A DNA stretch of 64,000 bases from Aphelenchoides besseyi (lineage: Eukaryota; Nematoda; Chromadorea; Rhabditida; Aphelenchoididae). The stretch covers positions 8,618,001-8,682,000 of the forward strand of contig JAMPIQ010000001.1 of the NCBI GenBank assembly GCA_024699855.1. Reading direction: 5' to 3'. Under the pieces are notes generated by a model. The model was not told the DNA's origin. It saw only the letters and a program-made list of their open reading frames with translations, and did no database searches. Position numbers and translations under genes: made by a program. Within the stretch, counting starts at the first letter, position 1; every line of letters begins with the position of its first letter. This document shows, piece by piece, positions 1 to 64,000 of the stretch.

Positions 1-99
1 CGCAACGATTCTTGTATTGTAAGAGATCGTTGTTTTGTTTCGAATAAATCGCTCAATCATTTACTGTTATGTACAAAGAGTTTATTCACAGCTTCGAAC

Positions 100-1404
100 T
101 CAAACCCGTACAGCATTTTTGGTCGAACAGTTTGTCCAAAATTCTTGCAGTTTACTGAAGTGATCATCAATTTTATCTTCGATCAAAGTCTGTTTCCCGT
201 GAACGTTACGAACAATAGTCCGCGTCGAGTAGTCGGCGTACTTGCGACGATGACAACAACTGGCAACAAAGTTTGGTGTGCAATCAATAATCAGAAGCAA
301 AGCAGCGATTGTCGCGTAGATATTCCACAACTAAAAGCGCAGATCCTTTACGTAATGTGAAAGATGAACATACGCCAAAGTACGAAATACGTGCCAATAG
401 TTTGTAATTCTTGACGACGAGTGCTCGGATGCTCAATGACGATGCCGTGCATAGCAGAGCGATGAAAACACCAAAAAGAAGAAGTTTTCGAAGAAACTGA
501 AGGACACGTAAGTTCTCGCTTATCTGGTATCTAGAAGACAGACGAAGGTCTGTGCGATTATTTATGACTTGAAGTTTCTGATTGATGGCATTCAAGATCA
601 ATGCACACATCAACGAGATAACGTCCAATGAAATGTAAATGGTGTACAGTAGGACGATTGGGGCATGAACTGAAAGTGAAGCAATTAACAACTACAAGAA
701 CATAACGTACACAGATTGTAACTGAACGACATGACCATTGAAAGACAAATAGAAAAAACAACCAACAGCGGTCCGATTGCACAAAATCTTCGATCTTTCT
801 CGTAGTCGTAGACGTTATGAGTTGCAATTGCACGTTCGAGCATAAACGAAATAAAACTCAAACTTAAAATCGAAATACGATCATGTTGCAATGCTTTTTG
901 TTACCGAAAAAGATTTGGTCCAAGCGATTCGAAGGTGTTCAGTAGCTTGTAAACGATCATACCCGAAACATCCACGCTGTTCAGAATCAGAATACGACAA
1001 ATGGACGAACCGAAAGTTCCCGTCGCCGAGCAGAAACACCCGACAATCAGATTGTAACGCAAAACTCTGCAATAAAACAGCGTTCAATAAATACGGTAAT
1101 TAGTACCTTACGTATGATTCTGATGATGTTTTTGTTTCGTTCGAGTGATGTGAACGAGAGCCAAGATTGTAAGTAGTTCGTTAACAACACTAATCGTCAA
1201 ACTGATTGATGTTAACACGATTTCCATGTTTCTTTCAAAACTTGAATTATTCATCGACGTTTGAGCACTACTGTAAAGAAGGTCACAAAATTTCATACTA
1301 AACTTCGTATCACGCAATAACACTATGTCTTCATCGAACAACATTTGCAGGACTAAACGGTAATCAGAACTCGAAGAAAGTGGGCGGACAGATTCTGGGT
1401 ACAT
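100..1404 (-). CDS. Sra-superfamily serpentine chemoreceptor (paralog 1)
   Basis: Seven-transmembrane chemoreceptor of the nematode Sra superfamily (Sra/Srab/Sre type), presumably a sensory-neuron GPCR. I reconstruct five exons on minus: about 1404-1112, 1076-905, then exons around 860-730, 675-410 and 365-100. Splicing is needed to keep frame. The diagnostic feature is the motif LERAIATHNVYDYE after TM3, matching the ER..AT....YE signature of the Sre/Srab group. Hydrophobic segments recur along all exons, including VLTSISLTISVVNELLTILA and LWNIYATIAALLLIIDCTPN. The C-terminal tail (V.NV.GK..I.D....HF..L...W) matches that of the neighbour at 4356-5522, so the two are tandem paralogs. The start is the ATG at 1404. 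Intron 4 uses GTATGT rather than a closer GTAAAG. The exact subfamily is uncertain. Confidence 0.8.
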
Positions 1405-4355
1405 TCAAATGAGTAAAGACGGCGACATAAAATGCTTGAAGGTTACAAGAAACATTAAAAATTAACTGGAATATTTAGGTTAAACCAAAAATACTGTAGA
1501 AGTTGTAGTCGAATCGAAGTTGTGTCTGGAAGTTGATGTTTGAATCAGAACTGTGATCTCGAGAGTTGAATGACAAATGAGATCGCGAAGATTAATCTGG
1601 TGGGTTAGGGAACAAAAGAGAAAACACGAAGAATGGGCAATAAACAGTAATTTCGAAGATCGGCAGAGTGTTTACGAAGTCTGTTTTATAATTAGTTTTC
1701 ATTCAAATTGAGGAATGAAATTGCTTATGACACTCGTTGTCTGCGAACTCTTAAACTTTCAAGAACAGTGGTTTTTATTCAAAAATTTCCGGCTGAACGT
1801 TCGTGTCTGCGGACTCGTAAACCGTTTGAAATTTCAGCTTTCGGTCACGACTTAAGCGATTGGTCATGGGAATCTACGACAATTTAAAAACAATAGACAT
1901 GCACTTAGAAAACCAGGAACATTTTAGATAACAGTTTAATACGTTGATGATCTTTGTCCACAGTATGAGCCTTTGAGGTTTGAATTCAACCAGAAGATGA
2001 AACCCGTTTATGAACGTACTCTAATAGACACGGAAATAGAAATCTGATCTGAGTTCAAGAAGACGGTTTAAAAGCAATCTCTATATTGCGCATATTTCCG
2101 TTCAAAAAATGGAACTCTTCACGATTCTGAGAGTAATTGACGTTCAAGAAGTCTGTGGGAGCGATTAATATCAAGTGTATAAAGATGATGGTCCGAAACT
2201 ACAACACGTTTCGAAGTGTCTGAGAAGTGAGTGGGTTAGAGTTCTTTAATCATGCAACAAACATTCAAAATTAAGCAATGGCTAACAAAGAATCATCGGT
2301 ACGATTAGACACACGATTGTGCCTGATGCAAGCAAGTTAGGCACAACTAAATAGTAGACAAACCCTCGCTCAGTTGTTGGCTTTGGACGTGGGAAGAAGA
2401 TGATTTGACGACGGAAATAAGAAATTACCGCGCTATGTCTGCATTTCAAACCCGTGGGTTGTTTTCCGAATCGTTGCAATATCCGTTTTGGACGAAACTT
2501 CTATGCAGAAGTTTGCACCACTGTTGTCCGTTTACATGCTCAATCTCGTTGCTTCTTGCAATTTGGAGTTTGACGGTCGCGAAGTACGGTTTCCCCTCTA
2601 ATGTCGTGAGTTTTTACAGAAGTACATTTATGGTCAATAATTCAAGATGAGAAATAGCGGGTTCTTTGTTTTGAAACGCTAACAAGTAAGTCAAGAACCG
2701 TTGGAAAGTGTCCTTGGAACACTTGTAGACTATCGCCTACAGTGCTTATCGTTTGTTTCTGCACTATTTCGGTAACAATTGCGCACATTTGTCGTCGATT
2801 GTTGACACTCAGTTAAACAAACGCGGCAACATGGCGCTCACTGATAAATAATTCAAATGCGTGTGAAGACGACGGTAAACTGATAACCATAAGCGAATAA
2901 GAGCTTTCCGTTGACCTTCGAATTTCTCATTGTATCCAATAATCTGCTCCCAATTCCATTCGACTATTTTCACCGGCTTTCGTCGGATTTCCCTAATCGG
3001 CACTACAAAAAATTCAAAGACATTAATCTAAAATACGTACGTACAAATCGGCCAATGCAAACCCAACTGAAAGAACGTCATTGCAAGAATTTGTAGTTAA
3101 ACTTTGAAGTCATTCGAGCACAACAAAATGATCGTTGAACAACGAAAAACCTTTGCTTGGATTAATCACATGGAACCACGGCAATCAACCCGAGGTTATC
3201 TCTAGAGCTTTTAAATTCACGTGTACAAAAATTAAGATCAAATGGAGTGTACTCGTGAAATGGACGGATAAAAAGTGGAGATTGGACGAATGTTTCTCGC
3301 TTTCTGACGCCAAATCTTTTTTAATTCGATTTCCCCGCCCTGGGAATAACATCAACTCGCGGATATCAAAGAACTGCACTGTCCATTAGCAGAAGTAGAT
3401 TCGGAAGACGTTGGAGAGATCGAAGGCTACAAGCGGCTTACCACTACTTAGGAAGCCTTCTCTTGAATTAACGGCTCTTGAATTGTAAACGACGAGTGTG
3501 TTAAACTTGAAAACGCTCAGGATGTTTGTACATCAGACAGAACGTCACTTGTTAATGTTGACATAAAAAACTTACTGCGAGAAGAACTGATTTAAGATCA
3601 AAGAGCGGAAAATCCTCAACTAAAAGTTTCAAATCGGGACACAGCATTGAAGTATGAGACCCCTAAAATGCAACGAAACAAACTGCTTTTAAGCTCGCCT
3701 ATCGTATACACTGCTCATAATACACAGAAATTCGGACATCTTCCAAAACTCAACACGACCTTTCAATTTCATTAGCAGTTCCATTCAAATGGCAACAAAC
3801 TACAACCTAGAAGTGTGCTACGCTGACAAAACAAATAAAGCGACTTTGGAATCTTTGTTGAAAATGAAGCCCAGAAGCTGTGGAACAAAAACGGAAATCC
3901 TAAGACACTTCGAGTGTGAAGAATCAGGAAATTTTAGTATGTGCCCTCGTCATTCAATCGCTTTCTGATTTGCAGTTCGTTGCGTATTTTTAAAATGCAT
4001 GACGATCGAATTTCATTTGCTGCTGCGAATCGTCGAGCAATTCATTTCCGTTTGCGGTAAGAAAGTCGAGGATACAAACATGGTGGTGGGATCTATTGCA
4101 TGTTGTACATTTGATTCGTTTATTTTGTTTAATGTGACGACAACGGAAATAGCTGATTTCAGAAATCGCGTGGGTTAACGGCAACAGATGACAAGAACTA
4201 CAAATACTGAATCTCGGGAGCTCATATAAGTGAACAAACTTAAATGGTATTGTAAACATGTTTGTAAAGCAAAAATTGGCAAAAGAACCACTAAAGAGGT
4301 TGCAATTAGCCGTTTTCAGACGAGCCACGAGCAGTGTGCTAAGCCTTAAATTGCT
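1405..4355. other. Gene-poor stretch between chemoreceptor paralogs, with coding-like fragments
   Basis: No recognised gene. On plus there are short open stretches that read like protein, for example YEPLRFEFNQKMKPVYER (about 1970-2050), IPFDYFHRLSSDFPNRHYKK (about 2955-3015) and a stretch at 3135-3389 containing WSVLVKWTDKKWRLDECF. In-frame stops lie between them and I could not join them with GT-AG introns into one chain. They may be a decayed gene or an unusual multi-exon gene. I saw no repeat family or RNA gene. Confidence 0.35.
3790..4074 (+). CDS. Candidate small two- or three-exon gene, unknown product
   Basis: An ATG near 3790 opens about 50 codons starting MATNYNLEVCYADKTNKA and ending ECEESGNF at a GTATGT donor (about 3938). 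A TTTGCAG acceptor about 37 nt on restores an open frame reading RCVFLKCMTIEFHLLLRIVE, which stops at a GTAAGA donor (about 4073). Both putative introns and phases fit. A third exon could begin after TGATTTCAG near 4160 but would be very short. I recognise no family. It could equally be a remnant within the gene-poor stretch. Confidence 0.25.
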
Positions 4356-5522
4356 CTAATCCCACATATTGTGCAAGGAATCGAAGTGAAATTTTGCAGA
4401 ATTGTCGGCGATGATCGTTTTTCCAAAAACGTTCTTCACTTTTACAGTCTCAATGTGCACGTCGTTTACTTTCTTTTTGCCGCAATTGAGAAGACGTAGA
4501 AAGCTGTGACGAAGTCGCAGATCTCGACGAATGGCGATGAGAAACGCCAAAAGAACGTACAAATTCATAATCTGAATAGTTTATTCACGACTATTGTACC
4601 TTAAACCTACGAGGTTGTAAATCGGCAAACGCAAACGAAATGCCGATGAAATCACATTTTGAATGGCACTCGCCGCAATCCCAAAGATGCTGAATAGGAT
4701 TCCAACAACAATCAACGGCAATAGTGTGTAGACTGCTCTGATATTTTCGTGAATCTAAATCTTCGGTCACTGCTGGCTATCTGAATTACCTGGTAACGTT
4801 GCGAAAGTTTGCTGTCGTAGCGGAATTTGATTTGTCGTAACGAGCTATTCGTTCCATACAAAACAAGCAAGGCCTAAAAGCCACATGTTTTCACCACCTA
4901 TTCTACTTACACCCATAGAAATTAAGTCGACTCCGAGAACAATAAGAGTCTGAACGTAATAGTGATCTTTCAAAACTGAAATCTTCTTCATCGTTTTCCT
5001 CGGTGCCCACTTACATAACGCGAAAGAGATGCTCATTCCAAGTGCAACAATTTGCTAAAAGCAAACATCCAAATGGTTAGTTCAAAACTCACACAAGTCA
5101 GAATCATCAAAACTAATCCACACGTTGAACTTAACTGCTCGTAAACTGCTCGATAAGCCGTAGCTGCTCCTCTCTCAACGATCAAAGCAATGAAAACAAC
5201 CGAAGTCAAATTCATTCCATAACTCGACATTGTGACCAGAAAGCTTTCTTCAACCTTATAATCGTTGTTTGACTGACGCCCCAAATTTAAAGTGGCATTG
5301 AGAAAGTTACTGAAAGCAATGGATGCAAACGCTTCATTTAATACCAACAACAGAGTCCTTAATTGCGTCCTCAACACCGGTATTAACAACAATAGCCAAC
5401 CGTAAATTGCGATGATAAGCGGTGTGTGATTGAAGTAAAAAGAATAAAATGGTCATGGCAAACAGGTTCGCCAAACTCAACCCAAAACTTAGTCCGTAGA
5501 AAATTCGCTGGTCAAGATCCAT
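4356..5522 (-). CDS. Sra-superfamily serpentine chemoreceptor (paralog 2)
   Basis: Second seven-transmembrane chemoreceptor of the nematode Sra superfamily. I reconstruct seven exons from ATG 5522 to the stop at 4356. Exon 1 (MDLDQRIFYGLSFGL... to HRNLR) joins the next exon through a 44-nt intron with donor GTTGGC and acceptor AATTAAG. Later introns use GTGAGT, GTAAGT, GTAAGT, GTAATT and GTAGGT donors. The family signature is IVERGAATAYRAVYEQL. The tail reads VKNVFGKTIIAD then HFDSLHNMW and aligns with paralog 1, which ends about 3 kb downstream on the same strand. All frames close cleanly, so the gene looks intact. Ligand and expression cannot be judged. Confidence 0.82.
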
Positions 5523-5819
5523 GTTAAGCTCAAATTCTCAGTTCTTGCCTGTAACTCTACAACAACACAACTACGATTAAGTCGACAATTGAAAACTCCA
5601 AGAAGAATTAAACGTCGAATTACGGAGATTGCACAATGAATAGAAGACCATGGAGATTATCGCATATTCGTTCAATTTTCGACCTCATTGGTCTCAGCAG
5701 ACAATCGAAGTTACAAATCCAAAATTTATTACTTCAACAATGACAATCTGAACCAAAAAGGGAGTATGTTTAAATTAACAATTCGGAGACCATCGATCCC
5801 AATGATTTGTCTCAGCACA

Positions 5820-6597
5820 TCACTTGTTCGCGTATTCAACACGAATCGCGTGACTCGGTGCGACTTTAAAGTTGTTTAGCGCTTTCTTGGTCGTAGTTGC
5901 TTCTGCTTCGCTGTCGAATTCGATAAACGCAATGTCCGGTCGATTCGGAATCAGACGGATGTCTTTGAGGCCAGAAAATCTGAAATCAAATGTCACGAAA
6001 ACCATAGAAGAGACAAACTCACTGTTCGAAAACTTGGCGAATCATCGTCTCATTCGAATCATCAGGTAGATTCGTAACGAAAAGAATCTTATTGGGCTGC
6101 GCATTAGATCGCTGGTCTGGTTTGTCGCCGCCGGCAGTTGTTGTCTTCGGTTTTCGCGCGGCTTCGACGGTCTTCTTCTTCGGCAACGGAATGTTCTTTT
6201 TTTCTCTGCAAATTCAAATCGAAATCTGTGTTCAGTGAAACCCACTTACCTTGCAACAAACGTTCCTTTTGCTTTGGCGATAACATCCGAGTCTTCACGA
6301 GCGAATTGGATGCGCATTGGTTTGTCGTAGAACGGGAATCCTTGCATCGACCGGAGAGCCGTGGCTGCGGCGCCAATGTCCTTGAAGATCACGTGCGCTT
6401 GTCCACGCATTCTCAACGACTTGAAGGCCAGAATGTCGATGATCTGGCCGAATTGGGAGAAGATCGCGTACAACGCTTTTTTTAATTCTAAACAATTGAA
6501 CATCGAACAACAACTGATCTAGCCACTGACCGTCTTTCTTGACCTTCTCGTTGAGATTGTTGATGTAGATCGTGTGATTCGGTTTGACATCAGCCAT
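5820..6597 (-). CDS. U1 snRNP A / U2 snRNP B'' (SNF family)
   Basis: Spliceosomal RNA-binding protein that binds the U1 or U2 snRNA stem-loop. Four exons: 6597-6531, 6487-6250, 6205-6023 and 5979-5820. The first RRM starts at the N-terminus ([16 protein letters not shown], the usual RNP2) and continues with [12 protein letters not shown] and the RNP1-like [11 protein letters not shown] basic linker ([15 protein letters not shown]) leads to the second RRM ([20 protein letters not shown], then [21 protein letters not shown]). This two-RRM layout is the whole-protein architecture of U1A/SNF. Nematodes have separate U1A and U2B'' paralogs (rnp-2, rnp-3) and I cannot say which this is. It lies 358 nt downstream of the ORP stop on the same strand, so it could be the last gene of the upstream operon or have its own promoter. 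Confidence 0.93.
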
Positions 6598-6955
6598 TTT
6601 GCAAACAAATCAGAACCTGGAAACCAAGAAAAAGAATTGTGAGTCGAAAATGTCGATGCGAACGCGCGGAAACCCACAGAATTGCTCTCATTCAGCTGCA
6701 ACCTGCGTTCCGCCTTGTGTTCTGCTCAGTGAATAATCGAAAGGTGAAAACATTCGTTCAATAGAACAATTTTATAGAAAGCAAACAACTCCACAGTACC
6801 TGCTTGTTGAATTGACAAAACCTTTACAATAAGAAAATTGATCTCTTGTAGCCAATAAACTTGGTGCTTAAATCCTATTGAATTACTTGAAGTTCAATTC
6901 TAAAAAGTGAATAGCTGTGTTTGTCGAAGTATTCGTTTATTTTCAAACTTCGAAC
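6598..6955. other. Intergenic, ORP to U1A
   Basis: 358 nt between the ORP stop and the U1A start. It holds the 3' UTR of the ORP gene, including an AATAAA signal on minus at 6936-6941, and the leader of U1A with a TCCAG-type acceptor upstream of its ATG. Nothing else seen. Confidence 0.5.
6936..6941 (-). promoter_or_regulatory. Polyadenylation signal AATAAA (ORP gene)
   Basis: AATAAA on minus, 15 nt beyond the ORP stop codon. Confidence 0.6.
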
Positions 6956-8671
6956 TCAATCATCACTATTGGAAAACAAATGAATGATGTTGGTATCGCG
7001 GAATCGTTCTTCTTTTGCCTCCCAGTAACGTCCATTGGTTATCCACAATGATTGCCCGCTAAACTTGTCGTTTTGCTTTGCAAACCACAACGGACGGTAA
7101 CTTTGAGATGAACGACCACGTTGTTGCTAAAATCATTGGAACACTCCGTTGATCTTCCACTACCTCCTCCAAATGCTTTTTGTACTCATCGGCTCGCTTG
7201 GCATCGCCATTCTCCAAATATCGTTGATCGGGTCGAAAACGACTGTCGGTTGGTGGAAGAAACGGACGTTGAGATTCGTGCAATTCGTTCAATCCCATAG
7301 TGAAACGATTGAAGCCGTAGTAGTTGGCGGCCAATTCATAGATTGGTGGAGACTCAAACAAACACGCTTGTTCTCCAGAAGCCAAAATCCTGAAATCTAT
7401 TATTAGATGAACAGCAGCGGAAACTCACTTGTTCAATCCACGATCCCATTGACCGATTAAACGCGAACTCGAAGCTCCCAAACGCTTCTTGATTTTTCCT
7501 TCGACTGTGTTATCAACTTTGAATTTGAGTTGACATTCACATCCACTGCTGCTGCGAATGATCATTTCACCGGTGTTCTTGATAACTCGTTTATCAGCTT
7601 CGGAACGTGCATTTTGAATGATAGTCGTGACCTAAAGAATGAATACAATCAGTCTATTTCAATCGCTTACTTTATTCCACATGTATTCCTCTCCACTGTC
7701 CAAATGCAAACGAACCGGCCATAGAGGAGTTGCACTAATCGAACCATCGAATGCAGGAACTGGACTTCCCTCCAACGTTTGAAACCACTGCCAACCCGGT
7801 CCTTGAGCGTGAGTCGCACTAACTGCCGGATGATGACTGACCTGAACACAAACATCTTATTTCTCCCATTACTTTAGTTTACTTGTTCGGCGTGATACTT
7901 CCAACCGTCCTCGGAAATGAAATCGAAAGTCTCTCCAAGAAGTGGATTGAACGGTTTTCGTTTCCGACCAGCCAAAGCTGAATAACCACTTATCACAAAC
8001 GCAGCGACAGCACACAAACGATCTTCTTCATCATGAATCAGATGCAGACGATCGAGGAAACGCGAAGCAAAGCGAAGTTCTTCACAAGCTGCCTGAAGAA
8101 TACCAAGTGGCTCATAGGCGTGAATTGGAAGTGAACGTTTCAACACGGCAAACATTGAGACTGCACCGCCAAAAATCTGCTCGTGAGGAAGAGAATCACG
8201 ACGTGAAGTGGGCGGTCGAAGTGCCAATGCAACGGGAGTTTTTCCAGCCGGTGCACGTTCCGGTTCTTTTGGAGAAATTGCCGTCCAAAGCGAAAGCGAC
8301 TTCTGAGTTTTCACTTCACGTCCCGAATCACTTTGCGTTTGTTCGCATCGAGCGGCGGATTTGGCCGATTTCTGTTGACGAAGCGGAGTCCCGACTTCAT
8401 TGCTCGAGTTCGATTCTTTTTGATCGAATGATTTTCGGGGAGTTGTACCGCCAGCAACAAACGGAGTCTTCGGCCGACGTTTAGACGAGTTTGGCGAGTC
8501 GAGAGAATGAGGACCAGAATGTTGTTCCAAATGACGGGGTCTCACCGTGTATTGTCGAGGTCGGCGACCACAACCAAACATTACAGCAACTGCAGTAGAG
8601 CCGCAAATCAAGAAAGTCGATGTCGTGCACAAAGAGAAGTCCATCGACGTGTCAAGAAGCCACAAAGACAT
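6956..8671 (-). CDS. Oxysterol-binding protein-related protein (ORP), with an apparent frameshift near the 3' end
   Basis: Cytosolic lipid-transfer protein of the OSBP/ORP family (C. elegans obr genes). Four exons: 8671-7883, 7841-7671, 7631-7429, 7389-6956. The first about 130 residues are low-complexity and Ser/Lys/Arg-rich, with no PH domain seen. The ligand-binding domain has KPFNPLLGETFDF and the family fingerprint EQVSHHPAVSA, split by the first intron after EQ. Later come IIRSSSGCECQLKFK and the tail with RPLWFAKQND and SLWITNGRYWEAKEERFRD. The last exon changes reading frame between LEEVVEDQRSVPMIL and the RPLWF block (about 7121-7140). No GT-AG intron of suitable length fits, so this is a sequence error, a real indel or an unusual splice. 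A PP1 gene lies 247 nt upstream on the same strand. Confidence 0.9.
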
Positions 8672-8889
8672 TCAAGACCTAAAACGAAACATTATAAAAG
8701 AATGAAGAAAAACAGACCCTCTGCTGAAGGCAACCGTTCAAGTGCGATAGAATTGAGGTCAATAAGTAAGTGAATGATTAGAATCGAAAGTTTGGTTTTT
8801 ATGCTAAATGGTTGATTAACTACACAAACTTTTTTCAAAAGAAAAAGTTGTATCTTATGTAATAAATTGAATACAATCAGTCAAAGAGG

Positions 8890-8895
8890 TTTATT
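8890..8895 (-). promoter_or_regulatory. Polyadenylation signal AATAAA (PP1-like gene)
   Basis: AATAAA on minus, about 24 nt beyond the PP1-like stop codon and upstream of the ORP start. This spacing is that of a nematode operon junction. Confidence 0.6.
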
Positions 8896-8918
8896 GTTTC
8901 TGAATGCAGCAGTCACAA

Positions 8919-10778
8919 CTAATCCTTGCTCTTCAAAAAATCGTCAGGTATCTCCGTTGATTTATTCTTTGGCACTTCGTTGTCCTTGTTCTCTTTGTTC
9001 GTCGACTGTAAGGTTTGCTGGTCCATCGTAACGGTAAGTTCTTCCTTCACAACAGCTCCCGGCAAATTCGGGGGTGGTGGCAACTGACTCGGTTGTGGGA
9101 CTTCCATCTCGCCCGGTGGAAAGGTTTCATCCAGTCCATCATCCTACGATTAGGAATGTATACATTTTCAGTTGCTATGCCCTTACTTTCTTTGCTTGTA
9201 ATGCTTTCTCCATGAGCTTCTGTTCGATTTCGACGGGATGACGAAGTTTGAAGCGACATTGAAGACTCGGATCGACAATCATCACCGACGCAGCGTTGTC
9301 AAACTCTATAATCCTAAAGTTATCTCATCTTCAACTATCGATATCAACCTTGACAATAATAAGGTGCAGAAAAAATAGTAACGAGATGGCGATTGGCAAA
9401 AAATTCATAACTAAACACCAAAAATGCGGTATTTTCTATTCTAAACTCACCCGTCTTGCACAACTTGATGTGCGCGAACAACCAAATCGATGAACATTTG
9501 CCGGCAAAATTCTTTCAACGCATCCTCACCAAAAGCATACGAAACTCCACGTGGACTATCTGCATAGCCGGTTATCTAAAGAAGACATTCTAGTGAGTTC
9601 GAATAAAACAAACATCGGCGTCTGGATCTGACCAAAGCAAATCACAGATAATACCATAATCCGGGATGTCAATCGGGCGTCGTATGTAACTTAGCTGATG
9701 CCAAGCTGTGAGTTCACGAGAAATTCCACCATGCATACAAAATATTCGTTTGCCGATTCGAGCACACAATGGCAAACAGTTAAAGGTCTTCTAAAAGTAA
9801 ATGGTATACAAAAAGTGATTTCATTTAAGCCACTTGAAACACTTCCCAAGTTGTCGCATTGAAGCGCTCAATCATTTCATCCCAGAAACCGTAACAGCGA
9901 TTAATTGTTGCGCATTCATGATTGCCGCGTAATAAGTATATCGATTTCTAAACAACATGGTGATGCTTTGATATCAGCTATGAAGCCAACTGGATATAAA
10001 AGTTTGTAGCAAAAGAGTAAAGTGGCGACTTCTGTTGAATTCGGACCTCTGTCGACATAATCACCAAGAAAAAGATAAGCCCTGAAATTTCACTCAAATT
10101 CTGCAATTGCCAGAAAACATACGTTTTTGGTGGATCTCCGTTTTGGTCAAAGATGGAGCAAAGATCCAAGAATTGACCGTGAATATCGCCCACAATCAAA
10201 ATCGGAGGATTGAGTTCAAGTAGCGCATCATCCAACATCAACTAAAACAATGAAATTATAGACAACCAATAAATTTAACCTGTTCTCTGACTCTCCAAGC
10301 GACCATCATTGCTTCGTCAACAGTCAACTTTGCAGCTTCGGGATCTCGAGCGTTTGTGCGTAATCGTCGTGCTATCGACTCGACTTGTTCTTTTGGCGTA
10401 CGTTTTGCTCGTTTTTGTCTTCCTTTCTTCGACGACACAACACCTTGATCGTTGGGTTTTAATAGCGATGTTTTAGACGACTTTTGATTAGGCGTTGTTG
10501 TTGTTGGAGTTGTCGATGGAGCAGGAATAACATTCTGAGCATTGGGAGTACTTTGACTTGTTCGATTATCCTCCTTAATGCCTTTGGTTTCTTCTTTTGA
10601 TAGACTCATTTTAGTGGGTGATTGTTTGTTCAGATCGGACTGAACTTTCGGTCTGGCAGGTGCTCGTTGTTTTTGAGCTGAAAGTTCTAGCTTCTTGAGT
10701 TGGACTCCTGCATTTACCAGCATTCGGACTCGACCCACCAGTTGCCGTGAGAGTTTTTGGGATCAAATTCCGTGACAT
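8919..10778 (-). CDS. Divergent PP1-type serine/threonine phosphatase with a long N-terminal extension
   Basis: Metallophosphatase of the PPP family. All catalytic motifs are intact after splicing: GDIHGQ, GDYVDRG, LRGNHE, the second metal/substrate histidine block RAHQVV and the SAP loop. Helper sequences such as [15 protein letters not shown] and [15 protein letters not shown] are of PP1 type. The conserved SAPNYCGEFDN segment reads SAPYYCQEFDN, so the usual Asn and Gly are replaced. About 150 residues precede the catalytic domain and are Lys/Ser/Thr-rich (low complexity). About 75 residues follow it, including PPPPNLPG. I chose ATG 10778 because a 31-nt intron (GTGGGT...TGCAG) joins [13 protein letters not shown] in frame to GVQLKKLEL; otherwise only ATG 10723 is available. 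Introns have odd donors (GTTGGC, GTGGCT, GTTTGT, GTTGAT). Probably one of the nematode-expanded PP1-like phosphatases. Confidence 0.88.
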
Positions 10779-10891
10779 CTCTCGATCTCCGAGCTGATCC
10801 GACTTTGAGAACTGACCGCTGCGGTTGTAAATGAACCAATTGAAGAGAAGATCGATTGAAATAAGTAATCAAAATTTCCGTAGAGATTCGA

Positions 10892-10897
10892 TTTATT
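10892..10897 (-). promoter_or_regulatory. Polyadenylation signal AATAAA (TAF1C-like gene)
   Basis: AATAAA on minus, about 116 nt beyond the stop of the gene at 11013-13237 and about 115 nt before the PP1-like ATG. Confidence 0.45.
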
Positions 10898-11012
10898 CAG
10901 ATTTTCTTAACCCGTAAACCTCCCAACATTAAAACAATAAATGAAAGATAACAAATAACCATTGATATTTTGCATTTTTTCTAGAGATCGAATGTCACGA
11001 ATTGTTCGTGTT

Positions 11013-13237
11013 TTAAAAACTAAAAAATTTCTCGTCTACGTTCTGTCGTTCTCCGTCAACTTCTTCGTTTTGGTCTTCTTCCATCGCAACATCTTGGTTT
11101 TGTGGAATCGATGCACTACTGCTGCCTCGACTGGACTCTTTAACCATCCAATCTTTTGCTTTCGTAATCATATCGACCACAATCTTCGATAGAACATGAT
11201 CGTCAGACGGCGCCACAGTAATAACTTCAACGTCCGGTACATTGTCTGGTGAATCCTCCAACGCTGGCATCAAAAGCTCGTCAACATCATCGAACGGAAT
11301 TGTTGATTGTGAGATTTCGGCATTTTCCGCGATCGTTTTCAACGCTTCCCGATGAGCCATGATTTTGGATTTACGAAACTCGTTGTAGTTTAGTTTCTGC
11401 AATTGCTCAGCTCCTGATTTCAATCGTTTTTTAGCAACCTACCTGAAGAAATTCTTGTGGAGTCTTCTTGTATTTGTCCTCCAAATTGAAGTCGAATATA
11501 TCGCGCGGTGTTGTCTCGAGAAACCGTATAATCTCCTTTACTGATTGTTCGACTAACGACGGTTCTCGTTCAGTTCCCTCATGGTTGCAATCAGGTTTTG
11601 GTTTGGCGAAGTTGATGGAATCGAACCAAATTTGACCGTTGTCCATTTGTTGAAAGAACATCGCACGATTCGAACGAGAAGCCTAAACAACAGTTCAATT
11701 GAGTTTCTTGATCAGATTCAAAAATTACCGATGGAAAATGTTGGTAATGAAAAGCTCTTGGAAACTTCGGAACTCTCTCTTTGACTTCGTTGGTCAAATT
11801 TGGCAAGTTAACCTGGGATTTACATAAGCTGATTAATCTGTGAGGCGATTCAATTTCACACAGCGGACCCATTGATGACCAGACGACTTCTCGTTTGTTC
11901 CATCCCACTGACCAATGTGAAATCTTCGGATTAATCACTCGTTCCATTGAGAAGTATTGATAGACGTCAATTTCTAATTCTTCGTGAGTAAACGGTCCAA
12001 CCTAAAATAAACGATTCAATACTGTAAATTGATGTACCTACCGTTCTGCAGTAATCTCCACCACTAACGTTGAAGTGATTCATGTAGAAAAGTGGAAGAT
12101 TTGGCATCCGACGGTCCAAAACAAAAATTCGTTGAGTTGCAGTAATAAGATAAGTTTCTGTATCCGGTCGTAAACAGTTTACATGCCAAATTCGTTCTCG
12201 TTCTTTCATATAATCGATGGCAGTTGTTGAGAAGATTTTGGCGATACGCCAACGATCTTTGTTGAAATCAAAAATGGATTCTGGTCGTACCGTTGATTCA
12301 CGAATGTCCGTCTGGTAGACTTTCTCCTTTGAAACCAATAGTAATTGTGATGGAGAATCAGTGGTAGCAACCTGAAATTTCAATCAATGCTGTGGAGTTA
12401 CTCACGAATTACTAACCGTATGAATTTTCTCATCGGATTTGACCCGAGAAAAAAATGGTTGTTCAACATTGCTATAGAAAACTAATCCATTAGAATCGAC
12501 AACAGCTACTTCGTCCATGTAAGCAATTCGTTCAAATTGCAATACAGGCCAATTGCATAGTTTCAAAGACTAAAGCAAAATAAAGAGCAACGTATAATAA
12601 TTACCGTATTATCAGCTGGTTTGTGTAAGTCCAATCCTTTCGAAGTTCGAACAAACAGTCGTTCGGTAGTTGTTTCTTGATCATAAGCTCTCAGCTCGTA
12701 GGCATCATGATCCATCAGGACGGACTTTGCATTATACCAGGAATCCTCATCGCGTTGAACGCGAATAGGCAAATGGCAATCAGTTGGAATGTCAAAAGAA
12801 AAAGGAATTTCGTACAAACGTTTACGTTCACTGTTATCATCTACACACCACAAACGAACCGTATCATCCGACTGCAATTTTAAAGAATCAGTACTAACAG
12901 CGATTCTTACCGTGCATTCTCCAGTCAACAAATTTCGGTTTCTTTGTTCGATTTCGTATTCTTCTTTCATAAACTGGTCAGCTGGAATACTGGACAAACG
13001 ATTGGCAACAACATGATTGGTTTCCTGACGTAAATAACAAATTGGAACAGAAGTTGTAATTGGATGAGGGGAAAGTAGAGGTCGTTTGCGAAAAGCTGCT
13101 TGATTGTGAAGCGGAATGAAATTGCTCTTAATCTGAGCGTTTCGTATACGATCTGCTGAATAGACGATTCCATTGTACAGTCGAGTCGGTAGTTCGGCCA
13201 ATCCGAAATCGACCGTTGATGATTCGATGAAGGCCAT
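11013..13237 (-). CDS. Possible TAF1C/Rrn6-like Pol I factor (beta-propeller-like protein)
   Basis: About 720 residues over seven or so exons from ATG 13237 (MAFIESSTVDFGLAELPTRL) to the stop at 11013. The middle reads like irregular propeller blades: SDDTVRLWCVDDNS, RIAYMDEVAVVDSNGLVFYS, SQLLLVSKEKVYQTDIRES and ETYLITATQRIFVLDRRMPN. The last, with 'LDRRMPNLPL', resembles the 'D-R-x-P' blades of the Rrn6/TAF1C family of RNA polymerase I core factors, which is my only reason for the name. The C-terminal third is helical and charged and ends in an acidic tail (DVAMEEDQNEEVDGE). There is no TM or signal peptide. It lies 171 nt downstream of MRPL37 and 234 nt upstream of the PP1-like gene, so it is probably an operon member. 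Another diverged WD40-like protein is equally possible. Confidence 0.4.
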
Positions 13238-13364
13238 TTTGCATGTCGACAATACTGACCCATGCAACTTACTCTAAGCACATCAATACATAGACTTTTG
13301 CTTAAAGATGTAAGTAAAGAATACGACAACTTCTAAACATTTTGATTGCTGTTTATAAAATTCA

Positions 13365-13370
13365 TTTATT
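13365..13370 (-). promoter_or_regulatory. Polyadenylation signal AATAAA (MRPL37)
   Basis: AATAAA on minus about 40 nt beyond the MRPL37 stop, inside the 171-nt gap before the next same-strand gene. Confidence 0.55.
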
Positions 13371-13408
13371 CAAACAAAATAACCACCTATTTAAAAAGAA
13401 TAACAACT

Positions 13409-14908
13409 TTAAAGGAACAACAAACTGGCAAACTTTTTGAATGTGTCGACATTCAACTCTTCGACGGTCTGAAGTTGTTCCATGTAGTGTTTGGGTTTGT
13501 AAAGTGGCTGAGCTAAAGTACAAACTTGTGACCTGATCTTTTCCAAACTCTTTACCTTTGTCGATCCAAACCAGGTTCTTCGGAGCTTCGAGATTAGTCA
13601 CGTCCAAATTGTTCAATTGAACGGCAACCATATCCATTCGTCCATCGACCAACTGCACAGCTTTTGTAACGACTGGCTTATTCACGGTGCGAAGTTCGCC
13701 GTCACGTTGAAGTTGTGCCAACGCAGCACCGAAACAAAAAACGATCGCATTGGCGGCAAGTTGTTCGCTATAGTCATGAAATTGGAGTTCAATGTTCAAA
13801 AGTTGGACTCACGTAGTGAATGGATATTTTTGATCTTGTTCTTTAGTGAACATGATTGTATCGATCTTCAGTCCCGGAATTTGAGAACGTGGTATTAAAG
13901 TTTCGGTGTTGTAAATGTTTGTTTTGTCCAAATCAATCAGCGGAGAAATCGGGTACGTATCCGGACACCGACGATCCCTTAAAAAATAGATAGGAGTAAA
14001 CAGTAAGGTCAGAAAGATTACTGTGTAGCTTCAACCTCTGCTTCTGAACACAGGACACGTGATGGTCGTGTTTTCTGAATTACAAGATGCGGTTGATGTC
14101 GAATAATCAATGGAGAATTGGTGCCAAAAAGATCGGACGATAAGTGCGTGCTAAATGGAGCATCATAGTCGCAACTGAAATCAATTGTGTAAAACAAAAG
14201 TATTGAGTAGAAGCTCACCGATTGTCTTGTAAGAGTTCTTTGTGAATTGCGTGTAAATGAACACGACGATACAAATTCTCAAGAATAATATGGCTAAAGC
14301 AATGAAGATAATGGATGCAAACGATTGTAACTTACTTTCTTTTCACCACCGGCGTTCCGTGATTTCGCCAATGCACGGCCCAAAAAATAACCGGATCGTG
14401 AGGTCGTGGCAATTTCTCCAAAGTTGGATCGTATTTCTCTCCAGCCAAAATCGAGTCAACAACCAACTCTTTTAAATTGGATGGCCATTCGTATTGATGT
14501 TGATTTAACAGTTCGGATGAAAGATTTCGTGGTTCGAGAGCACCAATAAGCGCACAAGCTTGGTCGATTCCATCAGAAAAAGGCTGACGACCTTCGAATA
14601 GCAAAGCTTTCATCGATTTGTAGAGCGGATGATCCTAAAATTATAATAATAAGAGAATTATAGGAACAGCAAACCGAATCTTTATGTTTTTCGTACAACG
14701 ACGCCATTGGATCCGAAGGTTTGGGCACATCACCATCGAAGAAACCGGCAGCATTTGGATCGTGAATACGAACATCCATTGCCTTTAACGCTGGAGGAAC
14801 TGTGAATTTGGGCATTGGAATGCGCTCTTGTCTTTGGACCATGCCCTTGAACATCTTCGTGTTTATCTTGCCCCATTGCTTAAGCTCTCGGTATTTTCGA
14901 TAGACCAT
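13409..14908 (-). CDS. MRPL37: Mitochondrial large ribosomal subunit protein mL37 (MRPL37)
   Basis: Mitochondrial ribosomal large-subunit protein. Several blocks line up with animal MRPL37 in order: DHPLYKS near the N-terminal third, YPISPLIDLDKTNIYNTE, then AANAIVFCFGAALAQ, KPVVTKAVQLVDGRMD, VQLNNLDVTNLEAPKNLVWI and the tail DTFKKFASLLFL. Multiple exons; one intron donor is GTTTGC. No in-frame ATG exists upstream of 14908 within the open frame. A TTTCAG acceptor eight bases before this ATG has no donor in the short gap to EMC6, so it is best read as a trans-splice site. That leaves a short N-terminus (MVYRKYRELKQW) with little obvious mitochondrial presequence. It is 129 nt downstream of EMC6 on the same strand. 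Confidence 0.92.
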
Positions 14909-14910
14909 CT

Positions 14911-14924
14911 CGACAACTGAAATG
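14911..14924 (-). promoter_or_regulatory. Putative trans-splice acceptor for MRPL37
   Basis: ACATTTCAG followed by TTGTCGAG and ATG on minus, in the 129-nt EMC6-MRPL37 gap. There is no room for an upstream exon of MRPL37, so this AG is a likely spliced-leader addition site. Confidence 0.5.
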
Positions 14925-15022
14925 TTCGTACAAGCGGTTTCATTCAAACAAGAAGTAAAACGACGAATCAAACGTCAGAACAACTCTTCCAATCAATCTA
15001 CCCTAATAGAAAGATTTTTATG

Positions 15023-15028
15023 TTTATT
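15023..15028 (-). promoter_or_regulatory. Polyadenylation signal AATAAA (EMC6)
   Basis: AATAAA on minus, 10 nt after the EMC6 stop and about 100 nt before the MRPL37 acceptor, the classic spacing of a nematode operon junction. Confidence 0.6.
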
Positions 15029-15037
15029 CAAAACCTA

Positions 15038-15397
15038 TTAATAGACGTGCACAATACCATAAATAAACACCCACAACAGAACATAAGTGAAAAGACCTCC
15101 AACAAAGGAATGATCGAAAATCAACGTTCGACTCAAAAAGTAGTCGTCCCATTTGAATCCCGATTTGTACGCCCAGAAAGCGGCCTGAAATCGACATGAC
15201 AACTGAAAGAAGATATCGAGTACCTGGAGAAGGATTCCGAGGATATAGAAGAGAAATCCGTAAGTGCCCGTCAGACCGAGAATTCCGGCAAAGATTCCGA
15301 ACAACGCCGATTGACAAGTGCGTGAATATTCCAAAACGGCAAAGTTGTTGCGAATTGCACTTTCGTTGTAAACTGGAGCATCTTTCTTGTCGTTCAT
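15038..15397 (-). CDS. EMC6: ER membrane protein complex subunit 6 (EMC6)
   Basis: Small ER membrane protein of the EMC insertase. Two exons, 15397-15224 and 15184-15038, separated by a 39-nt in-frame intron (GTACTC...TTTCAG). The spliced protein is about 106 residues, close to the usual length of 110. Conserved blocks are NFAVLEYSRTC, GILGLTGTYGFLFYILGILL and the end FVGGLFTYVLLWVFIYGIVH followed by VY, closely matching animal EMC6, with its hydrophobic segments. It is the first gene of a same-strand series of closely spaced genes (EMC6, MRPL37, TAF1C-like, PP1-like, ORP). An SDR gene starts divergently 302 nt away, so a shared promoter region lies at 15398-15698. Confidence 0.95.
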   Translation of the reverse strand: MNDKKDAPVYNESAIRNNFAVLEYSRTCQSALFGIFAGILGLTGTYGFLFYILGILLQVLDIFFQLSCRFQAAFWAYKSGFKWDDYFLSRTLIFDHSFVGGLFTYVLLWVFIYGIVHVY

Positions 15398-15698
15398 TGG
15401 GAGAGTGGAGCTGAAATCACAATCATTGAACAGTTGAAATATCGGGACTTACAACAAAATTTATACCAACAGAAAGAGTGAATCGCAAGGAATCAGCTGA
15501 AGTTCTTTGGCCAAAAAGCGCAAGAAATCGTGAAAACTCTACAGCAATCGATATCCGCACTTCGTGCTTTCAACTCAGTAAATTGATAATTTTACATGAA
15601 CGTTGATTACCGCGTTTAAAAGAGTTTCAATCATACGGTTGGTTTCTATTCATTTTCAGATTCGTTTATGATCTCGACGGTCTCTTCTTTGCACAGCG

Positions 15699-16864
15699 AT
15701 GTTACGATATTTGATGGGAATTTATTTTCGATTTCGAAGTGTTCTGATCGTTCCGTGCGTCTACGTTTATGCGCTCTACTGCTGTGTGATTGAGTTTCTT
15801 CTGGACGTGTTCTGTGATATGCCTCTGAAAATGCGGGCCGATGAGTGGAGCAAATCGTCGCTATTGAAAGAGCATCCACAACAGAAACGAATAGCCGTGA
15901 TGACGGGCGCTGATGGAACGATAGGTACCGAGGTGAGTTCTTCAGTCGTCTTCGACAATCGAATTGTGTTCTTAGGTTTCTCGACTTCTGCTCGAATTCG
16001 GATTCGAAGTTGTGATCTTCGGTTTGCGTCGACCGCGTCTCAGTTTTCTGAAGGATTGGGACCGTTTGCATTTGTTGAAATGCGATCTGTTGGTTATAAA
16101 TCAAGTACACAAAGCGTTAAATGAGTTTCAAGAGCGTTTCGAACACGTCGACCTGATTGTTTTCAACGCTGGAATTATGTTTCATCCACAACTTGATGTG
16201 AGTTGAAATCGATTACAATAATTGATTGGGATTTAGGATGCAAAAGCTATAGATCCCCACTACACAGTAAATTTGCTTTCGCATGCAATGATGTTCGATG
16301 CCTTGAGACCGTTTCTGGAGAAGAGTCCGCGTACAGCTCCGAAGGTTATTGCACTGTCATCTTCGACTTTGCATTTCGGTGATGTTCAACAGTTCATTTA
16401 CGGCGATCCGGGTATTTCTTATAGTTTTTTTCTATGTTTACTTTTTATAGTTCGTGCATTTCGTTGTTATGTCAACGGTTACAAGTCTTATTGCGACTCT
16501 AAGCTCTACACAAGTCTTTATTTTCGCTATGTTTCCGATTTGGTTCGAGAATCAAGAGTTCGAGTTGCGACTCTTCATCCCGGTGTAGTACCCGGTAATC
16601 TCTATCGGCACGTGTTTCCACCAATTCGTTTTTTGATTAACCATTGGCTGAAGTTTATCATCAGGTTTGCCTCGTTCGTTGGTTCTGCTAATTCTTTGAT
16701 TTAGAAAAAGCAATCGAGCCGCAATCGAAGTTCTGAGTTTGGCATTCAACGACCGAATTCACTCCGGTTACTTCTACGAACACACGACATTCCTGAACTT
16801 TGACGAGTATCCGGAGACACACCTTCGACGTCTGTACGAAGCGGTTCAGCATGAAATTCGTTAA
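15699..16864 (+). CDS. DHRSX-like short-chain dehydrogenase/reductase
   Basis: Membrane-anchored NAD(P)-dependent oxidoreductase of the classical SDR fold. An N-terminal hydrophobic segment (SVLIVPCVYVYALYCCVIEF) precedes the Rossmann fold. The nucleotide motif is RIAVMTGADGTIGTE. Downstream are the FNAGIM motif (usually NNAG), the catalytic Ser in ALSSSTLHF and the catalytic YCDSK. The stretch LHPGVVPGNLYRHVFPP resembles the DHRSX segment PGVVNTDLYKHVF, and this plus the N-terminal anchor favours a DHRSX-like or related RDH-type SDR. Several exons with short introns; the stop is at 16862-16864. The gene ends 63 nt from the convergent S1P gene and is divergent from EMC6. Confidence 0.82.
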
Positions 16865-16927
16865 ACGGGTTATAAACATTCTTAACGGGTTTTGATACAC
16901 ATTAACCTCATTTTGGGGCTTTTACTT

Positions 16928-19900
16928 TCAATAGAAAACAACACGAAGCGCTCGAGCCAGCGGCGCGTAAATACGAGATCGCACACCATAGCGCGGAATA
17001 CACATTCCAATCAGAACAATGAACGATATGATGAAGACCAAGTACAAAAGCTGATTGAATATAAGTTCAACAATTATCGATATGGTTGTTTGTGATCCCG
17101 TTTCAACATAATCGTTGTAATCAATGAGTAGTGGAGTCGTTTGATTAACAAAAAGTAGTCGTGATTTACGTTCCAGTTCTCTTATTCTTTCAATTACTTG
17201 CCATCTTCTAAAACGGCTTTTGAACGATAAGCTTCATATAGAACGAACCCAGAAATTGATATTTCATTCGGTTTTAGTTCAAAATTCGCGATTTGACGTT
17301 GTTGACAAGTTGGAAGGCGACGATAAACAACATGGTTTCCGGTGACTTTCCTTATGACTCGTGAAACAGAAGCAAAATGTGGATTTGTGATACGTTGGGG
17401 TAATTTTTCGACTGGGAGTTGTCTTAAAGTCGACTAAAAAGAGCGGCTGAATGCATAACCTATATTCTTTTACCTTTTTCAAGCCACCAACTCCTGTGAT
17501 GGCATCTCGATTGGCGTGTAGCAAATCCAAAAGCAGTTGATTGCAGTTGCCCGACTCCAAACACGTCGAATCTCCAAACAAGGCAACAAAGCCGGAGCTG
17601 TTTGTTGGCCAATTGATTCCGAATATCGGAAAATTCGAATTGATGTTTTCGTTTTGCAGAACCTCGGCACCCTGAGACAAAATCGAGTACTTGTCATTGT
17701 TTTGAACATACCAAATCATGAAGTTTAACTTCGACGATGAGGGCGTCTGAAGGTGAAGCTAACAGACTAACTCCGGACGAGATTTTTGCCTCAGTGTTAA
17801 GAAGTTTGACGTTTCCGTCCAAAATCTGAAATATTTCCGATTACTTTAGTGGAGCAACAACCAACCGTATCACCAAATGCATATCCATATTGTTTTAGGA
17901 GAACGTTTAACGCGGGAATATTCGAACCGCCGGTTTCCGGATGACAATAACCGTCTGAATTGGGATCTTCGAATTGGATTTTGTTGATCAACGATTCATT
18001 AAACCAATTAGCCATCACAATCAAATTTAGTCCTCGGTCAACTGCGTCTTTCAATTGATCATTTTCTTCGGGGAAATACTCTTCTTCGGGATCAACGATG
18101 AGTAGTGTTGCATAGTTGTTTAGATCGATGCATGTGAGTGGTCGAGTTGAAATTTCAAGAAAGTAACCATTGTCACGAAGAAGTTCGAAAACATGACGAA
18201 AATTTGTGTGTGGATGATCGGCGGTCCAATCGAAAGGTGCATTTTTGACTCGAAGATTATCGCGTGGAAAGTAGCCGAATGGATAATACAAGTTTCGAAA
18301 TTGATCCCACAATATTCGTTGGCTAAACACTTGAATCACAAGAGCGTTGATATTAATGGAATACCTTCTAAATGGTTTTGGAATAATCCGAATGCGTATC
18401 GGAAAGCTTGCAGCAAGTAATTCTCCAGTTTGAGTCTAAAGAACGGTTGGAAGTGTTAACAAAAAGCGAAGTTTGAACCTCAAACTCCATACTTAAACGT
18501 CCCGACACAACGCCTGAAAAGTTGGTTGCTCGATCTGTTGCTGTGATGTACAGGCCGAGAAAACCAGAATAGCGAAATTTGTTGTTGTTTTCGAACTGTA
18601 TAGAAAGAAGATGTTCAGCATCCATTTCATGTGATTGAAACACCTAAACATTGTTTCGTTTTGTGAAAGTTGTGTTAGTTCTAACCAATTTGCTTAAATT
18701 AATCCACGTATTGTATCCGTTCTGTATGGTAATATTCAAGACCAACGGAAGCATAGAGAAATAGAGTGGTTGAAAGCAATAGGGCCATTGAAAAGGACAA
18801 TCATCCATGTCAAGATACTCCGGTGTTAAACTGAAACAACATGGTTCAATCGAAACAAAAGTGAAAAGGTACGTGATCTGCGGTTTGTATTCCAATGTTT
18901 GGACAAACGAATTCAAGAGCGAAAGACGACCTGCACCTTGTTCGAAAATCGACAGGTTTGGAAGACGTTCAGCACTCAGCGAAAGCGATTGTCTTACACG
19001 TTGAATTGTACGATTTTCGGGGGCTAGTGAACTCAACAACAATGTCACAGCACCGCTAACAATCGGAGCAGCAACTGAGCTGCCCGATAAAAATCGACAA
19101 CCACTATTTAATGCCAATCCATTCACTTGAACTCCTAGAGCCAAAAGATCCGGCTTCACTCGTCCATAACCATCTAAATACGTATCTACTCAACAGTTGA
19201 ATGAACTCACATGTTAATTCCCAGGAAGTTGTTCCTCTGGAGGAAAACTGAGCTAATTTGTTGTATCTGTCAATTGCGCCAACGCCAATAACATCTGGAT
19301 GATCGGCTGGGTTGTTGAGCGTACCGAAGGTCGGCCCATCGTTTCCAATAGCCGATATGATTATGATTCCACGTCCAATCACTTCGTCCACTTTCTCCAT
19401 GAATAGTTTGTCCTTAAAATCCGGTCCGCCGATACTACAAATTACGAAATAGTAAGCAAGAAATATCGCAAACCTCAAATTTATAACGTTCACGTTGTTT
19501 TGAAGTGCATCGTTGAACGCATCAAGAAACCACGATGTTTGCGACTTCTAAATCACAATTGAAAGCCATCGAAAATCAATTCGTTTACTTGTCCGTGAGA
19601 AAAAACTTTGTAAATAAAGAGCTCAGCATCCGGAGCAAGTCCCGGGCATCTTCGGTTTGTACTTCCGATTAAACCGGCAGTAAATGTCCCGTGACCGACC
19701 GTATCGCTTGCCGTTCCTTCGTCCGTGTAATCTCGTTCAACCACAATATTCTTTCTGATGTATTGCCGATTAGATGAGAGTCCCGTGTCAAAAATTGCAA
19801 CTTTTATTCCACGACCTAGAGAAAACCATTGTACCTTTCTTCTCATTTCATTCACCTGTGTATCCTTTTTCCCACAGTTTTTGTGCCTGAATTTCCATTG

Positions 19901-20234
19901 GAACTCGTCGAATATCAAAGCCGCTCTTCCGACGCATCGATGGAGTTGCCGCTTTGAAGAGCGGAAATCTGATTGAATTTCGATTCGGAAGAACATCACG
20001 AATCAACCGATGAGAATTCAACTTCTTGGCGTCTTCTACGCTTACAATCTCAAAGTCACTAAACTTCGATGGTCGTTTCTCTAACGGTCGAATTAAAGCT
20101 CCTCGAAGAATGTCCAGTCGTTGGGACTCGTCGAAATAGCCGTTGAATCTGACCACGTACTCAGTCACATTGTTTGACCATCCAGTTCGAAGTTCAGTTA
20201 CAAGAACGAGAACTATCAACCAAATAACCGTCAT
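16928..20234 (-). CDS. MBTPS1: Membrane-bound transcription factor site-1 protease (S1P/SKI-1)
   Basis: Golgi subtilisin-type protease that in animals cleaves SREBP and ATF6. Many exons from ATG 20234. The N-terminus is a signal peptide ([20 protein letters not shown]). The prodomain has YVVRFNGYF. The catalytic triad is complete: Asp in VAIFDTGLS, His in [11 protein letters not shown] and Ser in [15 protein letters not shown], with the oxyanion Asn in SAIGNDGP. Family-specific blocks include [31 protein letters not shown] [17 protein letters not shown] and, past the protease domain, [19 protein letters not shown] and [10 protein letters not shown] transmembrane helix ([20 protein letters not shown]) and a short basic tail ([12 protein letters not shown]) end the protein. 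Its stop lies 63 nt from the convergent SDR gene. It appears intact. Confidence 0.95.
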
Positions 20235-20664
20235 TCATTTGGACAAAACAAAAACTAAAACGTGTTCTCCGACCTCAGATCTTCAATCGTGTAATCACAA
20301 AACGATGGCACGCGTAGCCAGAAACTTCAGTTCGAATAGCGAAAATCGATTGATGGATCGAATGCATTTATTCCATGGATACACAGAAAAATGATTGAAC
20401 ATAATGAACTCGTAGAATCAAACGGAAGAAATAAATTAAAATAAACGTTCGTTTATCTTTGTGGGATAGAAGTCTCTTAGAAATTTCACAGTCAGTCCGC
20501 TAGTTAGAAGGAGGAATCTACAAGACAGAATGGAGTGGACTGATGTACTATAATCGATATAATATTGTAATTCATGGCAAACTTCAAAGTAACGAAAACC
20601 TAAGAACATTTTCAAAAACGTAAAAAACCAAAAAAAAACTCCCGATTAAGATTCATGACTTTTG
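20235..20664. other. Intergenic, T6PP to S1P
   Basis: About 430 nt between the trehalose-phosphatase stop and the S1P ATG on the same strand. It contains AT-rich sequence. The gap is longer than the tight operon gaps elsewhere, so S1P may have its own promoter here. No gene seen. Confidence 0.4.
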
Positions 20665-23008
20665 TTATTCTGGTTCACTGGGTTGGGTAGACGGCACGAT
20701 TCCAAGTCCCACTTTTGGATCACGAAGAAGCTGAGCAACAGCAGCATGAAAAACATCTGGACAAGAAATAAAACAACAGTTTTTGGGATTGTTGACCATC
20801 TGCTTAACACGTTCATGTAGTTCCGGTTTGATTCCAACGAACATTGCCATTGTGCCCTAAAACTCGAAAGTTTCAATGATGTTTACTTCGACAAAGCGAA
20901 CTCCGGGATTTGCTTCAACCGCATGTTGGACCATCGGTAAGTCGCTTGACGTATCACCACAAATCAAAACACGACCCGGCGGTTCGAGAGTGTCACCAAC
21001 TGTTCGTATCAAACGATCCACACCGTTTGCTTTGTTCCAAATTGTTCCATCGTTATGAACCACGATTTCAACTTCGAGTTCAGTTGACGGATCAAAATGC
21101 AAAATTTCTTTGTTGGGATCAACTCGTAACATTCGCTCTTTCACTTCGTCTTGATAGCGATTCGACAGTTCGGGATGCACGTGTTTGCAAACCGTTTGGA
21201 CGCCCAACGTTAAACGATCGACTTTACGTTGAACTCCGCTGCCAACTAAACCAAACTGCGAATATTCGCCCAATGACAACAGAGTTCGCATCTGAAATTG
21301 AACAGGATATTTGGTGACAATATCAAACCTTACCTCATGATTAACACGATCCAAGGCGTCGATGCCTTCTGTCGAAATTCCATCGTCATGAACTACCCGT
21401 TGACCACGGAGCCACCATTCGCGGCCCCACGAACCGCTGAAAACCACAGGACCATCAATCGGAAGTGCAGTCAAATGCAGAATTCCGGGTCCAACAGCTC
21501 CTGAAACCAGCAAAAAATGTAAGTGCATTGAAACAATTAACTAACCAATACTCTCCGTAGTGTTGTCTTCTGTTCCGTTAGGACCTTAAACGAAATATTT
21601 GATTAAAGAATATAACAAATGATCTAGCCGTGTTACGACATTTAAAGCAAATGAATAGATTGTCGCCGGTACACAATAACAAACTCACTTCCAAGAGGTC
21701 CAGCAGTTAAAACGGCAGTTAGACGAGTAAAGTTTTCAGCAAATTTAGCCATTCCAACGGCGCTGTAAATTGGCTAAAAAATATACGAGTAAAGAATTAG
21801 AGCCACTAAAACCTACTTGCAAGTTTGTTGCATATTGAGAACAGTAGTCCTTCATTGTACCATCCCAATCCGTAATCATCACCGGCTTACGGCCCTCGTC
21901 AATTGCCGATCTGACAAAGTTACGCAAAAACCTTAAACGTCAAAATTTACATAGTATGTAAACAAACAACTTACTCAACACACTGATCGCGTTCTTTTTG
22001 AAATGCTTCAGTTGAAATCGGATGATAGGGCTGAAGAACTTCACTCAATGGAACGTGTTCAAGTGCTGTGAATATGTGTTGCTCTTGTACGTGCTCTAAT
22101 TCTTCCAAGAATTTAAGGTCTTTCTGCAATTAATTGGCTTGTTTTGTGGTCTTAATTTTCAAAGAACCAACTTCCAAACCAACAATCTCATCTTTGATAT
22201 TCACGCTGAACTTCTCTCCGCTCGAGGTCGTCATTTCCCGTTGATAGTCTTTGGTGTTGTCGTCGTTGAGAATATTGAACGTGTGTTTCAGCAATTGGAT
22301 CCAATCCGATTTGACGGTCTGAGAGGATAACAACGAACTAACAATGTGCCGACGAACGGCTTGCATCTAAACGAACCAATAACTTGAGTATCATGGAAAA
22401 GCAAGTACCTTGTACATGAGATCCTTAAATTCATCAACGGAATTTGAATGAAAAGTCATGTCTAACAATGAGGAGAATCGAGCAACGGGAAAATCTGAAA
22501 GATCTTTGATAGAAAGCGAGCAAATCAAAGTTCAGCAAGCCACCATTTCTTCGCGCGTTCTTTCAACTTTGGTGTGCTTTCTTCCAAAGAATCAATCTCT
22601 AATCATTACTCTGTCCCAATGTATCACTCATGTATCAATCGATGCAAAACCAGGAGCCGCTGGAAACTGTTGGACACAAACAAAAAATGTTGTGGGTTGC
22701 TGTTTGTTCGAGAAAAACATCCGACAAACTGCACAACCTTTTGGAAAACAACCATAAGACTGATAAACATAACTGGTTTATGGTGCGTGATCGTCTCTCT
22801 CTTTTGCTAACCCGCGCGTTTCCCACTGTCAGATTGTTGCACTCATCAGATCATGAGCACTCACTCTTTTGATCACGACAACAATGAAACAAATCAACTC
22901 ACCGAAATCTCGCTCCCGACCCGTCGACTGAGTTTCACCGCCGTAGTGACCGTTCAGTTCGTACGATGTGGTTGTTGTTGTGGCCGTTGCAACACTACCG
23001 ACGGTCAT
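20665..23008 (-). CDS. Trehalose-6-phosphate phosphatase, nematode type (GOB-1-like)
   Basis: HAD-superfamily phosphatase that converts trehalose-6-phosphate to trehalose. Motif I is TDWDGTMKDYC and motif IV is ICGDTSSDLPM. Between them are VGPGILHLTALPIDGPVVFS and EVEIVVHNDGTIWNKANGVD. The gene-family layout, with a long N-terminal domain before the HAD core, is that of nematode T6PP. The core CDS clearly starts by ATG 22459 (MTFHSNSVDEFKDLMYK). A longer start is supported by an upstream exon (23008-22903, MTVGSVATATTTTTSYELNG) whose GTGAGT donor splices across a 408-nt intron to TTTCAG at 22495-22496, keeping frame (RDF|DFPVARFSSLLDMTF). I annotate the longer form. The C-terminus ends STQPSEPE. 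Confidence 0.88.
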
Positions 23009-24260
23009 CCTCAAGTTCACCGATCCAAAGAAGGAAAAAGCCCTGAAAAACCGAGAACTCATGCCTTCGAAACGAAAATGAATACGCGAAACTAACACTC
23101 GAAGTTAACCGATTACTCAAATGAGTATTTTCATGGACCTTATTTCGATGTTCCCTCTCTTATAACGGTCGATTACTTATTGTAATGATCGACCCACTTC
23201 TATCAGACGAACAGACGCATTTTGCACTCCAAAAGACCTCGTTCGAACGAAAATCGCCACAGCGATCGAGCACGTCAAATCAATCAAAACTGTCGATGTG
23301 CAAAAATACGCGCGTTGGTGAAATTGAAAAGCACGACTGCTTTTTGATAACAACCATTGAGGCTGGAGCCCGCCGAAGACCGAATGATGAGATGGAAAAA
23401 ACGAACCCCCCGATTTTATTCCCGTGGAACAAAAATATTGAACTTCAGACGGTAGGGGCTCTGAAATTGCTCGGTGGTGTGTGAGGCGACGCGCGTGTCG
23501 ATCACGTGAATCGGAATCTGCGTTCGCTATTGTGGACGATTTGGCTGAAAACAGACGGCGAACACTTCGCAGTTAGCGACTTTTCCGTCGCTAAAACGAC
23601 GTAAACAAGCAAACATTTGGGTTGTTTCTCTCGAAAACATCGACGGCGTCCGAGTAAGATCAAAAACTGACGAACGAAAAACAATTCAATGCACCTGAGT
23701 CGTGAATTAAATGCGACAAACACGTACTTTCCGTTGCACTAGTCGACAATCGAACGACCCGGAAGAAAGCGAAAGCCGCGGCCGGGACAGCGAAGAATTG
23801 CCGTTGGGTCGTGTGGTTCGTGTGCTTTCGACTGGTGGAGCAGACACTCCGCTGTGGCCTTACGCCAATGGTGGACTTTTGGTTGGATGTGCGAAGTTTT
23901 TTGGCAGAGGTCCCCGCGAAGCGTCTGATAGAACAATTGATTTCCCGAAGCTAATTTCCAATACACGAAAACTGTTCTTTAAGGCCCGCGTTGTTTGATC
24001 ATCCGAAAAGTCGATCTTCGTAAGTCGACAGTTACACTCGTGTTTATGTACATAAAGGAAATACACGTTTTGAATCAGAGAAATGGAATTTTCTTTTGCA
24101 TCTCCGACACACGTTCGCTCAGCGTTCGTATTCGCGGCAAGTTGTCGTCATTCGATGAACATCGATCGCTTTTTATGCGTCTGATGCTTGTCGCCCCTTT
24201 CCTGTTACCACTCGAAGTACTCGGAACTTCCGTATCTGAAAACGGACCAATTAATTTTAA
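23009..24260. other. Intergenic, K2P channel to T6PP
   Basis: About 1.25 kb with no gene I can support. Long open frames on both strands around 23.7-24.0 kb lack recognisable protein features. The stretch probably holds the K2P 3' UTR and the T6PP promoter. Confidence 0.4.
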
Positions 24261-26358
24261 TTAACGCCAACAAAAGAACAAACCGTTACAAGAAGAACAG
24301 TCCGTGGATATGCAGCGTCGTGGTGTCATTGTGGAGGGATCGAAGACGGGAAATGAGCCCGCCACTGTGGTTGCTCGTTTTCTTCGTGGCGAGTTCATGT
24401 TCATGATTCCCAATGTTGGTCGGAAATTGTTAATGTCAGCGAGAATCAATGAACGAGTTCGACCGGAATGTGTAGGAGCAAAGTAACTGCGACCATTTCT
24501 TCTATTTGCCGGCTCCATATACGCTTCAATCTGCTGTTCTTTGCAATCATCAAATAACGGCAACGCTAAGGCCAAAAGCTTAAAACAAAATCTGTTAACT
24601 AGTGGTCTATAGTTGTCACCTGTAGATTTGGAGTTAAACTCTTGAAAACGAAGTAACCTTCTCGACCATGTCGATAGTAGTGAACACTTTCCAACCATAT
24701 TTCCATCCTGGTTACTCCTTCAAGTAGCTTGTTCTCCATGGTTTCGTAGACCGTCGTGTTCACAACCGACAACAAAGCCAAACCGCCCAAAAACATAAGT
24801 GCAAGGAATGGACTATACTCGATTTTATTCGGAAGTACATCGCCAAGGCCGATTGTTGATAAACTGAAGAATCTGAAAAGAAAAAACGCTAACTGATCAA
24901 ATGACTATGGCTACTTACGAGAAGTAAAAAGAATCTCCAAACGAAAGATTCGTTGCTCCTTCGTTATCGTAATCAAACCCACAAACAATGGCGGAGCATA
25001 GAAGCAGATAAACAATAACAATAGGAACCGTCAACCACATTGGAAACGGCAATTCGTCTTCCGATGTCCAACTCGCCACTGAACATCGATCGGGTTCTTC
25101 CTCTTGTCGTCCATCTTCCAATTTGGACAAATTCAATGGTTTGTGTTTCGCAAATCGTTTCTTGAGTTTAATCCGCAAAAACCTGAAAATAAATTGCTTA
25201 AATTGATTCAATTCAACTTGTGTACAATATCGTTCTTCTTGCACCGTTGTATGCATAAGTCAGCCAATGGAGAAGAACTTTGCCAATGTCACTTAAAACG
25301 ACCAACATAATTGGAATACCGATCGTTGCATACACAATGCTTAATGCCTTAAAATAACATTAAAGACCGCTAAACGGTTTAGACTTTACCTTTCCCACTG
25401 TTGTCTGACAAGCAATCGAACCGTAACCAATGGTTGTAAACAAAGTCATTGCATAAAAAACAGCACTTCCATAATTCCATGTTAACCGTTGATCAATCAT
25501 CTCGAACTTGTGATACGCCGAACCGAGATAGCGATTCTCAACTTTTAACATTCGAAGATAATAACTTCTAAATGTAAGAGTAGAGTCTATTAGAAGACTT
25601 CAAATATCTACTTTATAATAAAAATGGTTGTTTCTCGTAATGAATCAGATACCGTAACGTTTGAAGCTTCGAACATTGATAACGCCATTTTGTCCGTCAA
25701 TTCTTCCAGTTTCTTGATATTGTTTTCCAAAGTGACCATTTCATTTTCTGCTTCCAATTTCAAGAACAACAAACCTCCAAGAACCTAATATTCACGTTGT
25801 TTCAGGAATTGAGTCTTTGCAATACCGAATACAAAGCCAACAGTCCAATGAGCATGTAATGTCGAATTCCAAATTTATGATGAAATTTGGCAACATGTTG
25901 AAAGACCGTGGCTTTTCGTTTGTTCAAAATGTTTCGTTGAACTGTTCGCTGATCTAACATCAACTTTGGAAATATGCCGCCATTCGAATTCGAATCAACA
26001 ATGAACACCTGTTCGGCCATTGTCTCATTGATCTTCTTCATGTAAAATAGTCGGCCAGTTGAATCAGGTCTTCTATTTTCCAATGGCATGAGAATTGGCT
26101 GTAGATGATCGACTTTATTGTGCACTGGCTGAGTGGAAACCGAGTCCTGTTCGCCATCGACAGTCGTCTCACCGTTTCCTTCAGCAACATTGTCAACCGG
26201 CTCTTCCTCAACAAACGCTACTCGTCTTTCCGAGCCCTGATCTGCCTAGGCAAAGAGATATAATCGAAATAAACAACGTAATCAGATAAACGTACAAATT
26301 TGACAAAAAATCCGGTAAGCGAAAGCAAAGTCGAAGCGGCGGAATTCGAATCGGACAT
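24261..26358 (-). CDS. Two-pore-domain (K2P/TWK) potassium channel
   Basis: Plasma-membrane K+ leak channel. About eight exons from ATG 26358 (MSDSNSAASTLLSLTGFFVKF) to the stop at 24261. An N-terminal acidic cytosolic part (RRVAFVEEEPVDN) precedes TM1 (GIRHYMLIGLLALYS). An extracellular coiled region (NNIKKLEELTDK) follows. Pore 1 has AVFYAMTLFTTIGYGS. The M2 region contains IVYATIGIPIMLVVLSDIG, the standard K2P segment. TM3 is LTVPIVIVYLLLCSAIVCGF; pore 2 is GDSFYFSFFSLSTIGLGD, split by an intron; TM4 follows with LALMFLGGLALLSVVN. Both selectivity filters (TIGYG, TIGLGD) are canonical. The C-tail carries basic Ser-rich sequence (NSPRRKRATT). The TWK subtype is not determined. Confidence 0.93.
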
Positions 26359-26680
26359 TTAAACGGAAGTGTGAAGAGTCAAAGCTGCGCGGTACTTTAA
26401 ACCTTTGGATTGCTAATCAGTCTATTCATCGGTTTGCTACGACCAATTTTCAAATTAAACAAACACAACGGAAACGGTGACATCGAAAAGCGATTTCGTT
26501 TTCCACCCACGACTTTGTGAAAAAAGTTGATTTGAATGAAGAGTTTTGGGTATTTTTAGCATTTTCAACCAGACGGTCTTCTCCCTCAACTGTTGTATGT
26601 CGACAGGAGTGAACAAATAAAAAACAAAGTCGGAACCAAGGCACGTAAACAGAACCACTAGCCAATCTTCAAGAAGCCAA

Positions 26681-26869
26681 CTAACCTGTGTCGGTCGATG
26701 CATTTCTTCTAACCGTTCCCGGAAGACGTAAAATCGATGCTACCGAGTTCTGTCGTTCAAATCCCAGCTTGTAGATTTCGTCATCGTATTCACGAGAATT
26801 CTGCGGCCCGTCTTCTCCAATTGGCGCCAAAGAATTCGACCACGACGACACCGACGGTTTCTTAGACAT
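26681..26869 (-). other. Candidate alternative 5' exon upstream of the K2P channel
   Basis: An open frame from ATG 26869 reads MSKKPSVSSWSNSLAPIGED and later FERQNSVASILRLPG, ending at a GTTAGT donor (about 26687). It resembles a cytosolic channel N-terminus. The donor is in phase 1 while the known next exon (about 26250) starts in phase 0, so a direct join would shift frame, and a join to the exon's own 5' end meets a stop. It may splice to an exon I did not find, or be a separate small gene. Confidence 0.35.
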
Positions 26870-27849
26870 TTTGTTCGAACGCCAATCGATTTCACACTCT
26901 GCAATTAGACGAATGAATTTGCGTCTACAGAAGTTTGACGATTGACGCGAACTGTTTGCGGTTGTTTAAAAGCGAACAAACAAAAATCAAAGGGAAAGGA
27001 CCAATTGGTTAATTGTATTAGATAGAGAGTAGTTTAATTCACAGGAATTCCCAGCAATAATCCTTTTATCAGGAGAACGGTGGCAGTAAGACCAGTTCTT
27101 TATGATAACCGCCATTGTTTTACGAAGTCACTTTTTTGCGTAATTCATGTGATATAATATACACGCTTTTTATCATCTTCAAAGACTTTTGTCTACGTCC
27201 TTCAGGTTTTGCTCTTTACTTTATGAACCTTCGTCTTATCACGCGTCGATCCAATTTCACTCATCACTTCCTATCAACAAGCTAACTGCCGACAAACGTT
27301 TTTCAGTTGTTGTTGAGTCGTAAAAGGAAAACTAAATTGCTATTTCAATAACTTTATCGATGCTTGTTTATCTTCCGTCGATTGTTTTTCATTGCGTCAC
27401 TTTGCAACCCACTTATTGCTTTCGTGAATAAATGGCAAAAATGTCTGTCACTCTGACAGCTCACCTTATTGTTCAACTCTCAAGCCATCAATTTATTAAC
27501 AACGACGCAGAAGCTGATAATCAAAAGCACCCGAAAAATTACAAAGGAAAGAGGCAATGTGAGCAATTTGATTACATGGCAAGTGTTAGAGATGATTGAT
27601 CTGATGCGTACTTCCGTTTACCACCGTTCGACTCGCGACATCGACCGGATTAGCGCCTACGTTGGATAGGGGAGTGGCAGCAGAAGTAGGCGAGTCATGA
27701 TAGGTTACAAATGTTTCAGCCGTGGAACTGGAAATTAGCAACGGTTTGCTTCTGAAAACGATCTTATCAATAAGTGAGAAGCAATTAACATGGGCGGAAA
27801 TGCTTGTTGATTATGAAAAGTCTGTGGCGAGATCGCTGTGACGTCACAC
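26870..27849. other. Intergenic, EGF-protein gene to K2P channel
   Basis: About 1 kb of gene-poor sequence. One short plus-strand open frame at 27469-27669 shows no domain. Nothing else to support. Confidence 0.4.
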
Positions 27850-28902
27850 TCACTTCATTTCGAAACAGTTTTTCGACGTGTCGGTTGCTGATGCGCGTTG
27901 AGTACTTGCGCGTCGATACAAATGCTGACCACCAATGAGGTCTTCGTCTTCATCCTCGCTCATGTTATCCCAACTCAAATCTAAATCGCCGTTGCCGTTC
28001 CATTTGCTGTATCGTTGTTTTCGTGGTCCCAAATTCAAGTAACAACCAAAATGGCTGCCATAACAAAATGTCAACAATGCGGAAGCTAATAAAAATACGA
28101 TTGCGAACAAGAAGAGAAATTGCAGTGCATTCCAATTCATCGGAATCTCAACGCGGCCGACAATCGAATCTTAAGTGTTCAGTAGACACTAAACTCATAC
28201 GACCACTTACTTTCACATAAAAGGCCTTGATATAAAGGCGGGCAAACGCATTGAGGTCGATCGTTGTCAACTAAAATGCAATTCCCACCGTTGTAACATG
28301 GTGTAGCATCAAAATTGCATGATGGAAATGAATCTGACATGCGGTTATTTGTATTTTCTGCTTTCAATTACCGTATTGATTGTACGACAAGCATGTCGAG
28401 GTACTCGGCGAACAAAAAGTTCCCGGACCACAGAAAACGTTCGTACAATTGTCGGCGGTCTGTAAAATGAAATTAAGCCAGAAATTGAGTTACGAAAAGA
28501 AAAGTCGTTTTTCCGGTTTAAAAGAAAGGCTTAGAAGATGGTTTGTTAGCAACTAACTTCCGTGCTCAAAATAATTGAACTTCCTCTCACTGACCTTTAT
28601 ATTACAATGTTGACCGGAAAAAAGCTGGTTGCAAAAACACGTGTAACCGGAAAGCGATTGGTTCGATTCAACACACGATCCTTCGTTCCAGCACGGATAT
28701 GAAGCACAAACGGAAGCTTCTAGACCCCGACAGTTGCAGAACTTGTGTGTTTGGACTTACCGTAAATGAGTCGCGAAGATACTCCCGCACTGATAATTTC
28801 ATTCAATGTTTGGACCGCAAAATCATCCAATGGCGGCATAGCGCTCTGAAACGAGTTCATACTCAATAGTAAAGCAGATAGAGAAGATAATCTCTTCAAC
28901 AT
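27850..28902 (-). CDS. Single-pass membrane protein with two EGF domains (function unknown)
   Basis: Probable type I membrane protein of about 260 residues. Five exons join cleanly: the signal-peptide exon from ATG 28902 (MLKRLSSLSALLLSMNSFQS), an EGF exon (CASYPCWNEGSCVESNQ ... TCFCNQLFSGQHC), a Cys-containing exon (DNCTNVFCGPGTFC), a second EGF exon (CYNGGNCILVDNDRPQCVC) and a last exon with one TM segment (LQFLFLFAIVFLLASALLTF). The cytosolic tail is basic just inside the membrane (RKQRYSK), then very acidic (MSEDEDEDLIGG). Both EGF modules have six cysteines in the usual spacing. The last intron uses an ACTTAAG acceptor. It is too short and lacks the DSL domain for a Delta/Serrate ligand. 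I do not recognise an ortholog. Confidence 0.75.
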
Positions 28903-31324
28903 GACAAAACGAGGAACGCGATCGGTTGAGGTAAAGTCGAATACGAAAACCACTTATTTCACTCTAAAACCATTCGGCAACTGGCTATTTCTATGAGTGA
29001 ACTCGTCAAAACGGCTGTCAGTTTTAAACGATGGTTTTTGCTGTCAACTTCACGGCAGCAGTCATTTCACATGAGCACTGCCAACAGGTGAAATCAACCG
29101 CAATTCCTGTGGCCACCAAATTCAAATGTTATTGAACCAAACTTAAATCTGGACCAATAGAAAGGCTGTGAACTTACAGTCATGAAATAGAAAATGAACC
29201 TTGTAAAAGACTGACAATAAGCCAACCGAGAACTTTACGATCTTATGCTCAATGCCCTAGGATTTCAATACAATTCACGGCGCTGAGAAAAGTAACGGGT
29301 AATTAGCGGCAATGGAAATGACGTGAAACACCTCGAAAGTTGGATTTTGAGCAGAAACAAACTTAGAGACGTTTATGTTTCGCTGTGAACACAATAAATT
29401 TGACTAATTGACTGTTTGTTTTGATCCTTCAACGACATAACTAGTGAGCTCTCGTCAATGACCACAATTATGAACGAAAATATTAGCAGACAAGAGTTGT
29501 AATTTCTCGTCCAGACCATCGTCTTTGTTCCGCCAAAAACAGACGAAAGATGTCGGCGAAAAATTTAAGCAATTTGTGCGGTTGCAAGACGACCAACAGT
29601 CCCAATGATGAGGATTCTAGAATGTTTTCTTCGCTTTAATCGTGTTGCGAAAACAACGAAAATACGATCGACTTTTCTCTGTTGAGGTTGTAATTCAACG
29701 GAAGTCGAAGATCCGCTTCAAGTGCCCTTTCGACTGTTACGTTGTTCATCTTTTCGTACTCTCTCGTTCAACAGTCGAACAAATTGCATCTAGAAAAAAA
29801 CAAAAGAAGCCGCAAACTTCAATCTTCGCATATCTGTAGCCGTGGAGTCGAAGACCAATCCGTCGCTTCATCGCGTGACATTTCGACATGTCAAAAAGAG
29901 TTGAAAAGGCGGAATCTCTGGTTTGCAAACACTCAAATTTATCTGTCGAATCGGACCCCATGCAAAACTTCGACTCAACACGCAGCCGCTGATTGATAGC
30001 GAACAATATCGTATAATCAAGCCGACTTGCTCGTTAAAGCAAGAAGATTAAAAGTCTGAAGTAATTTCGATGTTAAGGGACTTGCCTAAGGGATTCACTG
30101 CGATTCGAAAGATTTCGAAAAGAAGTTGAATGAACTAACGAGTCCACTCATTTAAAGCAAAGACTGTCTCTCTAGAGACCACGTTTTTGACCGCATTATC
30201 GTCATTTTGAATCGAACTTCTGTCGCGCCCTCTCGAATATGACAAGTCGGGAGATTTACGACTGGAAGTTCGAAGGAGGTCAAATTTCAAATCCATGTGC
30301 TCGTTAGCGGCCACAATTAAAAAGACCGCTAATCAGCTGCTGTTCTAGCGAGCGCTTCGAATGGAAGTTGCAAGTTCCGTGTTACCAAAATAAACCGCCG
30401 AAAAACATCGAGAGAAAGGCGACGAAGCGGCATCGGATTGCATTTTTGGAGCCGAGACTCTGATCTGTTTAGAAGCAACAGTCCGCCTTCCGGCCACTCG
30501 TTTCGCTTCTTCTCAAGTGCATTCGTCGGTTGGCTCGTTATCCCGCCGAAAGAAGAAGCCGTGGAAAAACGTTGTTTGTTGTTAAGTTGAATCGCCGTTG
30601 CATGCGGCAGAGCAAATGAAATTGATAGGCGCGAGAGCCGAAGCGATTGTCCGACAAGAAGCTAGGATTTGAAGTCTGCAAAGTTTTCTGCTACACTCCC
30701 GATGCCGCCAATCTCTCGACCAACTTCTGTGAAAATGTTCGAAAAAGATTAAGATACTTTATGTCTGCACTTTTGCACTTCTCTGTACTTTGTATTGAAC
30801 GTACAAAGTTGAATTCTTAAAAGTTTTGTTCGCATTATTCATTCGTAGTGTTGACGTCCGATTTAAATCCTCACGTTCACTTCAACACTTGACGTCGTCG
30901 ACTATTGCGAACGATAAGAAAACGATCGAAGCCTGTGGTACGTTCATTTGCGTTTCGATTTTAAACTCACGAACAAACCCTACGGCCGAAGAGTTCGAAA
31001 GTACACGGGAAGAGGACAATAAACGGTCGAACTGCTTATCACTTTCCTTCTAGAAACTGACGATTCTTATTTGGCGCCTCGTAAACGGATTGTGAAATCT
31101 GACCGTTTCCATTCGTTCGTGCAAGTTCGCAAACACAATGTTCTTGATTTCATAATTTACTTCACGTTGCACAAAAATATTAACCGGGAAACAGATTGGA
31201 ATATTGAATCTATTGCACGTGTTGTTTAGAAAAGGCCTCAGAATTGAGAATTGGGAAAGGTTATTGGAGATAATTTGCGAAGCAAGTCGATAGTATGCGG
31301 ATAATAAGAAGACAAAAAAACAGA
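28903..31324. other. Intergenic, 2.4 kb
   Basis: Gene-poor sequence between the pseudo-GTPase 3' end and the EGF-protein start. Open frames on both strands (for example 29742-29996, 31050-31340) show no domain, splice logic or start context. No tRNA or repeat family seen. Confidence 0.4.
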
Positions 31325-32449
31325 TTACATAATCGAACAAACATGTGAAGTATTCGTAGTACGCAAATCCGAGCTGATCGGATCATCGGGCGAAACTGTT
31401 TGGTTTCGACGAAAAATTGAGCGAACATTCTTTTTAGGCGAATTGGATGATGGTGATGGAATCGGACTCGTGGGTTTGGAAACCGGAAAAGTGGTTGTTG
31501 AGTCGTGATCCTCGATGTGAATTGGCGGGATTTCCATTGGTGGCAAGTCTGTGGTCTCGGGAGTTCGACTCACTGGCGATTCTTGCGCTGGAGACTGATC
31601 TCCAGCAGTTGAAGACGAAGAGGATGAAGAGATCTCATCGTCACTACGTTCAGAGGTCGATTTTCGAGATTTTGTGAACGGCAGCATTTGTTTTAATCCT
31701 TCGACGTACGTGGAGCGACGTCGTGTCGAACATTGAGTATTCAATTTACGGATGAGATCAGTGAGAAGCTCGCTGAGACCATCGTACTGGCTAAGAGGAG
31801 CGGAAACAAATTGGCATTGATCGCCGAGAAGTTTTGCAAAGTTCTCGCCTTGCTCGTGAGTAATTGGCGATTCTGTTTCGTGGGATCGACGAATGTTTTC
31901 CATTGATGGACGGCGTTTAATCGATCCTGAACTGTCAGTTTCTGAAGAAGATTCATAGCCTTCAGAAGCACTGCTCGTTTGATCGGCCGTTTCTTCATCC
32001 ACGTTGTTGATCACTTCGTCTTCGTTGGCAAACAGAATGATCGGTGGGAATTTGCCGTGTTTGCGCATCTTAAAGTCTTCAACAACATTCTCTAACTAAA
32101 TTTCCAAACTGATTACTGACTATGAAGTTGAAGTGTTTACCTCATTGAAGGTTTCTGGATAATGTGTAGCGTACGATATGATCACTCCTTCTGCTTTTCG
32201 AATTGTCATTTCTCTCGCGCCGGTATGTTCGGTTCCGACTTTGGTCAATTCGATCGTTTCTTCGTTGCCATCGACTGTTGTGTAGAGATAGAAGACATCT
32301 TGGTACTGGACATGACGTTCGTGACGCTCAACAGCATCGCACAACCGTTCGAAAAGCGGTTGTTTGTTGAGTCCGAGTAACGTGATTTTGCGTTCGATCG
32401 GATATTTTGCTTCGGAAGAAGAACTGGCGGCTGGTGCATCCAAATGCAT
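31325..32449 (-). CDS. Ras-like pseudo-GTPase with CaaX box
   Basis: About 359 residues in two exons, joined by a 45-nt intron (GTAAAC...TTTAG) after FNE. The N-terminal half follows the Ras fold: ERKITLLGLNKQPLFERL sits where the P-loop should be, VDGNEETIELTKVGTEHTGA where 'DGE...LDTAGQEE' should be, then REMTIRKAEGVIISYA as in Ras 'RDQYMRTGEGFL'. After the intron, PPIILFANEDEV replaces 'P.VLVGNKCDL', and FVSAPLSQYDGLSELLTDLI replaces the 'TSAK' region. The P-loop GK(S/T), DTAG and NKxD motifs are all lost. An acidic Ser-rich insert (about 70 residues) and a long Ser/Pro C-terminal tail follow, ending in CSIM, a good farnesylation CaaX. It probably works as a membrane-tethered scaffold without GTP binding. 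Confidence 0.72.
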
Positions 32450-35400
32450 TGTAGATTTTGGTACTGAAAATGAAAACAAATGAGTTAGTGTTTTGAATTG
32501 AATGTGGCGGTCAAAAATTCGAACAATTCGCACGTTTGAACCGGAGATTACAAGCGATTAAGAAAGAACGTCAAACTTCGAAAACCGCTTAACGTTCATT
32601 GCGGTCGATTTTCGTAGCCAGTCGATTGGCCGTGAGTGCACAAGTTCTTTCGAATTGCACTCGAACGGATGTGAAGCTACGGGATTATGAAACAAAAGCT
32701 TTTTGTACGGAAAACAAGTACAAGCGGTTTGATCGATCATCGACGTTTTGCGTTCGAATTTCTCCGTTCGTTGCTTCTACGCGTGCACACGTGAATCAGC
32801 TCCGAAAAACGAAGTCAATCGACCACAGCATTCCGATGGTATGGAGAAAACAAACAGATTCCTAAACTCGATCAACACTTTTCGAAACCATGAGATTCAT
32901 CGATCAGAAATTTTTGTAGAATTCAAAAGCTTCCACGATACGTTCGGCCTTCGAAGTCGTTGACTGTCTATGAATATCGAAGGAGTTTTATAGTCGAGAA
33001 GAAAATCGGCGTCATTGCTTCAAACTTCAGAACGCCCGCCCTCATCAAACAAGCCGATGTCCCGACCTTCGACCGCATGACTCAAAAAACTTATCAATTT
33101 GCAGCCGTTTAAGTCGAAGCAACACACCTTTTTAATGGAAACGTGAAAATAGTTGACATTATTTTCGAACCGAATTACCATACGCGTTCGATGGATTGAA
33201 TGGGAAAAACGAATGTAAACCGGAAATACGTGCGCAATAAGCTCATCGAGAGAACTCGGGAAGTCGAACTGGTGGAGTAAACACAAACCAGACGTTTCGG
33301 TTTAGTTCGAAAATAACTGTCAGCGATCAAGTCGTGAGTACAAAAGAACTTCGTGATTTGTATGGTCGCCGGAAATCGTGACTTCCGCCGACCAAAATCA
33401 ACGAAACGACTCGTTTTGGCTACTTATCAGTATTTGCGGTTATGAAGCGTATGATTTCCATTTTCGAACAACAACGCGGACATTCGAATTGCAATACAAT
33501 TGCAAAAGACTCTCGGACGTTCTTTCAACGCAGCGATCGTTTGTACTCAGTTGTCCGCAATGTTTGAACACGTCATTTTCCAGTCACTTCGACCACAATC
33601 AACTTCCAGTTTCTGTGTCCAACCGAAGAGAATTGCGGTGAAAGCACAATCTCGATAAGAGTGAACAATGAGTCAGAAGTAAAATCTGAATTCGTTTCTC
33701 TTATCTTTATTGTTAGACTGATAGTTTTACGCGAAGAAATTAGTCGATGTTTTCGAGTGACGTCTACGAAAAGGAGTGGAGAAAAGGACGACTCGTGACT
33801 CATAAACGCGGCTGGCCACTTGCTCTAAACACGCGTCCAAAAATCCACGAGCCTTCAGTTTTTGGTCGTAACTTCGAACGAAAACATACGAAAAGCACAG
33901 GCTTTTGATTTCGGATTCAAAACTTATGATGATTCAAGTTCTGCCCATGAAAAGCAGATTGGTTTTAGGGCCGCTATTTGGCGAAATTTACCCAAAACAC
34001 GAAAACAACCGTACAATAAAAACAACCTTCGGACATCAAAGTTCAGCTCTGAAAAAACGGTGGAAAATAGTGTGTGGTCGGAAAGATGTTTGGTGTGTTG
34101 GTGAGTACAAAGCGTCGGATTCGCGACGATGCGCGAATGTTGTGATCGGGAAGCTTTTCGCTACAGAAACGTGTCGATCTTCCAACAATCAAAAATCGGA
34201 TATTCGCCGAAAACTGTCAACATGTGGCTTTCGAAAAACAGTCTGAAGCCGCGAATACAACAAGCAACAAGTTACAGCGAAGACATGCGCCTTCTCTGAC
34301 GTCCTTCCGAATTTCAGACCACATTTTCCGAATCAAACTGCGTCGCTCGTAACCTTTAGATTCATAGAAATCGCTCGACTTTTGAATGAAAAACTCCGGT
34401 CGAACTCAAAATGTAGATCTTCCCACACGTTTGCTCAACAACTAGTGATCGCTGATTGCCGTTCAACGATCAAACCGCTTTGCAATCAAAGTTAATCACA
34501 TTCCTGTTCTTCTCTTCAAATGTCAACGACCGATCGCAAAGCAGTTCGGAGTCCCGTTGACAATAAACAGCCAACAAAACGAAAACCGATCCCGACAATA
34601 GAAAACCAAATTCCAAACGGTTTCGACTTACATCACGAACATGTTGCAAGAACGTGATTTGCACAATTTTTGTGTTTTCAATTCTGCGGCATCGAATTTC
34701 AACGCCAATCGAAAAGAAAAGGTGGGTGGTAAGAAGAGGAAACAACAAGATGAGAAGAATCCACAGGATATTTTGTTGCTACGACTCGAATATGCGCATT
34801 TTCAATTTCCCCCTCCTCTGTAGTTCGTTTCAAACATTTGAGAGGCACGAAAACGGTACTTAACGGCCAACAAAAATTTGATGTTTTTCAAATCTCTGCC
34901 CCGACAGAGAACGGAAGGTTGTTTGCCGGTAGAAATTTTTGAAAAGCTCTACAGCACGAGGTAAACAATTCAAACATCGAAATTCTTATAAAAGTCACTC
35001 GTGATCCTTCGGAAAATGGGGGCTCAATAATCAAACTTCCCAATGGTAGCTTCTTTGTACTTGAATATAATAAAACAAAAGTTCGAATGTACTTCCGAGT
35101 TCAATTCTAAAAGCCGTTGGAACATGAAAATTTGCTTTAAATGTCGAGTTGTAGACATCAAGTGATTACGCAACTGGTGATATTCGATTAATGAGACCGA
35201 AATGGCAGGTGCGAATTGAACGTGAAAAATTTCGGTAATTAGATTTGATTCCCTAACAGTTCGGGTACGTGGGAAATGTCTTCGTTCGCTGATGTTTGTG
35301 ACGGGAACTTAGTCGTGCGACAGTATTTGGCAAACGCATACTTTCGATTCATTCAACTCACCTTGTAGATATTGCATGATTCCACAAATTCGATGTTTCC

Positions 35401-35968
35401 GATTGGCACCTGTAGATTTCAAACGACTACCACCCATGTTTCGAACATAAACTCGAAGCAAAATGAAAGGATGATCACAGCGTATGGCTTCTATTCATTT
35501 TTGGTCTATCGGAATGCCTAGCAACTAATCAGTCAATGAAGGCACTTGACCGGTTTCCCACATTCTGTTCGTTGACTGCTCGTGCCAGCAACCGTTCTCG
35601 TGTCTCAAAATGCTTACAAACAGAACGTTCCTTTATCTTTAGAAACTCTTTCACACGACCGTATTGTTCTCGCGATTAACGAACAGTTTTGTTTGGTAGC
35701 TTTTTAAAAAAAGCAACCTTAGATTTATTTGGCGAAATGAACAAGTTGCTGAAGCAGAAACAAGTAACTTCGAACGAAATGTAAAATAAACAATATTTAA
35801 CTATTTGATTTATGCATCAACCTTTAGTCTTTTCGTTACAATTTACTTGGGATCTAGATTCAATTTTATCACGTGCTTTTGATGGGAAACTGCAGTTGAA
35901 CATTTTGCACTTCAGATCAGAACAAAGATGCTTCTAAAATGCAACAGAACTGCTAAGTACAAGGCTGT
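32450..35968. other. Large gene-poor region, 3.5 kb
   Basis: No gene supported. Scattered open frames on both strands between 32.6 and 34.8 kb lack domains and consistent splice sites, and their apparent length comes from a base composition poor in stop codons. It probably includes the promoter of the pseudo-GTPase gene and the 3' flank of the orphan gene. No RNA genes or repeats recognised. Confidence 0.4.
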
Positions 35969-37468
35969 TTATTCAAGTTCTTCGTCGCTTTCGGATCCAT
36001 AATTTGATCTGCGATATTCGCATTCTGAGCCGGTATAGTCATCTCCTGACTCTGAAATAAGAATCCTGTTACTTCTTTGTTCAATGTGTTTCTTCCCGTC
36101 GTCGCCAAATTTAAGGCTTAGTGTTAGTTGAGTTCTCTTCTCCCTCTCCAAAACCACTGATTTGTTCTCTTCATTGAACAACGTCAATCCAAATTCTCGT
36201 TTCAACGCATCGTCGCATTTCTTCATCCACTGCTCATTGCCGTTGTCCTAAGATAAATGTAAAACAAGTCGTCGGAAACAAAAACAACCAAAGAAATTCG
36301 TATTTCCGGTTGAACGTTTATTTCGCGTATTTCAACTCCGAGTTCATTAGCAACATCCAACAAGTATTGGGCATTTTTGATCATTTGATCGACAGAATTA
36401 ACGAGATATTTGACATTCTAGATTTAACTATGATCCATTTACCTGTCAAACGCTTACCGGAATTTGGTTGATGACTGTTCTATGGTCTGTCAACGATAAG
36501 ATGGCTCTATTATCCCTCACTTGTTTTACGTTCTCAAGAGCTTTTCTGAAGTTCTTGTCGTTATCGTTCTTCCATTTGGATTTGTGCACATCGTATTTAT
36601 CCGGCACCAATCTCCGATCATACGTGTCCCAATCGGACAGTTTAATCGGAAACTTCAAAGCCTCTAAACCACCATTTACAGTTGAACTAATAGCGAAAAT
36701 TATAAACAATTTTGGCTAACAAGCAACGTACATGTTAGCTAAAGCAAAGTTCTCAAACTCCATCTCTTTGAAGGTGATGCATTTGGCCTTTAGTCGAACA
36801 CATCGAGAAAGTATATCTGCGGTCATAGAGTTTCCATAATAGTTACATACTACGAAGAGAGTTTAAGATCGTTGAAAAGATCGACAATCACCTGCATTTT
36901 GGTTGCAATTAGTCCAACACAAACTTGTCAGTTCACATTCGCGATTCTCGATCGAATTCACTAAGTGAATGAAACCATCGATTTCGATTATTTTGTCAGG
37001 CAACTGTCTAATAAACTCGATGTCATGTCCGACATTTTGGTTGTGGTATAGTGGTAAATCGACTTTTATTTCCTTCAAATTCTCTTTCTCTAGAACAATA
37101 ACTCACTGGCCATCGAGTTGACAACCTACCACGTAGAATTCCTGCAACTTTTGTTGCTGCTTCCCAATTACCGTAGCATTGAATATCAACAGTGCCTGGT
37201 TTCGAGAGTTTTAGAATCGTTAATCCAAGCTCTTGATACTCGGAGTGAAAAACAAAAACACCAAAAAAGCGACAAAGAGATGTCGGCAAGTTGTTTCGGA
37301 TTTCTAGTGATGAATTGCTAATAACGATTTTCGTATCGACTTCGAGCGGTGAAAAAGCAGCAAAATAAGAGCGACTAATGGTCTGTAAATTGATCGACAC
37401 GAAGGTTGAGAGTATAGTAGACTTACGATTAGATTCCAGAAAAAAGGAATGCAGTAATTTTTTGCCAT
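35969..37468 (-). CDS. Orphan protein, possibly repeat-containing (unknown)
   Basis: I reconstruct about seven exons and about 400 residues from ATG 37468 (MAKNYCIPFFWNLI) to the stop at 35969. Introns have donors GTAAGT, GTAGGT, GTGATT, GTACGT, GTAAGC and GTTGTT, all with AG acceptors and matching phases, so the gene looks intact. Sequence blocks include FHSEYQELGLTILKLSKPG, QNVGHDIEFIRQLPDKIIEI, RCVRLKAKCITFKEMEFENF and the acidic C-terminus (GSESDEELE). The middle has a loose leucine-rich, F-box-associated flavour of the kind expanded in nematodes, but I see no F-box and claim no family. No signal peptide or TM. It lies same-strand and downstream of arginase. Confidence 0.6.
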
Positions 37469-37910
37469 TCGAGCTTTCAAATCGTTGTAGTAACATAACA
37501 GCAACTGTTTATTAAGAAGCGTTAATCGATCCTTATGCTAAATACACGACTTGTACAAACCAATTCATTGGAATACCTGAGTCTGTGCAAACGATCGTTT
37601 CATTCTTGACTTGTGAAACCAAAATGTTTCGTTCTTTGTGCACTTATTATCGCTTTAAAAGTCTCGGTGTTTGCACAACAAAAGCATTGAACGTCTTTTT
37701 GAGCAAAAGCAGGTCGTGGATTATCCTTCAGAATTGCAGACCTTTCGAAATCACCTCGATTACTCAATCAAATGACTCATCTTCTTGTTTGGCCACATGT
37801 TTGGATCGTGCTTTCGAATTCTTTTATTCAATGTTGAAAACGACCAATATTATACAACAAAAAAGATTATGAGATGAACCCGATTAATTTGAAGTTAGAA
37901 ACAAAAACGT
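37469..37910. other. Intergenic, arginase to orphan gene
   Basis: About 440 nt with no supported gene. A short plus open frame inside has no recognisable features. Probably the 3' UTR of arginase and the orphan promoter. Confidence 0.35.
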
Positions 37911-39321
37911 TCAGATGGCGGCACGACGTTGTGATTTGTCGATTTGCGTCTGTTGGTTTTCGAACTCTTCAGCACACAATTTTGGTAAGTAGATCGACTC
38001 CACCAGGTCCACCAGCAAACGTTCGCTTCGACGCCAAACATCGTCCTTGTGAGGCATAAACTCGACGATTTCAGTTGCCAACAGTCGAGCATCAAACGGG
38101 TTCTCACGAACGTAATCGAGAAACTCTGCGGCGTTGATTCCACCAACTTCCGGTGTACCAACAGCTGGTGATTCGTTGACTCGAAAAGCATCCAAATCGA
38201 TTGAAAGGCCGTAGCCTACGGTGTCGCGGTTGACCAAAGCAATCGCTTCCTCCATACATTGAGTGATACCGCGACGCAGAACTTCATTGTCGTAGAATAT
38301 TCGGACACCCATTCGAGACAACAACTCTTGTTCGGCATCTTCAAACGAGCGAATTCCAACGAAACACAAATTCTGCGGTTTGATTTTCGGTTTTGCGTCA
38401 CCAACTTTTGTCAACGCTTCGTGACCGATTCCCAACAAATGGGCGACTGGAGTGCCGTGTAGATTCTTGGTCGGAGACGAGTCCAATGTGTGAGAATCCT
38501 AAACATTTTATTATTATCATCTAATCGACAACTAACCAAATGTGCATCGACCCAGATTAATCCAACATCACCGTACGGTCGCATTGCGGAGCTAACACCC
38601 GACCATGTGCCGATCGCACAAGAATGATCGCCTCCAAAAATCAAAAGCTCGTTGTTGTCGTCTTTGTTGTTCATTTGATTCTCCAAGATCGTGCGAACTG
38701 CCGAACTTAGTTGACGAGAATTCTGAAGTTATTGTTAGTCAAAATCAAAGTTCAAGTAAACTTACTTGAATTACACCATCCAATGCATCGCTTTGTCGTC
38801 CCGAAACCGTTTCGTTGATTGTTGCTCTCCATTTCATTGGCACTCGACTGTTTTGAAAGAATGTTGACTGTTGAATGGCTCGTACCGCATGTTCACATCC
38901 CAAGTGTCTGAAAGAATTTCCGAATTAACAGTCGCCAATTCGTTTCGCAATCTTGTGTTTGCTATCAATCTTTCTGGTTGCATTTCTATATCTGTCCAAT
39001 GAACATTCGATTACCGTATTGGTCAGGTCCAGGTGCTCAAAATTGCAGTTCGTTGCGTCCATCAACGATCGTTTTGTTTGAAAAAATGATTGATTGCTTC
39101 ATCAAATGTCGTTGACGCAATTCAACAGCAAAAACTACAAACTAAATGCGCCAACAATTTGGGGTTTTGACTTTGATTCCAATTGTAATAATGGTACTTT
39201 CAAGACAAGCATTTCGAGTCGATCAATGAATACGTAAATTCACTCACCTTCCTCCGTGACCATTGGCTAATCCAACAACGTTCAAATGACGAGCTGATTG
39301 AAGAAAAACTGTAAACCGCAT
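37911..39321 (-). CDS. Arginase
   Basis: Manganese hydrolase that splits arginine to ornithine and urea. Four or five exons from ATG 39321 ([20 protein letters not shown]) to the stop at 37911; the first intron is about 340 nt. Metal-binding motifs are present after splicing: [21 protein letters not shown] and [13 protein letters not shown], together supplying the expected His and Asp ligands. The substrate loop is [10 protein letters not shown]. Two positions differ from common arginases: DAHTD reads DAHLD, and 'DAFDP' reads DAFRV. The rest ([18 protein letters not shown]) is ordinary for the arginase/agmatinase fold. Arginase is favoured over agmatinase by the HGTP loop and the long C-terminal helices. 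Confidence 0.87.
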
Positions 39322-40275
39322 TGCTGGAGATATGGTCTGACTTAAAATGAATAAATTTAGCGTCGTTATACGAACACGTGCGTTCATTTTATCCTCACTA
39401 CTTTGTTATGATCGTAATCCTCAGAACTCCGCCTATTCGTTGTTTTTCACTGCGCTAAACGTCAAGCCAACAACTTTCGGAGGAATACCTGATGTCAAAA
39501 AGGGCGGAGTTTATGTTGATGCAACGTGACGATTGTCGTTTGGTTAAAGATCGATTTCAACATCTATCATCGCATGCGCGTGGTTATTGAATGTTTCCAA
39601 AACAAACCGCCGACGTCGTTGAAATGTCAATTGTTGTGAAGTCGCTCGATACAGTGTTATTTGATCGTTGGACAACTGATGTTAAAGAACTTGCAAACAT
39701 CAGCGAAGAATTTTGATTGTTCTTTGACTCGAAAGAGCTCAACAAAATGCCATCAGATTGCGTTAAGATTTTTTGGGGTTATACCCACGACTGATCTCTG
39801 TTCTTCCGTCGCTAAGCGGCTATGTCTGTCGTGGGGTAGGAGAACTTTGCACGCCCGTTATTATGACTGATTGGGAACCTACGAAGTATTGTAAACTTCC
39901 AGTCGATATTCCCTAAGTACTAAATGGGTTACAGGTCGATTTCGACGAAACGCGCTCATTCGCCCGATCAGATCGACTCGTTGATCACGCGTTTGGGGAT
40001 TCCGATCCCACGTGGTCGCACAAAGAGATGTCAATTACACGATTAATCTTGATTGTCGATTGACTGAAGACAAGTTGATCACAAAGAACAATGATGATTT
40101 CTTCACGTATTTACATGAGTTAAATTACAACGTACAAAAACGATTGTACTAGATAAGTGAACAAGTGGAATTTTTGTCGATAAGAAATTTTGCTCAAAAA
40201 CCCGTCAATTCAAACGACAAGATACGAAACCGGATAGTGAATATTGAGAATGCGTAATCGATGTCCGTTTGCAAA
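39322..40275. other. Intergenic, ELMOD to arginase
   Basis: About 950 nt. Short open frames on plus (39347-39529, 39661-39870) show no domain. Nothing else recognised. Confidence 0.4.
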
Positions 40276-41554
40276 TCATCTCTTCAGAACCGATAATGAG
40301 GAAATGTCCGTAGTCGAAAGATCGGCTTTGTTCTTTTTAAGGTATCGCTCCAACAGGCCCACGAATTCGTTCTTCACTTCGTTGAAGTACATCACACTTT
40401 CAGGTTGTTTTTCTGCCCAGTAATCGCCAAACAAGTTGAATACATGGCCTGAAAGTTCCAGTCACTGCACTTTGATATCAACTCACAATACACCCGATGA
40501 AAATTGTCGATTGTTGGTGCTTCTTTCGAAGAGTTGCTGAAATGATTCCGAAGTAGACCGTTGATAAGAAGCTCTCGGCACAATGCAGTGATCGTAATTC
40601 CGCAGATAGCAAACGGAAATCTAAACGAATACTACAAATGTGCATTTCTGATTACCCATAGATGTTGTGTTCAGACAACTTTATTACACGCCGACAATTC
40701 TCAACATCGTACTGAGCGTAAAACAGTAAGTTCTCTAAGCCAAGGATTCCCATTCCTGCAAACAGCATCAACAAGAAAATAAATCGACACATACCACGAA
40801 AATCAGTTGATGGATCATCTCCCTAGAAACTTGAATTTAAATTGTTCGCCTAAAAGCAAGTCACTTGAAATCCAATCTCTTGCCATTGATTTGTTTTTCT
40901 AGCCGTCAGCTGTTCATTTGGTTTCAGAAGTGACCACAACATTTGAAGCATTTTTTCGTGCTCTTCATTCTTATTGTCATATGCTGTCGATCGTTTTTGT
41001 TCGACCTGAAAGTAGCTGTTGAGAAGAATGTTTCAAGTTTGGAACCAACCAACTGCTTCAGCTTCCTCTGACCGCGAATTTGTCTCATCGGAATGGCCAG
41101 TAACTTGGCCATATCGGCACGCTGTTCGCTGTCAGAATAATCGTCGTGTAAAAGAGTTTCAGCTTCGCTTGTTTCTGCTCCAGAATCCCAATTAATCTCT
41201 CGAATTCTGGAGTTTTCGGATTGAAAAAGCAGCTTCTCGACACGTTCGGTGCGTTCGGCCGCTGTAAGCCGAGAGTTTGCCGTCTAAACCAACCGTCAAT
41301 TAGCATGCATGTGTGGAAAGTCGTGAAAAGTGTAAGCACAAGAAGCCACGTGGAAAAAGCATAACGTTAAAGCCATTGATTAGCAACGCAAAACTTTAAA
41401 GGTTAAAGCGAAATGTTAAAAGTCATGGCATTCAGTGAACAAAATCACGTACAATTGAGCGGAAGGTGTAAATGCCAAACAGACGTTCGGTACAATAGAG
41501 GAGAAATTGAAAAACGAAACTGTGGAGTTGATACAGAAGGTCCACGATTGCCAT
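40276..41554 (-). CDS. ELMO domain-containing protein (ELMOD family)
   Basis: ELMOD proteins act as GAPs for Arf-family GTPases. The first exon starts at ATG 41554 (MAIVDLLYQLHSFVFQFLLY), like the hydrophobic N-terminus of ELMOD1/2, and joins in phase 0 through a GTACGT donor to an exon starting TANSRLTAAERTERVEKLLF. The ELMO core follows: MLQMLWSLLKPNEQL, TNQWQEIGFQGDDPSTDFRG, MGILGLENLLFY, then LINGLLRNHFSNSSKEAPTI. The conserved WQEIGFQGDDPSTDFRGMG block contains the expected arginine. The C-terminus (ESVMYFNEVKNEFVGLLERY) matches human 'DIMEFNRVREKF'. The ATG directly follows TTGGCTGCAG, and the OTUD6B stop is only 121 nt upstream, so this is probably the second gene of an operon. Confidence 0.88.
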
Positions 41555-41566
41555 CTGCAGCCAAAA
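41553..41566 (-). promoter_or_regulatory. Putative trans-splice acceptor for ELMOD
   Basis: TTTTGGCTGCAG immediately before the ELMOD ATG on minus, within the 121-nt gap after OTUD6B. With no local donor available, this AG is a likely spliced-leader acceptor. Confidence 0.5.
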
Positions 41567-41675
41567 TAGAACGGTGATTAGAAGTTTCAGTTAAAGATAT
41601 CGATTGTCTGCGAACAACTTGAATAGAAAGGGAATTCAAAAGTAAACGGTTTAATTTCAACAAAAACAAACAATT

Positions 41676-42757
41676 TCAATCGAAACTTCGAGTCGTCGCG
41701 TTGTAATGTTCGCCCAAAGCATAGGCAAATCGATGGTACGTAATGATCAGCGGCGAAGTCGTGAACTCATCGCCAAACACATGCGGAGGACCGTCGGCGT
41801 GCATGACGCGAATTGGACGTTTAAACGCAGAGCTTATGGCTTTCAACTAGAAACAATCAAATGATATCGATGCGAAAATCAGACCTCAGTTGCGCCACCC
41901 CAGATTCCACCGGCACGACAAGAATTGCGGACTTTTCGACAGTACTCTTCAAAGCCTTCAGCATCGAGCTCACCGTCCTCAAGAAAAGGCAGGAAATCGT
42001 CACGGTTTTCGAGCATGAACGCCGCTGCCTTCTCACGCACTAACTCACCAGTTGACTTAAACAGAAGTTACAAGCTGAGAAGGTCGAGAGCTTACGTGTG
42101 ATGCCGAATTGAGATCCAACTGTTGAGAAACGGCGTTGTACATGCAATCGCCATTTGGTTCGATGTGAAAGAGTCGAAGATTTTGCTCAGCAAGAAGATC
42201 ATTGATTCGCTTAGTTTCCAATGTTCCTCGACTGTTCTGCGCGTTCTTGGCGTCCTCTTTCGCCGCTTCAATTCGCTTCCGTTCGACTTCTGCTTTCTTT
42301 TCCTGAGTTAAAGAAATGTAATCTGAACATCAAAAGTGAACTCACTCGTTGTTTCTGAGCTCGATTTTTCTTTTTTGGAGCTTCTTCGATTGTTTCCTCG
42401 TCGTTTGGTTCATCAGACTTTTCGTCGACTGTCGAACTTTTGTTGACTGTCGTTTCTTTCAGTCGCTCCGTCAACTCTCGAAGTTCCTTTTCGTGTCGCT
42501 CCTTCTGCTCTTGTTCCAAATTCGCGATTGTCGTCTGAATCTCCTTCTTTTGCTTCTTATCCGTTTTGTTGACCGTCTTCTTTAAGGCAAGAACGTGGGC
42601 TGAAATCGCTCTATAACAATAAACAAGTCCACTAAGACTGTCAGAAGAAACAAACAAAATGAAAGAAGTAAACTAACCAACCTAACAGTTCTTTTTTCTC
42701 TTTGCTATGGCGTATTTTCAATTCATCGGCCGGAGACACTACTTCGTCGTCAGACAT
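41676..42757 (-). CDS. OTU-domain deubiquitinase OTUD6B-like
   Basis: Cysteine protease that removes ubiquitin chains. From ATG 42757 (MSDDEVVSPADELKIRHSKE), a lysine/glutamate-rich coiled coil (ALKKTVNKTDKKQKKEIQTT, ERHEKELRELTERLKE) makes up the N-terminal half as in OTUD6A/B. The OTU domain starts after NDLLAEQNLRLFHIEPNGDC, where the catalytic Cys sits in PNGDCMYNAVSQQL. The catalytic His is in ALGEHYNATT near the C-terminus. Other OTU blocks are GELVREKAAAFMLENRDDFL, RAGGIWGGATELKAISSAF and RVMHADGPPHVFG. About six exons with short introns. A GTTTTCAG-TTACTAAG-ATG context at the start suggests a spliced leader. It is the upstream partner of ELMOD (121-nt gap). Confidence 0.92.
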
Positions 42758-43065
42758 CTTAGTAACTGAAAACAAATCCAATAAATTTTTTGCCGAAGAA
42801 ACCAGTTAAGTTGTGAATCTATGAGTACTTGTCCCTAGCAATGAAATCGATTAACCGTGACATTGTGTTCGTTTGTAAGAAGCTGAAAACACTAGTCGCT
42901 TTGCAGGTGCCTGATTTCATTGTTAGATTCGGTTTTGTGTTCATCATTTTGTTGCCAGCACATGGTGTTGGGATTTTGCTGCTTCACAGATTTCAGCATC
43001 ATCGGACTCTTCGTTTTGCTCGAACTTGTTATTCGAGAATTTCGACGTATTTTTCTCAACTCTTT

Positions 43066-43080
43066 TGTTTCAGTTTTCGT
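43066..43080 (+). promoter_or_regulatory. Putative trans-splice acceptor for SF3B6
   Basis: TCTTTTGTTTCAG at about 43061-43073, about 40 nt before the SF3B6 ATG and without an assigned donor, consistent with spliced-leader addition (a 5' UTR intron is the alternative). Confidence 0.35.
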
Positions 43081-43110
43081 CGTCGATTTCTTCAAACAGC
43101 GTTTGCAATC

Positions 43111-43605
43111 ATGGCGATGGCTAATCGTGGTCGTTCGAGCAAATTGGCTCCGGAGATCAACAAGATTCTGTACGTCAAGAATCTTCCGTACAAAATCACG
43201 GCTGAAGAAATGTACGACATTTTCGGGAAATTTGGAGCACTTCGTCAAATTAGAATGTAAGTCTAGTGTTATTGCAAACGAATTGGTTTGTAGTGGAAAC
43301 ACCGCCGAAACTCGGGGTACAGCTTTCGTGGTCTATGAGGACATTTACGATGCCAAGAACGCGTGTGAACATCTCAGCGGTTTCAACGTCAGTAATCGGT
43401 ATTTGGTGGTTCTTTACTATCAGGTAACTCGGTTATTCTTCTCTTGCCTTTCACCTCCTTGTTTTAGGCGACAAAATCATATCAACGAATGAACACCGAT
43501 CAACAACGAGAGAAACTAGAGGACATCAAATCGCGTTATGGTTTGGGTGGTGATCTCGAAAAAGTCAAAGACCAAATGGCAATGACTCCAACACCTCGAC
43601 GTTGA
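43111..43605 (+). CDS. SF3B6: Splicing factor 3B subunit 6 (SF3B6, p14)
   Basis: U2 snRNP subunit that contacts the branch-point adenosine. Three exons: 43111-43256, 43294-43433, 43468-43605, with introns of 37 and 34 nt. The whole protein is a single RRM with flanks: [20 protein letters not shown], then [48 protein letters not shown] and the C-terminal [20 protein letters not shown]. Each block matches animal p14 nearly residue for residue, and the length of about 140 is typical. The stop lies 27 nt from the convergent Wnt stop. Confidence 0.96.
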
Positions 43606-43632
43606 TTTCTGCGATCCGTTGAACCGTCTTGT

Positions 43633-45329
43633 TTATTTGCAATAATGTTTCTCAACAACCATCTGACAAATTTTACATTTCACGGCGCAACAATAAACGA
43701 ATTTACAACGACATTGCTCTTCAACGGTCATCTGTCGCGTGTTGAATCCACGAGCACAACACAAATGTTTACAACTTGACGAGTCTGTGGTGTTCTGTTT
43801 ACATTCGCTAAAAGAAAGAACTATTCATTCTTTGATTATTTTAACATACCGATCTCTCGTACCCAACGAACCTAAATCCAAGTTTTCGTCGCAATAAGTT
43901 GGCGATCCGCGCAAGTAGATCTGAAATAGGAACATTAGCTTAACAGTTAGCAAAGATACCAATTCGGGTTCCAATTTTGAGTTAAATGGATCACGTGTTG
44001 TGCGGGAGTCACTTTTCGAGCCGGTGGTATCGTATGTTTGACCAATTTGATGGGCCAAGTCATAGCGTTCTTTCAACTGTTGAGCAATTTCTTTTAAATC
44101 GGGCAACGTGTACCAACATGTTTTGACATCACATCCGCTCGAAACTCCATGGCATTTACATTTGCGCATAAGACTTTGTTGTGTAACCTGAAAACAACTT
44201 GAAAAGATCAACTTCAATTCTTCAACTTACAATGCGACCAACATCGTTGTTGTGTTGATTCATTCGAGCTTTTGGCCCGGCTTTTGGCGCGATTGGTTCT
44301 TCGTTCAAATGTTCACCGTCAAATTCCAAAACGGACTGAAAACTCAGTTTACAACTGTTCGTTATTTTGCTTTACTTTTCGTTTACGTAACGTAAATTGT
44401 GGCAAACGTCTCCACATTGCATCTGCCCATTCTCTTGATACTCGTTTACCGTAAACAACGTTGTCACTGCATCCTTTCCACTAAACACAAAAGTTAAAAG
44501 CGAGTTTAGATCATTTTGTTTACTTTGTAAGCATCAGAATTCGACATGCTTCCTGGTACTGTGGTTGTTTCCACATAACCGCATGGACAGAAGTTTAACT
44601 GGCCGCTTACACACGCTTTTGCGACCTGATGAGTAACAGCTGCAGATGATAAGGCATGAACAAACGCCTGCTCTTTTGTACCTAAAGTTCATAGACAAAA
44701 CTTGTTGTATAGAAAAAAGGTCGTCTTCAGACAAAGAATTTGACAGCTACTTGGATATAATCATCAACTTAATACGGGGAAAGAAGTTATGCATCACTGA
44801 CGACCAAACGAGCGTACTAACCACTGCGCTATTTCGCTCAACACCCAATAACCGATAGGCAGCTTCAAAAGTTCCTTGCATCTTACCTTTGGTCAAATCG
44901 GAACGTAAGTCGGGAGCTAACAACAATGTCGAACAGTTCCATCGTTCCTCAGCAAAAGCATTTTGACAAACATTGAGTGCTAATTTGGCGGCATTTACAA
45001 TTACGGGCATCAGTTCGGGTATTCGACGACACATTCGCGACTGAAAATGGAAAATCAGTTTAATAAAACTTGTTTTACGTAATAAGATCAGTGCTTATTC
45101 ACGGCAAATGAACCCTTACTTGGTAAGTGACCAGACCAAATTCTTTGCGCTCCGTCCGATTCGATGGGCACTGGCTCGATTCTGACCACGGCGGAGAAAC
45201 CTTGTGCATGGCTCTACAGTTCGTACTCTAAGAGAGAAGCGAAAGGTAAACTTACAGCCATTTTATACAAAAACCAGTAGAGAAAAAGGACAAAACTGCC
45301 GCCAAAAACAAAACCCGCCGAGTGAACAT
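43633..45329 (-). CDS. Wnt ligand
   Basis: Secreted, lipid-modified signalling protein. Eight or so exons from ATG 45329. The signal peptide is MFTRRVLFLAAVLSFFSTGF; an acceptor at TGTAG joins it in frame to MHKVSPPWSESSQC, then LVTYQSRMCRRIPELM, the usual start of the Wnt core. Further blocks: CQNAFAEERWNCS, KEQAFVHALSSAAVTH, CVSGQLNFCPCG, WKGCSDNVVYGKRVSREWAD, then MRKCKCHGVSSGCDVKTCW and the cysteine-rich end (FNTRQMTVEEQCRCKF...). The acylated-Ser site normally reads GVSGSC or GLSGSC; here it is GVSSGC, with the first Ser kept. The cysteine framework looks complete. Which of the nematode Wnts (cwn-1, cwn-2, egl-20, lin-44, mom-2) it matches is not resolved. Confidence 0.93.
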
Positions 45330-46123
45330 TGGAGCCCGATTCTAAAATGCGACAATTCATTGCGGAATGTGAACGGGAATTTGGCGCCAATGGCAAACCA
45401 ATCGCTCGACCACGAGAAAAGGACCGTTGAGCAAGCGACCGAAAAACATCGGCGAAATGGAAACAACGAGTTTAAGTCAATGGCCAAAATAATTGTCACA
45501 ATTTTGTTCTACGAGAATCGAAATCACTTGTTGCGCTAAATAGACGACCATTTTGTGGTCAGACTGAAGAAATGGAATTGAAGTGTCATTCAATCAGTAA
45601 CGACAAATGGAATGACTGCCGTTTGGGTTGCATTTCACATTTACGAGCTTCGGCCTTTCGATGACCGCGGCCACATTCTGTTCAACAAAAAAGATCGTTA
45701 ACGAGTTGTCACATTTATGGCGCTTCAAGACTCGACATTACGAGTCGGAGGAACAACCAATCCGAAGAACATACGGCAAATTGATCAAGAAACGAATTTA
45801 AACATCTGGAGCGTTTGGCTGTTGTCGGGGTGTTAGATCACATGTTACTTTTGATCAAAAGGAAAATATTTACAATTGAAATTGTTTAATGGGCAACACA
45901 CTATTTCCGTGTACATACAGTATCCCAATTGTATCTAATGAAATTGATTACGATTAGTAAATGGTCAACTGAGTCATTCAATTGCTGTAGAGACTCGTTC
46001 AAAAATATTCTATACCATTCGTACGAAACGAGCAGTCGAGAAACGAACTCGATGATGTGGTTCTTCGTCGCAGTTGCTTTCTCGTTCAACTTTTTAGCAA
46101 GTCGATAATTTAGTTTAGTACTA
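45330..46123. other. Intergenic, Wnt and dynamitin divergent promoter
   Basis: About 790 nt between divergent starts. A minus open frame at 45901-46089 (FVSRLLVSYEWYRIF) has no start context or splice support. I see no gene. Confidence 0.4.
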
Positions 46124-47151
46124 ATGAACTCCCAACAGGAAGTGATCTACGAATGCGGACCGGAAGACGACTTTGAGAAAATCGAGAGCACTGATGTGCC
46201 AAACCAAGAAGAAGGTGATTTTACTTTCGACTCTTTAACTTCTAGTTCAGTTGTCTCTTACATCAAACAACTCGAAGAGAGTCGTTACATCGATCACTTC
46301 TTTCAAGTTGGTCCAAAAACCGAAGATGAAACGTTGTTCGATCGTTACAATCGGCTACGAAGCGAAATGATTTTGTTGCACGATCGAATTCGAGAGGAGC
46401 AATTGGTTAGTTCAAACTCATTACTTTTTGTAAATTTCGCTTCAGAAGCGCGGAAATTGCAATTCCCAGAACATCGAAAATTTACAAAACTTCCTGTCCG
46501 CTCTAAACGTCGCTGAACGTCAAGCGTGAGTTGAAAATTTTTATTGCAATGCAATCGAATTTTAGTACTGAGTTTGTGGATCCAAACGCTCAGCGACTAG
46601 CGAGGTTGAACAAGCGAGTCTCTGAGTTGGAATGGACGTTGGGAATCGACTCGACGAGCTCTCCGCAATCCGCGACACCGATTTTTAAGGAATTGGAGGA
46701 CCTGAAAGTCCGAGTCACACTTCTGACCACCGATTTGATACACAAAATTCACAGACGAATCAAAGAGAATGCACAAGCCAATTCAGCCCGAAGTGATGTC
46801 TCCGTTGAAACTTCGTATCTACGAGATGAGAACCAGAGCGGATTGACGGAGATGCACGAGCTGGTGAAGAATTGGGACAAACGTTGCAAAGAGATTCCGA
46901 ACATCGTCGACCATCTGGCTGCGACGAGAACTCAACAACAAGACGGTAAACATTCTGGAGCTTTTAATTTTAGTTCACGGGTTGTTTTAGCAAGTCGAGT
47001 GATTAGGAAATACGCGAAGCTTTCGGCCATTAAGACGGACATCGAAAAGACGTTGGCATTTCAACGAGAGCTGGATGCTTTAAACAAGAAACGAAACGAA
47101 CATCGTTTGAAGGAAATCAAACAACGAATCAGCTCTCTAAACGCCAATTAA
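46124..47151 (+). CDS. Dynactin subunit 2 (dynamitin, p50)
   Basis: Subunit of the dynactin shoulder that couples dynein to cargo. About 290 residues, shorter than human (about 400). It has the N-terminal dynamitin motif in the form EVIYECGPEDDFEKIES ... TFDSLTSSSVVSYI, then helical coiled-coil sequence. An intron (GTTAGT...CTTCAG) after IREEQL leads to an exon that reads NIENLQNFLSALNVAERQ, and another leads to TEFVDPNAQRLARLNKRVSE followed by LEWTLGIDSTSS, which matches the 'AELEKRLTELE' region. A further short intron (GTAAAC...GTTTTAG) fits within the last ORF. The C-terminal helix (TLAFQRELDALNKKRNEHRL) matches the family. It is convergent with reptin, which ends 113 nt away. Confidence 0.8.
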
Positions 47152-47263
47152 ATGTTTGCAATCTTGTTTCATATTTTCAGTTGAATAAAAGCATCTCGTG
47201 TTTATCGTAACTGTAACAGACAACAGAAAGTGAGGAATAACAACGTGAATAAACATAACCGAA

Positions 47264-48874
<1,611 letters not shown>

Positions 48875-49416
48875 TTGACTTCGAAGCAAACGGCAAAATA
48901 ACAGGATTTCTAAGTGCAGCAAAAATTGGCGCCCAAAAGAAATCCCCTTCAAACCGCCGCGCCGACTTCCCGCCTGGACATTGAATTTGGCGTAGTGAAG
49001 CAAAAATGTTTTTTGCGTGAAACATTCAGCGTCTCTTCCACACGCTGAGGTCTTTCGTCCGTCAAAACTCCGCCCATCTCTTTCACCGCACTTAAAGCGA
49101 TGCGTACGACGAAAAGCTTTCGCTTCGCTATTTTTTGGCGACTTCCTTTCAGTTCGCGTTCTCTCTCGACGCGCTGCTTCGTTCGTGTGCGCCTTCAGCG
49201 TGCGTGCACTTGCACGGGCGTTTCATGCGCTTTCAAGGCGAGACCCTGCAGACGAAAAGAGAGTCGAGAGAGTGAGAACAAACGCTTCTGCTGCTTCAAA
49301 GCTTGGCGTGCGTCTTTTTTCGCGTCGTTGTTTTTGTAGTCGGTGAGCGCGATTTTCCCGCGTTTTTTAGATTCTCTAAATTTATTCTAATTTCTGTCAT
49401 TTTTGTTGAAGGGACG
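48875..49416. promoter_or_regulatory. Divergent promoter region, RUVBL2 and BET
   Basis: 542 nt between the divergent start codons. Sequence around 49050-49330 is CpG- and C/G-rich for this window (CGCGTTTTTT, CGTCGTTG). Open frames here are a by-product of composition and I do not support a gene. Confidence 0.4.
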
Positions 49417-52400
49417 ATGAGTGCGGCTGCCGACGAGGATCACCATTCGGAGACACAGTCGGATAAGCGGGTATGTTGCCATTGGATTTGCTTGTTTCTA
49501 ATGTTTAGGAGTCCGAGGAAGCTCAGAGCTCACCGCCTCCAATCACAAATGGCCGAATGGACAAATCTCCGCATTCGGCAAGTCCACCATTGAATGACTC
49601 CAAAACAGGTAAGTGTTTCGATTCAAATTTCCACGCATTTTCTTTTTCAGAAGTCAAAAATGCGACGGCTTCTGAAGTGGTGACAAATGGCCGCTTGGAC
49701 CGATCGCCTCCACAAGACGCCACTCCTCCGCCATCAGATGCTCTGGAACCAGGTTTGAATTTCGTTTCTTCGATTGTTTTTGATTTTTGATTCAGAAGCT
49801 GACGAGCGCTTAAGCTCTAATGTGGAAACCAAACCACAGAAATCGACGCTTGAAGGCTGGGAAACGCCGCCGCAGGTTCGTTTCTTTGTGAATTTATAAT
49901 TTTTATTGGTGTGAATTGATTTTCAGGAGCCAGTTAAAGGAATGGTCCAACCGCGTTATATTCCGCCACATGGAAAACCGACGCGAAACACGAATTGCCT
50001 GGACTACATTTCGAAGAACGTCCTTAAACCGGCAATGAAACATCAGAAATCGTGGCCATTCAAAACGCCTGTCGACACGCTGGCTCTTAAGTGCGAGGTG
50101 AGTTCATTTCATTTTGATTATATTCGTGGCTGCTTTCCAGGATTATCACAAGATTATCAAGAAGCCAATGGACTTGGGCACGATTGATAAACGGTTGAAA
50201 AATTTTTATTATTATTCGGCCTCGGAGTGTGTAAAGGTCAGTTGGTTTTCTGTTGTTAAACTTTTAAATTTTTATTCAAATATGCACTTTTCCATTGCAC
50301 CGCATTTTTGGTTGTAAGGCATAAGCGATCGATTAATACAAAGAATAGTGGTGTATATTAGTTTATAATCGTTAGTGTGCAGGTGGTCTTTTTTGTTGGT
50401 TTGCGGTTTGTGTTGTGCTATTAGTCGATCGCTAAAGCGCCAATTTTCGAAAAGTTCTTTTGCCTTCGATCACTTTTGCCGTTTCCTCTTGAAAGAACGA
50501 AAAGATTGAAACGTTCCGTGCGCTTGTAGGATATTGGAACCGTATTTACTAATTGCTACGCATACAATCCCCCAAACTACGATGTTCATAAGATGGCTAA
50601 AGAACTTGAGGAGTTCCTATTAAACAAACTGAACAAAATCCCACCGGATGTAAGTTTGCTTTCTGAATCTTTGCATTTCAGGATTTTTCTCGACTGTTCG
50701 CCAACTGTTACGAGTACAATGGGCGTGTGGACGACGTTTCGCAGATGGCCCGTGATCTCGAGATGTTCGTACAAAAGCGAATGGACGGAATGCCCAAAGA
50801 GGTTCAACAACGACAGCCAACGACTTTTTCTTAACCCAGATATCAAAATTGACGGCGGTTTATTTGACGAAACATCAATGCTTTTGTTTAACTAATTTAT
50901 AATGAACCGCCGTCAATGAAAGAAAGAATCGAATTAATGTACTGTTTTCAGGAATACGAAATCCCACGTTTCCCGTCCAAGCGATCGAGCAAATATGACA
51001 AAAAGAGCAGCAAATCACTTGGTCGTTCGAGTTCGATTGCCTCAGCAGCTGGGCGAGGTAGTAGTACTCCGAATAGCTCGGCACCATCGGAATCTGCTAC
51101 TGCTGTTCTCGATTTCTTTCACAATTGTACCGTACAAGGTGCTCGACAATTCTTTCGGCTAATTTTTGTTCTTTCTTAACTTCTTTTTATGATTTTTGCC
51201 ACTACCTGGTTGTGTTTGGTACTTACCGGTTGACCTTGAAATCGTTTGTTTCTCTAATTGGGTCTAATGCACTTGGTTATGGTTTTAATCAACGAGTTGC
51301 ACCAAATTTCCAATGCACTTTGGGCTTGTGGAGACGTTAAATTTACGGAGTTCCCGGGGATTTTACGTTTAACTGGAAATCATTTCATCCTGAACAAAAG
51401 GGTCCCAATTTTGTTCGTTTGCTTCTTGTGTTCATCTTTCACATGCAATAGCCGAGGCAGACGACTGAAAGCTGAGTTTTGTTATCCGAAAGCCAATGCT
51501 GTTGAGTACCTTGTACGGTTGCATTTTTGTTTTTCAATCTTACGAATTCCGAAAGGTGCCGAGTTGTTTGTTAATTTTTCCGTTTGTTTTCCTTTTATTG
51601 TTGTTTTGTCCAAAAAAACATGGAGTCGTCTCTGCTGTTGCAGATTAACAGAAATGTTTTTGGTTATGTGCACTTTGCGGTATTATAGTCGTCTATTACC
51701 CACAAACTAACATTTATAATTGATGATCGTTTTTCTTTCAGTGAGTCGTGAATCGTCTATACAACGCTCTGAAGCGGCCTCCGATCGTCAATCAGTCGAT
51801 AAGGTGCTTAAGTTTATCACATCGATTAGTCGAATTTGATGTTTTCAGAAACCAATTAAGCGCAAACTCGAATCGCCAATGCCGCCGGTTGTCGAGGAGA
51901 AACGTCGAAATGTGGAACCACGACCAAAACGTCCAGATATTGACTACGCGCTTCTACCGCCACGCTATCACGGAAAACTGTCCAAGCAAATGATTTTCTG
52001 TCAGAAATTGCTCAAGGATATGACCAAAACCAAACTGTCGCAGTTGTTCACGTGGCCATTTCTCGAGCCTGTGGACGAAGTAAAGTTGGGAATCACTGGT
52101 TATTACGATATCATCAAAGAGCCAATGGATATTCAAACGATGCAAAAGAAATTGAATGCTCTACAATACGCGAATCCACAAGAATTTTACGACGATTTTC
52201 AACTCATTTGTAAAAACTGTTTTCTCTACAATCCTCCCGATCAACCGGTTCACAAGTGTGGTAAATCAATGCAAGTAAGTGATTGAATCTTTTCGACTTC
52301 ATTATATCGTTCTTATTTCAGGATTGGTTTAACAAACGTTGGGCTGAAATGCCAAAGGACGAGCCCGTTCAACGACAACCAAAACTTCCATCTGCAATAA

Positions 52401-55400
52401 AACACGATCCATACGCGTTCAGTACGGCTCCACCACCAGCTTTGGCAATGCCACCACCGTCTGTAGCAACCAGTGCTCAACCGCATCAAAATTACGGTCC
52501 AATCAACGACGATAGCGATCTGGACACGTTGCTCTTCGATGTCCAAACGGAACAAACTCGTGTTACGAATTTGGTCAGTGAATTGCAACAGTTTGTTACC
52601 GAATTACTGGCATTGAAGTAAGTTCTTTTTTCAACCGCAATTATCATAAACTGACTTTCAGATACAGACGACGCGAGGCAGACAGTCATAACATGGCTAA
52701 GCCCGAATTGAGCAGTCAACTTCATACTGTTATTCGTAATCGTCTATCTACGTCACATTTATCATCGATCTCTACACAAAATTTCGCCACTACAACATCG
52801 CTCTCGTCCGGCCCTTCGCTCTACAATTCACATTCCGGTTCTATGATTCCAAATCTTGGTGCCAACGCCGCATCCGCTTTATATTCAGCAGCCGCTGTTG
52901 CACCGGGGACCAGTCAAAAGAGTCGCGCAAAAGTTGGTCGACCAAAAGGATCGGTTTCAGGTGCTCGACAGGCATCAATGGATTTGAATCAACAATCGAT
53001 TCCAAATGGTCCGTTAATTTCTCCAGCGGCGGCATCACAAGCAATTTCAACTCCGACAATGAATGCCTACGGTCAGTTAGCAGCTGTTTCATCCGCCAAT
53101 CCACCACCAGTCAAATCTGGACGTGGTCGACCGTCGGGATCGAAGAACAAACCGAAACTACCACCGACAACGAATCAGGAACGTCGACAATACGAGTTCA
53201 ATTCGGACGACGACAACGCCGACGAACCGATGACTTACGACGAAAAGAAACGTTTGTCGCACAACATCAACAATCTGCAATCCGACAAGTTGACCGAAGT
53301 TCTGAGCATCATTTCGTCTCGCGAGAAGGCACTGAACGATGAGGACAAACCGGACGAAGTGGAAATCGACTTCGAGACGTTGAAACCACAAACATTGCGT
53401 GAATTGGAAGCTTTCGTTAACGCCTGTTACACGCAAACAAAACCACGTGCTCAGAAGCCGTCAAGTAAGTGATGGGAGATCAATTCGCAATCCCCTAAAG
53501 CTTTTGCTCAAACACTCCCGATTCACCTTTTGAATTTTTGGCTAAAAATTTTGCTTCTTTAAATTGAATGCCTAAACAGCAGCTTAAATGTTTTCAGCTT
53601 CACGTACGGAGGTCGATGCTGAGACCAGAAAACGTCAATTGGAGGAGCGATTGGCGGCGTTAAATGGAAATCAAACGACGACGAGAAGTACGCGCTTTCG
53701 TGAGCTTTTTTTGTTTTGCTTCTGCTTTTGCAAACATTTTGAAATTACAACGCTTCAGCAACTTTTGTTTCTTACCAACTTAATCATAACCTCTTTTAGC
53801 AGAGAACGCTCCATCGAATGCCACGACCGAAGTTCGTCGAGCGCCGGCTCGTAATGACGCGTCTTCGGAATCTTCGTCTTCGAGTTCCAGCTCCTCGTCG
53901 TCCGAAGGTTCTTCAAGTGATTCGTCCGATTCCGAATCAGGTTAGCCAAATAACTACGCAGTTTTTGTTTATTCGAAAACCCAAAATTTGGAAACTTTCT
54001 CAAGTTTTACATCCGCTTTTCCACTCATGATCTTCACACTCTCATTTAACGCTTCAAAAGCGAACTGTAAATACTACGTGGTAACTAATTAGAATCATTG
54101 TACATAACTCCAAAACCAAAAGCTCAGGGACATCAGTTCTCTGATTGTTGAGATTACTTGTTACTTCCCTTAAAGTTGTAAGACGAAAGGAATTGCTGAA
54201 GAATTAGCGAACATTGAGTTGATATCCAATCGTTTACCAATCAGAACATGCAGAAAAGATTCGAAGTGAATTGCGCTTAACTAGAATGTTCGTTCAATCT
54301 TCGCGATTTCCAATTCGTATCTGCGCAATCACTCCTTCTTCTAGTTGTTCATAGCTCTCTGTTGATTATATTATTCGCTACTTCGTACTTGTTCTTATGG
54401 TCGCCGGCGACACTTTAAAACAGTTAATCTTGATCCTCCAACTTCCCGTTTGCCTTTTTAATGTTTGCTTTATGTTTTTGTACAATAACGATTTTGGACC
54501 TCAGGCAACGAAATTGCCATTTTCGAATTTAAGTTAATAAACGGCGCACATTCGAATAGCTGCTCCTCATTGAACTTGTGCCTTTGTTGGCTGTTTCGTC
54601 GGTGGTTTTCGAAGGCGGAGTGCAGAATTGGGACTTGAAATAAAAACTTTTAAATGTGGGCTCTAAACTAAATCATATCGTGAAATCCAAGTGTTCAAAA
54701 TTTGTTCTTATAGAACAAACCAATCAGTGGAGTTCTGTTCCGAAGAAGAGTTCACCGATGCCGGGCGCAGCGAATGGCGCCGCCAACGATCGTCGACGTG
54801 TTGGAGTGAGTTTTCGTTTTTTGTCAATTCATCGAGAATATTTTCAGTCCAAACCAACGACCAACAACAACACGATTCCTGTCAAATCGAAGACTGAGGA
54901 CGCATCTCGACCGGCGGCTTCATCGACTCTTCTGTCTTCACGTAACACGTCGACTGGTGCATCGAGTGGAATCGGTGTTTCGGTTTTGGATCAACTGTTA
55001 CCTGAGACGATGGCGGCCGTTGATGCTGGTCTTCCGAAGCCAAACGTTAATCAAACATTCGACATGTTCCGACGTAAAAAGATGGAAAAAGAAATTGCAA
55101 CGGTAAATTAAAGTTCTTGCTCGCGATCTTGACTTTCGGCTATTTCAGAAAAACATTCGTGAACAGGAAGAGAATCGTCGAAAAATGGAGATGGAAAAGC
55201 TAAACCATTCGGATGGTTCTCAGCTGATGGGCGGAGTTCAACAGCCGCCGGTTGCGGAGATCGTGCAAGAACCGCCGTCGATGAGTAACGAGGATTTCGC
55301 TCGACTCCGGGAACTGGAACGAGTGAGTTTCCAGTTGATCACCAGTTAACTTGCGTTGTTGTTTTAGATTCGTCGTATGCGTGAAAGCGAAAGCACGTTC

Positions 55401-55445
55401 AGCAATCAAATGGACATAATGGCGAACTTTGAAGATCAATTTTAA
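49417..55445 (+). CDS. BET-family double-bromodomain protein with BRD4-like C-terminus
   Basis: Chromatin reader that binds acetylated histones. From ATG 49417 ([17 protein letters not shown]). Bromodomain 1: [56 protein letters not shown], then exon A or B carrying NCY.YN. Bromodomain 2: [39 protein letters not shown], then [15 protein letters not shown]. Next come AT-hook-like PKGS and [13 protein letters not shown] and the NET domain ([39 protein letters not shown]). After a Ser-rich exon (about 53820-53941) and a 772-nt intron, a C-terminal half resembles BRD4 ([26 protein letters not shown]) and ends [11 protein letters not shown], like the BRD4 P-TEFb-binding end. Long introns at 50237-50529 and 51141-51740 stand out from the tiny ones elsewhere. 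Confidence 0.95.
50324..50433 (+). repeat. 9-bp inverted repeat in the intron upstream of BET exon A
   Basis: AGCGATCGA at 50324-50332 and its complement TCGATCGCT at 50425-50433, in the unusually long 293-nt intron before the paired exons. May be chance, since the core GATC is self-complementary. Confidence 0.4.
50530..50649 (+). other. BET alternative exon A (BD1-like second half)
   Basis: 120-nt exon, phase 0 at both ends, preceded by TTGTAG and followed by GTAAGT. Encodes 40 residues from [20 protein letters not shown] to KIPPD. It carries the acetyl-lysine Asn (YN) and is closest to the BD1 helices of BET proteins ([14 protein letters not shown], like MAEALEKLFLQKIN). Confidence 0.85.
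50682..50801 (+). other. BET alternative exon B (BD2-like second half)
   Basis: Also exactly 120 nt and phase 0 at both ends, starting 32 nt after exon A behind a TTTCAG acceptor. Encodes [20 protein letters not shown] to GMPKE, 15 of 40 residues identical to exon A by my count. The end ([17 protein letters not shown]) is closer to the BD2 helices of BET proteins (MARKL...MRF...MP). Its donor would be GAG|GTTCAA, which is weak; read through, the frame stops at 50832-50834. Confidence 0.75.
50848..50917 (+). repeat. 13-bp perfect inverted repeat downstream of BET exon B
   Basis: ATTGACGGCGGTT at 50848-50860 and AACCGCCGTCAAT at 50905-50917 form a perfect 13-bp stem with a 44-nt loop. It lies between exon B and the common downstream exon (start 50952). 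Such a hairpin in pre-mRNA could influence choice of exon A or B. Confidence 0.75.
53942..54713 (+). other. BET 772-nt intron; candidate alternative 3' end
   Basis: The intron after the Ser-rich exon ends SDSES|G. If it is retained, translation stops at once (TCA GGT TAG at 53942-53947), leaving a protein ending after the NET domain and Ser-rich tail. Two AATAAA signals follow in the intron (54536-54541 and 54639-54644). The acceptor TTATAG joins to [12 protein letters not shown] in frame. A short form like BRD4-S is therefore plausible. Confidence 0.5.
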
Positions 55446-55988
55446 AATCCACATTCTGGTCTTTGAGATTCAATCTCTTGAACGTCAATGTAACAAATTT
55501 TTATTGATTTTACTAGAAGCAGCTGCTCACAATAATCGTTAAGCTGTGGTTGAATTGTAACTTGTTGTCATTTATTTTTGGTCGTAAAAAGCACATTAAA
55601 TGTAATATCGTGATTCTTAGTCATTACCGGCTGCTTGCCACATTCTTTACTCTGTTCTTACAGCCATAGTCAGTTGTTTGTGTGCAGGCGATTATATGCG
55701 CAAATGTTTATCATCAATTTGAATATACCTACTTGTGCACGTTTCCATTCTCAGGTTCTCTATTCGACTCGTTTGGAGTCATCAGTTGCCTCTTTTTCTA
55801 GTGCTTTTGTTCTAATCATGCAGCCAATGGATTTTACAAATTTGTTGTGCTTTTAATTTGTACTCGTTTGTTCGTAGTGATCGAGTAGACAACCAATCAC
55901 TCATTCTATAAACTTGCAAAAAACAAAAAAATAAATAATCTTCCTTCTATCGATTTATTTAAAATCACTCGTGAGATAATCGAAAGAC
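55446..55988. other. Intergenic between convergent BET and stomatin
   Basis: About 540 nt of AT-rich 3' flank of both convergent genes. An open plus frame at 55635-55856 has no features. Nothing more seen. Confidence 0.4.
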
Positions 55989-57569
55989 TTAAGAATTTTT
56001 CCGCCTTTGATTCAGTAGTCGTTTAATCAACTCCATTGGAATAGGAATGACCTGAAAATGGTAATCGTCTCCTTAGAATCGTACGTCCACGTACCAGTGT
56101 GTGGTTTTTATGAGTGGAGATGCGTGAAAGAGTTTGAAGGTATCGGAGTTGAATTGCGGTTGATGAGCCATCAAATTGTGTAGCTGCAGTCCTCAAAGCC
56201 GCAGAAGCATCAAGTTCTCCTTGTGCGTGGACCACCTTTGCATCGGCCGTTCGCGATGCTTCTGCTTCGGCGGCTAATACACGTGTTAACTAAACGAACA
56301 AAACGTCAACATTCGCTTACAATTAATTTACCTCTTTAGGGACTCGAATGTCTTTTACTTCCACCCTCTCAACTTTTATTCCCCATGGATCTGTGCCTTC
56401 GTCCAAAACCTCTTGGGCTTGAATCGCAATTGATTCTCGTTCGGACATGATTTCCGACAAGCTACGAGTCCCGAGCACGTTGCGAAGCGTAGTTTGGGCG
56501 AGTAACTGAAACATCTTTTATTTGTTTCTGCTGTAAATTAGTTACCCGTGTTGATCGTCCACAATCTTCGACATTTGCCACCGATGATGTCGCATTGTTT
56601 GTGCGAAAATAAACCTGAAAATTTTGAATGTTAACTTCTGTGTAAGAAAGTCCAATTTAATTGAAGAGAACGGTCAAAATGTGAAGACATGATCTTAATG
56701 AGTAGTCGGAATTCTTGGTGGAATAAAGTATTCCTTAACGGACTTCTAGGCGGCTTACAGCATACAACGATTTACCCACATTACCGCTACCTGTAACATT
56801 AGAAAATCTATGCGACGAAACTTCCACCATCTGTTGCCCGTAGCTAAATTCCCTTCTTATTAACAAATTCACGCGCTTCTCTGATGTCTTTCTTATCGCT
56901 TTTAACGAGCAACAATTTGTTCTGTGCTTAATTTATCAACAAAGCCTTCAACTTCTCTCGAGATTTTGTTGACTCTCAGCCTTAGCCACTGCTATTTGTA
57001 GTATTTTCTCTTCAAGTTTTCAGTCGCTGATTTCAATTTTTGGTATATAACTAATAAAAGCTTACTAACCACAGCATCAACGACGACTGTCACGCCATCT
57101 GTTTTGAAAGAATCACAGTCCTTAACTCAATTCGTCACCAACCTTTCGTTAGAATCTCTTGAGGAATCTAAAGTTATCAGACATGTAAATTAAAGGTAAA
57201 TCAAAGGTAAGCGCAAAACTCACTTCGTAACTTTGTGCTCGCAGATCGATGCTATGATGTTCATCGACTAGAAAATTGAAATTATTTTAATTAAAAACGA
57301 CAGCCATTACTGCATGGCAAAATGAGAACGACTCCCGGACCCATGGCCGATCTCTTCAAGCGACCCAGACGAAAAACAACCAATCGTTTGTATTCGTGAA
57401 CAACTTTGATACAAAAGAAAAGGGAAAACGGTATGGTACAAAAGAACAAGAACCAGGCAAGCGCAAGAAAAATATAATAAGTGAGAGAACGTGATTGTTC
57501 TTGATGTGTTAAGAGCGGGTTCGTGTGAAAGCCATCGGATGGCGAGTAGCGATTTTGGCCGGGAAGCAT
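55989..57569 (-). CDS. Stomatin-family (SPFH/band 7) protein
   Basis: Membrane-scaffold protein that modulates ion channels. Seven or eight exons from ATG 57569 (MLPGQNRYSPSDGFHTNPLL). A hairpin hydrophobic segment (ALAWFLFFCTIPFSLFFCIK) is followed by the band 7 domain: EYKRLVVFRLGRLKRSAMGP, GVVLILPC, IDEHHSIDLRAQSYEIPQEI, LTKDGVTVVVDAVVYFRTNN, LLAQTTLRNVLGTRSLSEIM, DPWGIKVERVEVKDIRVPKE. The C-terminal coiled part has the stomatin tail AIQLRYLQTLSRISTHKNHT and VIPIPMELIKRLL. The splices reconstruct a complete domain even though individual exons look fragmentary; one intron (about 57065-56620) is unusually long (about 450 nt). Closest to C. elegans STO/UNC-1/MEC-2 class; not resolved further. 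Confidence 0.93.
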
Positions 57570-59692
57570 GAAATCTAAAGAACGAGATTATTGAATGCCG
57601 TACGCTCTTACTATTGTTTCGACGACCGTTCTTAATTCGTCGTGTATATTGACAAAGACCGTCGAAATCGCTACCCCACGAGTTGTCCTAAAAGAACAAG
57701 TTGAGCATAAGGTTTTTTTGCTCAAAAAGTTTCCCGAGAGTGTAAAGAATGACCGTTGGAAAGAGAAAGAAGTAATTCGATAGGCCGATAACGCGTTTGA
57801 AATTCCACCTACTCATTACCGATGCCGTGATTGTGGATTTCGGATTAGCATGCAAACGTTTATCTGTTTCGAACATTTCGTATGAAAAGTTTCGAAACGG
57901 GAACTTCGAAGTGAAGTCGGAACTCTGTTCAAATGCTCTTGATTGCTCAGTTATGTCCAACTCGACAATTAGTCCTTTATTCAACGCCATCCGAATAATC
58001 AAAGCGAAAACAACTGACCTTCAACGGTAAGATGATGTCCATCGGTCGATTGAACATCATCGATTTTGGTAGACAAAAGTTGACTAACACTGTTCGTACT
58101 GTTCTCGGTTTCTTTCAGGCAGAACAATTGAAAAAGAAGAACAAAACGAGTAAAAGTGAATGGCGAGCAGTTTCCTTTCGCACATCTTGACTACCACCGT
58201 TGAGATTGTTAAGAACTAATTTGCAAGTGGTTTGTCAGTTTGGCATAATGAAAATAAAAGAAAAACTTTTTGTGTGTGAGTCTCGAACCCAATGGTTACA
58301 ATTGAAGATATGCACCAGTCAGAGCTGTTGAAATACACGAACTTGACCACCAGAAACGAAACCAATTGGACGGACACGCGGCCATTTGGTTGATTAAAAG
58401 TCCGAATTGGACAAGTTGGACAATAAGTTTGATGGCATTTAATTAAACAAAATGGAAACTGTCGGGTGAGTGAATGAACTCGAGAATAAGGTTCCGAACA
58501 TCGGGCAAATTAGAAGGCTTGTCGAATACACGATAGCGACCAATCTGTTGCCGCAAAAAGTGCTAACAATAAGAACTATCGGGCTTTTGCGTTGGCTAAT
58601 GGACATTCCAAATGGACAGGTTGAAAAAATGGGCTCATGGGTTTGAAACCTAATGGGAAATGGCGGCTGTTAGAACAAATGGGTAAACGCAAAGGTAAAA
58701 AAGAAACTTTGTTAACCACTCAAACACCACAAACTGAACAATCAGATTTGTGCGTGTGTCAAAGAAATTAAGAGCTTATGAGCTCTACGAGTGTTAGACC
58801 CAAACAATTTGGCCAAAAAACTCGCGCATCGAAACAACCGAAAAGGTCCGCGAATCTCCGTCGGGAATTCTGTAACCGAAACTCCGCAAATTAAGAAACT
58901 CGAGTCACTTTGAGCTACGAAACTTCAAATCGGACTCTCGAGTGAGCTAAGTAAGTTGGTGGAAACACGTAGGTTCGCAGAGAGACTGAACAAAAATGTA
59001 AACTCAAATACCAATAAGCGGATCGTTGAACGAAATTCATCGCATCCGCTCTCGTTTGCCACAAACCAACTTATCGTGCGAAAAGGTAAGTTGTTTGTCC
59101 TCTTCGTCCACTTTCTTAACTTGTATCTTTTATGCGCACTGTGCTTCAGATTTTCGTACTTTTGAATTGTCGGTAAAGAAGAAGTGTGGTCGTCGACCTC
59201 AATGGCCAAACCCAAAGGCGTTGGGTTTCGACTCCAACCAAAATCCGACCGTCGTCTACAGCCGCAGCTCATTTGCTATCTTCTGAGCAAAAAACACAAC
59301 CGCGCGCTCCGTTGGTCTTCAACAAGTTTGGAGGTCGGTACCCGCGGGACATTGCGAAGATTCCGGCAGATGACCGCGTGTTGAGTGATGAACGAAAGAA
59401 CAAAACCGCAATGAAGTGAGCCGTCGATTCCACCGCAAATCGTGTATTCGAACATTACAACAAACTATAAACGTAATAACAATTAGTAGGCCTCAAAACA
59501 TAAAGTTGTCATATGTTTGAAGTCGTTTGTTTTGGACCTTTCAAAAGCACAAGCGAACAATCAGCCGCAAAGTCTGAAGTTGGCAGCCAAAGTGCGTGCG
59601 ATTTCGAGTGGACACGACGGTTTTTGCTGAAAATCGTTTAGTTCTTTTATTCGAAAACGTTCAACAAACATTAACAACAATATAACAGATAT
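57570..59692. other. Intergenic, 2.1 kb, stomatin to DPH1
   Basis: Mostly unassigned. It includes the stomatin promoter and the 3' flank of DPH1, plus the candidate plus-strand exons described separately. Three frames stay open at once around 59190-59390, a base-composition effect. Confidence 0.35.
58452..59419 (+). CDS. Candidate small basic multi-exon gene (uncertain)
   Basis: A tentative plus-strand gene. An ATG at 58452 (METVG) meets a GTGAGT donor; later stretches read ACRIHDSDQSVAAKSANNKN, DPNNLAKKLAHRNNRKGPRI and RRFAERLNKNVNSNTNKRIV, and the last frame before 59419 reads RAPLVFNKFGGRYPRDIAKI. These are basic and low in hydrophobics. I could not find one set of introns that keeps frame throughout, and competing frames are open at the 3' end. 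No known family. It may be several pieces of a degraded or unannotatable gene. Confidence 0.2.
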
Positions 59693-61165
59693 TTAACTTT
59701 TGACCGTAATGTGAGTTCGTTTCGGTCTTTGCGGTCGATAAGTTTCGTGATTGTTCGTCCACGGACCTCGTGAATCATAAGCGTAGAAGTCCATTGGGTA
59801 ATTCTGTTCATTGAACTCAACGTAATCCAACGAAGCGGCCATTTCGTAGGGAGTCAAAAGTGGTCGTTCGAACATTGTTCCCCAATCAATGGATAAACGA
59901 GGACAAGCAACTTGAACCCAACTACAAAGCTACACTAAACGTTCATGCTCGGCGATTGTACCTTTGAACATCGTCAAAACAAGCCAATTTAGCAACAAAA
60001 ATTTCGGACAAGAGAACTCGTAAAAACTTCTTTCCACGTTCTTTCAACTTTTCTTCCAAATTCTAAAAAATTCATTAACAAAAACATCATTTGGAACAAA
60101 CTCGAACCTCAAATATCTTCAAGTTACCTTGTCGTCCCAATGTTCCTTGAATTAAACCGACCGTTTTCGAATTTCGCAGTGCTTCAACTGCCAACCGACG
60201 GTTTTTAACCATAAGATTGAACGCATATTCTTCGTGTGTTAACGTCCGATTATACGGGTTGTACTGATAAGCAGGGACTGTCGGGTTTTGGATCATTGCT
60301 GATTCCAACTGAAAAAGCTCCTAATCTAAACCTTAAAATCAAACATACGTGAAAACGTCCATCCCCCAAATAGACGAGAATATCGGTGTGATCTGGCAAT
60401 TTTGGAGATGTACAGCCGAGAACTTCACCGGGACTTAACGGACTGCACTGCGGAATAAAGACATTGAAACCGAGTTTGTTTAGTTCATTCTTTGCAGCCT
60501 AAACGTGTAAACCGATGTTTCAAACACAAATGAAAACTCACGTGAAGTGAAGTCAAAAATTGCACGGTACTTACAAACGCAACGGATTTGTCTTTAGGAA
60601 AGTTCTTTTCAATCGTGTCAATGAAATGACTTAAATTGACGTTGATGTTAACAAAAATGTAAAGCATGTGAATTCCAACTGTGTCTTGTATTGGAACTAA
60701 ACAACTGTGACCGTAGTGAACCAACAAATCGCAATCTAAATCCTCAGGTTTAATTAGCGGGCATCCAATTCAAAAGCGACCTAATGCTTTAGCCGTATAA
60801 TCGTCGACACAACAAGCACCGTAGGTGACATCTGCCATAATTATGATCTCACAATCCGTGTACTTAACCAAAATGTCCGATAAAACACACGCGTAGAGCA
60901 AGAGTCCTTCAGGCAATTGCAGTGCAACTGAAATTACAAGCGAACACTCGACAACTCAGAATCCAGTTCACTAACCAACTTTGCTCTTTGTAGATCGTAT
61001 TTTCCAGATTGTTTTCGGAACTTCAAATGTGTAGTTCTTGGGTAACTTAAACGAGAATCTAATTGCGAAATCAAAAGAGAAACATACGATTTCTAGGTCC
61101 TTGATCAGATTCTCGTCCGCCGCTATTCGATCCAATTCTTCGCGTAAGTTTGCGGCTCGTGTCAT
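59693..61165 (-). CDS. DPH1: Diphthamide biosynthesis protein 1 (DPH1)
   Basis: Radical-SAM-type subunit (with DPH2) that makes the first bond of diphthamide on eEF2. About seven exons from ATG 61165 ([20 protein letters not shown]). Conserved blocks: [99 protein letters not shown] and [16 protein letters not shown]. The three iron-sulfur cysteines sit in GACCVDD, HYGHSC and [10 protein letters not shown] as required. The C-terminus has [20 protein letters not shown]. An upstream exon ending CFPL could extend the N-terminus but lacks its own ATG, so I start at 61165. Divergent from GAPVD1, 217 nt away. Confidence 0.94.
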
Positions 61166-61382
61166 CTTTGCATCGACAAATCCAATCAGCTAATTGCAAT
61201 TAGAGCAAAGAAGATGAATAACAATCTTCGGAAGTCGAACTCACGAGCGGAAAACAGCACGTGGCTTCTCGTCGCAGTTTACCGGACTTTGCCTCCGCTC
61301 CGATTGTGCAGCCTTTCGAAAATGTTCAACGAATGTTTTGATTGCTATTTTGAGGTGTTGGTTTGTCTGCTGGAAATATAAA

Positions 61383-64000
61383 ATGGATGTGATGGTCAAT
61401 TCGAATTCATCGGACAACGTTCTCGGATTGTGTGAACGTTTGAGGTCGGAACGTCTTCTCGTTTCCAGTGAATTGGAAACACTTCAACATTTGAATCGAA
61501 CAATTGAAAGCGATTTGAAAAAATTGAGTGAAAAGATTTGGATTTGCAGACAAGAGCAGGTTAGTTGACTGTTTCATCTTGATTTCCACTTCAAATGTTT
61601 GGAGTTCGTACTTCAACGTCTGATCAACTGCGATCCGAATGTTCAGCCCGACCGTTGTTGTCGGCTTCTATCGTCTCTTAGTTCCGCTCGTTTCGTTCCC
61701 GCACATCGAGTTCTTGGACATCACGTCTCGTCCGTAGCCGAACTGTTTCGTCTCTTGATTCAATCTCCGAAAGCTGTTGCTGAGTTCCTGAATGCCGCCG
61801 ATCATATTAATGCAAAAGTAAGTTAATAGCTTCAACGAAGTGAACATCCAGCCACAGGAACTATTTACCTTTTCCTTCGATGATTTGTGTCGATCGGTTT
61901 TCAACTTCCTTTATGGTTCTTCGATATTTCCACTGGACGAGCGGAAAGTCTTGGAGCTTTTGGCCCATTTGATTAGTTTGCAACTGGTCACTAAAGCAGA
62001 GCCGCGAAGAGTTCTACGCAAAGGAACAAGTGCCTTCTCGAAGCTCTACGGAATGTTCTCGGAGGAACTGTTTTCGGCGAAAGTTTGTTGAATCAAAGTT
62101 AATAGAAAATGTGATGGTTTAGATTTTCTTGACCGCCGCTCTACACGAACCGATAATGTTTTTGTTGAGTCAAGACGAGGGATTTCTGGACATTGATGCA
62201 AGTAAACTGCCACTTCGATTTCATCCCGAAGATCGTCGAAAACGCTTCGGCGCCGATGAAGAATCTCGACAGTACAAAGAACGGGTCGCAGCGTATCGGC
62301 GAAGTGTTTTGGATCGTTTAGCGCTAATTACAATGCAATTCGTGAAATGTTTGTTTGTACATCACAAACCATTTTGACTCGAGTTTTAGCCATTCACCAG
62401 GCGATTTCCTGTTTCCCGTCTTCACTTACGTGGTTGGTATGTCAATTAAAAACGGGACTGTTGGACAAAAAACGTGTGAGTATTGAGGAGGTTGGTTACA
62501 TTCAACGGATGGGCTTCTTAACATCAATTTAGGCGGATGTTATTTGTACAGATTTGATTTTCACGAACTTTATTTGCCAAGCAATCACAAATCCCGAGCC
62601 ACACGGAATCATATCCGATACACCAATAAGCCATGTTGCACGATTCAATTTGATTCAAATTGGTCAAATCCTTCAAACTCTTGCTTTGATGCCCTACGAA
62701 GATCCGCCGGCCGTAATGCAGGAGCTGTTGGGTCGAATTACCGAGAATACGATGCCCGATGTTGTGCACACGGTTCTTAGCTCGAGCATACTCACCATTG
62801 AAGGAATGTTTCCCGGCGTTGTTGTCGATGGGAATGAACGCGAAATGTACGCTCGATCGGCCTGTTTCGGTACTTTGAATGAAATCCAAACAATGGTAAA
62901 TCGAAAACAACTTTCTTATCTTCGTATTTAGTTGGAATATTTGCGAACAAATGCCGTAGAATCAATAAATGATGAGGCATTACGACGAGCATTAAAAACT
63001 CATGTTCGACGTTTACCCGAAGAGTTCAATGCGAACGTACCGAATGCTCAACCTGAAGATACGACGAGTGGAACACCGAAATCGATGTTAAGAAGTTCGT
63101 CCGGTCGATTGCGAACGTTTGTCGATAGAGTTCAGCACGTGGCCAAAAGTGGACAACAGCGTTTGTTAACGAATTTACCGAACAGTCCGAGCTTCGAGAC
63201 GGATCGAAACGACAACCCGTCTCCTGTTTCACAGCAACGAATTACATCGCCCATTGAGGTCCCCGAAGTTTTGGTTTTAACTATCGTCGACGACAATGTG
63301 CCGTTGGGTTTGGAATCGGAAGACAAAATAATGAGCGCCGTGAAACCGTCACAACAACGCAAGCACACGACTTCGGACAGTTTGGCCGAGAAGAAAACAA
63401 GATTCAAACCAACCGAAAGGTCAGTTTGGCGGCGGCCCTTTAGCTGTTTATAAAAAATTGTTGTTTTAGCATCGTTTCGGACTTGACGGCAACCACCGAT
63501 GCAGCAAGTGACGATGAAGACGACGGAGAAGCCGCCGCTTCGATCTGTTCATCGGACCCGGCAATAAACGACATGATGGCCGATGAAGTTGATGATCCCG
63601 AAGAAGACGTTTCAACTTTACCGGACAATTTCAGCGATGTTGTTCCGATAAGTGCAAATGTTTCCGGTCGTGGATCGCCGAGTTTGAGCGGTGGACGTGG
63701 ATCGGGTCGTGGAACACCGTTTTCCGGTGGTGGCGGGCCAACAGATCCAACGGTTTCGGTCAGCTCGACGGTTGCTGAAGCGGCCGGAGCGTCGAGAAAT
63801 GAAGCTCATCGAAATTTGCCAAAACTTCCGGTTACAATCAAGAAACAGAATCCCGAAGGGTTGGAAGAGAAATTCGGAAAATTTGGTTTACCACCGCAGG
63901 ATCCAACACGATATCGTAAGCACAAAGATCTGACGTTTATTTTACATTTTTACATTAGGCGATGAAACCTATTCGTTGGTGAGTGATTCGTGGTCAACAG
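61383..64000 (+). CDS. GAPVD1/RME-6-like RasGAP-VPS9 protein (5' part, runs off window)
   Basis: Rab5 exchange factor at the plasma membrane; the C-terminal VPS9 domain lies beyond the window. From ATG 61383 (MDVMVNSNSSDNVLGLCERL). The RasGAP-like domain includes FNFLYGSSIFPLDERKVLEL, RRVLRKGTSAFSKLYGMFSE, FLTAALHEPIMFLL and QAITNPEPHGIISDTPISHV, matching human 'RRLLRRGTCAFS' and 'VVNPEQYGIISDAPINEV'. At the arginine-finger position the human LRRGT reads LRKGT. The middle is Ser/Thr-rich and acidic. Near the window end, GLEEKFGKFGLPPQDPTRYR and GDETYSLVSDSW match human 'LDDKLRKFEIRDMMG' and 'ISETVSETWS'. The exon after RQEQ uses a weak TTTGGAG acceptor. Confidence 0.93.

What the first reader, a model, noticed from the sequence alone, without database searches (positions are those of the whole stretch)
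50530..50801. Two equal-length, same-phase exons encode alternative halves of BET bromodomain 1
Exons A (50530-50649) and B (50682-50801) are each exactly 120 nt, phase 0 at both ends, 32 nt apart, and both carry the acetyl-lysine-binding NCY.YN motif. Only one is needed to complete BD1. A resembles the BET BD1 helices; B resembles BD2 helices (MAR.L and MP endings). This looks like a tandem exon duplication used as mutually exclusive exons, which would switch BD1 acetyl-lysine specificity. I know of no BET protein described with this. Alternatives: B is a poison exon (its GTTCAA donor is weak and read-through stops at 50832), or B is a relic.
Basis: partly seen in the sequence, partly recalled or inferred. 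Interest (0 to 1): 0.88.

Follow-up and report, generated by a model that had tools for sequence, protein, structure and literature searches.

The report
Ancient swappable exons in nematode BET
A rice-parasitic roundworm's BET gene, which makes a protein that reads acetyl marks on chromatin, carries two interchangeable versions of half of its first reading domain; both versions recur in gene models of many other roundworms, so worms probably choose by splicing between two acetyl-mark pockets, which matters because BET proteins are drug targets.

Summary
In Aphelenchoides besseyi, exons A (50530-50649) and B (50682-50801) are homologous 120-nt phase-0 exons; either completes BET bromodomain 1. 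The public model of this gene uses A; a truncated sister-assembly model begins inside B. Of 67 nematode BET models examined, 18 carry both types in one gene (4 with one incomplete), 19 only A, 20 only B; Trichinella and Trichuris models have one undifferentiated version, four Caenorhabditis models one B-like version. The pair probably dates to early Chromadorea. The 32-nt A-B intron is below the genome's usual short-intron range (about 37-46 nt), so A-B joining is unlikely. Splice sites are crossed: A weak acceptor and strong donor, B the reverse. Best reading: an ancient mutually exclusive exon switch tuning BD1 specificity. No transcript data were available, and B here is fast-evolving with a weak donor. 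My paper searches listed no BET protein described with this.

The parts
49417..55445 (+). BET gene; 18 coding exons in the A isoform (1081 aa in the public model), two bromodomains plus ET domain
   Evidence: Hand-built exon model of 1080 aa, the same as public protein P0003 (M3Y96_00251900, Aphelenchoides besseyi, 1081 aa) except at the 53803 acceptor (K against TE); Pfam Bromodomain x2 and BET in P0003
50141..50236 (+). Exon with the middle part of BD1 just before the pair ([15 protein letters not shown]...)
   Evidence: donor AAG|GTCAGT score 5.78
50319..50438 (+). Inverted repeat (20-nt arms, 85% complementary) in the intron before exon A
   Evidence: the whole intron does not fold better than shuffles (z +0.91)
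50530..50649 (+). Alternative exon A, 40 aa, BC loop N-P-P-N-Y-D-V; weak acceptor, strong donor
   Evidence: used in public model P0003
50650..50681 (+). 32-nt A-B intron, shorter than the genome's short-intron peak
50682..50801 (+). Alternative exon B, 40 aa, BC loop N-G-R-V-D-D-V; strong acceptor, weak donor
   Evidence: sister model P0004 starts with the last 19 residues of a B-type exon
50848..50917 (+). Hairpin (17-nt arms 50848-50864 / 50901-50917, 94% complementary) in the intron after exon B
   Evidence: fold of 50790-50960 z -3.61, 0 of 200 shuffles as good; one of 2 such inverted repeats in 264 kb; no second copy of the intron found in the genome
50952..51057 (+). Next exon, joined to A or B (EYEIPRF...)
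51849..52274 (+). Exon carrying most of BD2 (comparison copy)

Best explanation
A and B are an ancient pair of mutually exclusive homologous exons in the nematode BET gene. They arose by tandem duplication of the BD1 exon encoding helix B, the BC loop and helix C, in the ancestor of Chromadorea or soon after. Each transcript is expected to take one. A-to-B joining is hindered because the 32-nt intron between them is below the usual size; the choice is expected to depend on a crossed set of splice sites (A weak acceptor and strong donor, B the reverse) and perhaps on a stable hairpin between B and the next exon. The resulting BD1 keeps the acetyl-lysine anchors (N140 and M149 in both exons; Y97 and the WPF shelf upstream) but swaps the BC loop: B keeps the acidic BD1-type D144-D145-V146, A in most lineages puts an aromatic residue at the D144/H437 position after P-P, as in BD2. 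This should change which acetylated partners, and which domain-selective inhibitors, BD1 prefers. Shown: homology, equal phase and length, recurrence of both types in nematode models, short intron, splice-site scores, residue swap. Inferred: mutually exclusive use, regulation, changed binding.
For: Both isoforms complete a bromodomain. Of 67 nematode BET models taken by me from the capped lists: 14 hold A and B in tandem, 4 hold both with one incomplete, 19 A only, 20 B only, 4 Caenorhabditis single, 4 undifferentiated, 2 lack the region. In 11 of 11 tandem models with both exons complete, B starts exactly 40 residues after A. M. incognita has an A model P0238 and a B model P0232 with similar flanks (they could be gene copies). 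The 30 other B rows plus 4 Caenorhabditis rows group at 100/99; holding window B with them raises lnL by 17.55, p-AU 0.904. D144/H437 site: D in 29 of 30 B rows; Y or F in 21 of 27 A rows. In 264 kb, strong donor-acceptor pairs rise above background from 37 nt. PMC5321501 names D144/H437 and I146/V439 among three BD1/BD2 pocket differences in BRD4 (passages).
Against: No transcript evidence. B's donor GAG|GTTCAA is second lowest of 19 scored (-1.57; a donor used in the public model scores -1.75), and the hexamer is not enriched at intron distances (3 seen, 3.1 expected). Window B keeps 11 of 17 residues conserved in other B exons and the free tree put it beside the outgroups on a branch of 3.53. 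14 models include A and B together; I read these as predictor joins, but they could be real. 5 of 27 A rows (all strongylids) have S, not an aromatic, at the D144 site. D144A alone changes H4 and JQ1 binding little in human BRD4 (passages). With weaker GTT donors, counts are already raised at 33-36 nt (22.0 per length against 13.5-16.8), so the size limit is less sharp for them. No docking or selector sequences were found.
Confidence: 0.75

Rival explanations
1. In Aphelenchoides exon B is a decaying relic of the ancient pair: spliced rarely, with no protein role in this genus.
For: Weak donor, long branch, 6 of 17 B-class residues lost, public model omits B.
Against: No stop, frameshift or lost splice dinucleotide; 9 of 9 BET core residues kept, not reached in simulated neutral decay; strong acceptor 7.62; the sister assembly's model uses a B-type end joined to the next exon (P0004).
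Confidence: 0.15
2. B is a poison or truncating exon: it is usually read through or poorly spliced, ending the protein at 50832 and lowering BET dose.
For: The GT at the exon end is the weak GTTCAA donor; read-through adds [10 protein letters not shown] then stop.
Against: A poison exon has no need of a bromodomain reading frame recurring across nematodes with an exact 40-residue length and B-specific residues. The 20 B-only models read on into the next exon.
Confidence: 0.1
3. A and B are both included in one mRNA, giving a BD1 with a duplicated helix B-C segment.
For: 14 of 67 public models join A directly to B in frame.
Against: A second helix B-BC-helix C unit has no place in a four-helix bundle (inference). 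In A. besseyi the 32-nt intron is below the short-intron range. A-only and B-only models of close relatives exist side by side. Several of the joined or mixed models have other faults, such as unmatched residues before A in Thelazia and Elaeophora.
Confidence: 0.05
4. Window B is an independent later duplication in Aphelenchoides rather than the shared nematode B exon.
For: The free tree puts window B next to outgroups, and its mean identity to A and B rows is about equal (14.6 and 14.9 of 40).
Against: The constrained tree is better by 17.55 lnL. Its place after A is the same as in the tandem models, and B. okinawaensis, which I recall as a related genus, has a typical B exon.
Confidence: 0.12

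Closest known systems
Tandem duplicated exon substitution events (mutually exclusive homologous exons; e.g. tropomyosin, SLO-1/KCNMA1, SNAP-25, Dscam)
   Same: Adjacent homologous exons giving alternative versions of one folded segment, often ancient (PMC9741552, passages; PMC2581893 and PMC1397879, search listing only).
   Different: In PMC9741552 half of the 12 families shared by vertebrates, arthropods and nematodes are ion transporters; here the segment is half of a chromatin acetyl-lysine reader. 'bromodomain' and 'BRD' occur 0 times in its main text.
BET proteins BRD2/3/4, fs(1)h, C. elegans BET-1
   Same: Two bromodomains plus ET domain; best solved relatives are BRD4, BRD2 and BRD3 BD1.
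   Different: The 10 outgroup rows (9 named non-nematode animals, 1 unnamed) give one BD1 segment each, though I did not search those genes for unannotated exons; C. elegans BET-1 has a single B-like version. Long and short BRD4 and fs(1)h isoforms (recalled) differ at the C terminus, not in the BD1 pocket.
SMARCA2 bromodomain alternative splicing
   Same: Alternative splicing inside a bromodomain (PMC1949830, passages).
   Different: There a segment is lost and the domain is thought to be disrupted; here one homologous segment replaces another and the fold is kept.
Competing RNA structures at mutually exclusive exons (docking/selector model, PMC6071210, abstract and outline only)
   Same: Stem-loop in an intron flanking the exon pair.
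   Different: One local hairpin; no second selector was found.

Membership tests
Mutually exclusive homologous exons | Adjacent exons that are homologous to each other | tested here: met
   15 of 40 residues identical; both align to the same part of BRD4 BD1; 9 of 9 core residues in both
Mutually exclusive homologous exons | Equal or phase-compatible lengths so that either keeps frame | tested here: met
   120 and 120 nt, phase 0
Mutually exclusive homologous exons | A feature that disfavours inclusion of both | tested here: met
   A-B intron 32 nt, with strong sites, against an enriched range of about 37-46 nt for strong-site pairs in 264 kb; a sequence argument, not a splicing assay, and weaker GTT donors show some excess from 33 nt
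Mutually exclusive homologous exons | Transcripts contain one exon or the other | not testable with these tools
   No RNA data held; gene models only (A in P0003, B-type end in P0004)
Mutually exclusive homologous exons | Both exons conserved across species | tested here: met
   18 of 67 nematode models hold both (4 with one incomplete), 39 one type; window B itself is divergent
Docking/selector RNA control | One docking site complementary to several selectors next to alternative exons | tested here: not met
   One local hairpin, 50848-50917; no further close copy of the arm core near the exons
BET family | Two bromodomains and an ET domain | tested here: met
   PF00439 x2, PF17035 in P0003
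Poison exon | Inclusion brings a premature stop | tested here: not met
   B joined at GAG|GTTCAA keeps the frame to 50952 and through BD2 to the end; only read-through would stop at 50832

The most novel reading that the evidence does not exclude
Most chromadorean nematodes use one splicing decision in a single BET gene to give BD1 either a BD1-type acidic pocket rim or a BD2-type aromatic rim, regulated by tissue or stage, so that one gene makes chromatin readers of different acetyl code and different inhibitor sensitivity; Caenorhabditis lost the A version, which is why the model worm never revealed it.
Probability: 0.45. Interest if true: 0.85.

Novelty: new variant of a known kind. Interest (0 to 1): 0.72.

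Why it matters
BET bromodomains are heavily studied chromatin readers, and the D144/H437 position is one of the few where BD1 and BD2 pockets differ and has been used to explain selective ligands (PMC5321501, passages). An ancient natural switch at that position would show evolution tuning the same residue by splicing. It would also bear on nematode drug work: the BET inhibitor JQ1(+) kills adult Brugia malayi in vitro (PMC6890932, passages, which include abstract text; 'isoform' and 'Bm4523' occur 0 times, 'splic' 3 and 'exon' 1 times in its main text, and the 12 of 20 places shown do not mention this exon choice), and the two BD1 forms may differ in inhibitor binding. It offers a direct test of how a BC-loop swap changes a reader in an intact animal.

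Tried and rejected
Rejected: B derived from BD2 (window B shares 12 of 40 residues with the gene's own BD2, A shares 13; B rows closer to BRD4 BD1 in 29 of 30). Rejected: chance open frame. Looked for a docking/selector arrangement and found none. Looked for other copies of the intron after B (only itself found; that search skips very common words) and of the B-form BD1 exons (after the gene's own exons, the best are its BD2 and other bromodomain places). The intron before A folds no better than shuffles although it holds an inverted repeat. The second protein search (alignment query) added few nematodes. No structure prediction was run.

Rows left out. From the 67: P0170 and P0179 (Caenorhabditis) and unnamed clusters other than P0049; all three lists were capped at the best 120 (of 1669, 174 and 2619 hits). 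From the tree: the incomplete A of Globodera and Mesorhabditis, the incomplete B of S. hermaphroditum, P0218 (same segment as P0220), P0216 (A followed by unmatched residues), the N-truncated P0004, P0210, P0212, P0213, P0215, P0233, and P0038 and P0046, which lack the region; P0003 is the window's A. The Litomosoides A row went in as 39 positions with one X. From the residue table: A rows not of 40 residues (Ditylenchus, Litomosoides). The inverted-repeat count takes arms of 17 with at most one mismatch and loops up to 120. Splice-site matrices come from the 200 kb, window left out, and rest on introns inferred from length, not on transcripts.

Full report
WHAT IS THERE. The window lies in a 47.4-Mb genome held as G000. 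The gene at 49417-55445 on the plus strand encodes a BET protein. My exon model (1080 aa) matches public protein P0003 (1081 aa), M3Y96_00251900 of Aphelenchoides besseyi, the rice white tip nematode, apart from the 53803 acceptor. It has two bromodomains and an ET domain. Joining the upstream exons to A or to B and then to 50952 gives an open protein in both cases; A+B and skipping also keep frame. So frame alone does not police the choice.

IT IS NOT CHANCE. With A the upstream part makes a Pfam bromodomain of 67.4 bits, with B 63.9, with neither 39.2. The A form matches human BRD4 BD1 at 134.9 bits, the B form at 124.3. The two exons share 15 of 40 residues and 66 of 120 bases, so the duplication is old. 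In 20,000 simulations of neutral decay to that identity, 2,744 stayed stop-free, and none of these kept the 9 residues found in at least 85% of 67 rows (27 A, 30 B, 10 outgroup), the best keeping 6; both window exons keep all 9.

IT RECURS ACROSS NEMATODES. Three protein searches (each listing the best 120 of 1669, 174 and 2619 hits) gave 67 BET models that I examined: 66 named as nematodes and P0049, unnamed; two Caenorhabditis hits were left out. Of the 67: 14 carry A-type then B-type in tandem, 4 carry both with one incomplete, 19 only A, 20 only B, 4 Caenorhabditis models carry one B-like version, 4 (Trichuris, two Trichinella, P0049) carry one undifferentiated version, 2 lack the region. 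In the 11 tandem models whose A and B are both complete, B begins exactly 40 residues after A, so the exon borders have not moved. The A-only and B-only lists interleave among relatives: Bursaphelenchus xylophilus A and B. okinawaensis B; Parascaris A and Ascaris B; Wuchereria A, Brugia and Loa B (a second Brugia model, P0210, has both); Ancylostoma A, Necator B; Ostertagia A, Haemonchus B; Meloidogyne incognita both, in separate models that might be gene copies. The public A. besseyi gene uses A, while a truncated model of another A. besseyi assembly starts with the last 19 residues of a B-type exon joined to the next exon. These are gene models, many automatic and some with visible faults, and a missing type in a model does not show a missing exon; I read the split as annotation picking one of two real exons.

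TREE. With 79 rows of about 40 columns, 30 B rows and the 4 Caenorhabditis rows form one cluster (100/99), A rows are the slower grade near the Trichinella-Trichuris versions, and the A and B labels each need 2 changes against shuffled means of 23.8 and 24.4. Window B was placed near the outgroups on a branch of 3.53, a result against simple orthology. When window B is held with the other B and Caenorhabditis rows the likelihood is 17.55 higher, p-AU 0.904, so the free search had missed a better tree. I take window B as the shared B exon evolving fast. Forty columns cannot date the event precisely; the taxon spread points to early Chromadorea, after the split from the Trichinella-Trichuris lineage. 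In Plectus only B was seen.

HOW EXCLUSION MAY WORK. In 264 kb of this genome, distances from strong donors to strong acceptors rise from background at 37 nt, peak at 42-44 and fall off after about 46; at 32 nt two pairs were counted against a background near 0.7 per length, and the A-B intron's own sequence fits both motifs, so it should be one of them. For weaker GTT donors the counts are already raised at 33-36 nt (22.0 per length against 13.5-16.8), so the limit is less clear there. The modelled introns of this gene run from 38 to 773 nt. An intron of 32 nt is therefore likely unusable, which by itself would block A-B joining. Scored against a donor matrix from the 200 kb outside the window, A's donor is strong (6.34, sixth of 19) and B's weak (-1.57, second lowest of 19; the lowest, -1.75, is used in the public model). 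Scored as acceptors, A is weak (0.31, third lowest of 18; the two lower ones are at 53803, where the public model uses the AG three bases upstream, and at 54714, used in it) and B strong (7.62, third highest of 18). So each exon has one good and one poor site, an arrangement suited to regulation. B's hexamer GTTCAA is not enriched at intron distances (3 against 3.1), which counts against efficient use. The 150-nt intron after B holds a 17-nt-arm hairpin; the stretch folds better than all 200 shuffles, the hairpin is one of 2 of its kind in 264 kb, and no other copy of the intron was found in the genome. It could shorten the path from B or A to the next exon; that is inference.

WHAT THE SWITCH CHANGES. 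Both window exons carry the acetyl-lysine asparagine (N140), C136 and M149. The A and B rows differ in the BC loop. At the D144/H437 position B rows have D in 29 of 30, A rows Y or F in 21 of 27 (S in 5, all strongylids, C in 1); at D145 B has D in 30 of 30, A mostly G (18 of 27); A has P142 in 27 of 27. Literature passages read: D144/H437 and I146/V439 are named, with Q85/K378, as pocket differences between BRD4 BD1 and BD2, and D144/H437 is linked to Twist and olinone selectivity (PMC5321501); D145A weakened H4 binding about five-fold while D144A did little (PMC3979416). That last result tempers the functional claim.

KNOWN OR NEW. Mutually exclusive homologous exons are a known kind. Searches of the paper library for bromodomain with mutually exclusive exons or exon duplication, for C. 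elegans bet-1, and for nematode BET splicing listed no title or abstract start reporting this in a BET protein. I read listings, passages of five papers and the abstract of a sixth, not every hit, and subscription papers are mostly absent. A study of such events has no 'bromodomain' or 'BRD' in its main text (PMC9741552). The 2019 Brugia JQ1 paper has no 'isoform' or 'Bm4523' in its main text; I read only the passages shown (PMC6890932). The C. elegans model has only one version, a plausible reason for the silence.

VERDICT. Real, old, recurrent across nematodes, and most likely a splicing switch of BD1 pocket type; use in transcripts and the effect on binding remain to be shown.

Noticed in passing
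window 51058-51138, with 51129-51148 and 51500-51519: A second possible alternative event: a longer form of the exon after the pair ends in [12 protein letters not shown], with a motif ([FY]HN[AC]T) found in 12 of 67 nematode BET models; a slightly stricter pattern was found in 0 of 218 other proteins fetched. Its donor AAG|GTGCTC lies inside a 20-nt inverted-repeat arm that pairs 351 nt downstream (region fold z -3.34), suggesting RNA structure may hide it; the public model uses the short form.
   Followed up: partly
window 50319-50338 and 50419-50438: Inverted repeat with 20-nt arms in the intron before exon A; the intron as a whole folds no better than shuffles.
   Followed up: partly
window 48707-48874 (-): Apparent first coding exon of a RuvB-like gene (Pfam TIP49), divergent from the BET gene with about 540 bases between the start codons, so the two may share a promoter region.
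   Followed up: no
P0048, P0051, P0107, P0138: Four Caenorhabditis BET models keep a single segment that starts DI as A does but has the B-like D-D-V loop and groups with B; looks like loss of A.
   Followed up: partly
window 50682-50801 against P0237 and other B rows: Exon B has a far longer branch in A. besseyi (3.53) than in B. okinawaensis or the other B rows; the reason is unknown.
   Followed up: no
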